Positions 1 to 52,039 of a stretch of 52,039 nucleotides of DNA are shown piece by piece. Location: positions 1 through 52,039 of the forward strand of contig CANLJX010000006.1 of NCBI GenBank assembly GCA_947491545.1. Direction: 5' to 3'. The notes beneath the pieces were generated by a model. It saw only the letters and a program-made list of their open reading frames with translations, was not told the origin of the DNA and searched no databases. Source of the DNA: Deltaproteobacteria bacterium (GTDB lineage Bacteria; Bdellovibrionota_C; UBA2361; OMII01). A program made the position numbers and the translations under genes. Position 1 is the first letter of the stretch. Each line of letters starts with the position of its first letter.

Positions 1-8
1 TCTATAGT

Positions 9-35
9 GTTTTCGGCGCGAAAGGCGCCGAAAAC
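9..35. repeat. Perfect 11-bp inverted repeat (hairpin) at window start
   Basis: GTTTTCGGCGC and GCGCCGAAAAC pair perfectly around a 5-nt GAAAG loop. No T-run follows on either strand, so it does not read as a classical intrinsic terminator. It lies inside the first codons of the ORF-track start at 7, which argues that the methyltransferase gene starts further downstream. Confidence 0.75.
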
Positions 36-66
36 GAACAGCCCTAGCGCTGCCTTAAACGGAATC

Positions 67-900
67 ATGGTAAAGAAACGTCTTGAAAGCAGCACTAGCA
101 TGCCCAGAGTCGACAAGCGCCCGTTGGGGCCAGTAATCTTTTTCCTCTCGACCCTGGCCTGCCAGGCTATCGCTGCCGGCTGCGCGATCCTTGCGTGGAA
201 GGTCTCATTCTCCGTCACCGTCACCCTGCTCATGGCCGCCGCAGCCGCCTGGGCTGCCGCTCGCTTCCTGCGGCTCTCCATTCCGTGGCTCATCCTCAAC
301 GCTCTCCTGCCATTCGGAGCAGCATCTGCCCTGGCCACAGAGATTCCGCCGGGAATCTTCCTCGCAGTATTCGCGGCGCTAGCAGCCACCTACCTCCCTG
401 CTTTCTGGACCAGAGTCCCCTACTACCCGACCCAACGTGCGGCGTACGCCATGATCCTCGCTGAGCTTCCTGTCGACCGCCCGTTCACGTTCATCGACCT
501 TGGATGTGGGTTCGGGGAGCTGCTCCGGTTCCTGCAAGCTCGGAGACCCAACGGCACCTTCGTAGGGATAGAGATCGGCCCACTCCCCTTCCTGGTCGCC
601 AAGATTCGATCGCTCGCACACCGGTCGATCTTAGTGCGATTTCAGAGCATGTGGAGCTGTGACCTAGGCCAGTTCGATTTCGTGTACACATTCCTCTCGC
701 CGGCCCCTATGGAGCGGCTGTGGGAGAAAGCTCGCGCTGAAATGAAAGCCGGAAGCACGCTCGTCAGCAACTCATTTCCCGCTCCGGCTGAAGCAAGCGA
801 GACGCTCGCTCTACGAGACGCACGAGACTCATCGCTATTTATCTACCGCATGAACACGGGCGCTGCTTCTCATCCGCCAGGGCGGGCTCAAGCAGACTGA
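67..900 (+). CDS. Membrane-anchored class I SAM-dependent methyltransferase-like protein
   Basis: The N-terminal third is hydrophobic, with about three to four membrane segments (for example VIFFLSTLACQAIAAGCAIL). It is followed by a short class I methyltransferase fold: motif I is FIDLGCGFGELLRF, and VGIEIGPLPFLVAKIR follows as the acidic post-motif. The substrate cannot be read from the sequence. The ORF track starts at a GTG at 7, but that codon lies in a perfect hairpin. ATG 67 (MVKKRLESS) or ATG 100 is more likely, and none of them has a strong ribosome binding site. The gene converges on the next gene and overlaps its end by 13 bp. The fold is clear; the role is unknown. Confidence 0.7.
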   Translation: MVKKRLESSTSMPRVDKRPLGPVIFFLSTLACQAIAAGCAILAWKVSFSVTVTLLMAAAAAWAAARFLRLSIPWLILNALLPFGAASALATEIPPGIFLAVFAALAATYLPAFWTRVPYYPTQRAAYAMILAELPVDRPFTFIDLGCGFGELLRFLQARRPNGTFVGIEIGPLPFLVAKIRSLAHRSILVRFQSMWSCDLGQFDFVYTFLSPAPMERLWEKARAEMKAGSTLVSNSFPAPAEASETLALRDARDSSLFIYRMNTGAASHPPGRAQAD

Positions 901-1982
901 AAGCTGCCGCGCCACTTCTCAATATGGCGCGCAAAGGATGGGTGGGTCTCCATCTCTTTCAGTAGCTGCTGCGATTCAGGGATAGAGCCCTGAAGCTTTG
1001 AGAGCTTCTCGTAGACCCGCTCCGCGAAGTACAGGAAGGGAGCACCCTGCTCCGAGGATGCCTCCTGCTGGGAGCGTCTAAGGGCTTTAACAGCGGAGCT
1101 CCTGAGCTCAAAGATCGTCCCGACAATCCCTGCCATCGCTGCGGTGAAGGCACCCGACAGGAGCATCACAGCGACGGAATCACGGTGGAAAAGCTGCATG
1201 GCGAGAGACATCGGAGTCATCAGGAGAGTTTGCTTGAGGTACACCGCCAGCACATGCCCAACTGAGCGGTCCAACGACGAGTCGCTTGGCTTTACCTGAG
1301 CCGACGTGAGTCCCCGAGCTAATGCCCGGACTGCTCCCGCCGAGGGAGCGTTGCACAGCACCGCAAGAAGGTGGTCGTACGAGGAACGATCGCCCCTTTC
1401 AAGGCGGTTCAGCAACTCGTCGACAAGAGAGTCAAACAGCTCGCTGTCACCCCGATTTGAGAAGACCTCAATCCAAGGCTTTAGCCAGCGATCTGCTCCC
1501 GCATTGTGCGTTGATAGAGTTGCGAATGGGCCAGCAAGGTCAGCAACCACCGCGCCCGGAAGCTCCTGTCGTACGGCGGACTCCCCTAGTAGCCTGTAGA
1601 GCTCCATGTCTTGGCTCCGAGCTGCCCCAGCTGCCATGGCAACGAAGGCCGGCCAACACGCTCCAACGTCCTGGGACAGGTACGGCAAGAGGCCCGCGAC
1701 AAGGGCATGCCGCTGCGGCTGGGTCCCGATAGCCTGCAGTCCGTTGTTCTCTAGGTGCCCCCATGCGATGGCTCGAACCTGCGGGCTCTCTAGTGCCCTA
1801 GTGAGCTGAGCTGGCCGTCCCTTAGGGTCATCAAGGGAGAAGTGCTTGCATGCAGCGAGCCTCGGATATAGCTGCTCTGCGAAGAGCTGTCCTACCGGCA
1901 CCGGCGAAAGCTGCCCCTCATCAGTGTCAGACGGGGTCTTTGAGGCGATCTTTTGATGGGTGCTCTGAACAGCTGGCGTCAT
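888..1982 (-). CDS. Unrecognised alpha-helical protein, 364 aa
   Basis: I do not recognise a family. The protein is rich in Ala and Leu, and its helical spacing is reminiscent of HEAT/ARM-type scaffolds (for example stretches around QVRAIAWGHLENNGL and GAVRALARGL). One hydrophobic stretch near residues 270-295 (VAVMLLSGAFTAAMAGIVGTIF) may be a single membrane helix. There is no signal peptide and no catalytic motif that I can see. It starts 134 bp after the secF stop on the same strand, so it may be read from the Sec operon or from its own promoter. The ORF is long and unbroken in one frame, which supports a real gene. Confidence 0.6.
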   Translation of the reverse strand: MTPAVQSTHQKIASKTPSDTDEGQLSPVPVGQLFAEQLYPRLAACKHFSLDDPKGRPAQLTRALESPQVRAIAWGHLENNGLQAIGTQPQRHALVAGLLPYLSQDVGACWPAFVAMAAGAARSQDMELYRLLGESAVRQELPGAVVADLAGPFATLSTHNAGADRWLKPWIEVFSNRGDSELFDSLVDELLNRLERGDRSSYDHLLAVLCNAPSAGAVRALARGLTSAQVKPSDSSLDRSVGHVLAVYLKQTLLMTPMSLAMQLFHRDSVAVMLLSGAFTAAMAGIVGTIFELRSSAVKALRRSQQEASSEQGAPFLYFAERVYEKLSKLQGSIPESQQLLKEMETHPSFARHIEKWRGSFQSA

Positions 1983-2116
1983 TCAGCGGAGTTTATTCGA
2001 CCGCGCCAAAATAGAGGATTGTTTCGTCCCCAAAAAAAATGGGATCCACGAAAAGTTTTCTGCAAACGGAGCCGTCAACGACAGAAAAATGCCGATGCGG
2101 ACACCCCACCCCGGCG

Positions 2117-3055
2117 CTACGCGCGCTTCGCCTGAGCCTGCGAGACTGTAACGACACGCTCCCGCCCACGGAATTTCTCCCAGGCGATAACTACCGGCGC
2201 AACGATAAAGATCGTTGAGTAGCAGCCAAGCGCTATACCCGCACAGAGGTAGAGGCTAAGGTCCTTGATGTCTCCCGTCCCAACGACGTACAGCGCGAGC
2301 GCCGAGAAGAGCGTCAGCACGTGCGTTATCACGGTCCGAGAGAGGGTAAAATTGATAGCCTCGTTCACGACGGAAGCGATCTCTGCGTTCTTGCGCTTCT
2401 GCCGCTCTTCGCGCACGCGGTCGAATACCACCACGGTATCATTCACCGAGTAGCCCACAATCGTGAGCGCGCCGGCCAGGGTTGCCATGCCGATCAGGTG
2501 CCCCGAAGCGATGTAGATTCCGGTAGCGATCGTTACGTCATGGAAGAGCGCGATAATGGAGCCGAGTCCTACCGCGAACTCGAAACGGAAGGCGATGTAG
2601 AACAGGATGCCGAGAAGACCGAGACCAATGGCAATAAGCGCGCTGCGCTGCAGCTCTGCGCCAATCGTCGGCCCAACGAAGTCAGTCTTCTGAATCTGGG
2701 CTGCGGTCCCAAACGCATTGCCGAGGGCGCTTTCAACTTTCGCGCGCACCTCGGTGGGATTTGCGCCTTCTCCGAGCCGGATTGAGTATTCGTTAGAGGT
2801 CCCCTGGAAGGCTTGCACTCGCGCATCTGGCAATCCGTTGGCCGCAAGCCCTGCACGGATCTTCTCGCTGTCGAGCTCTCCCTGGAAGGAGACCAGGAAC
2901 TCGCTGCCGCCGAGGAAGTCAGTGCCAAATTTCTGGTTGCCCGAGGAGACGAAGACCCACACCGCCCATGCGACCGCTGCAAGCGAGATGAGAGCACAGA
3001 TGTAGCGCTTCCCCATGAAGTTGATGTTTACCGAACTAGAGATGAGCTCTCTCAT
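2117..3055 (-). CDS. secF: Protein translocase subunit SecF
   Basis: SecF is an inner-membrane RND-type subunit that, with SecD, uses the proton gradient to help pull preproteins through SecYEG. The 312-aa length fits. The N-terminal membrane helix (ICALISLAAVAWAVWVFV) is followed by FGTDFLGGSEFLVSF, the typical D-F-x-G-G motif, then a periplasmic domain and five more helices. VGYSVNDTVVVFDRVREE is the conserved SecD/SecF helix-4 signature. It lies 14 bp after secD, in the usual order yajC-secD-secF. Confidence 0.97.
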   Translation of the reverse strand: MRELISSSVNINFMGKRYICALISLAAVAWAVWVFVSSGNQKFGTDFLGGSEFLVSFQGELDSEKIRAGLAANGLPDARVQAFQGTSNEYSIRLGEGANPTEVRAKVESALGNAFGTAAQIQKTDFVGPTIGAELQRSALIAIGLGLLGILFYIAFRFEFAVGLGSIIALFHDVTIATGIYIASGHLIGMATLAGALTIVGYSVNDTVVVFDRVREERQKRKNAEIASVVNEAINFTLSRTVITHVLTLFSALALYVVGTGDIKDLSLYLCAGIALGCYSTIFIVAPVVIAWEKFRGRERVVTVSQAQAKRA

Positions 3056-3069
3056 AACTGCCCCCGCCC

Positions 3070-4605
3070 TTAAATCGAAAGTCCTTGCTTGCCCTTCAGC
3101 TCGAAGTAATCGAAGCAGAGGCGAGCAACGTACACCGCACAGAAGAGTGTTGTGGCGATCCCCACCGAGAGAGTCACCGCGAAGCCCCGGATCGCTCCTG
3201 TGCCGAAGTAGTACAGGATCCCGCCAGCCAACAGAGTAGTGAGATTCGAGTCGAAGATCGCCCCGAAGGCCTTGTCGAAGCCCGTATGGACCGCAAGATC
3301 TCGGCTAGCCCCGTTTCGGATCTCGTCTCGGATACGCTCGAAGATAATCACGTTCGAGTCGACCGCCATGCCGATTGTGAGTGCCAGGCCCGCCAAGCCA
3401 GGCAACGTGAGTGTCGCGCCAAAGAGCGATAGGCAGCCCATCATCAAGATCGCGTTTAGCACGAGCGTTCCGACCGCAACTGCACCTGACTTTAGGTAGT
3501 ACACCACCATAAAGAGCGAGATCGTTCCAAAGCCGATCGCCATAGCGATGAGCCCCTTCCTCACCGACTCAAGCCCTAGCGTCGGCCCAACGGTTCTCTC
3601 TTCGAGGATCTCCAGGGGGGCTGGGAGAGCGCCGGACTTCAGAACTATCTTGAGCTCCTTCGCTTCATCCATCGTGAAGCCGCCTGAGATCGAGGCGTTT
3701 CCGTCGGTGATGGGCTCACGAATCACCGGCGATGAGGTAACAACACCATTCAGGACAATCGCAAGCTGGCGCCCCACATTTTCAGAAGTGATTCGGGCAA
3801 AGGTCTGCCCACCGGTCGGAGTGAGCTTGAGTGACACCTGAACTTCACCCTTCTGGTCAATATTGACGCGCGCATCCGACACCGCGTCACCGGTCATCAG
3901 GGCCTGATCCTCTACTACGACAGTTTCGCCTGACTTCCCGCGGAGAGACAACGTCCCAACCGCCGAGGAGGCGCCAGTGGGCACAAGGCGAAACTCAAGC
4001 TTTGCAACGTTGCCAACGATGCGCTTAACCGCTTCCACGTCCGAAACACCCGGCATCTGGAGGATAATTCGGTCCTCACCCGAACGCTGGATGAGCGGCT
4101 CCGCAACGCCGAAGGTGTCAACTCGGCTGCGCAGCGTCTCGATCGCTTGCTCAACGGCATCCTTCTCGATGATCGCCACCGTCTGCGGCGAATAGCCGAA
4201 AACGAGCCGTTGTTGCCCACCGTCGTTCTCCGCCCTCAGGAACGAAAGCTCGTTGAACTTCTCGCTGACGATGGCGCGGGCCGGCTCCACTGATGACTCT
4301 GAGAGCAAGGTGACCTGCAGCGTATTGTCCGACTGCACTGACGACCTTGTAACCGCTATCTTGCGCGCGCGAAGCTCAGCACGGATGCCGCTCAGGGTTG
4401 ACTGGAGCCGGCTCTTAACGGCCTCAGCAGCCTTGACCTGATACACCAAGTGAACACCACCGCTAATGTCCAGTCCGAGCGCCATCGGCTTCGTGAACCA
4501 CTTCTCGGTAAAGCTGTCCCGCACGACTGTCGGCAAGAGAGACAGCACCGCTGCCGCTGTTACCAAGCCAACGATCAGCGCACGCTGCACGATATCCCTG
4601 CCCAT
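3070..4605 (-). CDS. secD: Protein translocase subunit SecD
   Basis: SecD is the larger partner of SecF in proton-driven late steps of protein export. At 511 aa it has the N-terminal helix, LGLDISGGVHLVYQV (the family D-x-x-G-G motif), a large periplasmic domain ending in QLAIVLNGVVTSSPVI, and a C-terminal six-helix bundle. GMAVDSNVIIFERIRDE is the signature that binds and relays protons. It sits 17 bp downstream of yajC and 14 bp upstream of secF, so co-translation as one operon is likely. Confidence 0.97.
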   Translation of the reverse strand: MGRDIVQRALIVGLVTAAAVLSLLPTVVRDSFTEKWFTKPMALGLDISGGVHLVYQVKAAEAVKSRLQSTLSGIRAELRARKIAVTRSSVQSDNTLQVTLLSESSVEPARAIVSEKFNELSFLRAENDGGQQRLVFGYSPQTVAIIEKDAVEQAIETLRSRVDTFGVAEPLIQRSGEDRIILQMPGVSDVEAVKRIVGNVAKLEFRLVPTGASSAVGTLSLRGKSGETVVVEDQALMTGDAVSDARVNIDQKGEVQVSLKLTPTGGQTFARITSENVGRQLAIVLNGVVTSSPVIREPITDGNASISGGFTMDEAKELKIVLKSGALPAPLEILEERTVGPTLGLESVRKGLIAMAIGFGTISLFMVVYYLKSGAVAVGTLVLNAILMMGCLSLFGATLTLPGLAGLALTIGMAVDSNVIIFERIRDEIRNGASRDLAVHTGFDKAFGAIFDSNLTTLLAGGILYYFGTGAIRGFAVTLSVGIATTLFCAVYVARLCFDYFELKGKQGLSI

Positions 4606-4622
4606 AGCCCCTCGACCGATTA

Positions 4623-5018
4623 CTACGCTGCTGCCTTTGTCTCTTCCTTCTCGCGTCGCACGACGTGAGTGGTCTCGATCTTGATGCGCACGTTCGGCGC
4701 AATCTCAAGAGTAACGAAACCTGCGTCTGTTCCGGCAACGCGACCAACGATCCCCGATGAGGTCACAACGGACTCCCCCTTCTTGAGCGTCTCAAGCAAG
4801 GCCTTCTGGGCCTTCGCCTTGCGGTCCTGTGGTCGGATGACCATGAAGTAAAAAACGGCGTAACAGATAACGATCAGCGGCGCGGTTTCGGAGAGCACCT
4901 GCATGAACGACTTCTGTGCTGGCACGTCGGCGCCCTGCGGAACGATGCTGTCGGCAAAAGCCTCGGCTGTGTTCACAGCAAAGGCTGCGCAAAGTGAGGA
5001 AAGGAACTTGGCTTTCAT
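4623..5018 (-). CDS. yajC: Preprotein translocase accessory subunit YajC
   Basis: YajC is a small single-span protein of the SecDF-YajC holo-translocon. The core is recognisable: membrane helix APLIVICYAVFYFMVIRPQ, the conserved RPQ immediately after it, then the cytosolic domain with KKGESVVTSSGIVGRVAG. It is longer at the N-terminus than many homologues because it carries about 40 extra residues that resemble a signal or second hydrophobic segment (MKAKFLSSLCAAFAV...). It is the first gene of yajC-secD-secF and lies 97 bp after purA. That gap holds a short CCAAAAG/CTTTTGG inverted repeat. Confidence 0.93.
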   Translation of the reverse strand: MKAKFLSSLCAAFAVNTAEAFADSIVPQGADVPAQKSFMQVLSETAPLIVICYAVFYFMVIRPQDRKAKAQKALLETLKKGESVVTSSGIVGRVAGTDAGFVTLEIAPNVRIKIETTHVVRREKEETKAAA

Positions 5019-5065
5019 AGGTAACTACCTGTTAATACACGAGGAGTGACTTAACACGAAGGGCG

Positions 5066-5087
5066 CCAAAAGGCACTACACTTTTGG
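5066..5087. repeat. Small inverted repeat between purA and yajC
   Basis: CCAAAAG and CTTTTGG form a 7-bp perfect stem with an 8-nt loop. There is no T-run in the minus (operon) direction, so termination is not supported. It could be a processing or attenuation hairpin between purA and the Sec genes. Confidence 0.4.
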
Positions 5088-5115
5088 TCGGAAATAGCTC
5101 AGAAAGCGGTCCTGC

Positions 5116-6471
<1,356 letters not shown>

Positions 6472-6495
6472 CTATACCGAAAAAGGAGCCAGGCG

Positions 6496-7395
6496 TCAGG
6501 CTGCCTTTAGCCCGAGATTGAGCTCAAATTGGAGCTGCCCGTCGGGGGAAACAGCCAGAATACCCATCGTCTCTGGATTGCCTTGAGAGGTGTAGAGGAA
6601 AACCCCCGGAGTCCTAAGCAGTGGAACGATAGCCGGATGGCGCGCTGCTTCCCTCAACGACGAACGCTGCCCATTGTGAATAGACGCCGCCAGCGCTACC
6701 GGCAGCTCGATGCGGGGGACCTCCGGCAAGAGCACCGACCAATCTTGCAGAGACTCCCACCCAACGGCTTCGAGAGTGGCAGCACCTTCAACACCTAGAT
6801 GACCCGACTTTTCGCGCCGGATAGCCGCCGCCGCTCCGCCACAGCCGAGAGCCTCTCCCATGTCGCGGGCCAGTGCGCGGACGTAGAAACCGGGCGAGCA
6901 GGAGACTCGGTACTTTACCGTGTCGGCAGACTCTCCTGGCTTAACTTCAAATGAGTGCACCGTGACTCTTCTCGGCTCAAGCTCAAACTCAAGCCCGCCA
7001 CGCTGAAGCTTGTGCGCCCGCTTCCCGCCTACTTTTACAGCACTGACCTTCGGAGGAACCTGGTCAAATTCGCCGACGAATCGCCTTGCTTGCCGCTCAA
7101 TCTCTGCGAAGGCAGGAATCTCATCGCTCGTCGTCAGGATCTCGCCGAAAACGTCATCCGTTGATGTGCGAATGCCGAACGTAAACGTCCCGCTGTAGAC
7201 CTTGCTGCCATCAGCGGCGTACGAAGCCACGCGAGTCGCGCCGTTGACGAGGATGATAAGGAGGCCAGTGGCGTCGGGGTCGAGCGTGCCCGCATGCCCA
7301 ACACGTGACGCGCCAAGCAGCCGCTTAACTCGCGCAACCACCCCGGCCGAAGTGACTCCGGAAGGCTTATCGATAAGGATAATTCCGTTACGCAT
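6496..7395 (-). CDS. truB: tRNA pseudouridine(55) synthase
   Basis: TruB converts U55 in the T-loop of almost all tRNAs to pseudouridine. The true N-terminus is MRNGIILIDKPSGVTS, the standard TruB start, so the ORF-track start at 7644 is too long by 83 residues that are only a shadow of the upstream gene. The catalytic Asp is in GHAGTLDPDATGLL. The mid-domain RVSCSPGFYVRALARDMG is typical, and the C-terminus is PUA-like. The length is 299 aa. The start overlaps the stop of the DHH gene by 8 bp, which indicates translational coupling. Confidence 0.96.
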   Translation of the reverse strand: MRNGIILIDKPSGVTSAGVVARVKRLLGASRVGHAGTLDPDATGLLIILVNGATRVASYAADGSKVYSGTFTFGIRTSTDDVFGEILTTSDEIPAFAEIERQARRFVGEFDQVPPKVSAVKVGGKRAHKLQRGGLEFELEPRRVTVHSFEVKPGESADTVKYRVSCSPGFYVRALARDMGEALGCGGAAAAIRREKSGHLGVEGAATLEAVGWESLQDWSVLLPEVPRIELPVALAASIHNGQRSSLREAARHPAIVPLLRTPGVFLYTSQGNPETMGILAVSPDGQLQFELNLGLKAA

Positions 7396-8398
7396 GCCGG
7401 GCGGCGAGTGCTTCGGCAACCTTCTGCCGGAGCTGCTGCTTGAGAGACTCGAAATCTTTTCGCCAGCGGAAGGCAGCTGCTGGCTTGTGGCCACCGCCCC
7501 CGAATGACTGGGCAACTGCAGCAACATCGACTGCCCCGAGGCGCGAGCGCAGGCTGACGCGCCACATATCGACATCCTGCTTGAAGAGAGCTGCCACCCG
7601 CACGCCCTCGATATCGCGGGCGCGCTCGGCCAGAGAGTCTGCATCGAGCAGGTCTGCTCCGAGGCGCTTGAGCATCTCTTGAGTCACGACAACTTCGGCG
7701 AATGCGCCACCGTTTAGAATAGAGATATTCGTGAGAGCCTCGGCTTGGAGCCTTACTGCGGCCAGCGAGTGATTTGCAAAAAGCTCCTGCGTGAGCAAGT
7801 CAGGTCGCGCACCGCGCTCCATGAGTTCAGCAGCTGTGCGGAATGTCTTCGGAGTCGTGCTCGGATAGCGGAACGAGCCCGTATCGCCGATAATTCCTGC
7901 GAGCAGGCAAGCAGCGGCTTGTGCGCTAATGACGCCGGCTCGCCCGAGCTGATGCTCGGCAGCTTTGAGAAGATCAAACACGAGCTCCGATGTCGAGCTT
8001 GCGCCATCGACAACGAAGTTGAGGTGGCCAAAGTTTGTGTTTGAGTTGTGGTGATCGATGTTGACGACACGCTTGGCCGACTGTACGAACGAGATGAGCG
8101 TGTCTCCGACTCGCTCAAGAGCGCCACAGTCGCACACTACCAGAAGGTCATCCTCTCCCAGCTCAGGAGGAGCTCCCTTCGTTACCTCGCTTGCGCCAGG
8201 TATGACCGAATACCGTGGGATGAAACCACTCTCGTTGTGTACAGCAACCGAGAGCCCGAGCTGCCTGAGCCCTGCAGCAAGGCCGCATGAGGAGCCGTAC
8301 GCATCTGCATCGGGATTTGTGTGAGCAAGCACGACTGCACGCTTTGAGGCGAGGATGGCATCGAGCACGTCGCGAACAACACCCTCAGCCGTTGTCAT
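7388..8398 (-). CDS. nrnA: DHH-family phosphoesterase, NrnA-like oligoribonuclease / pAp phosphatase
   Basis: NrnA-type enzymes degrade very short RNAs and in many species also pAp. The DHH domain shows HTNPDADAYGSS near residue 26 (metal-binding Asp residues) and the signature NIDHHNSN near residue 113. The DHHA1 domain ends with SFGGGGHKPAAAFRW, the substrate-binding glycine loop. The length (336 aa) is normal. It overlaps rbfA by 4 bp (ATGA) upstream and truB by 8 bp downstream. The rbfA-nrnA-truB order is common in many phyla, which supports the call. Confidence 0.92.
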   Translation of the reverse strand: MTTAEGVVRDVLDAILASKRAVVLAHTNPDADAYGSSCGLAAGLRQLGLSVAVHNESGFIPRYSVIPGASEVTKGAPPELGEDDLLVVCDCGALERVGDTLISFVQSAKRVVNIDHHNSNTNFGHLNFVVDGASSTSELVFDLLKAAEHQLGRAGVISAQAAACLLAGIIGDTGSFRYPSTTPKTFRTAAELMERGARPDLLTQELFANHSLAAVRLQAEALTNISILNGGAFAEVVVTQEMLKRLGADLLDADSLAERARDIEGVRVAALFKQDVDMWRVSLRSRLGAVDVAAVAQSFGGGGHKPAAAFRWRKDFESLKQQLRQKVAEALAARHA

Positions 8399-8763
8399 GG
8401 CGTCTCCTGCCCCTTGATTCTGCCCAGCAGCCGCTCCACCTGCTCAACGGTATCGAGGGTGTCGTCGTAGTAGAAACGGAGGTGGGGGACGAACCGTATT
8501 CCAAGCTGCTTGGAGATAATGTGCCGAAGGTGCCCCTGGGCTGCCTCAAACGCTTCCTCAACTTCCTGGATCCGCTGATCACGATCCATGCCCGAGGTGA
8601 AGGAAACCACCCAATACACCTTGGCGAGACCGAGGTCGGGGGAAACCATCACTGAGGTGATAGTCACGAGCGTGAAGCGGGGATCAGCCTTATGGATCAG
8701 GTGCTCTGCCACCAGCTCCTTAATGCGTTCCCCTATCTGGTACACTCGCCTGTTGCGTGCCAT
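8395..8763 (-). CDS. rbfA: Ribosome-binding factor A
   Basis: RbfA binds the 30S subunit precursor and helps 16S rRNA 5'-end maturation, especially in the cold. The 122-aa protein begins with RRVYQIGERIKELVAEHL, followed by the typical TITSVMVSPDLGLAKVYWVV strand and the C-terminal IRFVPHLRFYYDDTLD that defines the KH-like family fold. It lies 20 bp after infB and overlaps the nrnA-like gene by 4 bp. Confidence 0.96.
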   Translation of the reverse strand: MARNRRVYQIGERIKELVAEHLIHKADPRFTLVTITSVMVSPDLGLAKVYWVVSFTSGMDRDQRIQEVEEAFEAAQGHLRHIISKQLGIRFVPHLRFYYDDTLDTVEQVERLLGRIKGQETP

Positions 8764-8783
8764 GAAGCAAATCTCCCGAGCGA

Positions 8784-11363
8784 CTACTCGAGCGTTGGAG
8801 CTATCTCCTTGTACTCGAAGACCTCGACAACGTCGCCAATCTTGACGTCGTTGAAGCCCTCAAGCCCGATACCGCACTCGAAGCCGGCCTGGACTTCACG
8901 GACATCATCCTTGAAGCGCTTGAGGCTCGACATCTTCCCTTCGTGAATGACTCGATTGTCGCGAAGCAGCCGCGCGTTCGCGTTCCTGCGCACCAGTCCG
9001 CCGGTGACGTAGCAGCCTGCGATAACGCCAACCTTAGGAATGCTGAAGGTCTCCCGCACCTCAACCCGCCCAAGGCTCGACTCCTGCCGGATCGGATCAA
9101 GCAAGCCAACCATCGCCTTCTTGATATCCTCAAGGAGCTCGTAAATAACGCGGTAGAAGCGAATCTCGACGCCAGACTGCTCTGCGTCCGCCATGGCGCG
9201 CGGCTCTGCGCGCACCCCGAAGCCGACGATTATTGCACGCGATGCGATTGCTAGCTGGATATCGCTCTCGTTGATGCCTCCTACAGCGGAGTGCAGCACT
9301 CGAACCTTTACCTTCTCACCCGACAGCTTCTCAATTGACTCACGAACGGCCTCAACTGAGCCCTGCACGTCCGCCTTGAGGATGACGTTCAGCTCCTGTG
9401 CCGCCTGGCTGCTCGCTCGCTTTGCGAACTCTTCAAGGCTTATTGGGCCAGCCGCAAGCGAGCGCTGCTGCTGCTCCTTGAGCTGAGCACGATTGGAGGA
9501 AACCTCGCGAGCATCCGCCTCGCTCTCCATGACGATGAAATCGTCACCGGACTCCGGCATTCCGTTGAGGCCCGTGATCTCTACCGGCACCGAAGGCCCA
9601 GCAGACTCAAGCTTCTGGCCCTTGTAGTCTGACATCGTTCGCACACGGCCAAATTCGGAGCCGCTCACGAACACGTCGCCAACGCGCAGCGTTCCAGCCT
9701 GAACCAGCACTGTCGCAACAACACCACGCCCGCGATCCTGGCGGCTTTCAATGACCGTTCCCTTAGCGCGGCGATCCGGGTTCGCCTTGAGCTCCTTAAC
9801 TTCTGCCAGGAGCAGCAACCCCTCAAGCAACTCCTTGATTCCGTCTCCCTTGAGCGCGGAGACAGGGAAGAACATCGTGTCACCCCCCCAATCCTCTGGC
9901 TGCAAGCCGTACTCAGCTAGCTGCGTTCGCACCTTGTCCGGGTTGGCGTCTTGCTTATCCATCTTGTTGACCGCAACAACGATCGGAACCTTCGCCGCTT
10001 GGGCGTGGTTAATTGCCTCGCGCGTTTGCGGCATCACTCCGTCATCGGCTGCCACAACGAGCACGACGATGTCAGTAACCTGGGCTCCACGGGCGCGCAT
10101 CGCGGTAAACGCGGCGTGGCCTGGAGTGTCGATAAAGGTGATCTGTTTGCCACCCTCGGTGGTGACGCTGTACGCGCCGATGTGCTGCGTGATCCCTCCG
10201 GCTTCCTTGGCTGCAACCGACGAACTGCGGATCTTGTCGAGCAGCGACGTTTTGCCGTGGTCCACGTGGCCCATGACTGTGACAACTGGCGCCCTTGGCT
10301 TTAGGTCGCCCTCCGACTCTTCAGCCACATCCTGGATGATATCCTGCTCGTTGAATTCAACGTGCTTCACTTCGTATCCGAGCTCGTCAGCAACGATCTG
10401 GGCCGTATCCTTGTCGATGGCGTGGTTGATCGTCGCCAAAACACCGAGGCTCAGGAGCTTGGCTATTACCTCGCCTGACTTGAGGCTCATCTGCTTCGCC
10501 AGCTCGCCAACTGTGATTGTGTCGCCGAGCTCGATGACGCGCTTAGCTACCTTCGGCTTCTCAGCATCACCGCCACGAGACTCATCTGCGTGGCCCCTGC
10601 GGTTCTTTGGCTTCGAACGGCGAACTTCCCGCCCGCCGTAGTCGAGAAGGTCACTGCTGCTGATTTCCCGCTTGCGCCCCTTCTTGAATCCTTTCTTCGG
10701 CTGCCCCTCTTCCTCGTCGATGATGACTGGACGGCCCGGAGCAGCTGCCGGTCCCTTGACTGGGCGTTTTGCCTCTACGGGTTTTACGACAGTGCGCCGC
10801 TGTGGGAGCTCGATCTTTCCGAGAACCTTCGGACCCACGGCAGCTTTGTCACTTACGACGGCGACAGCACCTTCCACAACCTCAGGCGCCGTCTCCTCGA
10901 CCAAAACGATCTCCTCTACAGCCTCACCACCCTCGACAGCAGCGGCCGCCTCGGGTTCGATTGCCTCGACCTCTGCTGCCTCTTCCTCTGGCCCCTGGCT
11001 TAAGTCCCGGGCCGCACCACCATTGTCCGCAGAAGATGCAGCTTCCTGAGCCTGCGCTCGCGACTGCTCCGCATCTAATGAGCGTCGACGGCGAATTACG
11101 TCGCCAGATCGGCGCTCAACAACTGCCTCAGTGGCACCAGTCACCCGATCAACTCGGCGAGTGACCGTCTCAGAGTTGTGACTCTTGGGGGTGCCCATCG
11201 CCGCCCGAATAAGCGCGCGACGAATCGCGTCAGCCTCGTCAGCATCGAGCGAGTGAGAGTGAGAGCTCTTTCCTTTGAAGCCAAGCTCTTGGACCTTCGA
11301 GAGGATAACTTTGTTCTCTACAGCCAGCTCTTTTGCTAATTCGTGAATTCGTATCTTTGACAT
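8784..11363 (-). CDS. infB: Translation initiation factor IF-2
   Basis: IF-2 is the GTPase that brings fMet-tRNA to the 30S subunit and promotes subunit joining. At 859 aa it has the N-terminal IF2_N helix ([18 protein letters not shown]), then a long acidic, Ala/Glu-rich low-complexity linker (about residues 95-240) and a basic patch. The G domain follows: [20 protein letters not shown] near residue 360, [17 protein letters not shown] and NKMDK. Domains II, III and IV with the fMet-tRNA-binding C-terminus complete it. All GTPase motifs look intact. It lies between ylxR and rbfA. Confidence 0.97.
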
Positions 11364-11465
11364 GTGTTTCTTGCTCTATCTGAGCTTACCTTTCGCCGTT
11401 ACCGGCTCTCTGTACCACTAGGCGATTCGCCTAAAACTACTTCCTTGCAAACTCTCAAGCGCCAC

Positions 11466-11807
11466 TCAGCGCTTTCTGCCTAGACCAAACCGCCCTAACG
11501 GCTTCGTCTCGGCGGCGGTCGTCTCGACTGCCAGCTCACCTCGGAGCTCGCCCATCAAGTCGTGTGCAGCACGCCGCAAATCTTCGGCGCGCACTGCCCC
11601 CGGCTCCGCCCGCAGGGCCCTCTCCCATCTCCCCGGCTGCGCCATCTTGCTCGCGCAACCGATGGAACGGTGCACGTAGCCGCCTCTGCCTGGGAGATCC
11701 TGGTTGAGATCCAAAACAAGTGCGCCATCGCGCAAAACCACCCGAACAAGGGATCCCTTGGTGCCTTTCGCGCGGCATACAAGACACGTGCGCTCCTGGC
11801 CGGCCAA
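11466..11807 (-). CDS. ylxR: YlxR family RNA-binding protein (DUF448)
   Basis: YlxR proteins are small nucleic-acid-binding proteins normally found between nusA and infB, exactly as here. The 113-aa protein shows the family start RTCLVCRAKGTKGSLVRVV (the R-x-C-x-x-C-R motif), then LPGRGGYVHRSIGCASK, the G-R-G-A/G-Y signature. The C-terminal 40 residues are Ala/Glu-rich and not conserved. In some bacteria YlxR modulates RNase P or ribosome-related expression; here that is only inference. Confidence 0.9.
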   Translation of the reverse strand: MAGQERTCLVCRAKGTKGSLVRVVLRDGALVLDLNQDLPGRGGYVHRSIGCASKMAQPGRWERALRAEPGAVRAEDLRRAAHDLMGELRGELAVETTAAETKPLGRFGLGRKR

Positions 11808-11852
11808 GCTCTCCCCCTTTTCCAGGCTTCTAAACCTAGAGACCCACGAAAC

Positions 11853-13349
11853 CTAGATACTCGGAGCTGGGCGAACGCTCCCCGTTCGCAAGAAGTTCTC
11901 TACCGCCGCACGGATCTGCGCGATGTCGCCCTCCTCGATACCACTCACCTGCTTCAAAGCCTCATCGTCAGCCTCAACGACTGCCTGAATCGTCTTGAAT
12001 CCTGCTCCAACTAACATCTCTCGGATATCCGCCGGGATCGGCAGGCGCTCAAGGTCCGAAATCGCATCGCCACCAACTTCTGCGACCTGGTCGAGCAGGT
12101 CACCCATCTTCTCTGCGTAGTCCTTCGCTGAACGGTGGATTTCCGAAGCCTGGTCCTGGCTCAGCCCCTCTACTTCGAACAGCTCCTCAAGTGCCGCATC
12201 AGCAACTTCGCGAACACTGCGGTAGCCGTGCTGGAATAGAAGCTCTGCGTGCATGAAGTCTATGTTCGGGATGGAACTGAGGGCTGCACGCGCGCGGCGA
12301 GCCTCTTCCTCAGCAACAGAAACGCTTCGCACGTCGAGACGCCATCCTGTCAGCTTGCTCGCAAGCTTGACGTTCTGGCCACGTCGGCCGATCGCGAGCG
12401 AGAGCTGGTCGTCCGGAACGATGACCTCCATCGAGTGCTGGTCCTCGTCGACGACGACGCGGCTAACTTCGGCCGGCGAGAGAGCACGCGCAACGAACGA
12501 CGGCTCATCTGGGGTCCAGGTGATTATGTCGATGCGCTCTCCACGCAGCTCCTGAACAACTGCCTGCACACGGGAACCCTTAATTCCGACGCACGCTCCG
12601 ACTGGATCAACGCTCGGGTCGCTCGAACTGACGGCGATCTTGGCACGCTCGCCCGGCTCGCGGGCAACAGCCTTGAGCTCAATGACACGATCAGCGATCT
12701 CTGGCACCTCGAGCTCAAAGAGCTTCTTGAGAAGATCCGGATGGCTGCGAGTGAGTACGATCTGCGGACCTCGAGCTGAGCGGTCTACATCGAGGATCAT
12801 TCCACGCAGGCGATCTCCAGGGCGGTAACGCTCTCGAGAGATCTGCTCACGCTTCGGGAGGATGGCCTCAGTGCGACCAAGGTTGACTATGATGTTGCCG
12901 CGCTCAAGCCGGAGCACGATGCCGTTGATGAGGTCGCCCTTGGAGTCCTTGTATTCCTCGTAGATAACTCCGCGCTCGGCATCACGCACCTTTTGCATGA
13001 TAACCTGCTTGGCAGTCTGCGCGGCGATTCGGCCGAGCACCTCTGTGTCGAGCTTTTTTCCGAGCTCGTCGCCGACCATGGCGTCAGGGTCAACTGTCTC
13101 GCGAGCCTCTGCGGTCGAGATCTGCGTGTCAGGATCTTCGACGTTGTCGACGACAACCTTGAACTGCACGACCTCAATCTCGCCTGTCTCCTCGTTGAAC
13201 TTCGTCTCAAGGTTCAGGCTGTGACCGAAGTGCTTGCGCGCCGCCGAGAGCATCGCGGACTCAACCGCCTCGATAAGCACCTGCTTATCGATGCCTTTGT
13301 CGCGGCCCATCTGGCTCAGAATCGCGTTCAAGTCAAAGTTTGCTGACAT
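11853..13349 (-). CDS. nusA: Transcription termination/antitermination protein NusA
   Basis: NusA binds RNA polymerase and nascent RNA and tunes pausing, termination and antitermination. At 498 aa the domains run in order. First comes the N-terminal RNAP-binding domain (LNAILSQMGRDKGIDKQVL), then S1 (GIVLRLERGNIIVNLGRTEA). The two KH domains follow, with SVDPVGACVGIKGSRVQAVV and LSLAIGRRGQNVKLASKLTGW. Last is a C-terminal pair of acidic helix-hairpin-helix repeats like those of proteobacterial NusA (EVEGLSQDQASEIHRSAKDY). It is the second gene after rimP and precedes ylxR-infB. Confidence 0.97.
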   Translation of the reverse strand: MSANFDLNAILSQMGRDKGIDKQVLIEAVESAMLSAARKHFGHSLNLETKFNEETGEIEVVQFKVVVDNVEDPDTQISTAEARETVDPDAMVGDELGKKLDTEVLGRIAAQTAKQVIMQKVRDAERGVIYEEYKDSKGDLINGIVLRLERGNIIVNLGRTEAILPKREQISRERYRPGDRLRGMILDVDRSARGPQIVLTRSHPDLLKKLFELEVPEIADRVIELKAVAREPGERAKIAVSSSDPSVDPVGACVGIKGSRVQAVVQELRGERIDIITWTPDEPSFVARALSPAEVSRVVVDEDQHSMEVIVPDDQLSLAIGRRGQNVKLASKLTGWRLDVRSVSVAEEEARRARAALSSIPNIDFMHAELLFQHGYRSVREVADAALEELFEVEGLSQDQASEIHRSAKDYAEKMGDLLDQVAEVGGDAISDLERLPIPADIREMLVGAGFKTIQAVVEADDEALKQVSGIEEGDIAQIRAAVENFLRTGSVRPAPSI

Positions 13350-13411
13350 AGCATTACCTCATCTTTTTCTCTCGCTACGGGGCTTCTTTCTCCTCGCGCC
13401 CCGAAGCTTAC

Positions 13412-13963
13412 CTAAAACTTAAAGTCCACTCGGGCGTCCTTAACGTCCCGCAGGCTCAAATTCACCACTTCGTCCCGCTCATCAGTCTCAAGTCGCAGCG
13501 CCTCGCCGTCGACAGCGGCGAGAATCCCCGTCGCAACTCGATACGAGCCGCTCGGCTCGCGGAACTTCAGCCGAACCCGCTCTCCAACAGCGCCCCCGAA
13601 ATGCTCCGCACGGCGAAGCCTTCGGTTGATGCCGGGACTCGACACCTCAAGCAGGCACCCCTCAGGGATCAGGCCCTCCTGCTCATCGACATCGAGGATC
13701 CGCTTCGCAACGCGTGTGCAATCCTCAAACGACACTCCCGTCCTGCGAGGATGCTCTTCATCGCCCTCTGCTTGCGGCTCTTCAACTGGTGCCGGCTCAG
13801 CTCCCTTTGGGCGGTAGATGTACACCCGCAAGATCCCGCCGTGTCCGCTCTCGCCACCACCTGGAAGGTCCATGTCGAAAAGCGTTACCCCCTCTTCGGC
13901 GGCTATCTTGCTGATAGCCTCCCAGAGGGAACCGGAGACCGGATTGAGGGCGCCAACTGCCAT
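13412..13963 (-). CDS. rimP: Ribosome maturation factor RimP
   Basis: RimP is needed for 30S subunit maturation and is typically the first gene of the nusA-infB operon. I choose the internal ATG (MAVGALNPVSGSLWEAISK), giving 183 aa, because the family starts just before SLWEAISKIAAEEGVTLFDMDLPG; the 281-aa ORF-track start adds 98 residues unlike RimP. LLEVSSPGINRRLRRAEHF is the diagnostic family motif. It carries a small insertion of about 20 residues rich in Glu and Pro (KGAEPAPVEEPQAEGDEEHP). Confidence 0.93.
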   Translation of the reverse strand: MAVGALNPVSGSLWEAISKIAAEEGVTLFDMDLPGGGESGHGGILRVYIYRPKGAEPAPVEEPQAEGDEEHPRRTGVSFEDCTRVAKRILDVDEQEGLIPEGCLLEVSSPGINRRLRRAEHFGGAVGERVRLKFREPSGSYRVATGILAAVDGEALRLETDERDEVVNLSLRDVKDARVDFKF

Positions 13964-14278
13964 ACGGAATCTTCTACTGCTCCTGCACCTCCAGCCCTCT
14001 GCCTCAGCAATCGCGCCGCAAGCATTTAGGACTACCCCCAACAACTTATCTGTCTCAACGCCGGACTCTGGACGAAACCCATGCGTTGCCACCGATAGCG
14101 TGACCCTGAGAAACCACTCGTTATCAGGATAACGTTGCAGCCACAGGAACTGCGGCTGCCCAGCAGGGGATCCCACTGGAGTCGAGGGAGGGTACCATAA
14201 TGAAAGCGCAGCTTCAACTCCGCCCCCTGCACGCCGAAGGTGCCCTAAGCAGCCCAAATGATTGAATGGAAGCGCCCT
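13964..14278 (-). promoter_or_regulatory. Long structured 5' leader of the rimP-nusA-infB operon
   Basis: This 315-bp stretch between rimP and the CBM9-like gene has no convincing gene. It holds a perfect dyad CGTTATC-AG-GATAACG at 14119-14134 and, 2 bp further, a 10-bp hairpin (GCAGCCACAG/GAA/CTGCGGCTGC, one mismatch) at 14137-14159. A candidate promoter lies just beyond. RimP-NusA operons are known to be autoregulated in some bacteria, so a leader role is reasonable but inferred. Confidence 0.45.
14189..14217 (-). promoter_or_regulatory. Candidate sigma-70-type promoter for rimP operon
   Basis: On the minus strand TTGAAG and TACCCT are separated by 17 bp. The -35 matches 4 of 6 consensus bases and the -10 only 3 of 6. 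It would give a leader of about 220 nt before the rimP ATG at 13963. Confidence 0.35.
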
Positions 14279-14869
14279 TTAGGCTAGCGCATGGAACCGC
14301 ACGGGCATGAAAGCCTTGGGGTGATGGAAGTCGGGTTCAACCCCAGAAACTGGGCACGATGAGATGAAAACTCTCTGCGGTTTATGCGAGATGCCGGACA
14401 CGTGAACTGTTGAGCTCTCCGAGAGCTCCACCGCAAGACAAGAAAGTTCCACCCCAAGCACCACTCTCCACTGTCCCTCGCCCAACTCCACCCGAATGAC
14501 GGGCTCCCGCAGTTCCGGGATGGTGGTCTCGCGGGTCCTGTAGGAACTAAGGACAACGGTCCACCACGCACCTCCTGGACTGACATTGAACTCCTGGTAG
14601 CGCCCGGAGCTCTCCTTGATGAAGATCTCTGCAACGTCCCGTTCCCACAGCCCCTCAATGAAATCGCCACTCGAATGCTGCGGTTCGTACTCCGTGCCGC
14701 CTGACAAGGAAGCCACAAACCAGAACCGCTTGGGATCTCGCACAATCGCCCACTGCAGCGGTTGCGGAAGCGCCTGCCCGTTCCAGCCCATCGCGACTGA
14801 CTGAAACGGCAGATGATTAAGCTGTTCGAGAGAGACATGTGTAGGGGACTCAAAGATCGTAACGGTCAC
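14279..14869 (-). CDS. CBM9-like carbohydrate-binding domain protein
   Basis: The 196-aa protein fits the DOMON/CBM9-like beta-sandwich family found in uncharacterised sugar-related proteins. The pattern is LWERDVAEIFI, then YQEFNVSPGGAWW, and the C-terminal PDFHHPKAFMPVRF. There is no signal peptide, so it appears cytosolic. It overlaps the upstream glycosidase gene by 4 bp (ATGA), so the two products are probably made together and may act on the same polysaccharide. The ligand is not known. Confidence 0.7.
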   Translation of the reverse strand: MTVTIFESPTHVSLEQLNHLPFQSVAMGWNGQALPQPLQWAIVRDPKRFWFVASLSGGTEYEPQHSSGDFIEGLWERDVAEIFIKESSGRYQEFNVSPGGAWWTVVLSSYRTRETTIPELREPVIRVELGEGQWRVVLGVELSCLAVELSESSTVHVSGISHKPQRVFISSCPVSGVEPDFHHPKAFMPVRFHALA

Positions 14870-16584
14870 GCCGAACCTCGCGGGCTCGGCCGCACGACCT
14901 CTTCGAGGATGCGCGCTTCGCGCAGGTAGGCATCAACGAGAAGCATTGCGTCTTGAGCTCGCTCAAAAGCCAGGCCGAGGGCCGCCTGCGCCATCAGCAG
15001 CGGAGAGTTGTGGTTGGCTAACCAGGACTCTCTGCGTGAATCCCAGGCGAAAGCCTCCGGAAGAATTCCGCGCGGAATCGTGAAGCTGCGCCCCTTGCCA
15101 GCCACATTAAGCACCGACACCGCAGGCGTAATAAACGAAAGGGATCGCTTGAGGTGCCGATCAGCGTACACGTAAGACTCTATCTCTCGGGCGCCTGACT
15201 CGACGAAGCGTCGGTAGAAGTAGGCCGCCAGGAGCGGGTCGAAGAGACTCCACTCGGCAGGGCGCATAGCATTCGAGCGCGTCGCGAATTCCCCCTTATC
15301 CTCGGGATTCCGGTTGTGATGGTAATCCTGTCCCACGTACCGGTCAGGCCCCTCGAATGCATCTCGCTCCCAGCGGCGGAATCCCGCCTCGCCCATGTTG
15401 CGATACACTGTGCGCAAGATCGTGTTCTGCCTCTCTATCGAGAGACCGCAATCAAACGGGTAGAGCAGCAGCAGCATCGCCGAGTCAACAGGTCGGCGGT
15501 CGCATTCAGTCGCGAGACCCTCGGTGGGGATTCGGTGGTGCACCGTCTCAAGGCAGCGCCCAAGCGTCTCCTCAACCTGCGCGCGGAAGGTACGTGGATC
15601 CTGGCGACCGTTGTACTCAACCGGCAAACACCCCCACCCTTCCCTCTCGTGAAATTCAACCGCCTCTCGCAGCGCCGCGACGACGATTCCAACCGACGTC
15701 GCTCGTCTCCACTCACGAATATCCTCCCAGGGGCCGTAGTCGAGCGTGTCGTGAACCCCGGCTCCGTAGAACATCTTCAGGGCTGCCGGCAGGATGGAGT
15801 CCGTTGAAGAGAGATCGGGATCCAGCAGCCGGAGATTGAAGTGTCCGCCGCCTGACTGTTCCCCGTTCTTCGCCGCGTTGTTTGCGAAGCGGTACGGCGC
15901 CCAGACCATAGCGCCGAGCGCGTCGAGCTGCTGGTGCCCCCAATCGTGGTTACAGAAGCCTATCTCCCCGCCGGCACCGATTGAAAACTTGATGTGGGGC
16001 CCATCGTTTCCTTCGATGAAGCGTTTGCGGCGCTCCTCCATCGGCCCCCAGTGGAACTGCAGGATCTTTCCGCGGTGGTGCTCACTGCCCGCGAAGTTCC
16101 AGAGGTTCTTCACTATCTGCTCGGCTTTGTCCGAGAACCCCGCCCGGTTTAGCGCTGCTGCAGTGATGATGCTGTCTCGCGCCCACATGTTTCGTGAGTA
16201 GTCCTCAGCGTGGCCTGAGCCCTCGTAATGAAGAAGATGATTCTGTACCGCTGCGCTGATCGCCCCAGTCTTAAATCCAATCAGCGAGAGATCGAGCATC
16301 GGATGGGCCAGGATCTGGTGGAGGTCGCTGATATTGAGCGGCCTGCTCTTGCGGATAAACCGCTCGAAGGGATGACCAGCTGCGAGCTGCTCACTTATCG
16401 GCACAGACTTTAGGGCCGGCAGCCCACACTCGTGAAATGGCTTGAACGCTTGTGGGGAGAAGATGCGCAGCGGCTGAACGACATCTGTGTTCTGGGGCTT
16501 CAGCAACCCTTTGGCCAAGTCGCAGTGCCACTGGGAATCGGAAACGGCTGCGGATAACCTTCGAGCAATCTCTAGCTGGGTCAT
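14866..16584 (-). CDS. GH15 / phosphorylase-kinase-like alpha,alpha-toroid glycosidase
   Basis: The 572-aa protein resembles the glucoamylase-type (GH15) and phosphorylase b kinase alpha/beta fold. YSRNMWARDSIITAAALNRAG reads as the first substrate-pocket helix, and DYGPWEDIREWRRATSVGIVVAALREA matches the W-E-x-x-x ... S-V-G motif carrying a possible general acid. It has no signal peptide. I take ATG 16584 (MTQLEIARRL), with GGAGG 11 nt upstream, rather than the TTG at 16602. Its overlap with a CBM9-like gene suggests intracellular glucan or glycoside turnover. The exact activity (hydrolase or regulatory) cannot be read. Confidence 0.65.
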   Translation of the reverse strand: MTQLEIARRLSAAVSDSQWHCDLAKGLLKPQNTDVVQPLRIFSPQAFKPFHECGLPALKSVPISEQLAAGHPFERFIRKSRPLNISDLHQILAHPMLDLSLIGFKTGAISAAVQNHLLHYEGSGHAEDYSRNMWARDSIITAAALNRAGFSDKAEQIVKNLWNFAGSEHHRGKILQFHWGPMEERRKRFIEGNDGPHIKFSIGAGGEIGFCNHDWGHQQLDALGAMVWAPYRFANNAAKNGEQSGGGHFNLRLLDPDLSSTDSILPAALKMFYGAGVHDTLDYGPWEDIREWRRATSVGIVVAALREAVEFHEREGWGCLPVEYNGRQDPRTFRAQVEETLGRCLETVHHRIPTEGLATECDRRPVDSAMLLLLYPFDCGLSIERQNTILRTVYRNMGEAGFRRWERDAFEGPDRYVGQDYHHNRNPEDKGEFATRSNAMRPAEWSLFDPLLAAYFYRRFVESGAREIESYVYADRHLKRSLSFITPAVSVLNVAGKGRSFTIPRGILPEAFAWDSRRESWLANHNSPLLMAQAALGLAFERAQDAMLLVDAYLREARILEEVVRPSPRGSA

Positions 16585-16913
16585 GCAAAAACCAACCTCC
16601 AACCAATTCCAACAGGAACCTCAGGTTAGCCATTGGTTAGCTTCCCACAAAGGGGGAATTATGCGAGGAGCGAGCAACTAGCATTTCTGCCAGGACTTTT
16701 TCTGCTGATTAAGGCTCCACTGTGCCCTCAAATGATTGCCAAAAAGTGCATTCCGGTATTTGGACCCTGTTAAAACCCTGATCTCTCTGCTAGTTTCCGA
16801 ACGATGTTCTCCTTCTAAGGCTGTCCCGGCCTCACTCCGCCCACTGGGCGAGCGACGCGGGGAAAGGCGTTTTGACCAGAAGGTTTTCTTTTTAGGTCGA
16901 AAGGAGGTCTGCC
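16585..16913. other. Divergent intergenic region without a gene
   Basis: This 329-bp stretch separates the glycosidase (-) from the zinc-ribbon gene (+), so it should hold both promoters. I see no convincing -35/-10 pair. Visible structure is a direct repeat GGTTAGC near 16623-16640, a dyad CGCCCA-C-TGGGCG at 16838-16850, and a GACC...GGTC arm pair just before the AAGGAGG site of the downstream gene. ORF-track calls here (16678-17403 minus) look like shadows. Confidence 0.4.
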
Positions 16914-17369
16914 ATGCGGAGCGTTTCGCGCTTTCGCTTAGCGAGCGTCCGTTGTTGCCCGGTGTGCCGAGATGCAGTGAGTTTGCAGGATGAGTGTTGC
17001 TCACCTGACTGCTCAGAGCGGCTCGAAGATGCAAGGAGCAGCATCGGCTGGATTCGTGTAAAGACCACGGACCTGCGCGCTGATTTATACGAGCTTGAGG
17101 AAAACCTCGGGCGAGTTCAGCTGAAATTAGAGAAGCTCGAGCGGCTGTTAGCTCGGCTTGATAGCGGATGGTGGCGAGCCGTCTACGCAGGAGTATTCGC
17201 CAAAGCGAACCTGATTGGACCCTTGGCGCTGCGTGCCCAAAAGCGCCTAAAGCGCCTTGGAAAGCTTCTCCGTCCGCTAGACAAACGATGGAAGGTTCTG
17301 AAACCGAAGGTTGCTGACTCTGAGAGGGAACTCGAGGAGCTTGAGACAATCCTGCGGCAATCTTGTTAA
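16914..17369 (+). CDS. Small zinc-ribbon plus coiled-coil protein of unknown function
   Basis: The 151-aa product starts with a Cys cluster that looks like a treble-clef or zinc ribbon (CPVC at residues 15-18, CSPDC at 29-33). It is followed by a heptad-like coiled coil (LRADLYELEENLGRVQLKLEKLERLL), a weakly hydrophobic middle (WWRAVYAGVFAKANLIGPLAL), a basic patch (RAQKRLKRLGKLLRPL) and a second helix. AAAGGAGG 6 nt before the ATG is one of the strongest ribosome sites in the window, which decides the strand against the 241-aa antisense ORF. I do not recognise a named family. Confidence 0.65.
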   Translation: MRSVSRFRLASVRCCPVCRDAVSLQDECCSPDCSERLEDARSSIGWIRVKTTDLRADLYELEENLGRVQLKLEKLERLLARLDSGWWRAVYAGVFAKANLIGPLALRAQKRLKRLGKLLRPLDKRWKVLKPKVADSERELEELETILRQSC

Positions 17370-17410
17370 CCGTGAGGAGGAGGTGGCGCAATCCATTCCT
17401 CACGGAATGG
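17370..17410 (+). promoter_or_regulatory. Two mutually exclusive hairpins (attenuator-like)
   Basis: CCGTGAGGA (17370-17378) pairs perfectly with TCCTCACGG (17397-17405). CCATTCC (17393-17399) also pairs perfectly with GGAATGG (17404-17410). The two stems share bases, so only one can form. The element begins right after the stop codon of the zinc-ribbon gene and lies in the 181-bp leader of the host-attachment gene; a further GCCGG-CA-CCGGC hairpin follows at 17448-17459. No T-run follows, so a translational or processing switch is more likely than termination. Confidence 0.45.
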
Positions 17411-17550
17411 TCATTACGTCACCCTCACTTTTACCGCGCAACCCGTCGCCGGCACCGGCTACGGACCCGAACACCCCACGCACCCACTGACCAAGATCAG
17501 CGACGATGTAGGGCTCCCCAGGGCACAGTAGCTGTTTTCTCGGGAGGCGT

Positions 17551-17997
17551 ATGCCAAAGACATGGATCCTCGTAGCCAGCCGCGACCAAGCCCGCATCTT
17601 CGTTCGTGAAGGCTTAGGAAAGCTCTCGCTGCGCTGGGACGTTGGCAACCCGGCCGGTCGCCTAAAAAATCAGGATATTGAGAGCGACCGGCACGGCGCC
17701 AGCACTGACAACCGTATGCGCGCCCAGCAAAGCTACAGCACGGAGGAAGAAGCCCGTGACCGTCTGCTGAAGAACTTCTACCGCGATACGCTGGCATCCG
17801 TAGAGCGAGACTATATGAAGGAAGGCGGCGACCGCCTCGTGATCGCTGCAGAGCCTCGGCTGCTCGGTATCATTCGCGAACTCTTGCCGCTGCATCTGCA
17901 ACGCGCGCTCTCACAAGAGATCCCCAAAGACCTATGGCACGAGCAAGCTAGGGAGATCGAAGCTCGCCTGACTGTGTCGCCCGTGAAGGGGCCGTAG
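17551..17997 (+). CDS. Host attachment family protein (baeRF-like)
   Basis: The 148-aa product matches the short host-attachment family (PF10116), which is related to the archaeo-eukaryotic release-factor domain. The signs are WILVASRDQARIFVREG at the N-terminus, the ESDRHG segment in the middle, and DRLVIAAEPRLLGIIRELLPLHL followed by a dedicated C-terminal KDLWHEQAREIEARL. Members were named for a role in Agrobacterium attachment, but a ribosome- or RNA-linked role has been proposed from the fold. GGGAGG lies 5 nt before the ATG. It is preceded by a structured leader. Confidence 0.85.
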   Translation: MPKTWILVASRDQARIFVREGLGKLSLRWDVGNPAGRLKNQDIESDRHGASTDNRMRAQQSYSTEEEARDRLLKNFYRDTLASVERDYMKEGGDRLVIAAEPRLLGIIRELLPLHLQRALSQEIPKDLWHEQAREIEARLTVSPVKGP

Positions 17998-18000
17998 CGG

Positions 18001-18189
18001 CTACGCAACGTGCAGGTCGAGGTGCAGCTCGTCTGTCTCCATTGTCGCCGGACGCGAACAGCCCCGCATAGTGCTGGAGCAAGAACCGATCACGCCACTC
18101 AGGAGAAGGATCCAGACTGCGAGAAAGAAGAGCCGCCGGACTTTCAGCCGTTTATCGGCGCTCGGGCGAACTATGTCATTGACGCTCAT
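18001..18189 (-). CDS. Small putative lipoprotein
   Basis: The chosen ATG (MSVNDIVRPSADKR) gives 62 aa, starting 17 bp after the acyl-CoA dehydrogenase stop. The ORF-track start at 18219 would overlap that gene. A basic N-region is followed by a hydrophobic core LFFLAVWILLLSGVIGSC, which ends in a lipobox-like G-S-C, so the mature protein could be a short lipid-anchored peptide with an acidic tail. No family is recognised, and the support is moderate: codon frame, position in the operon and signal. Confidence 0.4.
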   Translation of the reverse strand: MSVNDIVRPSADKRLKVRRLFFLAVWILLLSGVIGSCSSTMRGCSRPATMETDELHLDLHVA

Positions 18190-18205
18190 GGGCCCCGCAC
18201 GGCAA

Positions 18206-19369
18206 TCAGGCTTTCTCATGCCGCAGTCGCGGCAATCCGAGCACTCGCTCGGCTATAATTGACCGTTGAATCTCAGAAGTGCCCGCCGCAATCGTCCTGC
18301 CACGCGAGTAGAGGTAGCGATGCACATCGTGAGCGGCCTCGCCGTGTTCCTCACCGAGCGCTGCAGAGACACCACGCAACGAAACCGCCAGCTTGCACAG
18401 CCTTTGGAACGACTCACTCCAGAGCAGCTTGTCCATCGATCCCTCGGGACCAGGCGCCTTGCCTTTTGCGTACGACAGCAAATGGGAGTACGCCAGGGCT
18501 CTTGTCGCACACGCTGATGTAACCGCTTGAGCCAACTCAATCGCATCACTGCCCGCCACCGTGCCCCCGTGCTCGCGCAGCAGTCCATTGAGCGCAACTT
18601 CCGATTGAAGCTGCCGGGAGAACGTTAGAACCACCCGCTCGAACATGAGCGTCGATATCGCTATCTTCCAGCCATCTCCGGGCTGCCCTACGAGGTTATC
18701 AGAAGCAACAAAAACGTCATCGAAGAAAACTTCATTGAACTCACGGTCGCCACTGGCTTGGCGCAAAGGTCGAGTCGTAATCCCCTGCGACTTCATGTCA
18801 ACCAACAAGTACGAAAGCCCCTCATGCTTCTTGGGCGAGTCTGCCGTTCGGCACAAGACGAAGCACCAGTCCGCGATGTGCGCAAAGCTCGTCCATATTT
18901 TCTGGCCCGAAAGGCGATAGCCGCCTTCAACAGGAACAGCTCGCGCGCGCACTGCTGCCAGGTCGCTCCCCGCCCCAGGCTCCGAGAACCCCTGGCACCA
19001 GAGCTCATCACCGGTCAGTATCCGCGGCAGAAACCGTTTTCGCTGCTCATCCGAGCCATGCGAGATCAGCACCGGCCCTACCATGGTGAGGCCAAAGAGC
19101 CCCAGAACCTGAGGCGCGGCGACACGCACAAGCTCCTCTTGAACGATAGCCTCTTCGACCAGGGTCAGGCCCCGTCCACCAAAGGCTTCAGGCCAATGCG
19201 TTCCGATCCAGCGCCCCGAAGCAAGCTGCGCCTGCCACGCTCGTCCGACTCTCTGAAACTCTTCAAGAGAAGTCTCAACGGGCGCCGGCGGCGGCGGATT
19301 CTTGGCCAGCCAATCGCGCAGCGAGGCCCTGAATGCTTCACTTCTCTCTGATAGGTCTAGCTTCAGCAC
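18206..19369 (-). CDS. Acyl-CoA dehydrogenase family protein
   Basis: This is a flavoenzyme of the acyl-CoA dehydrogenase superfamily that should introduce an alpha-beta double bond into an acyl-CoA. At 387 aa the three domains are visible. The N-terminal helical domain is followed by LWCQGFSEPGAGSDLAAVRARA and GYRLSGQKIWTSFAHIAD (the FAD/substrate middle beta domain). The C-terminal helices end in SRGRTIAAGTSEIQRSIIAERVLGLPR. The active base expected near the C-terminal helix is not obvious to me, and the substrate is unknown. It lies 29 bp after zwf on the same strand. Confidence 0.9.
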   Translation of the reverse strand: MLKLDLSERSEAFRASLRDWLAKNPPPPAPVETSLEEFQRVGRAWQAQLASGRWIGTHWPEAFGGRGLTLVEEAIVQEELVRVAAPQVLGLFGLTMVGPVLISHGSDEQRKRFLPRILTGDELWCQGFSEPGAGSDLAAVRARAVPVEGGYRLSGQKIWTSFAHIADWCFVLCRTADSPKKHEGLSYLLVDMKSQGITTRPLRQASGDREFNEVFFDDVFVASDNLVGQPGDGWKIAISTLMFERVVLTFSRQLQSEVALNGLLREHGGTVAGSDAIELAQAVTSACATRALAYSHLLSYAKGKAPGPEGSMDKLLWSESFQRLCKLAVSLRGVSAALGEEHGEAAHDVHRYLYSRGRTIAAGTSEIQRSIIAERVLGLPRLRHEKA

Positions 19370-19398
19370 TGTCGGAGCGTTCCCGAAGACACGCGCAA

Positions 19399-20934
19399 TT
19401 AAAGCTTACGCCAGGAATGCCCCTGCCTCGTGAGCAGCTCATCGGCTTCGGGCGGCCCCCACGTGCCGGCATCGTAGTGCCGCAGCGGCGGAGCATCGGG
19501 CGAGCGCCATGCGTCAAATATCGGCGCCAGAAGATCCCACGACTCCTCGATTTCATCGTTGCGAGTAAAGAGCGTCGGGTCTCCCTTCATCACGTCGAGC
19601 AGCAGTCGCTCGTACGCCTCCGGCGAAGCCACGCCGAACGAGCTGTCGTAGGTGAAGTCCATCTCGACCGGCCTAACTCGCAGACGCGGTCCCGGCGGCT
19701 TTGAGCTGACTCGCAAGGACATCCCCTCTCGAGGCTGAACCTGGATCGAAAGCACGTTGTGCTCCAGCTCTCCGACGTTGCGGCCCTTAAAGAGGGAGTC
19801 CGGGGCCTTGTTGAAGAATATGGTGATCTCGGTGATGCGCTTCGGCAGCCGCTTGCCAGCGCGGATGTAGATCGGGACTCCGCTCCAGCGCCAGTTGTCG
19901 ATCTCAAGCTTGAGCGCCACGAAGGTGTCGGTGCTTGTGTCCGCAGCGACCCCCTTCTCTTCACGGTACCCTGGAACCTCCTCGGAGCCGACCCTGCCCT
20001 TGCTGTACTGGCCACGCACCGTGTTGCGCTTCACCTCCTCAAGAGTCATGCGCTTGATAGACCGCAACACCTTCGCCTTCTCGTCACGAATACTGTCCGC
20101 ATCACTGAGCGAGATCGGCGGCTCAATGCAAAGCAGCGCGAGCATCTGCAGCACGTGGTTCTGCACGATATCGCGCAGGATGCCGTTCTGGTCAAAGTAC
20201 GCAGCGCGGCTCCCAATGCCGATATCTTCACACACCGAGATCTGGATGTGGTCAACGTACTTTCGGTTCCACAGCGGCTCAAAGATGCCGTTGGCGAAGC
20301 GGAACACGAGGATGTTCTGCACCGTCTCTTTGCCGAGGTAATGGTCGATACGGTAAATCTGTTCCTCTGCCAGGCTCTTGCGCAGAACCGTATTCAGCTC
20401 ACGCGCTGACGCAAGATCGTGCCCGAACGGCTTCTCCACCACCACAGACGTCCGGCGGCTCGACCTGCCGTAATCTTCAATCAGCCCAACTTCTTTCAGG
20501 TTGGAAGCAATCGGCCCGAAGAACTGGGGCGCCATCGCAAGGTAGTACACGTAATTGAACTGCTGGTTGCTCGCTGCGCACAGGCTCTCCATGCGACCCT
20601 TGAGGGCCTCAAAGTCTCCGAGCACTTCGCCATTGCACGGCTGGTAGTGAAGGTTCTTCGCAAACTTCTCCCAGACAGCAGGACTGATCGGGCGCCGCGA
20701 GTGCTTCATCACTCCTTCGTGCACCTTCGCGCGGAACTCATCGTCGCTGAGCTTCGATCGCGAGGAGCCGATCACGATGAAGTTCTCGGGCAGATACTGA
20801 TCCTCTGCCAGGTTGCAGAGAGCAGGAATGAGCTTGCGGGATGTCAGATCACCGCTCGCGCCGAAGATCACCAGCAGTGTTGCCGGTGGTCGGACGATTC
20901 GGGACTCTTGGTCGAGGTCTGCAGGATTTGCCAC
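19399..20934 (-). CDS. zwf: Glucose-6-phosphate dehydrogenase
   Basis: Zwf oxidises glucose-6-phosphate to 6-phosphogluconolactone and supplies NADPH to the cell. The 511-aa protein has the nucleotide-binding FGASGDLTSRKLIPAL near residue 25 and the active-site signature RIDHYLGKETVQNILVFRFAN. YIRAGKRLPKRITEI follows, with the conserved C-terminal DAWRSPDAPPLRHYDAGTWGP. It begins with GTG preceded by AAGGAAG. Only 24 bp separate it from tal upstream, so a pentose-phosphate operon is likely. I see no gnd or pgl gene in the window. Confidence 0.97.
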   Translation of the reverse strand: MANPADLDQESRIVRPPATLLVIFGASGDLTSRKLIPALCNLAEDQYLPENFIVIGSSRSKLSDDEFRAKVHEGVMKHSRRPISPAVWEKFAKNLHYQPCNGEVLGDFEALKGRMESLCAASNQQFNYVYYLAMAPQFFGPIASNLKEVGLIEDYGRSSRRTSVVVEKPFGHDLASARELNTVLRKSLAEEQIYRIDHYLGKETVQNILVFRFANGIFEPLWNRKYVDHIQISVCEDIGIGSRAAYFDQNGILRDIVQNHVLQMLALLCIEPPISLSDADSIRDEKAKVLRSIKRMTLEEVKRNTVRGQYSKGRVGSEEVPGYREEKGVAADTSTDTFVALKLEIDNWRWSGVPIYIRAGKRLPKRITEITIFFNKAPDSLFKGRNVGELEHNVLSIQVQPREGMSLRVSSKPPGPRLRVRPVEMDFTYDSSFGVASPEAYERLLLDVMKGDPTLFTRNDEIEESWDLLAPIFDAWRSPDAPPLRHYDAGTWGPPEADELLTRQGHSWRKL

Positions 20935-20958
20935 GGTGCTTCCTTAAATAAAGTGCGA

Positions 20959-22086
20959 CTAGATCGCTTTCCTCTTTGCGTCGATTGAAGCCAAAAGCTC
21001 TTTGTACGAATCAGCAAAGCTCTTCACTCCAGCGACTTGAAGATCGCGGAGCATCGAGTCGAAGCTCAGCCCAAGAGCGCCGAGGCGCGCGACGAGGGCC
21101 TCTGCCTGCGCGAGTCCGGCATGCAGCCGCGGCTCAATCGTCCCCCCCGCAAGCAACGCCTTCAGCGTGGCTGGCGGCATCGTGTTGACCGTGTCACGTC
21201 CGGAGAGCTCCTCCACGTACATCACTGCCTTGAAAGCCGGGTTCTTGGTGCCAGTGCTCGCCCACAGTGGTCGCTGAACGCGAGCGCCCTTCTCTCGGAG
21301 CGTCTTGAAGCGCTCGGAACCGAAGAGCTTCTCGAAGCTTGCATAGGCCAGCTTTGAATTCGCTACTCCAACTTTCCCGAACAGCGCTTCCTTGTCCGCT
21401 GCGGTCGCCTTCCCCTCTTTCAGAAGGCCGTCGAGAGCTTTTTCCACACTCGAATCAACTCGCGAAACGAAGAAGCTTGCGACTGAGGAGATGTTCTTGA
21501 GGCTCTCGCCTCGCCCTGCCCGGGTCTCAAGCGCTGCGATGTAGGCGTGTGCGACCTGCTCGTACACCTGCGTCGAGAAAATAAGGGTCACGTTGACGTT
21601 GATACCCTGTTCGAGCACAGCCTGAATAGCGGGAATGCACTCCGGGGTGGCTGGGATCTTGATCATGATGTTGGGGCGGCCGAGCTTTTTCCAGAGTCGC
21701 ACGGCCGCATCGACCGTCCCTTTTCCATCAGCTGCCAGGTACGGCGAGACCTCAATGCTGGCATAGCCGTCGCCTGCCCCAGTCGCGTCGTAGATCGGCC
21801 GAAGCAGATCAGCAGCAGCAGCTACGTCCCGAACCATTAGCTCCTCCGAGAGAGCCTCTGTCGAGAGGTTCTTCAGCTCCGGCTGCTTCATGTCTTCGTC
21901 GTAGTTATTGGTGTCGGCGATCGCCTGCTTAAAGATGGTGGGGTTGCTTGTGAGCCCCGAAACTCCCTGGGCAATCAGCGACTCAAGCTCGCCTGACCTC
22001 AAAACATCTCGGGACAGGTTGTCGTACCAAACCGACTGCCCGAGTTCGTTGAGGGCCAAAATTTGCGGGTTTTTGCTGGCTGTCAT
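20959..22086 (-). CDS. tal: Transaldolase
   Basis: Transaldolase moves a dihydroxyacetone unit between sugar phosphates in the non-oxidative pentose phosphate pathway. I choose ATG 22086 (MTASKNPQILALNELGQSVWYDNLSRD), giving 375 aa, the usual length of the long (type 2) bacterial form. GVSGLTSNPTIFKQAI and PNIMIKIPATPECIPAI, with the Schiff-base Lys, are intact. GGAG lies 8 nt before the ATG. The ORF-track start at 22182 adds unrelated residues. It probably heads the tal-zwf-acyl-CoA dehydrogenase unit. Confidence 0.95.
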   Translation of the reverse strand: MTASKNPQILALNELGQSVWYDNLSRDVLRSGELESLIAQGVSGLTSNPTIFKQAIADTNNYDEDMKQPELKNLSTEALSEELMVRDVAAAADLLRPIYDATGAGDGYASIEVSPYLAADGKGTVDAAVRLWKKLGRPNIMIKIPATPECIPAIQAVLEQGINVNVTLIFSTQVYEQVAHAYIAALETRAGRGESLKNISSVASFFVSRVDSSVEKALDGLLKEGKATAADKEALFGKVGVANSKLAYASFEKLFGSERFKTLREKGARVQRPLWASTGTKNPAFKAVMYVEELSGRDTVNTMPPATLKALLAGGTIEPRLHAGLAQAEALVARLGALGLSFDSMLRDLQVAGVKSFADSYKELLASIDAKRKAI

Positions 22087-22263
22087 GCTTGGATCTCCAA
22101 TTACCTTTGTAGCGTGGAGGATATACTTGATTTTCCAACTTTGCGAAACGAAAAGAAAGGCTTCAGCACCCGCCCAAGTCACCGCATTTACAGCAAAAGC
22201 GAGTTGATCGGTGAGGCTGGAACCAAGACTAGGAGGTGCCCGTCTGGTGTAGGCTGCTGGCTA

Positions 22264-23049
22264 CTAGGAGCGAACAATTCGCGGGATATCCATCGCTCCC
22301 GGGTAGCTCAGCACATTCCGCTTTCTGTTACGGTAGAACTGGTAGGACGTAGTGAGGCAGTGAAAAGCGTAGGGGATGCCGTTAACGTGGCAGATTTCAT
22401 CGCCATAGTAGGTCGGAATCGGTCGCTCGACGATCCTAAAATTTCGTTCTGCCATCGCCAAGATGATCTGCGTGTCGAAGTGCCAGGTGTTCGTGAACGA
22501 CTCGAATGGGATGCGCTTCAGGGCCTCAACCGAGTACAGCCGGTATCCAGAGTGATACTCCGAGAGCTTCAGTCCGGAGAGGCGGTTCTGCACGGTCGTT
22601 AGAATTCGGTTACCGAGGTACTTGTACATCGGCATCCCACCCCTACGAGCCGCACCTGGGGTAGCCATGCGAGACCCGAAGACCATCTCGGCCTCGCCTT
22701 TCGCCAGCGGTTCGAGCAGCGAGGGCAGCGCTTCCGGCGCGTACTGGCCGTCCCCGTGAATGAGCGCCACGATGTCTAACCCGCGGTCGATTGCGTACTG
22801 GTAGCCGACCTTCTGGTTTCCGCCGTAGCCCTGGTTTTTGTGGTTGCGGTGCACCGTGAGCTTCTGAATATTAAACTCAGACTTGTAGCCCAGTGCCGCG
22901 TAGTAGGAGTTGTCTTGGCTGCAGTCGTCGATAACGAAGATCTCTTCCACCCTCTCGTAGACTTCAGGCGGAATGCGGCTGATGGTCTTGTTGAGGTGGT
23001 TCACCGCGTTGTAGGCGATGATGAATATGCCGATTCGCGGCTCGCTCAT
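22264..23049 (-). CDS. Glycosyltransferase family 2 (polyprenol-phosphate type)
   Basis: The 261-aa protein has the GT-A fold start IGIFIIAYNAVNHLNKTI, then VIDDCSQDNSYYAA and ALIHGDGQYAPEALPSLLEPL with the D-G-D metal motif. RRGGMPMYKYLGNRILTTVQN and SGYRLYSVEALKRIPF follow, the pattern of dolichol/polyprenol-phosphate mannosyl- and glucosyltransferase-like enzymes. The C-terminal tail has no clear membrane anchor. It overlaps rimO by 4 bp (ATGA). The sugar and acceptor are not known. Confidence 0.9.
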   Translation of the reverse strand: MSEPRIGIFIIAYNAVNHLNKTISRIPPEVYERVEEIFVIDDCSQDNSYYAALGYKSEFNIQKLTVHRNHKNQGYGGNQKVGYQYAIDRGLDIVALIHGDGQYAPEALPSLLEPLAKGEAEMVFGSRMATPGAARRGGMPMYKYLGNRILTTVQNRLSGLKLSEYHSGYRLYSVEALKRIPFESFTNTWHFDTQIILAMAERNFRIVERPIPTYYGDEICHVNGIPYAFHCLTTSYQFYRNRKRNVLSYPGAMDIPRIVRS

Positions 23050-24500
23050 GAGACTAACGTTCCTACTAGATCGTACCCTGAAATCTCGGTGATCTCCACC
23101 TGACCGATGTGCCCGGCTTCAACTGTGCCAAGTTGCTCAGCTACGTCGTTGATGAGCACGACCCCATCAACCTCTGGAGCCTGGAACCGCGCCCGGCCTG
23201 ACAGGAGCATGTCTGTCTCCTCGTGTGGCCCCTCCACAAGCACCTCAAGCCGCTTGCCCACATACTCCTGGTTGCGAGCGACCCGCACTTTCTGCTGCGC
23301 GAGCATAACGCGGTCCCGTCGGGCTCGCTTCTCCTTGTCAGGCACCTGCCCTTCCAAGTCGCACGCCGCTGTTCCTGGCTCAGGCGAGTAGGTGAACACG
23401 CCAACACTCTCGAAGTGCCCGTCGGCCACAAAGCTCTCAAGGTCCTTGATATCTTGCTCGGTCTCGCCCGGGAAACCGACGATGAAAGTTGTGCGAAGCT
23501 TTATCTGGGGCGCTTTGCTGCGCACGTACTCCACGAAACGGCGCGAGCCGAAGCGGCCGATCGGGCGCTTCATGGCGCGCAGCACTTCTTCGCTTGAGTG
23601 CTGGAGCGGGACGTCGAGGTAGTCACAGACACTGGGCAGGCCGACGATCGCCGAGAGCAGGTCGTCATCGACGCCAACCGGATACGCGTACAGCAACCGG
23701 ATCCAAGCAGCGGCTTTGGCCTGGTCGAGGCTTCGAAGGAGGTCGACAAGCTTCTCTGATCGGTCAGTGCCGAATGCAGTCAGGTCCTGGGCAACCAGGT
23801 TTATCTCGCGGACTCCCTGCGCTCCGAGAGCCTGTACCTCGCGCACAATCGACTCAATCGAACGGCTGCGCATCGCGCCGCGGATCTGTGGAATGATACA
23901 GAACGCGCACGGCCGGTTACATCCCTCTGAGACCTTGACGTAGGCCATGTGACGCCGAGAGGCCAGGTGGCGTGGCATCGTGTCATCGTACAAAAAGTAC
24001 GGTCGTGAGCCTTCGTGAAGAATGTCGCGTAGAGACTCATCGGCTCCGAGGGCTGCCTGCCCCACACTCAAGAGACCGTCGAGGGCTATAAAAGAATCTA
24101 CCTCCGGCAGTGCCTTGCGAATGTCGCCTTTGTAGCGTTCAACCATACAGCCAGCGACGAGCAGCCTGCGGAGGCTGCCAGACTTTTTAAGTTCCGAGAG
24201 CTCAAGCACACAGTCGACGCTCTCCTTCACCGCGCTTTCAAGGAAGCCACAGGTGTTGACCACCGCCACATCGGCGCGGTTAAGCTCGCTGACGATCTCG
24301 AACCCTGAGTTTCTAAGGACTCCTATCATCACCTCGGAGTCGACTTGGTTCTTGGCGCACCCCAGGGTAACGACGGCAGCACGACCAGCGAACGACACCT
24401 TGCCATCAAGGGGGCGAGGCTCGTTGATGTTTACGGCGACCGAGGAACAGCTCGGGCTCTGGCTGCCCTCGATGGGCAGGATGGAAAGGGCTGACTTCAT
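23046..24500 (-). CDS. rimO: Ribosomal protein S12 methylthiotransferase RimO
   Basis: RimO is a radical SAM enzyme that methylthiolates Asp88/89 of ribosomal protein S12. AAVVTLGCAKNQVDSEVM and VVNTCGFLESA mark the N-terminal UPF0004 iron-sulfur domain. GCNRPCAFCIIPQIRGAMRSR holds the radical SAM C-x3-C-x2-C motif, and the C-terminal TRAM domain ends in GTVEAGHIGQVEITEISGYDLVGTLV. The start here adds about 38 residues before the conserved part (MKSALSILPIEG...). There is no strong ribosome site, so the true start may be downstream. Confidence 0.95.
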   Translation of the reverse strand: MKSALSILPIEGSQSPSCSSVAVNINEPRPLDGKVSFAGRAAVVTLGCAKNQVDSEVMIGVLRNSGFEIVSELNRADVAVVNTCGFLESAVKESVDCVLELSELKKSGSLRRLLVAGCMVERYKGDIRKALPEVDSFIALDGLLSVGQAALGADESLRDILHEGSRPYFLYDDTMPRHLASRRHMAYVKVSEGCNRPCAFCIIPQIRGAMRSRSIESIVREVQALGAQGVREINLVAQDLTAFGTDRSEKLVDLLRSLDQAKAAAWIRLLYAYPVGVDDDLLSAIVGLPSVCDYLDVPLQHSSEEVLRAMKRPIGRFGSRRFVEYVRSKAPQIKLRTTFIVGFPGETEQDIKDLESFVADGHFESVGVFTYSPEPGTAACDLEGQVPDKEKRARRDRVMLAQQKVRVARNQEYVGKRLEVLVEGPHEETDMLLSGRARFQAPEVDGVVLINDVAEQLGTVEAGHIGQVEITEISGYDLVGTLVS

Positions 24501-24523
24501 ACTTCAGGTGAAACGTGACGGGC

Positions 24524-25258
24524 CTACTGCAGGCGCCTATCCATTACATCTACACCTTTTGGGAGGTCTAAAACAAATCGGCGCTCCTCTACCTGAGTGG
24601 TGCCAACCTTCAGATTTTCAAAGACAATCGCCGTCACATTACCACCTAAGGAGGTGATTTTAGCCCCTTTTGGGAGCTTTTGTCCCTCGTCCACCAGTAG
24701 CTGAAAACCCTCAAGCTCCTGGGTTTTATCGGTAGAAGCCCGAGACTTTTGGGGTACCAGATTTAAAACTACCCCCTCCGGGGTGCGGCAGGCGCCCCTC
24801 AGCTCGAAATCCCGGGCTAGGTCGCCAATACCCATCATAAAGGACACCGGCAGATTTGAGAGCAACACGTTTCCAATGTCGTCGATCATCACTTGGCGTT
24901 TATCGACCTGGTACAGCCATAGTTCGCGCTCGCGGATAACAACTTCCTGCTCCCGCGGCAACCGATACGTCCATCGCATCCGGCCCGGCTTCGCGAACAC
25001 CATTTCGCCTGAGCTGGCCTCACCCTCATCGAGCGCTGCCACATACGACTCTTGGCGAAAGGTACCCGACATCGAATCCAACCCGGCGTAACGCACTTGA
25101 ACCTTCTGCAGCAGCCCCTTTCCCTCAGCCACCGACAGCATGCGACCGCCGGGACAGGTAAACACGCTCATCTGCGCCTCCGCTTCCTCAGGCAAGAGAG
25201 GCAGCACGGTAGCTAGAGCAGTGATGGCGATAAGCGGGGCAGCGAGGCGCGATAGCAT
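24524..25258 (-). CDS. lolA: Outer-membrane lipoprotein carrier protein LolA-like
   Basis: LolA shuttles lipoproteins across the periplasm from LolCDE to the outer membrane. The 244-aa precursor has a clear signal peptide (MLSRLAAPLIAITALATVLP, cleavage near EAEAQ) and then the LolA core: GTFRQESYVAALDEGEASSGEMVFAKPGRMRWTYRLP, with the usual F-x-Q and P-G-R-M-R-W. IREREL, LWLYQVDKRQVMI and FENLKVGTTQVEERRFVLDLP follow. TAGGAG precedes the ATG by 6 nt. No LolB is next to it. The family call is good; the gene name is by similarity only. Confidence 0.88.
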   Translation of the reverse strand: MLSRLAAPLIAITALATVLPLLPEEAEAQMSVFTCPGGRMLSVAEGKGLLQKVQVRYAGLDSMSGTFRQESYVAALDEGEASSGEMVFAKPGRMRWTYRLPREQEVVIRERELWLYQVDKRQVMIDDIGNVLLSNLPVSFMMGIGDLARDFELRGACRTPEGVVLNLVPQKSRASTDKTQELEGFQLLVDEGQKLPKGAKITSLGGNVTAIVFENLKVGTTQVEERRFVLDLPKGVDVMDRRLQ

Positions 25259-25338
25259 GTAGGGCTCCTAATGTGAGAGCTGAAGAGAACAAGGATGGAG
25301 TGTAGCACGTGCGGCGCTAGGCGCCAGATCAGCCGGAG

Positions 25339-26433
25339 TTACCGCCTTGAAGCCGAGTCGGAAGAACGAATCTGGCCAAGCAGGTGGTCGATCCTGGAGT
25401 TTACCACCCTGGTAAGATCAGGCCGACGGATGCGCGCGTGGTGGTAGAGACTCAAAGCTAGCTGCGGATCTGCGCTCTCAACAAGCTCCGCCAGGAGCAC
25501 TATCGAAAGCCACTCACGCTTGCCTCCCATCGGGATCGCCTGCTCAAGAAGCGCACGCGCAGTCGCCGGATCATTATCGTGCAGCGCGGCGATGGCGCGA
25601 ACCAAACGCGGCAGAGGATTAGATGGGTTTCGCTCGAAGAGCGCTGCAAACTTAGCCTGCCACTGGGCTGGCATCTCACGCAAACGACGCGCAGCCTCAA
25701 GCACCTCTTCGACAGCGTAGAGGTCCGGGTTGGCAACCATCACCAGGTGCAAGTTGTGTGACCAGTTGCCGTATACGAAGGAGTGGTACAGCCCACTCTC
25801 GGTCTGGCGGTAGCGGAAGTAGGGCTTATCAAGACGATGAACGACTGGCCCTTCAAGGCTCGCGCGCATGAAGAAGCTCCAGTCCTCGTTAAAGGGCAGA
25901 GCCTCGTTGAACCCGCCCGCTGCGCGCCACAGCTCTCGATCGAGCATCGAGAACGACGCGAGGCAGTTGCCGTAACGAATACCGAAGGGATCGAACGGCG
26001 GAGGTTGCCAGTGCGTCTCCTGGACCCCGAACACATCTACGTCGCTGTAGACGATGCGAGCGCCAGTCGCTCGCATCGCCTTGATCGCCTCGGTGATAAA
26101 ACCCGGCAGCATGATGTCATCTGGATCTTGCAAGACAAGCACCGGACTCGCTGCCTTCTCTATCAGGAAGTTCCTTCCAAATGAGACTCCGCGGTTTTCG
26201 CCGCTGAAGAAGTGAATCTCTGCATCTGGATTCTCGTCGATAATAGATTGCACGACATCTCTCGACGCATCAGTGCTGCCGTCATCGCGAATCAGAATCT
26301 CAAGGTTTGCATACCCCTGGTTCAAAACGCTCTCGATCCCCTCACGCACGAAAGACGCCTTGTTGTAGAGCGGCATAATCACGCTCACCTTGGGCGTTGC
26401 CGATCCGAGCTCCTGCGCGAGGGTGTTGTTCAT
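25339..26433 (-). CDS. Glycosyltransferase family 2, surface-polysaccharide type
   Basis: The 364-aa protein starts its GT-A domain with KVSVIMPLYNKASFVREGIESVLNQ, LEILIRDDGSTDASRDVV and VLVLQDPDDIMLPGFI (D-x-D). A W-rich acceptor region (FNEALPFNEDWSFFMRASLEG) completes the glycosyltransferase. The C-terminal 110 residues are helical and may be a TPR-like extension (LPRLVRAIAALHDNDPATARALLEQAI). It has no membrane anchor. It is divergent from a GT4 gene across a 155-bp gap, so the pair may belong to one glycan pathway. Confidence 0.85.
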   Translation of the reverse strand: MNNTLAQELGSATPKVSVIMPLYNKASFVREGIESVLNQGYANLEILIRDDGSTDASRDVVQSIIDENPDAEIHFFSGENRGVSFGRNFLIEKAASPVLVLQDPDDIMLPGFITEAIKAMRATGARIVYSDVDVFGVQETHWQPPPFDPFGIRYGNCLASFSMLDRELWRAAGGFNEALPFNEDWSFFMRASLEGPVVHRLDKPYFRYRQTESGLYHSFVYGNWSHNLHLVMVANPDLYAVEEVLEAARRLREMPAQWQAKFAALFERNPSNPLPRLVRAIAALHDNDPATARALLEQAIPMGGKREWLSIVLLAELVESADPQLALSLYHHARIRRPDLTRVVNSRIDHLLGQIRSSDSASRR

Positions 26434-26588
26434 GAGATGTCTCTATCTAGGCCGGGTCGATCTTTTAGATGGCCACCGCTCGTTGAGGGCTTCTAGAAAT
26501 GTGCCCAGATCTCATCACGTTAGCCGCGCCGCGAAGCTCTAAGAGCCGGAAACTTTGGCCCAAGTCCAGTCATCCTAATACGTTAACT

Positions 26589-27683
26589 ATGAACGCAAGC
26601 ACCGCCCAGCACAGCCCCCTGTACCTGCTGGTCCATAGCGACCACCCGCTCGACCCGCTTGGCCCAAACAGCGGCGCTGAGATGGCGACCCTTAACCAGG
26701 CGCGGGCCCTCGCGCAGTCAGGCAAAAAAGTTTGCGTGGCCGCGCGCCTGAAGCAGCCCATTCAGGCCGATCGGGGCGTGCACTTTATCGACCTCGGCGC
26801 CACGTATGAAATCGAGCGCGCCATTGACTGGGCCGATGCTCAAGGTCCGTACGTCCTTCTAGCAGCCGGGAAAGCTTTCGCCTTGCTTCTCTCTCGACGT
26901 AGCGCACAGTGCATTAAGCGCGTGCTGATTACTCACGACCGAAGCGCGGGAGACTGTGGCCTTCGTCCGGAGCTGCTTGAACACGTGTGTGATCACATCC
27001 TGTGCGTATCACATGCTCAACGGGAGAAGCTCGCTGCCGAGGGCGCGCCCCTCCACCGCATGCACGTCATCCACAACGGCGTCGACTTCGGGATCTTCGA
27101 GGCGCGCCCGCCCGAGCGCCACAACCCGCGAAAACTGGTGTTTTCCGGGGCTCTTGTGCCAGACAAAGGGCTGCACCTGCTGCTTGGAGCGTTCGTCGAG
27201 CTGAAGCAAAAATTTCCTGAACTGCAGCTAGACATCTTTGGCAGCTCCTCCCTGTGGTCGCGCGAGGAGTACCTCAACGTTGAGCAGATACAACGCGCAG
27301 TGCCGGGCATTACATTCCACGGAAAAGCCAGCCAACAGCAGATTGCTGGGACGCTAGGGGAAGCCGGCATCTGTGTTGTACCCTCGATCTGGTTTGATCC
27401 GTACCCGCTCACGTCTCTTGAGGCTCAGGCGTGCGGCACCCCTGTTGTGGCATTCCGCGTCGGCGGACTCCCTGAAGGGATCGCGCACAACAGCACAGGC
27501 TGCGTTGTCGATGAAGTTTCGCAGGAAGCGCTGACAGCAACCCTCGAAGGGCTCCTCTCTGACCAACAGCGCCTAGCCCTCATGTCAGAGGCTGCTGCCT
27601 CGTGGTCCAAGCAACGCTTCCAGTGGAGGGACGTAGCGCACAAGATCACAGCCCTGTGTGAGCCACCGGAGCCCCTTCGGTAG
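26589..27683 (+). CDS. Glycosyltransferase family 4 (GT-B fold)
   Basis: This is a 364-aa GT-B enzyme. The N-terminal domain carries LGPNSGAEMATLNQARALAQSG. The C-terminal donor domain has KLVFSGALVPDKGLHLLLGAF and the E-x7-E region VVPSIWFDPYPLTSLEAQACGTPVVAFRVGGLPEGI, typical of GT4. I chose ATG 26589, at the natural family start (YLLVHSDHPLDP). The ORF-track ATG at 26499 has GAGGG 9 nt upstream but adds 30 non-conserved residues, so the start is uncertain. The substrate is unknown. Confidence 0.85.
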   Translation: MNASTAQHSPLYLLVHSDHPLDPLGPNSGAEMATLNQARALAQSGKKVCVAARLKQPIQADRGVHFIDLGATYEIERAIDWADAQGPYVLLAAGKAFALLLSRRSAQCIKRVLITHDRSAGDCGLRPELLEHVCDHILCVSHAQREKLAAEGAPLHRMHVIHNGVDFGIFEARPPERHNPRKLVFSGALVPDKGLHLLLGAFVELKQKFPELQLDIFGSSSLWSREEYLNVEQIQRAVPGITFHGKASQQQIAGTLGEAGICVVPSIWFDPYPLTSLEAQACGTPVVAFRVGGLPEGIAHNSTGCVVDEVSQEALTATLEGLLSDQQRLALMSEAAASWSKQRFQWRDVAHKITALCEPPEPLR

Positions 27684-27897
27684 CGCAATCCACAACTCTT
27701 CTAGTCGAACGCCACTCCGCTAACAGGCCACAAAATTGGCTCTTTTGAGCTAACTAGCGGCTACTTTGAGTAGCGATGGCAAGAGGCGTACAGTTGAGAA
27801 TGATGGGTTATCACGTGTGGATACCCGTTGCTCTTCTCCGAGGAAGGACCTTTGCGTTGAAGGTTCTAGAAAGTTCTTTTTTGGAGGGTTTGGAGCC
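27684..27897 (+). promoter_or_regulatory. Structured leader region before a small membrane protein gene
   Basis: There is no gene in this 214-bp stretch, but it holds a series of short stems: GGCTC/GAGCT (27738-27751), GCTACT-TTG-AGTAGC (27760-27774), AGGACCTT/AAGGTTCT (27845-27867), and a run of six T at 27877-27882 right after the last stem and an AGAAAGTTCT. The last part reads like an attenuator or weak terminator preceding GGAGGG and the ATG at 27898. The function is inferred. Confidence 0.3.
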
Positions 27898-28152
27898 ATG
27901 AAAAAGTTAGAAGAGATGGAGAAACGGGTCGAGAACGGGCTGAAGAGCCTGATCCGGGTTTTTTTCTGGCCACTCGGAGGATTGCTAATCCTGCATACGG
28001 CTGGGCTCTGGTATCTCTGGTGTATCGTTCCGATAACCGGAGATATTGAAAACCAACAAAATCTTTTCCAGCGTCTGATGGTCAACCTAGGGTGGCTATC
28101 CTGCTTCATACTGCTGGGCATCAGCACGGGAGTAGACAGGAAACCCAACTAA
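27898..28152 (+). CDS. Small two-span membrane protein, 84 aa
   Basis: I place the start at MKKLEEMEKRVENGLK, with GGAGG and TTTGGAG upstream. The ORF-track start at 27766 is inside the leader. Two hydrophobic segments (FFWPLGGLLILHTAGLWYLWCIV and LMVNLGWLSCFILLGIST) flank a short loop, and the N-terminus is charged and helical. No family is recognised. It is isolated between a glycosyltransferase and tRNA genes. The frame, start site and clean membrane topology support a real gene. Confidence 0.5.
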   Translation: MKKLEEMEKRVENGLKSLIRVFFWPLGGLLILHTAGLWYLWCIVPITGDIENQQNLFQRLMVNLGWLSCFILLGISTGVDRKPN

Positions 28153-28378
28153 AAGGTCGAGAAAGCGTGAAAACCTGACTCTCCGGAAGCAACCTTAAAA
28201 TGTTTCTTTCGCGGGGTCCTGCCTCGAAGAAGAGCCTCTCTGCACACGAACCGAATAAATATCCTTCACGGCAGCGGCACCGTTTCATCGTCGGCCACCG
28301 GAAAGAAAGATGGTCACGGACACAAGCAGTGCTCCTCAGAAAATAGCGAACGGGAATAGTGATTGGGGGATAAATAAA

Positions 28379-28454
28379 TGGAGCGGGCGACGGGGCTCGA
28401 ACCCGCGGCATCTTGCTTGGGAAGCAAGTACTCTACCAACTGAGTTACACCCGC
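28379..28454 (-). tRNA. tRNA-Gly (anticodon CCC)
   Basis: The minus-strand sequence GCGGGTGTAACTCAGTTGG... folds as a normal cloverleaf of 73 nt plus encoded CCA. The acceptor GCGGGTG pairs with CGCCCGC, the anticodon loop is TTCCCAA (anticodon CCC), the T-arm is GCGGGTTCGAGCCCCG, the discriminator is T, and CCA follows in the DNA. It reads GGG codons. It lies about 260 bp downstream of a second tRNA-Gly. Confidence 0.95.
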
Positions 28455-28532
28455 TGAAGGAACTATTACAATCTCCAGCCCAGTTCGCCCATGCTGCTGC
28501 TCAGGCTACGTAGCGGCCGGCGAGGCAAGCAC

Positions 28533-28699
28533 CGAATCTTGGCAGAGCCAAGTTCGGCTATGAACTTCTCCGGGATGCAGGGGCAAAGTCCCTGCCCGTC
28601 ACCCGAATCTTGGCAGAGCCAAGTTCGGCTATGAACTTCTCCGGGGTGCAGGGGCAAAGTCCCTGCCCGTCACCCGAATCTTGGCAGAGCCAAGTTCGG
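28533..28699. repeat. 71-bp tandem repeat, 2.35 copies, between two tRNA-Gly genes
   Basis: Units begin at 28533, 28604 and 28675 (partial, 25 bp). The two full units differ at a single base (CCGGGATGC versus CCGGGGTGC). Each unit contains two hairpins: CGAA-T-CTTGGC/AGA/GCCAAG-TTCG (one bulged T) and GCAGGG/GCAAAGT/CCCTGC. ORF-track calls in this stretch repeat with the DNA and are not genes. See findings. Confidence 0.9.
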
Positions 28700-28711
28700 G
28701 TAGGAAAAATA

Positions 28712-28788
28712 TGGAGCGGGTGAAGAGATTCGAACTCTCGACCTCTTCCTTGGCAAGGAAGCGCTCTAGCCAACTGAGCTACACCCGC
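28712..28788 (-). tRNA. tRNA-Gly (anticodon GCC)
   Basis: The minus-strand GCGGGTGTAGCTCAGTTGG... makes a complete cloverleaf of 74 nt plus encoded CCA. The acceptor is GCGGGTG/CACCCGC, the anticodon loop TTGCCAA (anticodon GCC), the T-arm GAGAGTTCGAATCTC. It reads GGC and GGU. It is the promoter-proximal member of the pair; the 71-bp tandem repeat separates it from the CCC isoacceptor. Confidence 0.96.
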
Positions 28789-28802
28789 AAACAGGACCAG
28801 AG

Positions 28803-28831
28803 GGAGTACTTCAGACCGGATAAAAAGTCAA
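28803..28831 (-). promoter_or_regulatory. Candidate promoter for the tRNA-Gly pair
   Basis: On the minus strand TTGACT (-35, 5 of 6) and TACTCC (-10, only the TA of the consensus) are 17 bp apart. Transcription would start about 8 bp before the tRNA 5' end. Position and -35 are good; the -10 is poor. Confidence 0.4.
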
Positions 28832-28942
28832 ATACCTGGGCTGAGGGTATTTGTGGCAGGAGCTTCATCAGTGTTGTAGAGACCGTATCCTTTTAGTTAG
28901 AATCCCCAGACATTTATCCACGGTAAGTGAGGAGAGGTTAGC

Positions 28943-29449
28943 ATGAGCGATTCATGGGATGAGCGGCGTCGAGCCCAGGAAGAAGGATACTTTGAGAACC
29001 TGAATAAGCAGGCTATGGCCCGCCTCGCCCTCAAGCGCACGCAGCCCGCCCGGCTAAGCCCCAACACCGGCAAGCCCATGGAGCAGATCACGATCATGGG
29101 CACGGTAGTTGACCGCTGCGTTGACTCAGGCGGCATCTGGCTCGACAACGGCGAGCTAGAGCAGATCATCTCGGCGGCGAAAGACAGCAAGGCTTCACTC
29201 GGAGACTTCGTTGGCACCCTCCCCACTCTCAAGCCAGGCTCAAGTGCGGTCACTGAGGGGCTCAAGAGCCCCGTGTCGGGCGAGCCGATGCGCCAGGAGA
29301 AGGTTCTTGGGATTACGGTAGACCGCTGCCCGACCTCACACGGAATCTGGCTCGACGCACGCGAACTTGAGCGCCTGGTGAAGTCCTCACACCAGTCACT
29401 CTCAAGCTCGATTGCTGAGTTCTTCTCGATGGTGCTCGGCAAGAAGTAG
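28943..29449 (+). CDS. Duplicated zf-TFIIB-like protein with degenerate zinc sites
   Basis: The 168-aa protein has two copies of the zf-TFIIB-like module: VDRCVDSGGIWLDNGELEQII and VDRCPTSHGIWLDARELERLV. In the usual family a C-P-x-C comes first and C-P-x-C-G-G-x-W-L-D second. Here both copies carry S-P-x-[T/S] (S39/T42; S109/S112) and C-x-x-S (C59/S62; C129/S132), so only one of four expected Cys remains in each. The fold is probably kept without tetrahedral zinc. GAGGAGAGG precedes the ATG. The function is unknown. Confidence 0.8.
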   Translation: MSDSWDERRRAQEEGYFENLNKQAMARLALKRTQPARLSPNTGKPMEQITIMGTVVDRCVDSGGIWLDNGELEQIISAAKDSKASLGDFVGTLPTLKPGSSAVTEGLKSPVSGEPMRQEKVLGITVDRCPTSHGIWLDARELERLVKSSHQSLSSSIAEFFSMVLGKK

Positions 29450-29464
29450 CCGCTTCTGCGCCGG

Positions 29465-30445
29465 CTATCCTCGAACCTGCAAGATAACTTTTCCGACGTG
29501 ATTGCTGCCCTCAAGGCGGTCGTGGGCTTTATGGGCCTCTGCCAGTGCATACCGAGCGTCGATCACAACCTGCACCTCGCCGCTCGCGAGCAGGGGCAGA
29601 ACCTCGCGCGAGAATCGCTCGACAATTTCGCGTTTCTCTTCGCTGCTTCGGCTCCGCAGCACTGAGCCGATGACCCTCGCCCGCTTCCTCATGAGCGTTG
29701 GGATGTGAAGAACCCCCTCGGCTCCGCCAACAGAGGCTATCAATACGATCCGCCCGAGTGGCGCGAGGAGCTCAAGGTTCCGCGCCAAGTAGCCGCCGCC
29801 GACGCAATCCAGGATGAGATCCACTCCTGCTTTGCTCCATTCTCGACAGGCAGCAACGAAATCCTCCGAGCGGTAGTTGACTGCCAACTCCGCTCCAAGT
29901 TCAAGACACCGGCGCGCCTTCTCGTCGTTGCCGACGGTGCAGGCCACTCGTGCGCCCCAGGCTCGCGCGATCTGTATCGCCGCGGTGCCTACCCCGCTTG
30001 AGCCGCCGTGGACGAGAACCTGCTCGCCGCTCCTCATCTCACCTTCGATGCACAGGTTGAGAAACGCCGTGATAAACGCTTCCGGAATTCCCGCCGCTGT
30101 CTCAAGCGGGATCTTCTCGGGTACCCTCATGGTGTGAGCCGCTGACACCGCGACCCGCTCCGCGTATCCGCCACCACTGAGAAGAGCACACACCCGGTCG
30201 CCTATCGCGAAGCCCTCGGTGCCGGGACCGAGAGAGTCGACAATGCCTGAAACCTCGAGCCCAAGTATCGTTGATGCGCCCGGTGGCGGTGGGTATTTTC
30301 CTGCTCGTTGCAGAAGGTCGGCACGATTGACTCCGGCAGCGACTACATCGATCAAGACCTCGCCAGGGCCGGCGACAGGATCGGGCACTTCGCGGGCTAC
30401 GAGAGCTTTACTGGGGGATTGTTCGTCAACGAAGATTGCTTTCAT
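29465..30445 (-). CDS. NAD(P)H:quinone oxidoreductase (zeta-crystallin type, MDR superfamily)
   Basis: The 326-aa medium-chain dehydrogenase lacks the zinc-binding Cys and His residues of alcohol dehydrogenases and matches the QOR branch. VAAGVNRADLLQRAGKYPPPPGAS is the family signature. VLVHGGSSGVGTAAIQIARAWGARV is the NADPH Rossmann motif, followed by GRIVLIASVGG. It should reduce quinones or enones with NADPH in the cytosol. Its start overlaps the stop of the pseudouridine synthase by 20 bp. Confidence 0.92.
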   Translation of the reverse strand: MKAIFVDEQSPSKALVAREVPDPVAGPGEVLIDVVAAGVNRADLLQRAGKYPPPPGASTILGLEVSGIVDSLGPGTEGFAIGDRVCALLSGGGYAERVAVSAAHTMRVPEKIPLETAAGIPEAFITAFLNLCIEGEMRSGEQVLVHGGSSGVGTAAIQIARAWGARVACTVGNDEKARRCLELGAELAVNYRSEDFVAACREWSKAGVDLILDCVGGGYLARNLELLAPLGRIVLIASVGGAEGVLHIPTLMRKRARVIGSVLRSRSSEEKREIVERFSREVLPLLASGEVQVVIDARYALAEAHKAHDRLEGSNHVGKVILQVRG

Positions 30446-31412
30446 GCAGAGAGTCTAGGGCAAGTCTTATGGGGCCGGTGTCTCCCTCGGCATCTTGAAT
30501 CCACGCTGGCCGCAGGGCAAGCGGTAGTTGTATCCAGATCTGTCGCTGCAGGAATGGATGAAAGAACCCAAGAGCGTACGAGACGAGACGAAGCTCAGGA
30601 GCCTCCTCTCCGCCGTACAGGGGATCTCCAACTATCGGCCACCCCTCAGAGGCGCAGTGAACCCGTATCTGGTGGGTCCGGCCGGTGAGAGGCTCAGCCT
30701 GAAGCAATGTTCGGCCTGGGGACTGAAGCGCTCTCAGGTGGGTAATGCGCGTCCATGCATCTTCGCCCCCTGACGCAACGACTCGACGCAGGACGGGGTG
30801 CCTTTCATCACGGCCTAAGGGGCTTGTGACGCTGGTCTCTCCTGTCCTCGGCTCGCCCGAAACTTCACACAGATACAGCTTGCGAACTAATCGGCGCTCC
30901 TGAGCCTTCTGGCACCACCGATTGCCGCGCGCTGAGCGGGAGAAGATCAGCAAGCCCGCAACGGCTGTGTCGAGGCGCGACGGCGTGTGGACAGGAGCCG
31001 CATAGTGCTGCTCAAGGTAGCGCTGCGAGTAGAACTGCTGCTGGTCGCGTGGTGCGGTTGTTGGAAGCCCGGCCGGCTTAAAGGCAACACCGATGTCCGA
31101 ATGGTCGAGCAGAATCCATGAGGGAGAGAACCGCGGATAAAAATCAGCTGCTCGCTGCGGATCAAACTTCGGCTCGTAGTACTCCAGCCTGCACGGCGGA
31201 GAGACAGCAGAGTCAAACGAAACCGGCCGACCACCCACGTACACACCTCCCAGCGCAAACCGTTGTGGCCAAGAAGCGCCATCAATGTGAGGCAGCCGTT
31301 TTGCAAGCTCCTCACCGTATGTCTCAGCACAACCGTCTTCAGCACACAGCTCCCAACGCCAGTAGCGGCTAAAGAAGCTCTCCTGGATCCGTTGTGGGTC
31401 AAATTCGGTCAT
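30426..31412 (-). CDS. RluA/RluD-family RNA pseudouridine synthase
   Basis: The catalytic motif is TPSRLDTAVAGLLIFSRSA (Asp in R-L-D), and the C-terminal LTGRTHQIRVHCASEGWPIVGDPLYGG is the classic RluA-type block. An N-terminal extension of about 90 residues precedes the catalytic domain. It resembles a divergent S4-like region but I cannot confirm S4. The rRNA or tRNA target is not clear. I chose ATG 31412 (MTEFDPQRIQ); the ORF track starts at a GTG six codons earlier, and neither has a good ribosome site. It is coupled to the quinone reductase gene by a 20-bp overlap. Confidence 0.9.
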   Translation of the reverse strand: MTEFDPQRIQESFFSRYWRWELCAEDGCAETYGEELAKRLPHIDGASWPQRFALGGVYVGGRPVSFDSAVSPPCRLEYYEPKFDPQRAADFYPRFSPSWILLDHSDIGVAFKPAGLPTTAPRDQQQFYSQRYLEQHYAAPVHTPSRLDTAVAGLLIFSRSARGNRWCQKAQERRLVRKLYLCEVSGEPRTGETSVTSPLGRDERHPVLRRVVASGGEDAWTRITHLRALQSPGRTLLQAEPLTGRTHQIRVHCASEGWPIVGDPLYGGEEAPELRLVSYALGFFHPFLQRQIWIQLPLALRPAWIQDAEGDTGPIRLALDSLHESNLR

Positions 31413-31580
31413 AGTCGGGTAGAGCAGCACTGCGGCACTTACGATACTACTGCCGGACTCCTTCTACACTACTTTCGGCTAGCTAGTCTCGTGCAATGAA
31501 AGAGCGAGAGTGTTTCCCTGGAACTCTTGCAGGCGTGTCCTTCACAGATGGAGGCTGAGCCGCCGTGCTGTTTCCGAGGA

Positions 31581-32324
31581 CTACGAACGACGCTTTGAGA
31601 GCAGGTTAGTCAGCTCAAGGGCCCTCTGGGCATTCATTAGGGAGAGGATCTGCCCCATTCGCTTCTCTGGCATCCGCTCTACGAGCGAGAGGGCAACCTG
31701 AATGTCGAGCTGCTCAAGCAGGTGAGCAGCCTCAGGCGGGTTCATCGAACCGTATACGTTTGCAAGCTGATCGAGCTGCGTGTCGCGCTGTTTCTCCCCC
31801 TTCTCACGTTCAGCTTTGAGGCGCTCAGTAAAGTCCCTGAGCTCAGTGAGCTTTACCGCTAGGTCTCGGTCTCGGCTCGCTGCCTCGGTTTCACGCTGCT
31901 CAAGACGGGAGGCTCGCTCCTCGAGCTGCACGCGGCGAGAATCGAGCGCCGTTAAAACCTTTACCTCCTCCTTGCTCCACTGCGGACCACGCGGCGGGGC
32001 GACAACAGCAGCTTCTGCCGGCGGAGCTGATGCGATACCACTCGCCTCAAGTGCAGAAAGCGTTACCTTGGCACAACAGAAAACGGCGATCGTCATAATC
32101 GCAATGGCTTCTCCCGAGAGCCCGCGACTGCGTCGCACGCTGGCTGGTGACACGGTCGCTGTAGAGGTCGCTTTTGCTCGCGGAGCCGCCTTAGGGGAGG
32201 CCGTCTTCGCTGCCGCAGCTTTAGCCTCTGCAGCCTTGCCTTTTGCCATCATGGTGCCAACGGCACGCTGCAAGTTGTCGTACAGATCCTGGGCCTCTTG
32301 CTTGCTCAATCGCTTCTCAGCCAT
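31581..32324 (-). CDS. motE: MotE-like flagellar protein (MgtE N-domain type)
   Basis: The 247-aa protein has an Ala/Lys-rich cytosolic N-terminus, one membrane helix (AIAIMTIAVFCCAKVTLSA) and a long coiled coil (RVQLEERASRLEQRETEAASRDRDL). It ends in an MgtE_N-type helical domain, VYGSMNPPEAAHLLEQLDIQVALSLVERMPEKRMGQIL, the pattern of MotE stator chaperones that stabilise MotC in rhizobia and related proteins. It is the last gene of the flagellar block. The start is ATG 32324 with GAGG upstream; the ORF track uses TTG 32333. Confidence 0.8.
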   Translation of the reverse strand: MAEKRLSKQEAQDLYDNLQRAVGTMMAKGKAAEAKAAAAKTASPKAAPRAKATSTATVSPASVRRSRGLSGEAIAIMTIAVFCCAKVTLSALEASGIASAPPAEAAVVAPPRGPQWSKEEVKVLTALDSRRVQLEERASRLEQRETEAASRDRDLAVKLTELRDFTERLKAEREKGEKQRDTQLDQLANVYGSMNPPEAAHLLEQLDIQVALSLVERMPEKRMGQILSLMNAQRALELTNLLSKRRS

Positions 32325-32336
32325 ACCTTTCAATCC

Positions 32337-32768
32337 TCAACTCGGGCGCGGGGCGCGCTGTACTGCCAACTCATCAAGCTGGGCTCCCTCTTCTTTGAGA
32401 ACCTGCTCGTCGTGCTCGGCTTTCCTCTTCTGCCTCAACATCTCAAGAGCCTTGGCTTCCTTGCTCGCCTCTACGTACCGAGCCCTCGCCTCTTCAGCCT
32501 CCTGCATGGCGACAGCCGCCCTCCCCTGCTGCTCTTCGATACGAACTTTGAGCCTCAGGCGGTAGTCGCCAAACATCATCAGCTCCGATGCAGAATACGT
32601 GCCACCCTCCTGGATCATGACACGCAACGACTCCTCTTCTAACTCCGCCAAAACACTTAGCTCGTGGTCCCTCGCAAGATTCTTTCGGACAAGTTCTTGA
32701 CGCAGCTCGTCACGAATCTGATCCCGAATATCCAAAATTCGCTGCAGCCGAAAGCGGAAGCGCTTCAT
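32337..32768 (-). CDS. fliJ: Flagellar export protein FliJ
   Basis: FliJ is the cytosolic stalk-like chaperone that links the FliI ATPase ring to FlhA. The 143-aa sequence is almost entirely coiled coil (RFRLQRILDIRDQIRDELRQELVRKN, then EEQQGRAAVAMQEAEEARARYVEASKEAK), as expected. It lies 3 bp after fliI, its canonical position. The sequence itself is low-information, so the name rests largely on context. Confidence 0.85.
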   Translation of the reverse strand: MKRFRFRLQRILDIRDQIRDELRQELVRKNLARDHELSVLAELEEESLRVMIQEGGTYSASELMMFGDYRLRLKVRIEEQQGRAAVAMQEAEEARARYVEASKEAKALEMLRQKRKAEHDEQVLKEEGAQLDELAVQRAPRPS

Positions 32769-32771
32769 GCG

Positions 32772-34082
32772 TTACCCCTGGAGAATTTGGCCCATCGAGA
32801 GCCAACACTTTTCGATAGGCTCCCGCTCGTCGGTGCGCTGCCGAAGGAACTCCTGCACCTTTTCGATCTTCTGCACGGCACGGTCGACGCGCACGTTCTG
32901 GCCAGGCTTGTATGCGCCAATCGTAATGAGGTCTTCGGCGTCCTGATACGAGGCCAAAATTTCGCGGACCTCGTTTGCCATTCTCGTTACTTCTGGGTGA
33001 ACGATGTCGGACATGACACGAGAGATGCTCTGTAGGGGGTCGATTGCGGGGTAGTGCCCTCGACCCGCCAATTTGCGGCTCAACACGATGTGGCCATCGA
33101 GGATTCCGCGCACGGCATCCGCGACTGGCTCGTTCATGTCGTCACCCTCAACGAGCACAGTATAAAGGCCCGTAATGCTGCCTTTGCCGGCGCAAGTGCC
33201 AGCACGCTCGAGGAGCTTGGGGAGCATCGCAAACACAGACGGCGTGTAGCCACGGGTGCTTGGCGGCTCTCCGGCGGCAAGACCTACTTCACGCTGCGCC
33301 ATAGCGAGACGAGTCACGGAATCGAGCATGAGCGTGACGCTCAGTCCCTCGTCTCGAAAGAACTCTGCTATCGCCGTTGCGAGGAATGCTGCCCGAATTC
33401 GGAGAAGAGCCGACTGGTCTCCCGTTGCTACCACCAAGACCGAGCGGGCGAGCCCTTCAGGACCCAAGTCGCGCTCGATGAACTCGCGCACCTCTCGTCC
33501 ACGCTCACCCACCAGCGCAATCACATTCACGTCGCTGGTCGCTTTTTGGGCGATCATGCCAAGCAGCGTCGACTTCCCCACTCCGGAGCCCGCCATTATG
33601 CCAACGCGCTGTCCCTGGCCGATCGTCAGGAGCCCATTGATTGCCTTAACGCCAATATCGAGCGGAGCTTCGATTCGCTGGCGCGTGACAGGATTCGGGG
33701 GATCGCGGTACAGCGGCACTGAGTGCTCCATCACCGGCAGAGCCCTTCCGTCGAGCGGATTTCCGAGCGCGTCTATAACCCTCCCCTTCAGCTGATGCGA
33801 GACGCGCACATGGCAGCTTGATTCGCTGGCAGTGATGGCAAAGCCTGGAGCTATGCCCTGCATCTCCCCGAAGGGCATAAAGAGAACCTTGTCTTGGCGG
33901 AACCCAATCACCTGCGCCGGAACCGACTGGGTGCCGTTACGGATGGTGACGTGCGAGCCAAGCGGAACTTGCGGCCCGGTCCCTTCGACCAGCAGTCCTC
34001 GCACTTCGGTAACGCAGCCTCGCAACTCGCACCGGCTAGCGCGGGTAACGGCTTCTTGGGCCCGCTCAAATACGCTACTCAT
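32772..34082 (-). CDS. fliI: Flagellum-specific ATP synthase FliI
   Basis: FliI is the hexameric ATPase of the flagellar type III export apparatus. At 436 aa it has the N-terminal beta barrel, the Walker A GIMAGSGVGKSTLLGM, VIALVGERGREVREFIERDLG and Walker B VTLMLDSVTRLAMAQREVGLA. It also has the arginine-finger region PPSTRGYTPSVFAMLPKLLERAGT and the C-terminal domain. It overlaps fliH by 8 bp, which couples translation of enzyme and regulator. Confidence 0.96.
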   Translation of the reverse strand: MSSVFERAQEAVTRASRCELRGCVTEVRGLLVEGTGPQVPLGSHVTIRNGTQSVPAQVIGFRQDKVLFMPFGEMQGIAPGFAITASESSCHVRVSHQLKGRVIDALGNPLDGRALPVMEHSVPLYRDPPNPVTRQRIEAPLDIGVKAINGLLTIGQGQRVGIMAGSGVGKSTLLGMIAQKATSDVNVIALVGERGREVREFIERDLGPEGLARSVLVVATGDQSALLRIRAAFLATAIAEFFRDEGLSVTLMLDSVTRLAMAQREVGLAAGEPPSTRGYTPSVFAMLPKLLERAGTCAGKGSITGLYTVLVEGDDMNEPVADAVRGILDGHIVLSRKLAGRGHYPAIDPLQSISRVMSDIVHPEVTRMANEVREILASYQDAEDLITIGAYKPGQNVRVDRAVQKIEKVQEFLRQRTDEREPIEKCWLSMGQILQG

Positions 34083-34986
34083 CGGTGGCTCCCACCGGGT
34101 TTAGAGCCTGCTTGCGAATCCGTTCCCAGGCCTTGTCGAGATTGAAGTCGACCTCTCCAGCAGCAGTGACGAGCACGCACCCGATGTGGATGGACTCATC
34201 CGGCTCGAATGTCCAACCCGCTGCGCTGCCCGCGCCGAGCGACTCTCTTGGAAGAGCCTTGAGAGCCTCGTAGTCTTGCGGGCTAACTTTGATTCTTCGG
34301 ATCTCAGCGTTTCCTGCCGCAGCAATCGCTTCCTTCAGCAACGACTTGAGGTAGTCCGGCGATGACTCCGCAGCAGCCCCCATCAGCTTGCGCGCGACGG
34401 AGAGAGCAAGCTCCGCAGCCCGCTCCTCTGCTGCCGCCACACTCTCTGCAACCTGAGTCTTGAGATCCTCAAGCGTAGCTGAGAAGCGGGCTTCAAGGGC
34501 CTCCACACGCGCATTGGCGTCTGCCTGTGTCGCTTCTCTGGCTTCTGCGAATGCTGAAGCTCGAGCCTCTTCGATTGCTCGCTGGTGCTCCTCTGGGTCG
34601 ACTCCGGGAGCTTGGACAACGACCACGTCCCCGTCTTCTTGACTCTCTCCACCGCTATGCTGAACCAACGAATCTTCCCCATAGGGAGCGAAGCTTTCAT
34701 CTTGTGACCGGCGCTCGGCAGCGACAGCGCCGGGACTGCCCTGTCCCCCGACGATGAAGCGCGCCGTCACCTGGCGTGTGTAGTCCTCAAACATAGGGTC
34801 AACCTGCGGGACAGCTGCGGATACAGCCGCTAGTTCCAGCGGCATGAATCCCTGCTTCGCCTCTCCGACATTGAGAACAGTCCAGTGCTCATCGACGTAC
34901 GGCGTCGGCGCATACGTCGAAAGCCGACCGCTCTCTGCCTTTCTTTCGGCAGCCAAGGCTTCTATCGTGTCAGTTGTCGGCTCCAC
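34075..34986 (-). CDS. fliH: Flagellar assembly protein FliH
   Basis: FliH binds FliI and keeps it inactive until docking at the export gate. The 303-aa protein is longer than typical FliH (about 230 aa). The extra length is an N-terminal, acidic, unstructured region of about 120 residues. The middle is the family coiled coil (EEHQRAIEEARASAFAEAREATQ) and the C-terminal domain reads SVARKLMGAAAESSPDYLKSLLKEAI ... IHIGCVLVTAAGEVDFNLDKAWERI, as in FliH/SctL. It sits 2 bp after fliF; fliG is absent between them. Confidence 0.9.
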   Translation of the reverse strand: MEPTTDTIEALAAERKAESGRLSTYAPTPYVDEHWTVLNVGEAKQGFMPLELAAVSAAVPQVDPMFEDYTRQVTARFIVGGQGSPGAVAAERRSQDESFAPYGEDSLVQHSGGESQEDGDVVVVQAPGVDPEEHQRAIEEARASAFAEAREATQADANARVEALEARFSATLEDLKTQVAESVAAAEERAAELALSVARKLMGAAAESSPDYLKSLLKEAIAAAGNAEIRRIKVSPQDYEALKALPRESLGAGSAAGWTFEPDESIHIGCVLVTAAGEVDFNLDKAWERIRKQALNPVGATDE

Positions 34987-34988
34987 TG

Positions 34989-36704
34989 TTAGAGCCTCCC
35001 GTCATTCAGCCAGTAGCGAATCAAGAGCGCTGCCTGCTGCGGATTCTCCTTCACAAGACGAGAATTCTCGGCCATGATCTCTCCGAGCTGCTCAAGGTCT
35101 ACCGACGATTCCAAGTCGAGAGCACCCCCTCTTCTTCCCCCTTCAATCGCCCCGATAGCTCCTGAGCTGTCAGCTGCAGTTTGGCCGCCGATCGCCTGCG
35201 CGCGAGACTCTAGGTCAGAGACCTCCGATGGCAGCAGGCGTGCAAGGTCCACGTCTGGGTCCGAACTGCTCGTGAGGAACTTAACCATCGGCCTCAAGAC
35301 CACGAACACGAACAGCAGCAGCGCCAGCACCGGCACAGCCATTGAGCCGATTCGATACCACTTGGCTGAATCGTCTGCCTTGGCAAGCTCAGCAGCGAGG
35401 CTCTCGTCCGGCGTGAAGAACGGGACGTTTTCAACAGTCACCAGGTCTCCGCGGCTCGTGTCATAGCCGATGGCTGACTTCACGATGCCTTCTACTTGCG
35501 ACATCATCTCCGGGGTGAGGGGGATGTACTCCTTGAGCATCTTGCCGGTTGACTTGCCGTCGCTTCCCACCTGCGAAATCTCGGTGTACTTCCCGTCAAC
35601 GAGAACACCAGCCGAGAGGCGAACCACTTTGCCGCGCGCTTGTGCGCTCCGGGTGATTGCCCTTGAAACTTCGAAGTTCTTCACCTTCTCTGAGCGATTG
35701 TTCTGCTGCTGCGCACCGGCTGGAGGATTAACGATAGGCGGACCGTTCGAGATGTTCGACACGGTGCCCGGTATCCCACCTCGGGCCTGTGCTGCTGCGC
35801 CCTCCTCGACCGTTCTCTCAGAGCGAACCACCTGTCCGGAAGGATCGTAGCTCTCCTCTTCTCGCTCGCTTGACGAGAAGTCGATATCTGCGTTTACTCT
35901 TGCCACTACTCGTCCGGGCCCAAGTACCTTGGCAAGGAGAACCTCAATGCGCTGGGCGTACCCCTTCTCAACTTCACGGATGTAGAGCAGGCGCCCTGCG
36001 TCTGCTCCGAGGTGGCCCTCTCCCCCTTCTGGCTCTGATGAGGTGAGCAGGTTTCCGTACATATCGATAATCGTTACGTGCTGTGGCTTGAGCCCTTCAA
36101 CGCTGCTCGCAACGAAGTTAGAAATACCGCTGATCTGCTTCTTGTCGAGCTCGGCACCGGGGCGCAATTTCAGGAGAACCGAAGCTGATGGCTCCTCGGC
36201 GCTCTTCGCAAAAACTGTCTTCTCAGGCTGTGAGATATGGACTCGCGCAGAAACAACCGTATCGAGCGACATAATCGTGCGCTCTAGCTCGCCTTGAATC
36301 GCGCGCTGTTTCTTGACCATCTCGCCGAGTGTCGTCGTTGCGAAATTTGTCCCGTCGAACAGCTCAAAGCCAACGCTGCCGGTCTTGGGGATTCCCTCTG
36401 AGGCGAGGCTCAAGCGCAGTTCGTGCACGGCCTCAGGAGGCGACACCGAGATCGTTCCGCCTTCGACTCGGTAGGATGCCCGGACCTCTTTCAGGCGCTC
36501 AACAACTGCGGCAGCGTCTCCTGAGCTCAGGTCGCTGTAGAGAACCGTGTAGTCTGGCTGCGTCGCCAGCTTGGACACGTACACGATCGAGCCAACTGAG
36601 AAGATGACGAGGAAGGGAAACAGAACCTTCTGCGCCAGAGGGAGCTTTAGGTACCCGGCCACAAGGCTCGACAGTACCGCTTTCGGATCAAGGGATGGGG
36701 CCAC
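34989..36704 (-). CDS. fliF: Flagellar MS-ring protein FliF
   Basis: FliF builds the MS ring in the inner membrane, the base of the rotor. At 571 aa it has TM1 (VLFPFLVIFSVGSIVYVSKL), the periplasmic ring-building domains (YTVLYSDLSSGDAAAVVERLKE; ASVLLKLRPGAELDKKQISGISNFVASSVEGLKP), TM2 (IGSMAVPVLALLLFVFVVLRP) and a cytosolic C-terminal tail. The tail ends in ENPQQAALLIRYWLND, the motif that binds FliG. That tail is intact, so a FliG should exist elsewhere in the genome. Confidence 0.97.
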   Translation of the reverse strand: MAPSLDPKAVLSSLVAGYLKLPLAQKVLFPFLVIFSVGSIVYVSKLATQPDYTVLYSDLSSGDAAAVVERLKEVRASYRVEGGTISVSPPEAVHELRLSLASEGIPKTGSVGFELFDGTNFATTTLGEMVKKQRAIQGELERTIMSLDTVVSARVHISQPEKTVFAKSAEEPSASVLLKLRPGAELDKKQISGISNFVASSVEGLKPQHVTIIDMYGNLLTSSEPEGGEGHLGADAGRLLYIREVEKGYAQRIEVLLAKVLGPGRVVARVNADIDFSSSEREEESYDPSGQVVRSERTVEEGAAAQARGGIPGTVSNISNGPPIVNPPAGAQQQNNRSEKVKNFEVSRAITRSAQARGKVVRLSAGVLVDGKYTEISQVGSDGKSTGKMLKEYIPLTPEMMSQVEGIVKSAIGYDTSRGDLVTVENVPFFTPDESLAAELAKADDSAKWYRIGSMAVPVLALLLFVFVVLRPMVKFLTSSSDPDVDLARLLPSEVSDLESRAQAIGGQTAADSSGAIGAIEGGRRGGALDLESSVDLEQLGEIMAENSRLVKENPQQAALLIRYWLNDGRL

Positions 36705-36723
36705 AAAACCTCTCTAAAGTGAA

Positions 36724-37041
36724 TTAAACCTGAGTCCTGATTACTTCTTCGTATGCACGAATAATTTTTCCGCGTATTGCAGACATGAGCTGGAAAGCCA
36801 CATCTGCCTTCTCAAGAGCCACCATGGTACTGTGCGGCGTCACGCCTGGGCGATTTGTGGTGAGCCCCTCGATCTGGCCTTCAGCTTGAACCTGGAGGTC
36901 ATTAACCTCTTGAAGCGCATTCTGAAGCATCTGGCCGAAGCTGTCGGCCGACGAGCCCTGTACACCATCCGACTTCTGGACACTCGTCGACTGCGTCTGC
37001 TGTACCTGCTGAATTAGCGATTGAATGCCCTGTATCGACAT
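36724..37041 (-). CDS. fliE: Flagellar hook-basal body protein FliE
   Basis: FliE forms the junction between the MS ring and the proximal rod and is an early export substrate. The 105-aa protein fits: the middle is DSFGQMLQNALQEVNDLQVQAE and the C-terminus VTPHSTMVALEKADVAFQLMSAIRGKIIRAYEEVIRTQV is the diagnostic FliE helix. It lies 8 bp after flgC and 19 bp before fliF. Confidence 0.95.
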   Translation of the reverse strand: MSIQGIQSLIQQVQQTQSTSVQKSDGVQGSSADSFGQMLQNALQEVNDLQVQAEGQIEGLTTNRPGVTPHSTMVALEKADVAFQLMSAIRGKIIRAYEEVIRTQV

Positions 37042-37049
37042 AGCTGCTC

Positions 37050-37478
37050 CTAGGCTTGCACGAGAATTTTTGAGGCGGCGTCACGCAGGTCGCGGTGCGA
37101 ATCGAGCGCGGCAACTGCCGACTGGTATTGGCGAGTAGCCGACATCAGATCGGTCATTGTGCTGACAACGTTGATGTTCGGGTACGCTACGAAACCCTGC
37201 TGGTCCGCGTCGGGGTGTCCAGGCTGGTACACCTTGCGAGGCTCCGAGCTATCTTCGATGATCTTCGAGACCATCGGGCGCTTGAGTGTCATGCCATCAA
37301 GGGCATCTGAGAATGAGCCTGGCACATCCGCTGCCTCTTGGACCACATGACGTGCCCTGTATGGTCCACCCTCTGGAGTACGAGTTGTTTCGGCATTGGC
37401 AAGATTCGCCGAAAGGGTATTAACCCGTGTGCGAGCTGCGTTGAGTGCGGATGCAACTACCTCTACCAAGTCTGACAT
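37050..37478 (-). CDS. flgC: Flagellar basal-body rod protein FlgC
   Basis: FlgC is a proximal rod subunit. At 142 aa it has the N-terminal rod motif ASALNAARTRVNTLSANLANAETTRTPEGGPYRARHVV and the C-terminal VAYPNINVVSTMTDLMSATRQYQSAVAALDSHRD. Together these form the paired coiled coil of rod proteins. It lies 3 bp after flgB. Confidence 0.96.
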   Translation of the reverse strand: MSDLVEVVASALNAARTRVNTLSANLANAETTRTPEGGPYRARHVVQEAADVPGSFSDALDGMTLKRPMVSKIIEDSSEPRKVYQPGHPDADQQGFVAYPNINVVSTMTDLMSATRQYQSAVAALDSHRDLRDAASKILVQA

Positions 37479-37481
37479 ATG

Positions 37482-37892
37482 CTATCTCCCTTCACGTATT
37501 GCCGTGCGCACCAAGCCAATCTGGCGACGGATTAGCCGTGCTGCACTTATGTAGTCCGCGCTGTTTTCAGTCAGTCGACCCATCTGCAAGTCGAGGTCCA
37601 CGTTGTTGCCGTCTGACTTTTCAGTGCCACTCTCATCTGCGAAGTACTTGCCACCCTCGTTAGACGACACATCGAGATGGTCTGCGTTGGTCTTCGTGAG
37701 AGAGTCAGGGTCATTGTTGTTTCCAAAAGCCCGATCGAGCTCCTTGCCGAAGTTCACATCGACTGCGCGATACTGCGGGGTCTCGGCGTTTGCGATGTTC
37801 GACGTGAGCGCTTGGTTACGCTTCCAGGTAAGGTCCATCGCGCGGGTCAAGCCACCCACCGTCCGGTCAAACATTGAGTCTAAGAGCTTCAT
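37482..37892 (-). CDS. flgB: Flagellar basal-body rod protein FlgB
   Basis: FlgB is a proximal rod subunit. I use the ATG at 37892 (MKLLDSMFDRTVGGLTRAMDL), preceded by AGAGGTGG, giving 136 aa. The ORF-track start at 37955 adds 21 non-conserved residues. RNQALTSNIANAETPQYRAVDVNFGKELDRAF is the family signature. It appears to be the first gene of the basal-body operon flgBC-fliEFHIJ-motE. A candidate promoter and inverted repeat lie in the 139 bp before it. Confidence 0.95.
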   Translation of the reverse strand: MKLLDSMFDRTVGGLTRAMDLTWKRNQALTSNIANAETPQYRAVDVNFGKELDRAFGNNNDPDSLTKTNADHLDVSSNEGGKYFADESGTEKSDGNNVDLDLQMGRLTENSADYISAARLIRRQIGLVRTAIREGR

Positions 37893-37953
37893 AGGTGCCA
37901 CCTCTGGGGAACGGCTCTGCAAGTTGCGTACTAACACCAACACCAGCAATATC

Positions 37954-37981
37954 AATCTGTTAGCAGGCTGGTTGGTGTCAA
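37954..37981 (-). promoter_or_regulatory. Candidate sigma-70-type promoter before flgB
   Basis: On the minus strand a perfect TTGACA and CAGATT (3 of 6) are 16 bp apart. The same stretch (37934-37978) forms an imperfect inverted repeat ACACCAACACCAGC / GCTGGTTGGTGT that could be an operator. I find no sigma-54 -24/-12 match here, although sigma-54 activators are encoded just upstream. Confidence 0.35.
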
Positions 37982-38031
37982 TTTTTTGGCTTTTTTCGGG
38001 CGCCCGAACCCTCGATTTGACGGGCTAGCGA

Positions 38032-38775
38032 TTACGAGCGCGATCTGCGCTTGCTCGACGAGCGAGCATAGAAGCTTGTCGGCAGCGGCACGGCTGCGGC
38101 TTCCTTCACGATGCGCTCGTATCGCTGTCGGGAAACAGAGGAGAGATTCGTGGGGGAGAGACGACGAGGCGCTGGGAGCACAGCTGCGAGCGATGCGGCC
38201 TGGGCAAGGGAAAGCTGATTCACTGGCCGCCCGAAGTAACGCCGAGAAGCTGCCTGGATGCCGTACACGCCCTCGCCCCACTCGATCACGTTCAGATACA
38301 CTTCCAGGGTGCGCCGCTTGCCCCACACAATCCCAACTACCGGCGCCATGAGAGCTTCAATTCCCTTGCGAACGTAGCTCCGACCCGGCCAAAGGAATAC
38401 GTTTTTCACAGTCTGCATCGTGATAGTGCTCGCGCCACGGGGCCGCTTGCGGCTGTCGCTGTCTTCCATTGCATCGCCCATCGCTGCGATATCGATGCCC
38501 CAGTGATCCATAAAGCGCGCATCCTCAGCGGCTACAACTGCCTGCTGAACCTGCAATGGAATCTCTTCAAGGGGAACCCACTCCCACTGAGTGCTGACGT
38601 CCTGGCCCATTACCTGGTACTCAAGCGCTCTAATCGCTATCAGCGGCGTTACTGGGGGATTAACGAACTTGAGCAAGACAACGTACGCAAACCAAGCTGA
38701 GGACGCCCAAATGAGGAGGCGCCCTGCCTTGCATAGCCACGTCTGAACCGGCGGTTTCTCATGAGACTCGAACAT
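38032..38775 (-). CDS. mtgA: Monofunctional biosynthetic peptidoglycan transglycosylase MtgA
   Basis: MtgA polymerises lipid II into glycan strands without a transpeptidase domain. The GT51 core starts WVPLEEIPLQVQQAVVAAEDARFMDHWGID with the catalytic Glu, followed by GASTITMQTVKNVFLWPGRSY, LEVYLNVIEWGEGVYGIQAASRRYFG and LSLAQAASLAAVLPAPRR, all intact. A single N-terminal anchor (AGRLLIWASSAWFAYVVLL) places it in the inner membrane. Two adjacent ATGs (38778, 38775) follow GAGGGG, and I use 38775. The ORF-track start overlaps the SGNH gene and is too long. Confidence 0.93.
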   Translation of the reverse strand: MFESHEKPPVQTWLCKAGRLLIWASSAWFAYVVLLKFVNPPVTPLIAIRALEYQVMGQDVSTQWEWVPLEEIPLQVQQAVVAAEDARFMDHWGIDIAAMGDAMEDSDSRKRPRGASTITMQTVKNVFLWPGRSYVRKGIEALMAPVVGIVWGKRRTLEVYLNVIEWGEGVYGIQAASRRYFGRPVNQLSLAQAASLAAVLPAPRRLSPTNLSSVSRQRYERIVKEAAAVPLPTSFYARSSSKRRSRS

Positions 38776-38899
38776 CATAGCCCCTCGACTGCCTTCTTCA
38801 GTAACGCAGTTCCGGGGGGCTTTCAACCGCAGCACCCACCGACGAGCTCCTTCCACGCCTGCCGGACTGTGGGCTGTTGGGCGGCTCTGTCGTCCCATC

Positions 38900-40168
38900 C
38901 TATTGCAATTCCCGAGAAAGCGCCTCAGCCACGACCTGCGCGCCCTCGCCTGAGTAGTGCCAGGGGTCAACGTAGAGCTCGCCTACTCCCTGCTCGCGAG
39001 CCACCTCCGCCATGAGCGGAAGGGGGTCGATCAGCCCGAATTCCGAGCGAACGGCAGACAGCAGCTGCTCGTACGCTGCCGAAGACCCTTTACTGGCAGC
39101 CTCGACAGCGACTCTGCGGGGCAAGTGGACGACAACGAATCTAGCTCCGCTCCGCTCAACCTCCTCCCGGAAGCGCCGCATAATCGCCAGAGCCAAGGCA
39201 CCAAGCTCTCCGTCCGGCGAGTAGGTTGCACGCTCCTTGGCCGCAACTACGTACTGGTTATTCATCAGCACCGCTCCAAGCGCAAAAGCCACCAGCCTCG
39301 AACGAAAGAGGAATGAATCTCTGTAGAGCTCCGGCTGATAGAAGTAATCATGATTCCGAAGTGGGCTGCTCCCGAAGTTGCGAAGGACTGGGACAATCTC
39401 CGCAACGGGCAGAGTCGGAAGATTTACGGGTTCCAGCGAAGCTCCTGCCAGCTCGAAGCGCGGCTTCGAGAAGGGAATATCTACGGTCTCGTAGGTGTAG
39501 AACGACCGAAAGATCGAACCGTTCCGCTTGACGTTCTCGGCCTGAAATCCAAACACCACGAAGGATGGCTTCGCCTCATCTTGGACTGCGCGCCACCGCA
39601 GGAGCGCCTGGTCCATGCCGTAGGCCCCGAGAGCGAAGTTCTTAACGTTATAGACTCCGCTCGCAGAGAGGCGAGCGCCTATCGAGTCCTGCCAGGGCAC
39701 TCCTGTGCCGTGCATAGTGGAGTCACCAAACAGGGCGACTGTTTGTCCTGTCTTGCCCGTGGGCTTACTGTCAGGACCGACGCGGGAGCCGTCTTGCGCG
39801 TAACGGTACATGCCATCGGCTGAGACTCCACCTGGTCGCGGCGACCATCCAAGCTGCGCATCGTACTGAATGACTAGGCCAGGATCGCTCTCGTAACGGC
39901 GCAACGCCTCTTCTACTTGCGCCACCGGAACTTGAAGCGGCGGGCACGGCGCCCGAAACAGAAACACCGCCCCATCCGGCGTCACGACGCTCAGGGCCCG
40001 GAGCAAGACTTCCGCGAGCCCCAGGGATATGACCAGGCCAATGCTAAACTGTAGCAGCTTGCCGCGCGCTTGTTGCTTCACAACGAGTTCCCATGAAGGC
40101 TGACTTACATGCCTGCCCTGCTGGATGTTCGCACTGCTAGGCGGGCTGTGCCAGCCCGCATATCGCAT
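38900..40168 (-). CDS. Membrane-anchored SGNH/GDSL-type hydrolase-like protein
   Basis: The 422-aa protein has an N-terminal helix (GKLLQFSIGLVISLGLAEVLLRAL) and then an SGNH-type fold with VALFGDSTMHGTGVPWQDS (block I, nucleophile Ser in G-D-S) and the C-terminal VDPWHYSGEGAQVVAEAL (D-x-x-H block V). Members of the group include acyl- and acetyl-esterases and O-acetyltransferase partners that modify cell-wall or surface sugars. Blocks II and III are less obvious. It lies 15 bp after the NtrC-type regulator and before mtgA. A link to peptidoglycan is inferred from the neighbour only. Confidence 0.75.
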   Translation of the reverse strand: MRYAGWHSPPSSANIQQGRHVSQPSWELVVKQQARGKLLQFSIGLVISLGLAEVLLRALSVVTPDGAVFLFRAPCPPLQVPVAQVEEALRRYESDPGLVIQYDAQLGWSPRPGGVSADGMYRYAQDGSRVGPDSKPTGKTGQTVALFGDSTMHGTGVPWQDSIGARLSASGVYNVKNFALGAYGMDQALLRWRAVQDEAKPSFVVFGFQAENVKRNGSIFRSFYTYETVDIPFSKPRFELAGASLEPVNLPTLPVAEIVPVLRNFGSSPLRNHDYFYQPELYRDSFLFRSRLVAFALGAVLMNNQYVVAAKERATYSPDGELGALALAIMRRFREEVERSGARFVVVHLPRRVAVEAASKGSSAAYEQLLSAVRSEFGLIDPLPLMAEVAREQGVGELYVDPWHYSGEGAQVVAEALSRELQ

Positions 40169-40182
40169 GAAGCCGGCGGTTC

Positions 40183-41652
<1,470 letters not shown>

Positions 41653-41668
41653 ACTCATTCTCCTGTCC

Positions 41669-42517
41669 TTACTTTTTTCCTCTTCTCGGCAAGACGATGA
41701 CGAATTCAGCTCCAGCCGCATTTCGGGCCGTGATCTCTCCGCCGTGTCCTTCGATGATTCTCCTTACAATCGACAGCCCAAGCCCGGTGCCCTCACGGCG
41801 TCCCGAGGCGAATGGCTCAAAGATTCGGGGCAGGACATCTTCGGAAATGCCTGGCCCGTTGTCTGACACCACCATTCGGACTCCATCCGATGCGCCATCG
41901 TCAGACGCGTCGATCTTGATAGTGCCAGCGAACGAGGTGATCTGCAGTGAATTCGTGATGAGGTTGTAGAGGCACTGACGGAGGGCGTTGTCATCAGCGA
42001 TGATAAACGGGGCGCCGTTCAGGCTCAGCTCTACTGTTGCCTTGGTGCCGTAGAGACTCGTGAAGTGATGCCGAACTTCCTGCAACACGGAGTGCAGGTT
42101 GACCGGGCCAAGTGAGAGCTTATTATGCTTTGCGAAGTGCAAAACGTTCGAAACAACGTGGTTGAGGCTTGAAACGCTCTTCTCAATCTCCTCAGCCAAC
42201 GCGAGGGCGCCGGGCCGATCCGCGATATCGCTCTTGAGCATGGAAAGGAAGAGAGTGATAGCGCCCAGCGGGTTTCGGACCTCGTGCGCTAGCGCTGCGG
42301 CGGTCTCGCCGAGCATCGACAGGCGCTCGGCTCGCTTGACTTCTTCTTCCTTGCGCTGAAGTTTAGCTTTTAGCTCCTCTACCTCCTGCAAGATTGCAGC
42401 GTGCTGGACCTCAAGTCGCAAGCTGCTTTCATTGAAGCGCTCAATCATCTGCGCCAGAGCGCTTGCTGACTGGGGAGGAGTCGGGGCTTTGAGCTGTGAA
42501 AGCTGGGTAGATCTCAT
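41669..42517 (-). CDS. Cytosolic sensor histidine kinase (FleS/FlgS-like)
   Basis: At 282 aa it has no membrane segment. A coiled-coil N-terminus (AAILQEVEELKAKLQRKEEEVKRAERLSMLG) leads to the H-box ETAAALAHEVRNPLGAI. The ATP-binding domain follows: LRQCLYNLITNSLQ (N-box), VVSDNGPGISEDVLPRIFEPFASGRREGTGLGLSIVRRIIEGHGG. FleS/FlgS kinases of this kind sense completion of the flagellar base from the cytosol. I use ATG 42517, which overlaps the TPR gene by 4 bp (ATGA). It is coupled to the NtrC-type gene 16 bp downstream. Confidence 0.92.
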   Translation of the reverse strand: MRSTQLSQLKAPTPPQSASALAQMIERFNESSLRLEVQHAAILQEVEELKAKLQRKEEEVKRAERLSMLGETAAALAHEVRNPLGAITLFLSMLKSDIADRPGALALAEEIEKSVSSLNHVVSNVLHFAKHNKLSLGPVNLHSVLQEVRHHFTSLYGTKATVELSLNGAPFIIADDNALRQCLYNLITNSLQITSFAGTIKIDASDDGASDGVRMVVSDNGPGISEDVLPRIFEPFASGRREGTGLGLSIVRRIIEGHGGEITARNAAGAEFVIVLPRRGKK

Positions 42518-43440
42518 TGCCGTTGCGCCTCCAACTCGTGCTTCCACTCGGCTTGCTCCAGGGCCGCCTGCATCAGGATGAGCCAGGGATCGGAGGGTGG
42601 ATACTGTTTCTCTGCTTCCGAGAGGACGTCGCGAGCCACTGGCATCTCGCCCTTGGAGAGTGCCGCTTGGAGCAGCCCGTAATTGCCCCAGCTGTCGATA
42701 AATGCCTCTGGGTAGTCTTTCCGCCCCTTGTCTATCCAGAAACGTGCTCGGTCCTCCTGGTGTGTTTCGAGGGCGATGGTCGCAAGCAGGCGAACTGTTG
42801 CGGGGGCCCGTTCGTGGTCGGTGGGGATGGCTTTGAGGTGCCGCTCTGCATCGGAAAATCTGCCAAGGCGTATCTCAGCTGCGCCAATCGCAAAGTGTAT
42901 TTCTGGCTTGTCGCCTGATGAAGCTTCCTGGAGCGCTGCCTCAAGCTTCTCCACACCCGAGCTGTAGGCGCTCGAACGGGAAAGGCTCTGTCCCCAGAGC
43001 AGGTGCGCACGACCTCGGAGCGGCGATGGCTCAGGGAGAAGCGACACTGCCTTCTCCGCAAACAGCGCTGCCTCCGGGTATCGCTCCTCCTGGAACTCTA
43101 TCACGCCGCGCGACAGAGTAAGCCGGGCCCGCGTGTCAGCTGAGAGCGCCGGATCCCGTAAGATGGCGTCAAATGCATCTGCGGCTTTCCTGTTGAGGCC
43201 AAGAGCCCATGAGCTTTTGGCGGCGGCGATTCGCGCCTCAGCTGTCACTGCTCGTGTGGGCAGCAGCTCGTACATCGCGAGGGCCTTGAAGTGCTCACCC
43301 TCGGCGTTGAGCCGCTGCACGTCAACTGGATGCTGGGCCACGGCGACTCGTGGAGCCGCTATGCTGCCGAGCGAAACGCTGGCTGCGACAGCAACAACTC
43401 GTGCGAGCACGGTAACGAGAATTTTGCCCTTAGTACACAT
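42514..43440 (-). CDS. Periplasmic TPR-repeat protein
   Basis: The 308-aa precursor has a signal-like N-terminus (LARVVAVAASVSLGSIAAPRVAVA) and about six TPR-type helical pairs, for example AKSSWALGLNRKAADAFDAILRDPAL and GAAEIRLGRFSDAERHLKAI. No enzyme motif is visible. TPR proteins usually scaffold complexes. Its place between the FleQ-like activator (9 bp gap) and the kinase (4-bp overlap) suggests a role in flagellar control or assembly, which is inferred. Confidence 0.8.
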   Translation of the reverse strand: MCTKGKILVTVLARVVAVAASVSLGSIAAPRVAVAQHPVDVQRLNAEGEHFKALAMYELLPTRAVTAEARIAAAKSSWALGLNRKAADAFDAILRDPALSADTRARLTLSRGVIEFQEERYPEAALFAEKAVSLLPEPSPLRGRAHLLWGQSLSRSSAYSSGVEKLEAALQEASSGDKPEIHFAIGAAEIRLGRFSDAERHLKAIPTDHERAPATVRLLATIALETHQEDRARFWIDKGRKDYPEAFIDSWGNYGLLQAALSKGEMPVARDVLSEAEKQYPPSDPWLILMQAALEQAEWKHELEAQRQ

Positions 43441-43449
43441 CGTTGTCCC

Positions 43450-44538
43450 TTACGCGTTTGACTCGTCCGAGATGACGCACACTTCAATCTTTCCCTCGAG
43501 GCCTTTCTTTTTTATCTTCTCAACAAGCGTGGTTCGGTTTAGTCCGAGCAGCTTCGCTGCTGCTTTCTTGTTGCCTCCAGTCTGATTGAGCGCCGTTGAG
43601 ATGAGGCGATTCTCGTATTCCTCGATCAGCGCGTTGAAGTCGACGCCCATTGGAGGCAGCGTCATGTCAGCCATGTGTGTTGGGGCGACAGGCCTGGCTT
43701 CATTCAGGTGCGGCGGCAGCTGAGAGGGCTCAATTGGTCCCTCCTCACTAAAGATCGCGACTCGCTCGACGAGATTCTCAAGCTCTCGGATGTTGCCAGG
43801 CCAGGAGTACTGGTTGAGCACACTGAGAGTTGAGTCAGAGAAAGAGAGAGTTGGCTTCGCGAGCTCATCGGCTTGCCGACGGAGGAAGTGCTCCGCTAGG
43901 AGCTGAATGTCTCCGAAGCGCTCCCTGAGGGGAGGCAAGCTCACCGGCACAACTTGGAGCCTGTAGAAAAGGTCTTCACGGAACCTGCCGGCTTTCACTT
44001 CCTCGGCTAAGTCCTTGTTGGTTGCTGCTATTACTCGCACGTCTACGTCGATCGACTTAGCGGATCCGACTGGGTCGACTTTGCGCTCTTGCAGCACTCT
44101 GAGAAGCTTAACTTGGAGCTTCGGGCTCATCTCTCCGATCTCATCCAAAAAGATCGTTCCTCCGTCGGCGAGCTGGAAGCGGCCAACGCGACTGGCAATT
44201 GCTCCGGTGAAGGCGCCCTTCTCGTGACCAAACAGTTCGCTCTCGAGGATATCTTCTGGAATCGCTCCGCAGTTGACTGGAACGAGCCGACCGGAGCGCC
44301 CACTGAGAGAGTGCAGCGCGCGCGCCACTAGCTCTTTCCCGGTGCCGCTCTCCCCGAGAATCAGCACAGTCGAGCGAGTCTTTGCGACTTTCTCGACTAC
44401 GCCGAGGATTTTCTGCATTTCGGGACAGGCGCTGAGGATATTGAGGAACTGTGTTGGAGAGGGGCTACGAGAGATTGCGGGAGCCGAGAGCGAAGACAAT
44501 GAGTCACTGACGGCCGAGAATGCTGTTGAATAAACCAT
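43450..44538 (-). CDS. Sigma-54-dependent transcriptional activator without receiver domain (FleQ-like)
   Basis: The 362-aa protein begins with about 35 non-conserved residues. The AAA+ domain follows with LILGESGTGKELVARALHSLS, ELFGHEKGAFTGA, GGTIFLDEIGEMSPKLQVKL and VDVRVIAATNKDL. A Fis-type DNA-binding C-terminus (NQTGGNKKAAAKLLGLNRTTLVEKI) completes it. There is no REC domain, so it may be constitutive or controlled by a partner. It is probably the master activator for the cluster. A sigma-54-type promoter lies 138 bp upstream, which would make it part of the sigma-54 cascade itself. Confidence 0.92.
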   Translation of the reverse strand: MVYSTAFSAVSDSLSSLSAPAISRSPSPTQFLNILSACPEMQKILGVVEKVAKTRSTVLILGESGTGKELVARALHSLSGRSGRLVPVNCGAIPEDILESELFGHEKGAFTGAIASRVGRFQLADGGTIFLDEIGEMSPKLQVKLLRVLQERKVDPVGSAKSIDVDVRVIAATNKDLAEEVKAGRFREDLFYRLQVVPVSLPPLRERFGDIQLLAEHFLRRQADELAKPTLSFSDSTLSVLNQYSWPGNIRELENLVERVAIFSEEGPIEPSQLPPHLNEARPVAPTHMADMTLPPMGVDFNALIEEYENRLISTALNQTGGNKKAAAKLLGLNRTTLVEKIKKKGLEGKIEVCVISDESNA

Positions 44539-44540
44539 AT

Positions 44541-44640
44541 GAACCTTCCTTAGTCCTGAGCCACACGCGACGCCCGTACGTCAAACATCTCTGCGGGACC
44601 GATCGCTGGCCGACGGAAACCTTCCTTAGTCACACGCTCG
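44541..44640 (-). repeat. Duplicated leader segment with ribosome-binding core
   Basis: On the minus strand GCGTGTGACTAAGGAAGGTTTCC (upstream) and GCGTGTG-gctcag-GACTAAGGAAGGTTC (just before ATG 44538) are copies 76 bp apart, the second carrying a 6-bp insertion. Both contain AAGGAAGG. The downstream copy is the natural ribosome site of the activator; the upstream copy has no good start codon after it. Confidence 0.6.
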
Positions 44641-44675
44641 TGAGGTTGAGCTCAACGAAGCGCTGTCACGGAATT

Positions 44676-44691
44676 GGCAATGTCCGTACCA
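44676..44691 (-). promoter_or_regulatory. Sigma-54 (-24/-12) promoter for the FleQ-like activator
   Basis: The minus strand reads TGGTACG-GACA-TTGCC, matching TGGCACG-N4-TTGC with one change (T for C at the -24 block) and the required 10-bp spacing of GG and GC. Transcription would start near 44665, giving a leader of about 127 nt that contains the duplicated segment. Confidence 0.7.
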
Positions 44692-45036
44692 TCTCCGGCT
44701 TTCCATGTTAGATTCTTGACTTTTAAAAAGGGGCTCATCTCTTTTTAGGCTTTCATTAGTCGTTATTTCAGCTTGTTAGAGGATTGGGGACAAAAAATTT
44801 TGACACCCCGGCCCCCGAGCAGTGGGAGTTTCGACACTATTGAGAGAGGCGTTTCATGTACAGTTATTGGCCGCGGCGGCCACTACTCGTTGCGTAGTGC
44901 CACGCCAAAACGATAGGCACTGCGGGAGAAACGGGTCCCCTTACACATTTCATTGCTGCTCTGTCGATGCAGAGATCGTCCGCTGCACAAGAAATTCATG
45001 CGGGGGCTCGTAGGGGCAGCGGGGGCTTGCAGCTAG

Positions 45037-45438
45037 CTAGTTCACGATTATTGGAGCATCTGAGATCAGCAGGTCTCTCAGGGCGAGACCTAGAGAGACT
45101 CTGAAGGAGCCTGCCATGGACTCGATGTGACCATTCTGAACATGCAGTACGGTCTTGTAACAGACGCGCCTATCGCTGAACTCAAGGCCAGCATGAAAGA
45201 GCACCGCCTGTCGGGCCTCAAATTGAAGGATGATTTGCTCCACTGTCGGCAGCCACAGGTAGGTAGAGCGTAGCTCATCAGGGGTCATTCCCTGGGGATC
45301 GACCAAAATTGCGATCGGGCTACGGCCATCTCTGTCTGCAACCTCGTCCCCGACCTCCGGATGCCAGAGAAGGCCGGCGACTTCTAGGTCCTGCGCCACG
45401 TGGATGAATGTGTCTGGACGGGAGGGTTGCTTAGTCAT
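45037..45438 (-). CDS. Conserved-looking hypothetical protein, 133 aa
   Basis: I do not recognise a family. The protein is soluble with no signal; it reads as an alpha/beta fold (EVADRDGRSPIAILVDPQGMTPDELRSTYLWLPTVEQIILQFEA) and has several Cys-free polar strands. It lacks a PilZ R-x3-R motif. GGAAGAG lies upstream of the ATG at a long spacing. It is upstream of the flagellar activator on the same strand but separated by 498 bp, so a functional link is a guess. Confidence 0.55.
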   Translation of the reverse strand: MTKQPSRPDTFIHVAQDLEVAGLLWHPEVGDEVADRDGRSPIAILVDPQGMTPDELRSTYLWLPTVEQIILQFEARQAVLFHAGLEFSDRRVCYKTVLHVQNGHIESMAGSFRVSLGLALRDLLISDAPIIVN

Positions 45439-45611
45439 AAGCGACTTCTCTTCCTTCTCTCATCTGGGGATCGTCAGCCGCCCCCAAGAGCTTTAGACTT
45501 TGAGGCTTTTTGCCTCTTTAGGTTCTGATGCTTGGGCGGGCCTTTTGGGCTCTTGGTTTACAACCGGCTGAAACGGCGTCCCAAAAGGTAGGGGGTTTGC
45601 TTAGGAGCCTT

Positions 45612-45902
45612 TTAGGGCTGCCAGTCATCCGGGCGAGAGTCGCTGGCTATAATTATAGTAAGAACAACGAGCCCGACAACGACTGCGCTAACCACGAAGA
45701 GTTTAAAGAAGAAGACTATCGCGATACCCAGCAGAAACCCAACTGCCGCAGCCTTTTCACCGTTGGATTGAGCGAATTCCCGTACTCGTGCCAGCTTGCC
45801 CGAGAAATACCCCTTCCACTCGTCGCTGCTCCGGGAATACACGAAGGCACGCGCCCGCTGCATCAGCTCTTTTCCGAAACGGGTTAGGTCAGCGAGCTTC
45901 AA
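45612..45902 (-). CDS. Small C-terminal membrane protein, probable TTG start
   Basis: The ORF-track call begins at ATG 45965, but AAAAGGAG lies 5 nt before a TTG at 45902, giving the 96-aa product MKLADLTRFGKELMQ. The ATG has no ribosome site. The C-terminal half is one or two membrane helices (AAAVGFLLGIAIVFFFKLFVVSAVVVGLVVLTIII); the N-terminus is a basic amphipathic segment. The plus-strand ORF at the same place (45528-45887) looks like a shadow. No family is recognised. Confidence 0.5.
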   Translation of the reverse strand: MKLADLTRFGKELMQRARAFVYSRSSDEWKGYFSGKLARVREFAQSNGEKAAAVGFLLGIAIVFFFKLFVVSAVVVGLVVLTIIIASDSRPDDWQP

Positions 45903-45945
45903 AGATGCTCCTTTTCTTTTTGAATGTCGCAGGGGTATAGTTTCG

Positions 45946-45956
45946 CAGGTTACCTG
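45946..45956. promoter_or_regulatory. Palindrome CAGGT-T-ACCTG between divergent genes
   Basis: This is a perfect 5-bp dyad with a 1-bp centre. It lies in the 116 bp between the small membrane gene (-, TTG start at 45902) and the cytochrome gene (+), so it could be an operator. Alone it is weak evidence. Confidence 0.3.
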
Positions 45957-46018
45957 ATATGACAAGAGCTGCTTAGCAGTCCCTCAGGCTCCTGTCAGTC
46001 ATTTATACAGAGGTCATC

Positions 46019-46369
46019 ATGAAATCTCTCCTGGCTCTCGTTCTAGCTTCCCTGATCACTCCATTTCTATCAGCATCTGCTGCAGACCTTCAGAACGGGA
46101 AAACCCTCTTCGCACAACGCTGTGCAATGTGCCACGGCGAGTTGGGAGCGGGAGATGGTCCGCTGGCAGCGACGATGCCGCCGGACCAAAAGCCACGAAA
46201 CCTGGCGGCCGGGGGGAATAAGTTTGCTACCGATGACGCCAAGCTTGCGGAGCTGCTGCAGAAAGGTGGTGCGGGGGTCGGCCTCAGCGTACTCATGCCT
46301 CCGCAGCCGGATCTCAAGCCGAACCAGATCGCAGACCTGATTGCTTTCGTAAATTCGCTTAAGAAGTAG
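46019..46369 (+). CDS. Class I c-type cytochrome
   Basis: The precursor has a signal peptide (MKSLLALVLASLITPFLSASA), then the heme motif CAMCH at residues 35-39 and a distal Met in LMPPQPDLKP. At 116 aa the mature form is about 95 residues, a small periplasmic electron carrier. AGAGG precedes the ATG by about 7 nt. It is the first of three tight plus-strand genes; the PurM-like gene starts 6 bp after its stop. The electron partners are not visible here. Confidence 0.93.
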   Translation: MKSLLALVLASLITPFLSASAADLQNGKTLFAQRCAMCHGELGAGDGPLAATMPPDQKPRNLAAGGNKFATDDAKLAELLQKGGAGVGLSVLMPPQPDLKPNQIADLIAFVNSLKK

Positions 46370-46375
46370 AGTCGT

Positions 46376-47548
46376 GTGGGGAAGCATTCTGCCGAGAGCC
46401 AGTCGTACGCTCTGCTCGGCGCCTCATCAGCAAAGGCTGGTATCCTAGCTGCAGCTGGCGAAGCGACTGAGAGCAGATACTTCGCGAACCCGATCGACGA
46501 TCCTTTTGGCGACCAGGAGAGCGCTTTCTTCCTGCACGCTGACGGTGCCGGCACGAAGAGCATCGTTGCCTACTTGATGTTCCGTGAATCCGGAGATGTC
46601 TCGTGGTTCAAGTCATTGGCGGTCGACAGCCTTGTCATGAACCTCGACGATGTGGCCTGCTCCGGCGGATTGTCTGGACTGGCTCTCAGCAACACCATCG
46701 CCAGAAATCGCGGCTTAATTCCAGATGAAGCGATCGCTTCGATTATCTCGGGATACCGAGAGTGTGCGGCAACGTTAGCCGCAGAGGGAGTGTCGATAAT
46801 CTTGAGCGGCGGAGAAACGGCCGACATGGGAGATCTCGTCCGCACTCTCGTCGTTGACTCGACCCTGTGCGCCCGCATCAAGCGAGAGGAGCTCGTAGAC
46901 GCCTTTCGGGTAGTGCCGGGGGACGCGATTGTAGCTTTTAGCTCGACGGGCAAGTGCCGCTACGAGAAAACTCCTAATTCTGGAATCGGAAGCAACGGTC
47001 TTACTCTGGCGCGAAACGTGCTTCTCTCAAGGTCGCACGCCGAGAAATATCCGGAGGTTCGGGATCCAGCTATCCCAGCTTCTGTTGGGTACCGCGGGCC
47101 ATTTCAGGTGACAGATCCGCTGCCTACCACCTCGATGACAGTTGGAGAGGCTCTTCTCTCTCCCACTCGGTCGTACGCTCCGCTTATTTCGAAGCTCCTG
47201 CTCCTTTTCCGAGGTCATGTACACTCGCTTGTTCACTGCACGGGTGGAGGGCAGACAAAGATCAAGCGATTCGGTCGAGGCGTGCGCTTTGTCAAGAACA
47301 ACTTATTCCCAAGTCCTCCTCTCTTCGAACAGATTCAGCGGTGTGGGGATATCCCCTGGAGCGAGATGTTCGCGGTATTCAATATGGGGCACCGTCTTGA
47401 AGCCTGTGTGCCAGCTGCGGCTACGAGTGAGATCATCGCTGTGGCCGGGGATTTTGGGATTGATGCACGGGTCGTAGGGCAGGTAACCTGTTCTTCAGGG
47501 GCGAACGAGGTTGTTCTCGAGTCGCCTTACGGCACGTTCGTGTACTAA
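46376..47548 (+). CDS. purM: Phosphoribosylformylglycinamidine cyclo-ligase, long form (AIR synthase)
   Basis: PurM closes the imidazole ring to make AIR in purine synthesis. This 390-aa version has FLHADGAGTKSIVAYLMF, DSLVMNLDDVACSGG, LSGGETADMGDLVRT, GIGSNGLTLARNVL, HCTGGGQTKIKRFG and FNMGHRLEACVP. All of these correspond to PurM blocks. Its layout (about 390 aa, the SPTRSYAPLI segment) is that of the long Bacteroidota-type AIR synthase, not the 345-aa proteobacterial one. It starts with GTG 6 bp after the cytochrome gene. The TAA stop overlaps the next ATG. Confidence 0.88.
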   Translation: MGKHSAESQSYALLGASSAKAGILAAAGEATESRYFANPIDDPFGDQESAFFLHADGAGTKSIVAYLMFRESGDVSWFKSLAVDSLVMNLDDVACSGGLSGLALSNTIARNRGLIPDEAIASIISGYRECAATLAAEGVSIILSGGETADMGDLVRTLVVDSTLCARIKREELVDAFRVVPGDAIVAFSSTGKCRYEKTPNSGIGSNGLTLARNVLLSRSHAEKYPEVRDPAIPASVGYRGPFQVTDPLPTTSMTVGEALLSPTRSYAPLISKLLLLFRGHVHSLVHCTGGGQTKIKRFGRGVRFVKNNLFPSPPLFEQIQRCGDIPWSEMFAVFNMGHRLEACVPAAATSEIIAVAGDFGIDARVVGQVTCSSGANEVVLESPYGTFVY

Positions 47549-49440
47549 TGACTGCACCCGCTTCCGACATCCAGCATTCGCTCGCTGCCTGCGCTTCGCT
47601 TGGTGAGGCTTTTTGGCGGCGCGCTCAGGCGTTTCCTGAAGAGACACTTTTGAGGTACGCCAACAGCCCGGATGCTGCTGGCACTCGTCTTTGGAAGAAA
47701 GAGTCCTACAGCTCAGCAGCTCCGAGGGTGGCTCGAATCGCTAACCTTCTTCGCGCGCTCGGTGTTGAGGCCGGGACTCCGGTCGCAATCATTAGCCAAA
47801 CTCGGCACGAGTGGATCCTGGCGGATCTCGCGATCCAGACGGTGGGCGGCATAACGGTGAGTGTATACCAGAGTCAGCTCGCTGCTGACGCAGGTTTTGT
47901 GCTCTTTGACTCAGGGGCGCGAATTGTTTTCGTCGAGAACGAGGAGCAGCTTGCAAAGGTCAACTGGCTTCGCAGCAACGACTGCCCTCTTCCAGCAACG
48001 GAGAACCATCCGGAGTCTGCGGTGCGGGTGCCGGTCGATGCCGTGGTCTCTTTCGAGCGAATACACGGCTCGCCCTCTGTGCAGTGCCTGGCCGATGTCT
48101 GGAACGATTCTTCCCTGTCAGCTGATGCGCCACCGATCCCGGCCTCGATAGGTCGTGATTCGGTTGCGTCGTACGTGTACACCTCAGGCACTACGGGTCC
48201 GCCCAAAGGTGTGGTGCAAACCCACGGCAACCACCTCGCAAATGTTGAGCAGGCCGCCAAGAGCGGTGTCTTCCCCGGCGACGGCACCCTGTTCCTGTAC
48301 CTTCCGCTCGCCCACTCTTTCGCCAGACTCATACACTACGTCGGTTGTCTCACCTCGGCCCACCTCATCCTCCCCTCCGTGGCCGACCACCGCACCTCCC
48401 GCATCGACCTCTCCTCCGTAGCGCGAGACCTCAGGGAATGTGGGGCAACCGTAGTTCCTTCAGTGCCCCGCCTCTTCGAGAAGATCTCCTCAGCGCTGCA
48501 AGCCCGCGCAGCGGGCAAGAGCCTGCAGCAACGGATATTAGGGCTCTGTGTTTCTAACGCTCAATCGACGTACGAGCGCCGGAGCGCGGGAAAACCCCTA
48601 GGGCTTCTAGAACACCTCCTATTCGAAGGGCTTCAGCCCATTCGCCGTAAGATAAGGAGAGAGCTGTTCGGAGTTAACTTTACCCATGCCATATCGGGCG
48701 GCGCGAAGCTTGATGCAGGGGTGAACAAGTTCTTCGATTCGCTGGAAATTACGATCTGCGAGGGGTACGGCTTAACTGAAACCTGTGTGGCAACCCATGT
48801 AAATCGCCCAACTCAGCGAAGGATCGGAAGCGTTGGGCCGGCATTCGAGGGCGTTGAAACAAAAATCTCCCCGGAAGACGGTGAGATAATGCTTCGAGGC
48901 CCCAACGTAACCCGCGGTTACCTCAACCGACCGAAAGCCACCGCTGATTCATGGGATGCGGATGGCTGGTTTCACACGGGCGACGTGGGGGCGGTTGATC
49001 AAGATGGATTTCTGTTTATCACCGACCGAAAGAAGGAGCTGGTGATCACGGCCGGAGGAAAGAAGATTCCACCAACAGCCGTTGAGGGTCAGTTCAAGCG
49101 GTTCTCTTTCATCTCCCACGCGCTACTCTACGGCGAGGGGCGTCCCTACTGCGTAATCCTCTTCACGCTCAACGAACCAGAGCTGCGCAGCCTCCTAACC
49201 TCCTCCGGAATCTCCGTCCCCCCAGACCACAAACTCTCTGAGATGTCGGCAGTCCGAGGGATGCTGCAGGACGCCATAAACAAAGTTAACGAAACCCTTG
49301 CAACTTACGAAAGCATCAAGGCTTTTTGCATCGCAGACGAGGACTTCACAGTCGAAAATGGGCTACTCACCCCCACCTTAAAAATGCGCCGCCGTCAAAT
49401 CACTGCCCGCCACCTCGGCCTAATCTCCTCCCTCTACTAA
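47548..49440 (+). CDS. AMP-forming long-chain acyl-CoA synthetase
   Basis: This 630-aa enzyme of the FadD15/FAA1 branch activates fatty acids as acyl-CoA through acyl-AMP. VYTSGTTGPPKGVVQTHGN is the AMP-binding P-loop. CEGYGLTETCVATHVNRP, DGWFHTGDVGAVDQDGFLFITDRKKELVITAGGKKIPP and the C-terminal NETLATYESIKAFCI are typical of long-chain members. The ATG overlaps the purM stop (TAATG), so translation is coupled. It is probably cytosolic or peripheral to the membrane. Confidence 0.93.
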   Translation: MTAPASDIQHSLAACASLGEAFWRRAQAFPEETLLRYANSPDAAGTRLWKKESYSSAAPRVARIANLLRALGVEAGTPVAIISQTRHEWILADLAIQTVGGITVSVYQSQLAADAGFVLFDSGARIVFVENEEQLAKVNWLRSNDCPLPATENHPESAVRVPVDAVVSFERIHGSPSVQCLADVWNDSSLSADAPPIPASIGRDSVASYVYTSGTTGPPKGVVQTHGNHLANVEQAAKSGVFPGDGTLFLYLPLAHSFARLIHYVGCLTSAHLILPSVADHRTSRIDLSSVARDLRECGATVVPSVPRLFEKISSALQARAAGKSLQQRILGLCVSNAQSTYERRSAGKPLGLLEHLLFEGLQPIRRKIRRELFGVNFTHAISGGAKLDAGVNKFFDSLEITICEGYGLTETCVATHVNRPTQRRIGSVGPAFEGVETKISPEDGEIMLRGPNVTRGYLNRPKATADSWDADGWFHTGDVGAVDQDGFLFITDRKKELVITAGGKKIPPTAVEGQFKRFSFISHALLYGEGRPYCVILFTLNEPELRSLLTSSGISVPPDHKLSEMSAVRGMLQDAINKVNETLATYESIKAFCIADEDFTVENGLLTPTLKMRRRQITARHLGLISSLY

Positions 49441-49459
49441 CACACTCTCAGAGAATGTG
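49441..49459. repeat. REP-like palindrome, copy 1
   Basis: CACACTCT-CAG-AGAATGTG has 8-bp arms with one mismatch. It shares the CTCT-CAG-AGAA core with the other copies around the RAYT gene and lies directly after the acyl-CoA synthetase stop codon. Confidence 0.55.
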
Positions 49460-49468
49460 AGATCCCCG

Positions 49469-49487
49469 CGAGTTCTCTGAGAATTCG
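49469..49487. repeat. REP-like palindrome, copy 2
   Basis: CGAGTTCT-CTG-AGAATTCG pairs over 8 bp (one G:T). It is 10 bp from copy 1 and in inverted core orientation (CTG versus CAG), as in BIME-type pairs. Confidence 0.7.
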
Positions 49488-49573
49488 GGAGAATGTTCGT
49501 GAATTTCATTTAAGGCTGTCGGATTAGCGATGCGTACCCGCAACTCCTCGGCCAGACCCTCGAATGAAAGAGT

Positions 49574-50557
49574 ATGAGTTATCATCCAAGAATAGAAACC
49601 GCAGATCTGACATCATTCATCACGACTCGCTGCCGCAATTCCGAGCTTTGGTTCGTGAACAACCGACCCCTTGAGAATGCGATTTTGGGGTACGTGGGGA
49701 AATTTGCCGCCCGCTACGACATTAAGCTTTACGCCTTCGCGATCGAAGGTAACCACACCCATTGCGTCGCTGACTTTCCCGGTCTGAACCGAGCCGCTTT
49801 CATGCGTGACCTAAATTCGTGTATCGCCCGCAGCGTCCGCCGCCTCGTTCCGAAGTTCCCTGGCGGTCCTCTATGGGGACGTCGCTACTCTGTTGAGCTG
49901 ATGCCCGCACCGGAGGATGTTGAAGAATACTTTTTCTATACTGTCCTTCAGCCAGTAAAGGATGGGCTAGTCCAGCAGCTCTCTGATTACCCGGGGTACA
50001 ACTGCTTTCGAGATGCGATCTGGGGGATGAAGCGAAAATTTACCGTAGTGGATTGGGCCAGGTACAACTCCGCGAAGCGGTATAATAAGTCTATTCGCTT
50101 CGATGATTACGTCCGCCATATCACCCTGAAGTATGAGCGATTGCCGGGCTATGAGAAGCTGTCGCAGGCTGCATACGCAAAAATGATGATGCGAAAGCTT
50201 GAAGAAAGGCGACAAAAAATCGTGGCAGACCGTTTGAAGGTAGGTTTATCATTTATGGGGCGCAATCGGCTTCTGACTATCGAGCCGGGCTCGCTCCCGG
50301 TCTCTACTAAGACCAGCAGCCGCTATTCGCACCGCCCCCGAATCCTCGCCGTAGATCACAAAAGACGGGCCGAATATCGAGATTGGTATTTCTCAACCCT
50401 ACAGCAATACATCGACGCGTCGCGCCGATATCGGCAGGGAGACCGCAAGGTGCGCTTTCCTGCCGGAACTTTCCTCCCCCTGCTTTTCGGTGGGTCCGAT
50501 ACTCCCGCCTCGGCTGAGACGAGACACCCCTCCAACAAGTTTCAAAACGGGCCGTAG
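49574..50557 (+). CDS. REP-associated tyrosine (Y1, IS200-like) transposase, RAYT-like
   Basis: The 327-aa protein belongs to the Y1 transposase superfamily. FAIEGNHTHCVADF carries the HUH metal motif (H61, H63), and EEYFFYTVLQPVKDGLVQQLSDYPG contains the catalytic Tyr (Y122, aligned with the Y in RYIHxNPVRAGLV). About 150 further residues at the C-terminus are helical and basic, longer than IS200 TnpA. No IS ends or target duplication are obvious; palindromes flank it instead, as for domesticated RAYTs that mobilise REP sequences in trans. Confidence 0.85.
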   Translation: MSYHPRIETADLTSFITTRCRNSELWFVNNRPLENAILGYVGKFAARYDIKLYAFAIEGNHTHCVADFPGLNRAAFMRDLNSCIARSVRRLVPKFPGGPLWGRRYSVELMPAPEDVEEYFFYTVLQPVKDGLVQQLSDYPGYNCFRDAIWGMKRKFTVVDWARYNSAKRYNKSIRFDDYVRHITLKYERLPGYEKLSQAAYAKMMMRKLEERRQKIVADRLKVGLSFMGRNRLLTIEPGSLPVSTKTSSRYSHRPRILAVDHKRRAEYRDWYFSTLQQYIDASRRYRQGDRKVRFPAGTFLPLLFGGSDTPASAETRHPSNKFQNGP

Positions 50558-50567
50558 AGAGAACTGC

Positions 50568-51341
50568 TCACCAATACTTTTCTACGTGGAGATTTCCCGG
50601 AGACTTTTTGGAGTGAACCTGGAAGCCCTGGGTCGCGAGACTAACTTCAAGCTCCTCAATCATGGCAGGATTTCCACACAGGAAAACATGATCCATTTCG
50701 GGATTCAATTTGACCGTTCCATCGTCGAAGAGCCTCTGAACCCTGCCTTTTCGACCCGACCAGGTTTCCGCCGCCCGGCTGGCGATCGGAAGATATTCCA
50801 AGCCCTGTGTGGAGGTCTCAAGTGTACGCAACTCATAAGAGTAGGCGAAGTCTTCCGGATACCTCACTCCATGAATAACAGTTACTCGACGATTTGAGCC
50901 CCATGTGCTCGACGTCCGAACCATCGACATAAACGGTGCAAGCCCGGTGCCCGTGGAAACAAGTACAAGATTTTTCCCAGGCGGAACACCATCAAGGGTG
51001 AAAGTTCCTGTCACCTTCGGCTGACAAAAGACGCGCCCTCCCTCCTTAACCGTGGCAAGTCTCGAGGTGAGCACACCCGTCGGGACCACTGCAATGTAGA
51101 ACTCTAGATAATCCCTCTGCTCCGGGGACGAGCCGATGGAATATGCTCGCTTAATTAATTTTTCTGGACCCGGAGCCTCTGGTTCTGGAGCCGCGCCCGG
51201 ATACCGGGGCGTTCCCCCTAGCATCCCTAGCGCCACATACTGCCCCGGAATGAAATTGGGAACACCATCATCAGGACGAACTCGGAGGATCATAAGCTCC
51301 GGAGTCACGTCTATTCTTCCTACCACAGTTGAGTTCAACAT
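50568..51341 (-). CDS. fpr: Ferredoxin/flavodoxin--NADP+ reductase
   Basis: This FAD enzyme moves electrons between NADPH and ferredoxin or flavodoxin. The 257-aa protein has the FAD motif RAYSIGSSPEQRDYLEFYIAVVPTGVLTSRL (R-x-Y-S), FCQPKVTGTFTLD and the NADP-binding VLVSTGTGLAPFMSMV. The conserved VFLCGNPAMIEEL precedes the Fpr C-terminus SPGNLHVEKYW. Its 3' end lies 10 bp from that of the transposase (convergent). The gene starts towards trmL across a 99-bp gap that holds a REP-like palindrome. Confidence 0.94.
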   Translation of the reverse strand: MLNSTVVGRIDVTPELMILRVRPDDGVPNFIPGQYVALGMLGGTPRYPGAAPEPEAPGPEKLIKRAYSIGSSPEQRDYLEFYIAVVPTGVLTSRLATVKEGGRVFCQPKVTGTFTLDGVPPGKNLVLVSTGTGLAPFMSMVRTSSTWGSNRRVTVIHGVRYPEDFAYSYELRTLETSTQGLEYLPIASRAAETWSGRKGRVQRLFDDGTVKLNPEMDHVFLCGNPAMIEELEVSLATQGFQVHSKKSPGNLHVEKYW

Positions 51342-51410
51342 GAGCCCAATATACCGTCCTGATTAATAAAAATGAACCCTATCGCCACAATTCTTTCTTT
51401 TATGTAAAAG

Positions 51411-51431
51411 CGCGTTCTCTCAGAGAATTCG
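51411..51431. repeat. REP-like palindrome, copy 3, next to trmL start
   Basis: CGCGTTCT-CTCAG-AGAATTCG, or tighter TTCTCT-C-AGAGAA. It ends 9 bp before the GTG of trmL, so the hairpin may sit in the ribosome-binding zone. Confidence 0.65.
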
Positions 51432-51440
51432 TGGTGTCAC

Positions 51441-51899
51441 GTGCATATAGTTTTAGTAGAGCCGCAAATACCTCAAAACACCGGGTCGATTGCCCGAACG
51501 TGCGCCGCCACCGACACCCCTCTTCACCTCATTGAGCCCATGGGTTTTGAGATCACAGAGAAGGCCGTGCGCCGTGCCGGTCTCGACTACTGGCCCTTCG
51601 TAAAACTGGCTCAGCACAAGTCGTGGGAGGATTACATCGCTCAATCGAGACCGGGGAAAATATGGCTTTTCTCGAAGTTTGGAGAGCGGCTCTATACCGA
51701 CGCGGTTTTCGGACCAACTGATGCCCTTGTCTTCGGAAGTGAAACCAAGGGACTAGGACAGGCTTTCCTGGGGCAATTCCCCGAGTCCCAAATCCTGCGA
51801 ATACCCATCGTCACTGACTACGTGCGCAGCCTCAATCTCAGCAATGCCGTCGCCATAGCTCTTTACGAGGCAAGGCGTCAGCTAACCCTCGATAGGTAA
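51441..51899 (+). CDS. trmL: tRNA (cytidine/uridine-34-2'-O)-methyltransferase TrmL
   Basis: TrmL methylates the wobble base of tRNA-Leu (CmAA / cmnm5UmAA). The 152-aa SPOUT protein has IVLVEPQIPQNTGSIARTCAAT, LIEPMGFEITEKAVRRAGLDYW, LVFGSETKGLG and RIPIVTDYVRSLNLSNAVAIALYEA, the trefoil-knot SAM-binding loops. The length and motifs are typical. It starts with GTG and shows no clear Shine-Dalgarno site; a REP-like hairpin lies immediately upstream. Confidence 0.94.
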   Translation: MHIVLVEPQIPQNTGSIARTCAATDTPLHLIEPMGFEITEKAVRRAGLDYWPFVKLAQHKSWEDYIAQSRPGKIWLFSKFGERLYTDAVFGPTDALVFGSETKGLGQAFLGQFPESQILRIPIVTDYVRSLNLSNAVAIALYEARRQLTLDR

Positions 51900-51932
51900 C
51901 CCCTCTCGTTTCGATTGCGCGCCTACCTACCA

Positions 51933-51951
51933 CGAACTCTCTGAGAACTCG
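51933..51951. repeat. REP-like palindrome, copy 4
   Basis: CGAACTCT-CTG-AGAACTCG has the family core with two mismatches in the arms. It lies 34 bp after the trmL stop, in the 140-bp tail of the window where I see no gene. Confidence 0.6.
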
Positions 51952-52028
51952 GGCTGCTGCTGGTGACCCACCACACACTATCCGCCAGAGGCACTAACAC
52001 CGCGTATGCATTGCATCTTAGTGCGAAC

Positions 52029-52039
52029 GCGAACTCTCT
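52029..52039. repeat. REP-like palindrome, copy 5 (cut by window end)
   Basis: GCGAACTCTCT is identical to the left arm of copy 4 apart from its first base, and the window ends inside it. It implies that the REP-like array continues to the right. Confidence 0.45.

Follow-up and report, generated by a model that had tools for sequence, protein, structure and literature searches.

The customary sorting of REPs relies on a GTAG or a CGTC tag, and copy numbers above 100 are usual. The REP tetranucleotide sits 5' of the hairpin (PMC6006769, PMC8266576), the residues W94, Q95 and R104 are reported to contact GTAG, and the Y motif of class 2 Y1 enzymes is described as Y---NP (PMC6006769). Recurring structures other than GT[AG]G flank the Y1 genes of subclass 2.6 (RAYT group 5; motifs NH[LIV]H and YIH[QN]NP, ~179 aa) and of class 3 (foot CnGA, Y----Q), and subclasses 2.1 and 2.3 are reported without flanking REP-like structures (PMC6006769). 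The TIRYT/TIRtrons likewise combine Y1 genes with non-GTAG inverted flanks, some of them self-complementary and repeated in the genome, and CGTC-tagged REPs, short intergenic palindromes tagged at one end, are reported without a dedicated transposase (PMC3733652).

The stretch of DNA analysed here (the window, 52,039 nucleotides) makes up the entire contig C6 of a draft genome (G000; 3.03-Mb, 206 contigs, 84% complete). It carries a RAYT-like Y1 gene among short palindromes, which an earlier note had read as a REPtron with a non-canonical REP. Our analysis supports that proposal through intergenic copies and lineage co-variation, and adds that the repeat is polar with a foot ACCR or ACTA. A REPtron-like system with a non-canonical REP, whose repeats the enzyme has presumably mobilised, is the best reading of the locus and very probably the correct one. 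The atypical-REP Y1 subclasses and the TIRtrons are its closest precedents, and since non-GTAG repeats beside Y1 genes are known from TIRtrons (PMC3733652) and from subclass 2.6 and class 3 (PMC6006769), the window system is not a new kind. Motifs and length, compared by eye, separate it from subclass 2.6 and class 3 (327 aa, NHTH, YTVLQP and foot ACCR in the window system). Compared in the same terms of motif and length, it resembles subclasses 2.1 and 2.3, which are long, have a C-terminal extension and reportedly carry another motif where GTAG is contacted, but unlike them the window gene is flanked by REP-like structures (PMC6006769). From the TIRtrons it is set apart by repeats and locus, as the window gene is not bounded as a unit, is syntenic across species and accompanied mostly by solo 19-27-bp palindromes; and the window repeats neither lack a dedicated transposase nor carry the tag of the CGTC-tagged REPs.

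A divergent Y1 transposase

The RAYT-like Y1 gene is real, with its protein matching PF01797 at 27.2 bits (cut-off 23), and it is recognised by Pfam and NCBIfam only as a divergent member. Its score against NF047646 (REP-associated tyrosine transposase) was 43.4 bits (E 2.9e-11), below the cut-off of 80; judged from its sequence, the protein is related to this family but lies outside the equivalog, as a divergent, TnpA_REP-like Y1 member. PDB 4ER8 (E. coli TnpA_REP) was matched by sequence (E 0.0017) with Tyr122 opposite Tyr115. This match was further strengthened by an AlphaFold2 model of the window protein built from 11 homologs (pLDDT 81, pTM 0.81), whose best fold match was again 4ER8 (E 1.8e-5, TM 0.71 by target), followed by the IS608 and ISDra2 transposases; a C-terminal extension of ~160 residues reaches beyond the 4ER8-matching stretch. 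The Y1 fold and the catalytic Tyr122 matched to Tyr115 are thus shared with the canonical E. coli-type REPtron (Y1 subclass 2.2), whereas the window protein is about twice as long as the canonical TnpA_REP, carries Y---QP in place of Y---NP, and has HTH.

Tyr122 is invariant in 23/23 homologs, and the Y motif reads Y---QP in most of them. At the HUH position (H61-T62-H63), both histidines of the window protein are kept and U is Thr; the 23 homologs include HIH, HEH and HKH, with HIQ or YIQ in seven, so that metal-dependent cleavage is not assured for every lineage. In the alignment to 4ER8, the reported GTAG-contact residue W94 lies opposite W101 and Q95 opposite a Gly. Close homologs in named records belong to MAGs labelled Oligoflexia, Deltaproteobacteria, Proteobacteria or 'Bacterium'.

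Palindromes around the Y1 gene

An odd palindrome of 19 bp, family A, is present four times in the window, with the consensus CGARNTCTC(W)GAGANYTCG (Table 1). Direct reading confirmed the four palindromes and the cut fifth copy described earlier, with the third now placed at 51413, and likewise the opposite core orientation of copies 1 and 2, whose starts are 28 bp apart with a gap of 9 bp and whose centre bases are opposite. Copy 1 has 4 mismatches to the 19-bp consensus, and its position is also occupied in G002 (L121:2486) and G006 (L104:1344). The contig ends inside the fifth copy, as would fit an assembly that broke off at a repeat.

Table 1. Family-A palindromes and neighbouring genes in the window (positions are those of the whole window)
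Feature	Position	Strand	Remarks
AMP-binding enzyme gene	47548..49440	+	PF00501; upstream synteny neighbour
Family-A palindrome copy 1, CACACTCTCAGAGAATGTG	49441..49459	+	Centre A, arms diverged; abuts AMP-binding stop codon (49440)
Family-A palindrome copy 2, CGAGTTCTCTGAGAATTCG	49469..49487	-	T at the centre on +; orientation opposite to copy 1; 0 mismatches to consensus
RAYT-like Y1 transposase, 327 aa	49574..50557	+	PF01797, NF047646, 4ER8 by sequence and fold; H61-T62-H63, Tyr122
FAD/NAD-binding oxidoreductase (ferredoxin-NADP reductase-like, FNR) gene	50568..51341	-	PF00175/PF00970; downstream synteny neighbour
Family-A palindrome copy 3, CGTTCTCTCAGAGAATTCG	51413..51431	+	Between divergent FNR-like and trmL-like genes; TGGT directly after
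SpoU/TrmL-like methyltransferase gene	51441..51899	+	PF00588; downstream synteny neighbour
Family-A palindrome copy 4, CGAACTCTCTGAGAACTCG	51933..51951	-	3' of trmL-like gene; foot ACCA on centre-T (+) strand
Fifth family-A copy, left half, CGAACTCTCT	52030..52039	+	Ends at contig end; read directly

By searching the 52-kb window with the consensus CGARYTCTCWGAGARYTCG at up to 3 mismatches, five sites were found against 0.30 expected, a number reached in 0/100 shuffles. Three of the five are reported copies; the other two, at 14411 and 49230, have 3 mismatches each, and the one at 49230 lies inside the AMP-binding CDS. Chance palindromes or an assembly artefact might be suspected, the genome being a draft MAG in which several contig ends have a copy nearby, but the excess in the window, the genome-wide count of 24 against 0 in the control and the recurrence of the family in three more genomes of the genus bring the probability of such an origin close to nil. 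Rfam matched two tRNAs only in the window, with no match in the palindromes or in the MITE-like elements searched.

Intergenic repeat families across the genome

Family A is present in G000 at 24 sites with up to 2 mismatches (reversed control, 0), and a looser oriented search revealed ~18 copies of a sister family B, CTACAAGGTCTC-A-GAGACCTTGTAG. The subfamily B sequence CTACAAGGTCTCAGAGACCTTGTAG is found ~18 times in G000, ~10 times in G006 and twice in G011; a search of 26 further genomes of the order gave no copy. These ~24 A and ~18 B copies in an 84% draft are low for a REP, tens instead of the hundreds of the canonical E. coli-type REPtron, and exceed the figure of about 10 genome copies below which the earlier note considered its own proposal refuted.

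The intergenic bias was measured by the overlap of palindrome centres with ORFs of at least 150 aa. Across four genomes, 9/42, 1/17, 3/11 and 2/12 centres fell inside such ORFs, although such ORFs cover 73-84% of the stretches concerned (binomial P 1e-3 to 2e-15). The copies are overwhelmingly intergenic, and the genome search for intergenic palindrome copies thus returned many, mostly outside long ORFs. The 9-mer TCTCWGAGA is over-represented relative to its reverse in most genus-mates, including some without a detected RAYT of the window clade, and the core by itself is therefore not diagnostic; genome-wide counts of the bare 9-mer are unspecific and were left out of the evidence.

Dyad symmetry with an odd centre, an intergenic position and, for the copy at 51413, a divergent promoter region could also be attributed to transcription-factor operators or intrinsic terminators, with the Y1 gene as a bystander. 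However, the copies occur in tandem arrays (six A-type copies at C99:4313-4539 in G000) and directly after stop codons, a T-run is absent from the copies read, the arms change with the RAYT lineage, and the RAYT gene is flanked on both sides in four species. On these grounds, both the operator and the terminator readings were rejected as very unlikely.

Shape and polarity of the element

Four genomes supplied the 65 family-A copies in which the polarity of the REP-like element was assessed, each turned so that its centre base is A; this orientation is a convention, and the strand read by the enzyme is one that we infer. The right side, GAGANYTCG-YGGT, is better conserved than the left. The foot is likewise polar (29 vs 5 copies, P 4e-5), with the right GGT alone in 29 copies, the left ACC alone in 5, the two together in 18 and neither in 13. 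On the centre-T strand, family A has a conserved 5' foot ACCR followed by an imperfect hairpin with the tip TCTCTGAGA and an internal 2-nt mismatch in the stem (positions 3-4/14-15), and the consensus of family B, with the foot ACTA, folds as a 12-bp hairpin (-10.9 kcal/mol). Family A thus has the topology of a REP, a 5' foot and an imperfect hairpin, with foot letters that differ from GT[AG]G. A 5' GT[AG]G foot is absent from the centre-T strand of the 65 family-A copies, which carry ACCR, and of family B, which carries ACTA; GT[GA]G is present, but on the 3' side of the hairpin. The lack of a GTAG tetranucleotide head, remarked on before, is therefore real. The internal mismatch, the conserved 5' foot and some inverted pairs are shared with the canonical E. 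coli-type REPtron; the foot letters set the two apart.

Among A-A neighbours within 300 bp, 15 have the same orientation, 8 are feet-in and 3 feet-out, and the one feet-in pair tested (in G006) forms a perfect 24-bp hairpin. The suggestion of BIMEs consequently stands only in part: some pairs are inverted, but neighbours more often share one orientation, and BIMEs account for only part of the organisation. Arm covariation across copies was at or below the shuffled expectation; the symmetry therefore rests on fixed bases, and a claim of compensatory change is withheld.

A syntenic, single-copy gene under purifying selection

The gene order AMP-binding, RAYT, FNR, trmL is common to G000, G002, G006 and G011, and in the last three a family-A palindrome lies on both sides of the orthologous RAYT gene at matching gaps. 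The gap of copy 3 is also filled in G002 (L121:4561), G006 (L104:3410) and G011 (L116:2094), and counterparts of copy 4 lie downstream of trmL in the same three genomes. For this lineage (RAYT-A), pN was 0.21-0.23 and pS 0.79-0.88, the latter saturated; the G006 gene is frameshifted in the assembly. No second close RAYT copy was found in G000 apart from one relic. The RAYT-A gene is single-copy, vertically inherited and under purifying selection, and in this respect, as in its flanking intergenic imperfect palindromes, it is like the canonical E. coli-type REPtron. An IS200/IS605 insertion sequence was considered and rejected, as G000 has a single intact copy, in synteny with those of its relatives, and not multiple near-identical transposing copies. 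The four other Y1 genes of G000 (on C12, C21, C44 and C50) belong to a different subfamily, with a full palindrome near none of them.

Repeats change with the RAYT lineage

Within the genus, the four RAYT-A genomes carry 24, 16, 12 and 11 family-A sites and eight others 0-3, near control (Fisher P 0.002), although the RAYT-A genomes may just be one another's closest kin, so that 4/4 vs 0/8 are not independent events. Four of the eight non-A genomes carry a second RAYT clade (RAYT-C, support 100/100), whose gene is flanked by GCGCGGTNTCTGAGAGAA-type repeats wherever the flank is available. Matches of this type number 40 in G009, 16 in G003, 15 in G001 and 7 in G007, and among the RAYT-A genomes 4 in G000, 8 in G006, and 0 and 0 in the remaining two. 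Tested in this way, palindrome and RAYT lineage co-vary as had been anticipated, each clade having a repeat of its own. In G008, 17 clade-C repeats were found with no RAYT of the window clade detected, and family B persists in G006, where a B-type gene was not found; repeats can thus outlive or lack their cognate gene.

At no fewer than nine loci, the C repeat stands at both ends of a ~270-bp MITE-like element with AT-rich internal palindromes and a constant spacing of 249-253 bp. Since these elements share their inverted ends with the RAYT-C gene, and since the L151 RAYT has 34-nt inverted flanks with CGTATCWGATACG on both sides, the window gene could be regarded as a TIRtron, that is, a Y1 gene bounded by inverted repeats, with the scattered palindromes as MITE derivatives or isolated ends of an element that used to be mobile; such systems have been described, some with self-complementary TIR families (PMC3733652). 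We consider this improbable for RAYT-A, which occupies one locus in four species despite saturated synonymous divergence. Moreover, most A copies are single palindromes, and the copies flanking RAYT-A stand in mixed orientation and extend beyond the neighbouring genes, and so bound no single unit. Inverted flanks of other kinds accompany more distant homologs, L151 being one example. In L151's own genome, CGTATCWGATACG is near control level (6 vs 2), and the distant homologs L052, L053/L154, L055 and L056 have no obvious flanking palindrome.

Proposed mechanism and significance

What is established is a polar repeat family with an intergenic bias, physically linked to a Y1 gene kept in place and co-varying with it, together with the synteny and purifying selection of that gene and the fold and motifs of its protein. 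The enzyme, for its part, presumably binds, cleaves and moves the repeats. In the REPtron-like system that we favour, a resident, single-copy, vertically inherited Y1 ssDNA nuclease would recognise imperfect short palindromes in the form of folded ssDNA and would have spread them through intergenic DNA. The hairpin may be bound when exposed as ssDNA, for instance on the lagging strand or during repair, with the enzyme reading its tip and foot, and cleavage and rejoining beside the foot would proceed via Tyr122. Single elements or inverted pairs could be moved by such cleavage and rejoining at tip and foot, and the ~270-bp composite elements of sister lineages might be moved likewise.

In families A and B and in most of C, the tip TCTCWGAGA stays the same; the foot and arms change. 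This suggests, tentatively, a separate Y1 clade with a reversed recognition rule, in which the tip TCTC-W-GAGA is fixed, the foot and arms diversify (ACCR, ACTA, GCGCGG), the HUH motif is loosened (HTH, HIQ), and one enzyme family gives rise to both solo REPs and ~270-bp MITE-like elements. Because of the exceptions (L149, L151, L147, L057 and L058) and the 9-mer excess elsewhere, the fixed tip is offered as a hypothesis.

A RAYT clade whose foot differs, and whose flanking repeat changes from one sister clade to the next within a single genus, forms a natural series in which one can ask what the enzyme reads in the REP, follow enzyme-repeat co-evolution, and study the interconversion of solo REPs, REPINs and MITEs. 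Among open-licence papers, none was found on REP/RAYT in Bdellovibrio-like bacteria, and the present locus extends REP/RAYT-type systems to an uncultured lineage.

The relic in G000 offers a further view of family B. A second RAYT survives on contig C5 as two fragments, corresponding to residues 141-157 and 272-305 in window numbering, with decayed sequence between them. Immediately 5' of each fragment stands a family-B palindrome, so that B copies seem to have entered a RAYT gene in the course of its decay.

Repeats, relics and transposase variants

The MITE-like elements of the congener genomes terminate in TTCTCTCAGAGACCGCGC and GCGCGGTCTCTGAGAGAA, with constant spacing between these ends and AT-rich internal palindromes, and ends of the same kind flank the RAYT gene of clade C, a second RAYT clade of the genus. 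Clade-C repeats number 17 in the 87%-complete congener genome G008, where no clade-C RAYT gene was detected; the repeats may be orphans, or a contig may be missing.

Features outside the window
Feature	Location	Genome, contig
A-type palindromes, six in tandem	L137:1314-1537	G000, C99
Second Y1 subfamily, four genes	L034, L035, L036, L037	G000, C21, C50, C12, C44
Second-RAYT relic, two fragments	L132:4294-4344 and 4698-4799	G000, C5
MITE-like elements, ~270 bp	L202-L207, L211-L213	G009, G001, G003, G008

Within the window's own genome, the tandem A-type palindromes consist of a trio that occurs twice, with spacings of mostly 38-39 bp, and family-B palindromes directly precede both relic fragments. 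The second Y1 subfamily (324-368 aa, mutually similar) lacks palindromes of the window RAYT type at its four loci. A 3-mismatch palindrome match at 49230-49248, within the AMP-binding gene upstream of the RAYT, recurs inside the AMP-binding gene of congener G006 (L104:1119), probably reflecting coding conservation.

Alignment of RAYT homologs (A1) revealed Gln replacing the second His of the HUH motif (window residues 61-63) in seven homologs, all of which retain Tyr122; in one of the seven the first His is missing as well.
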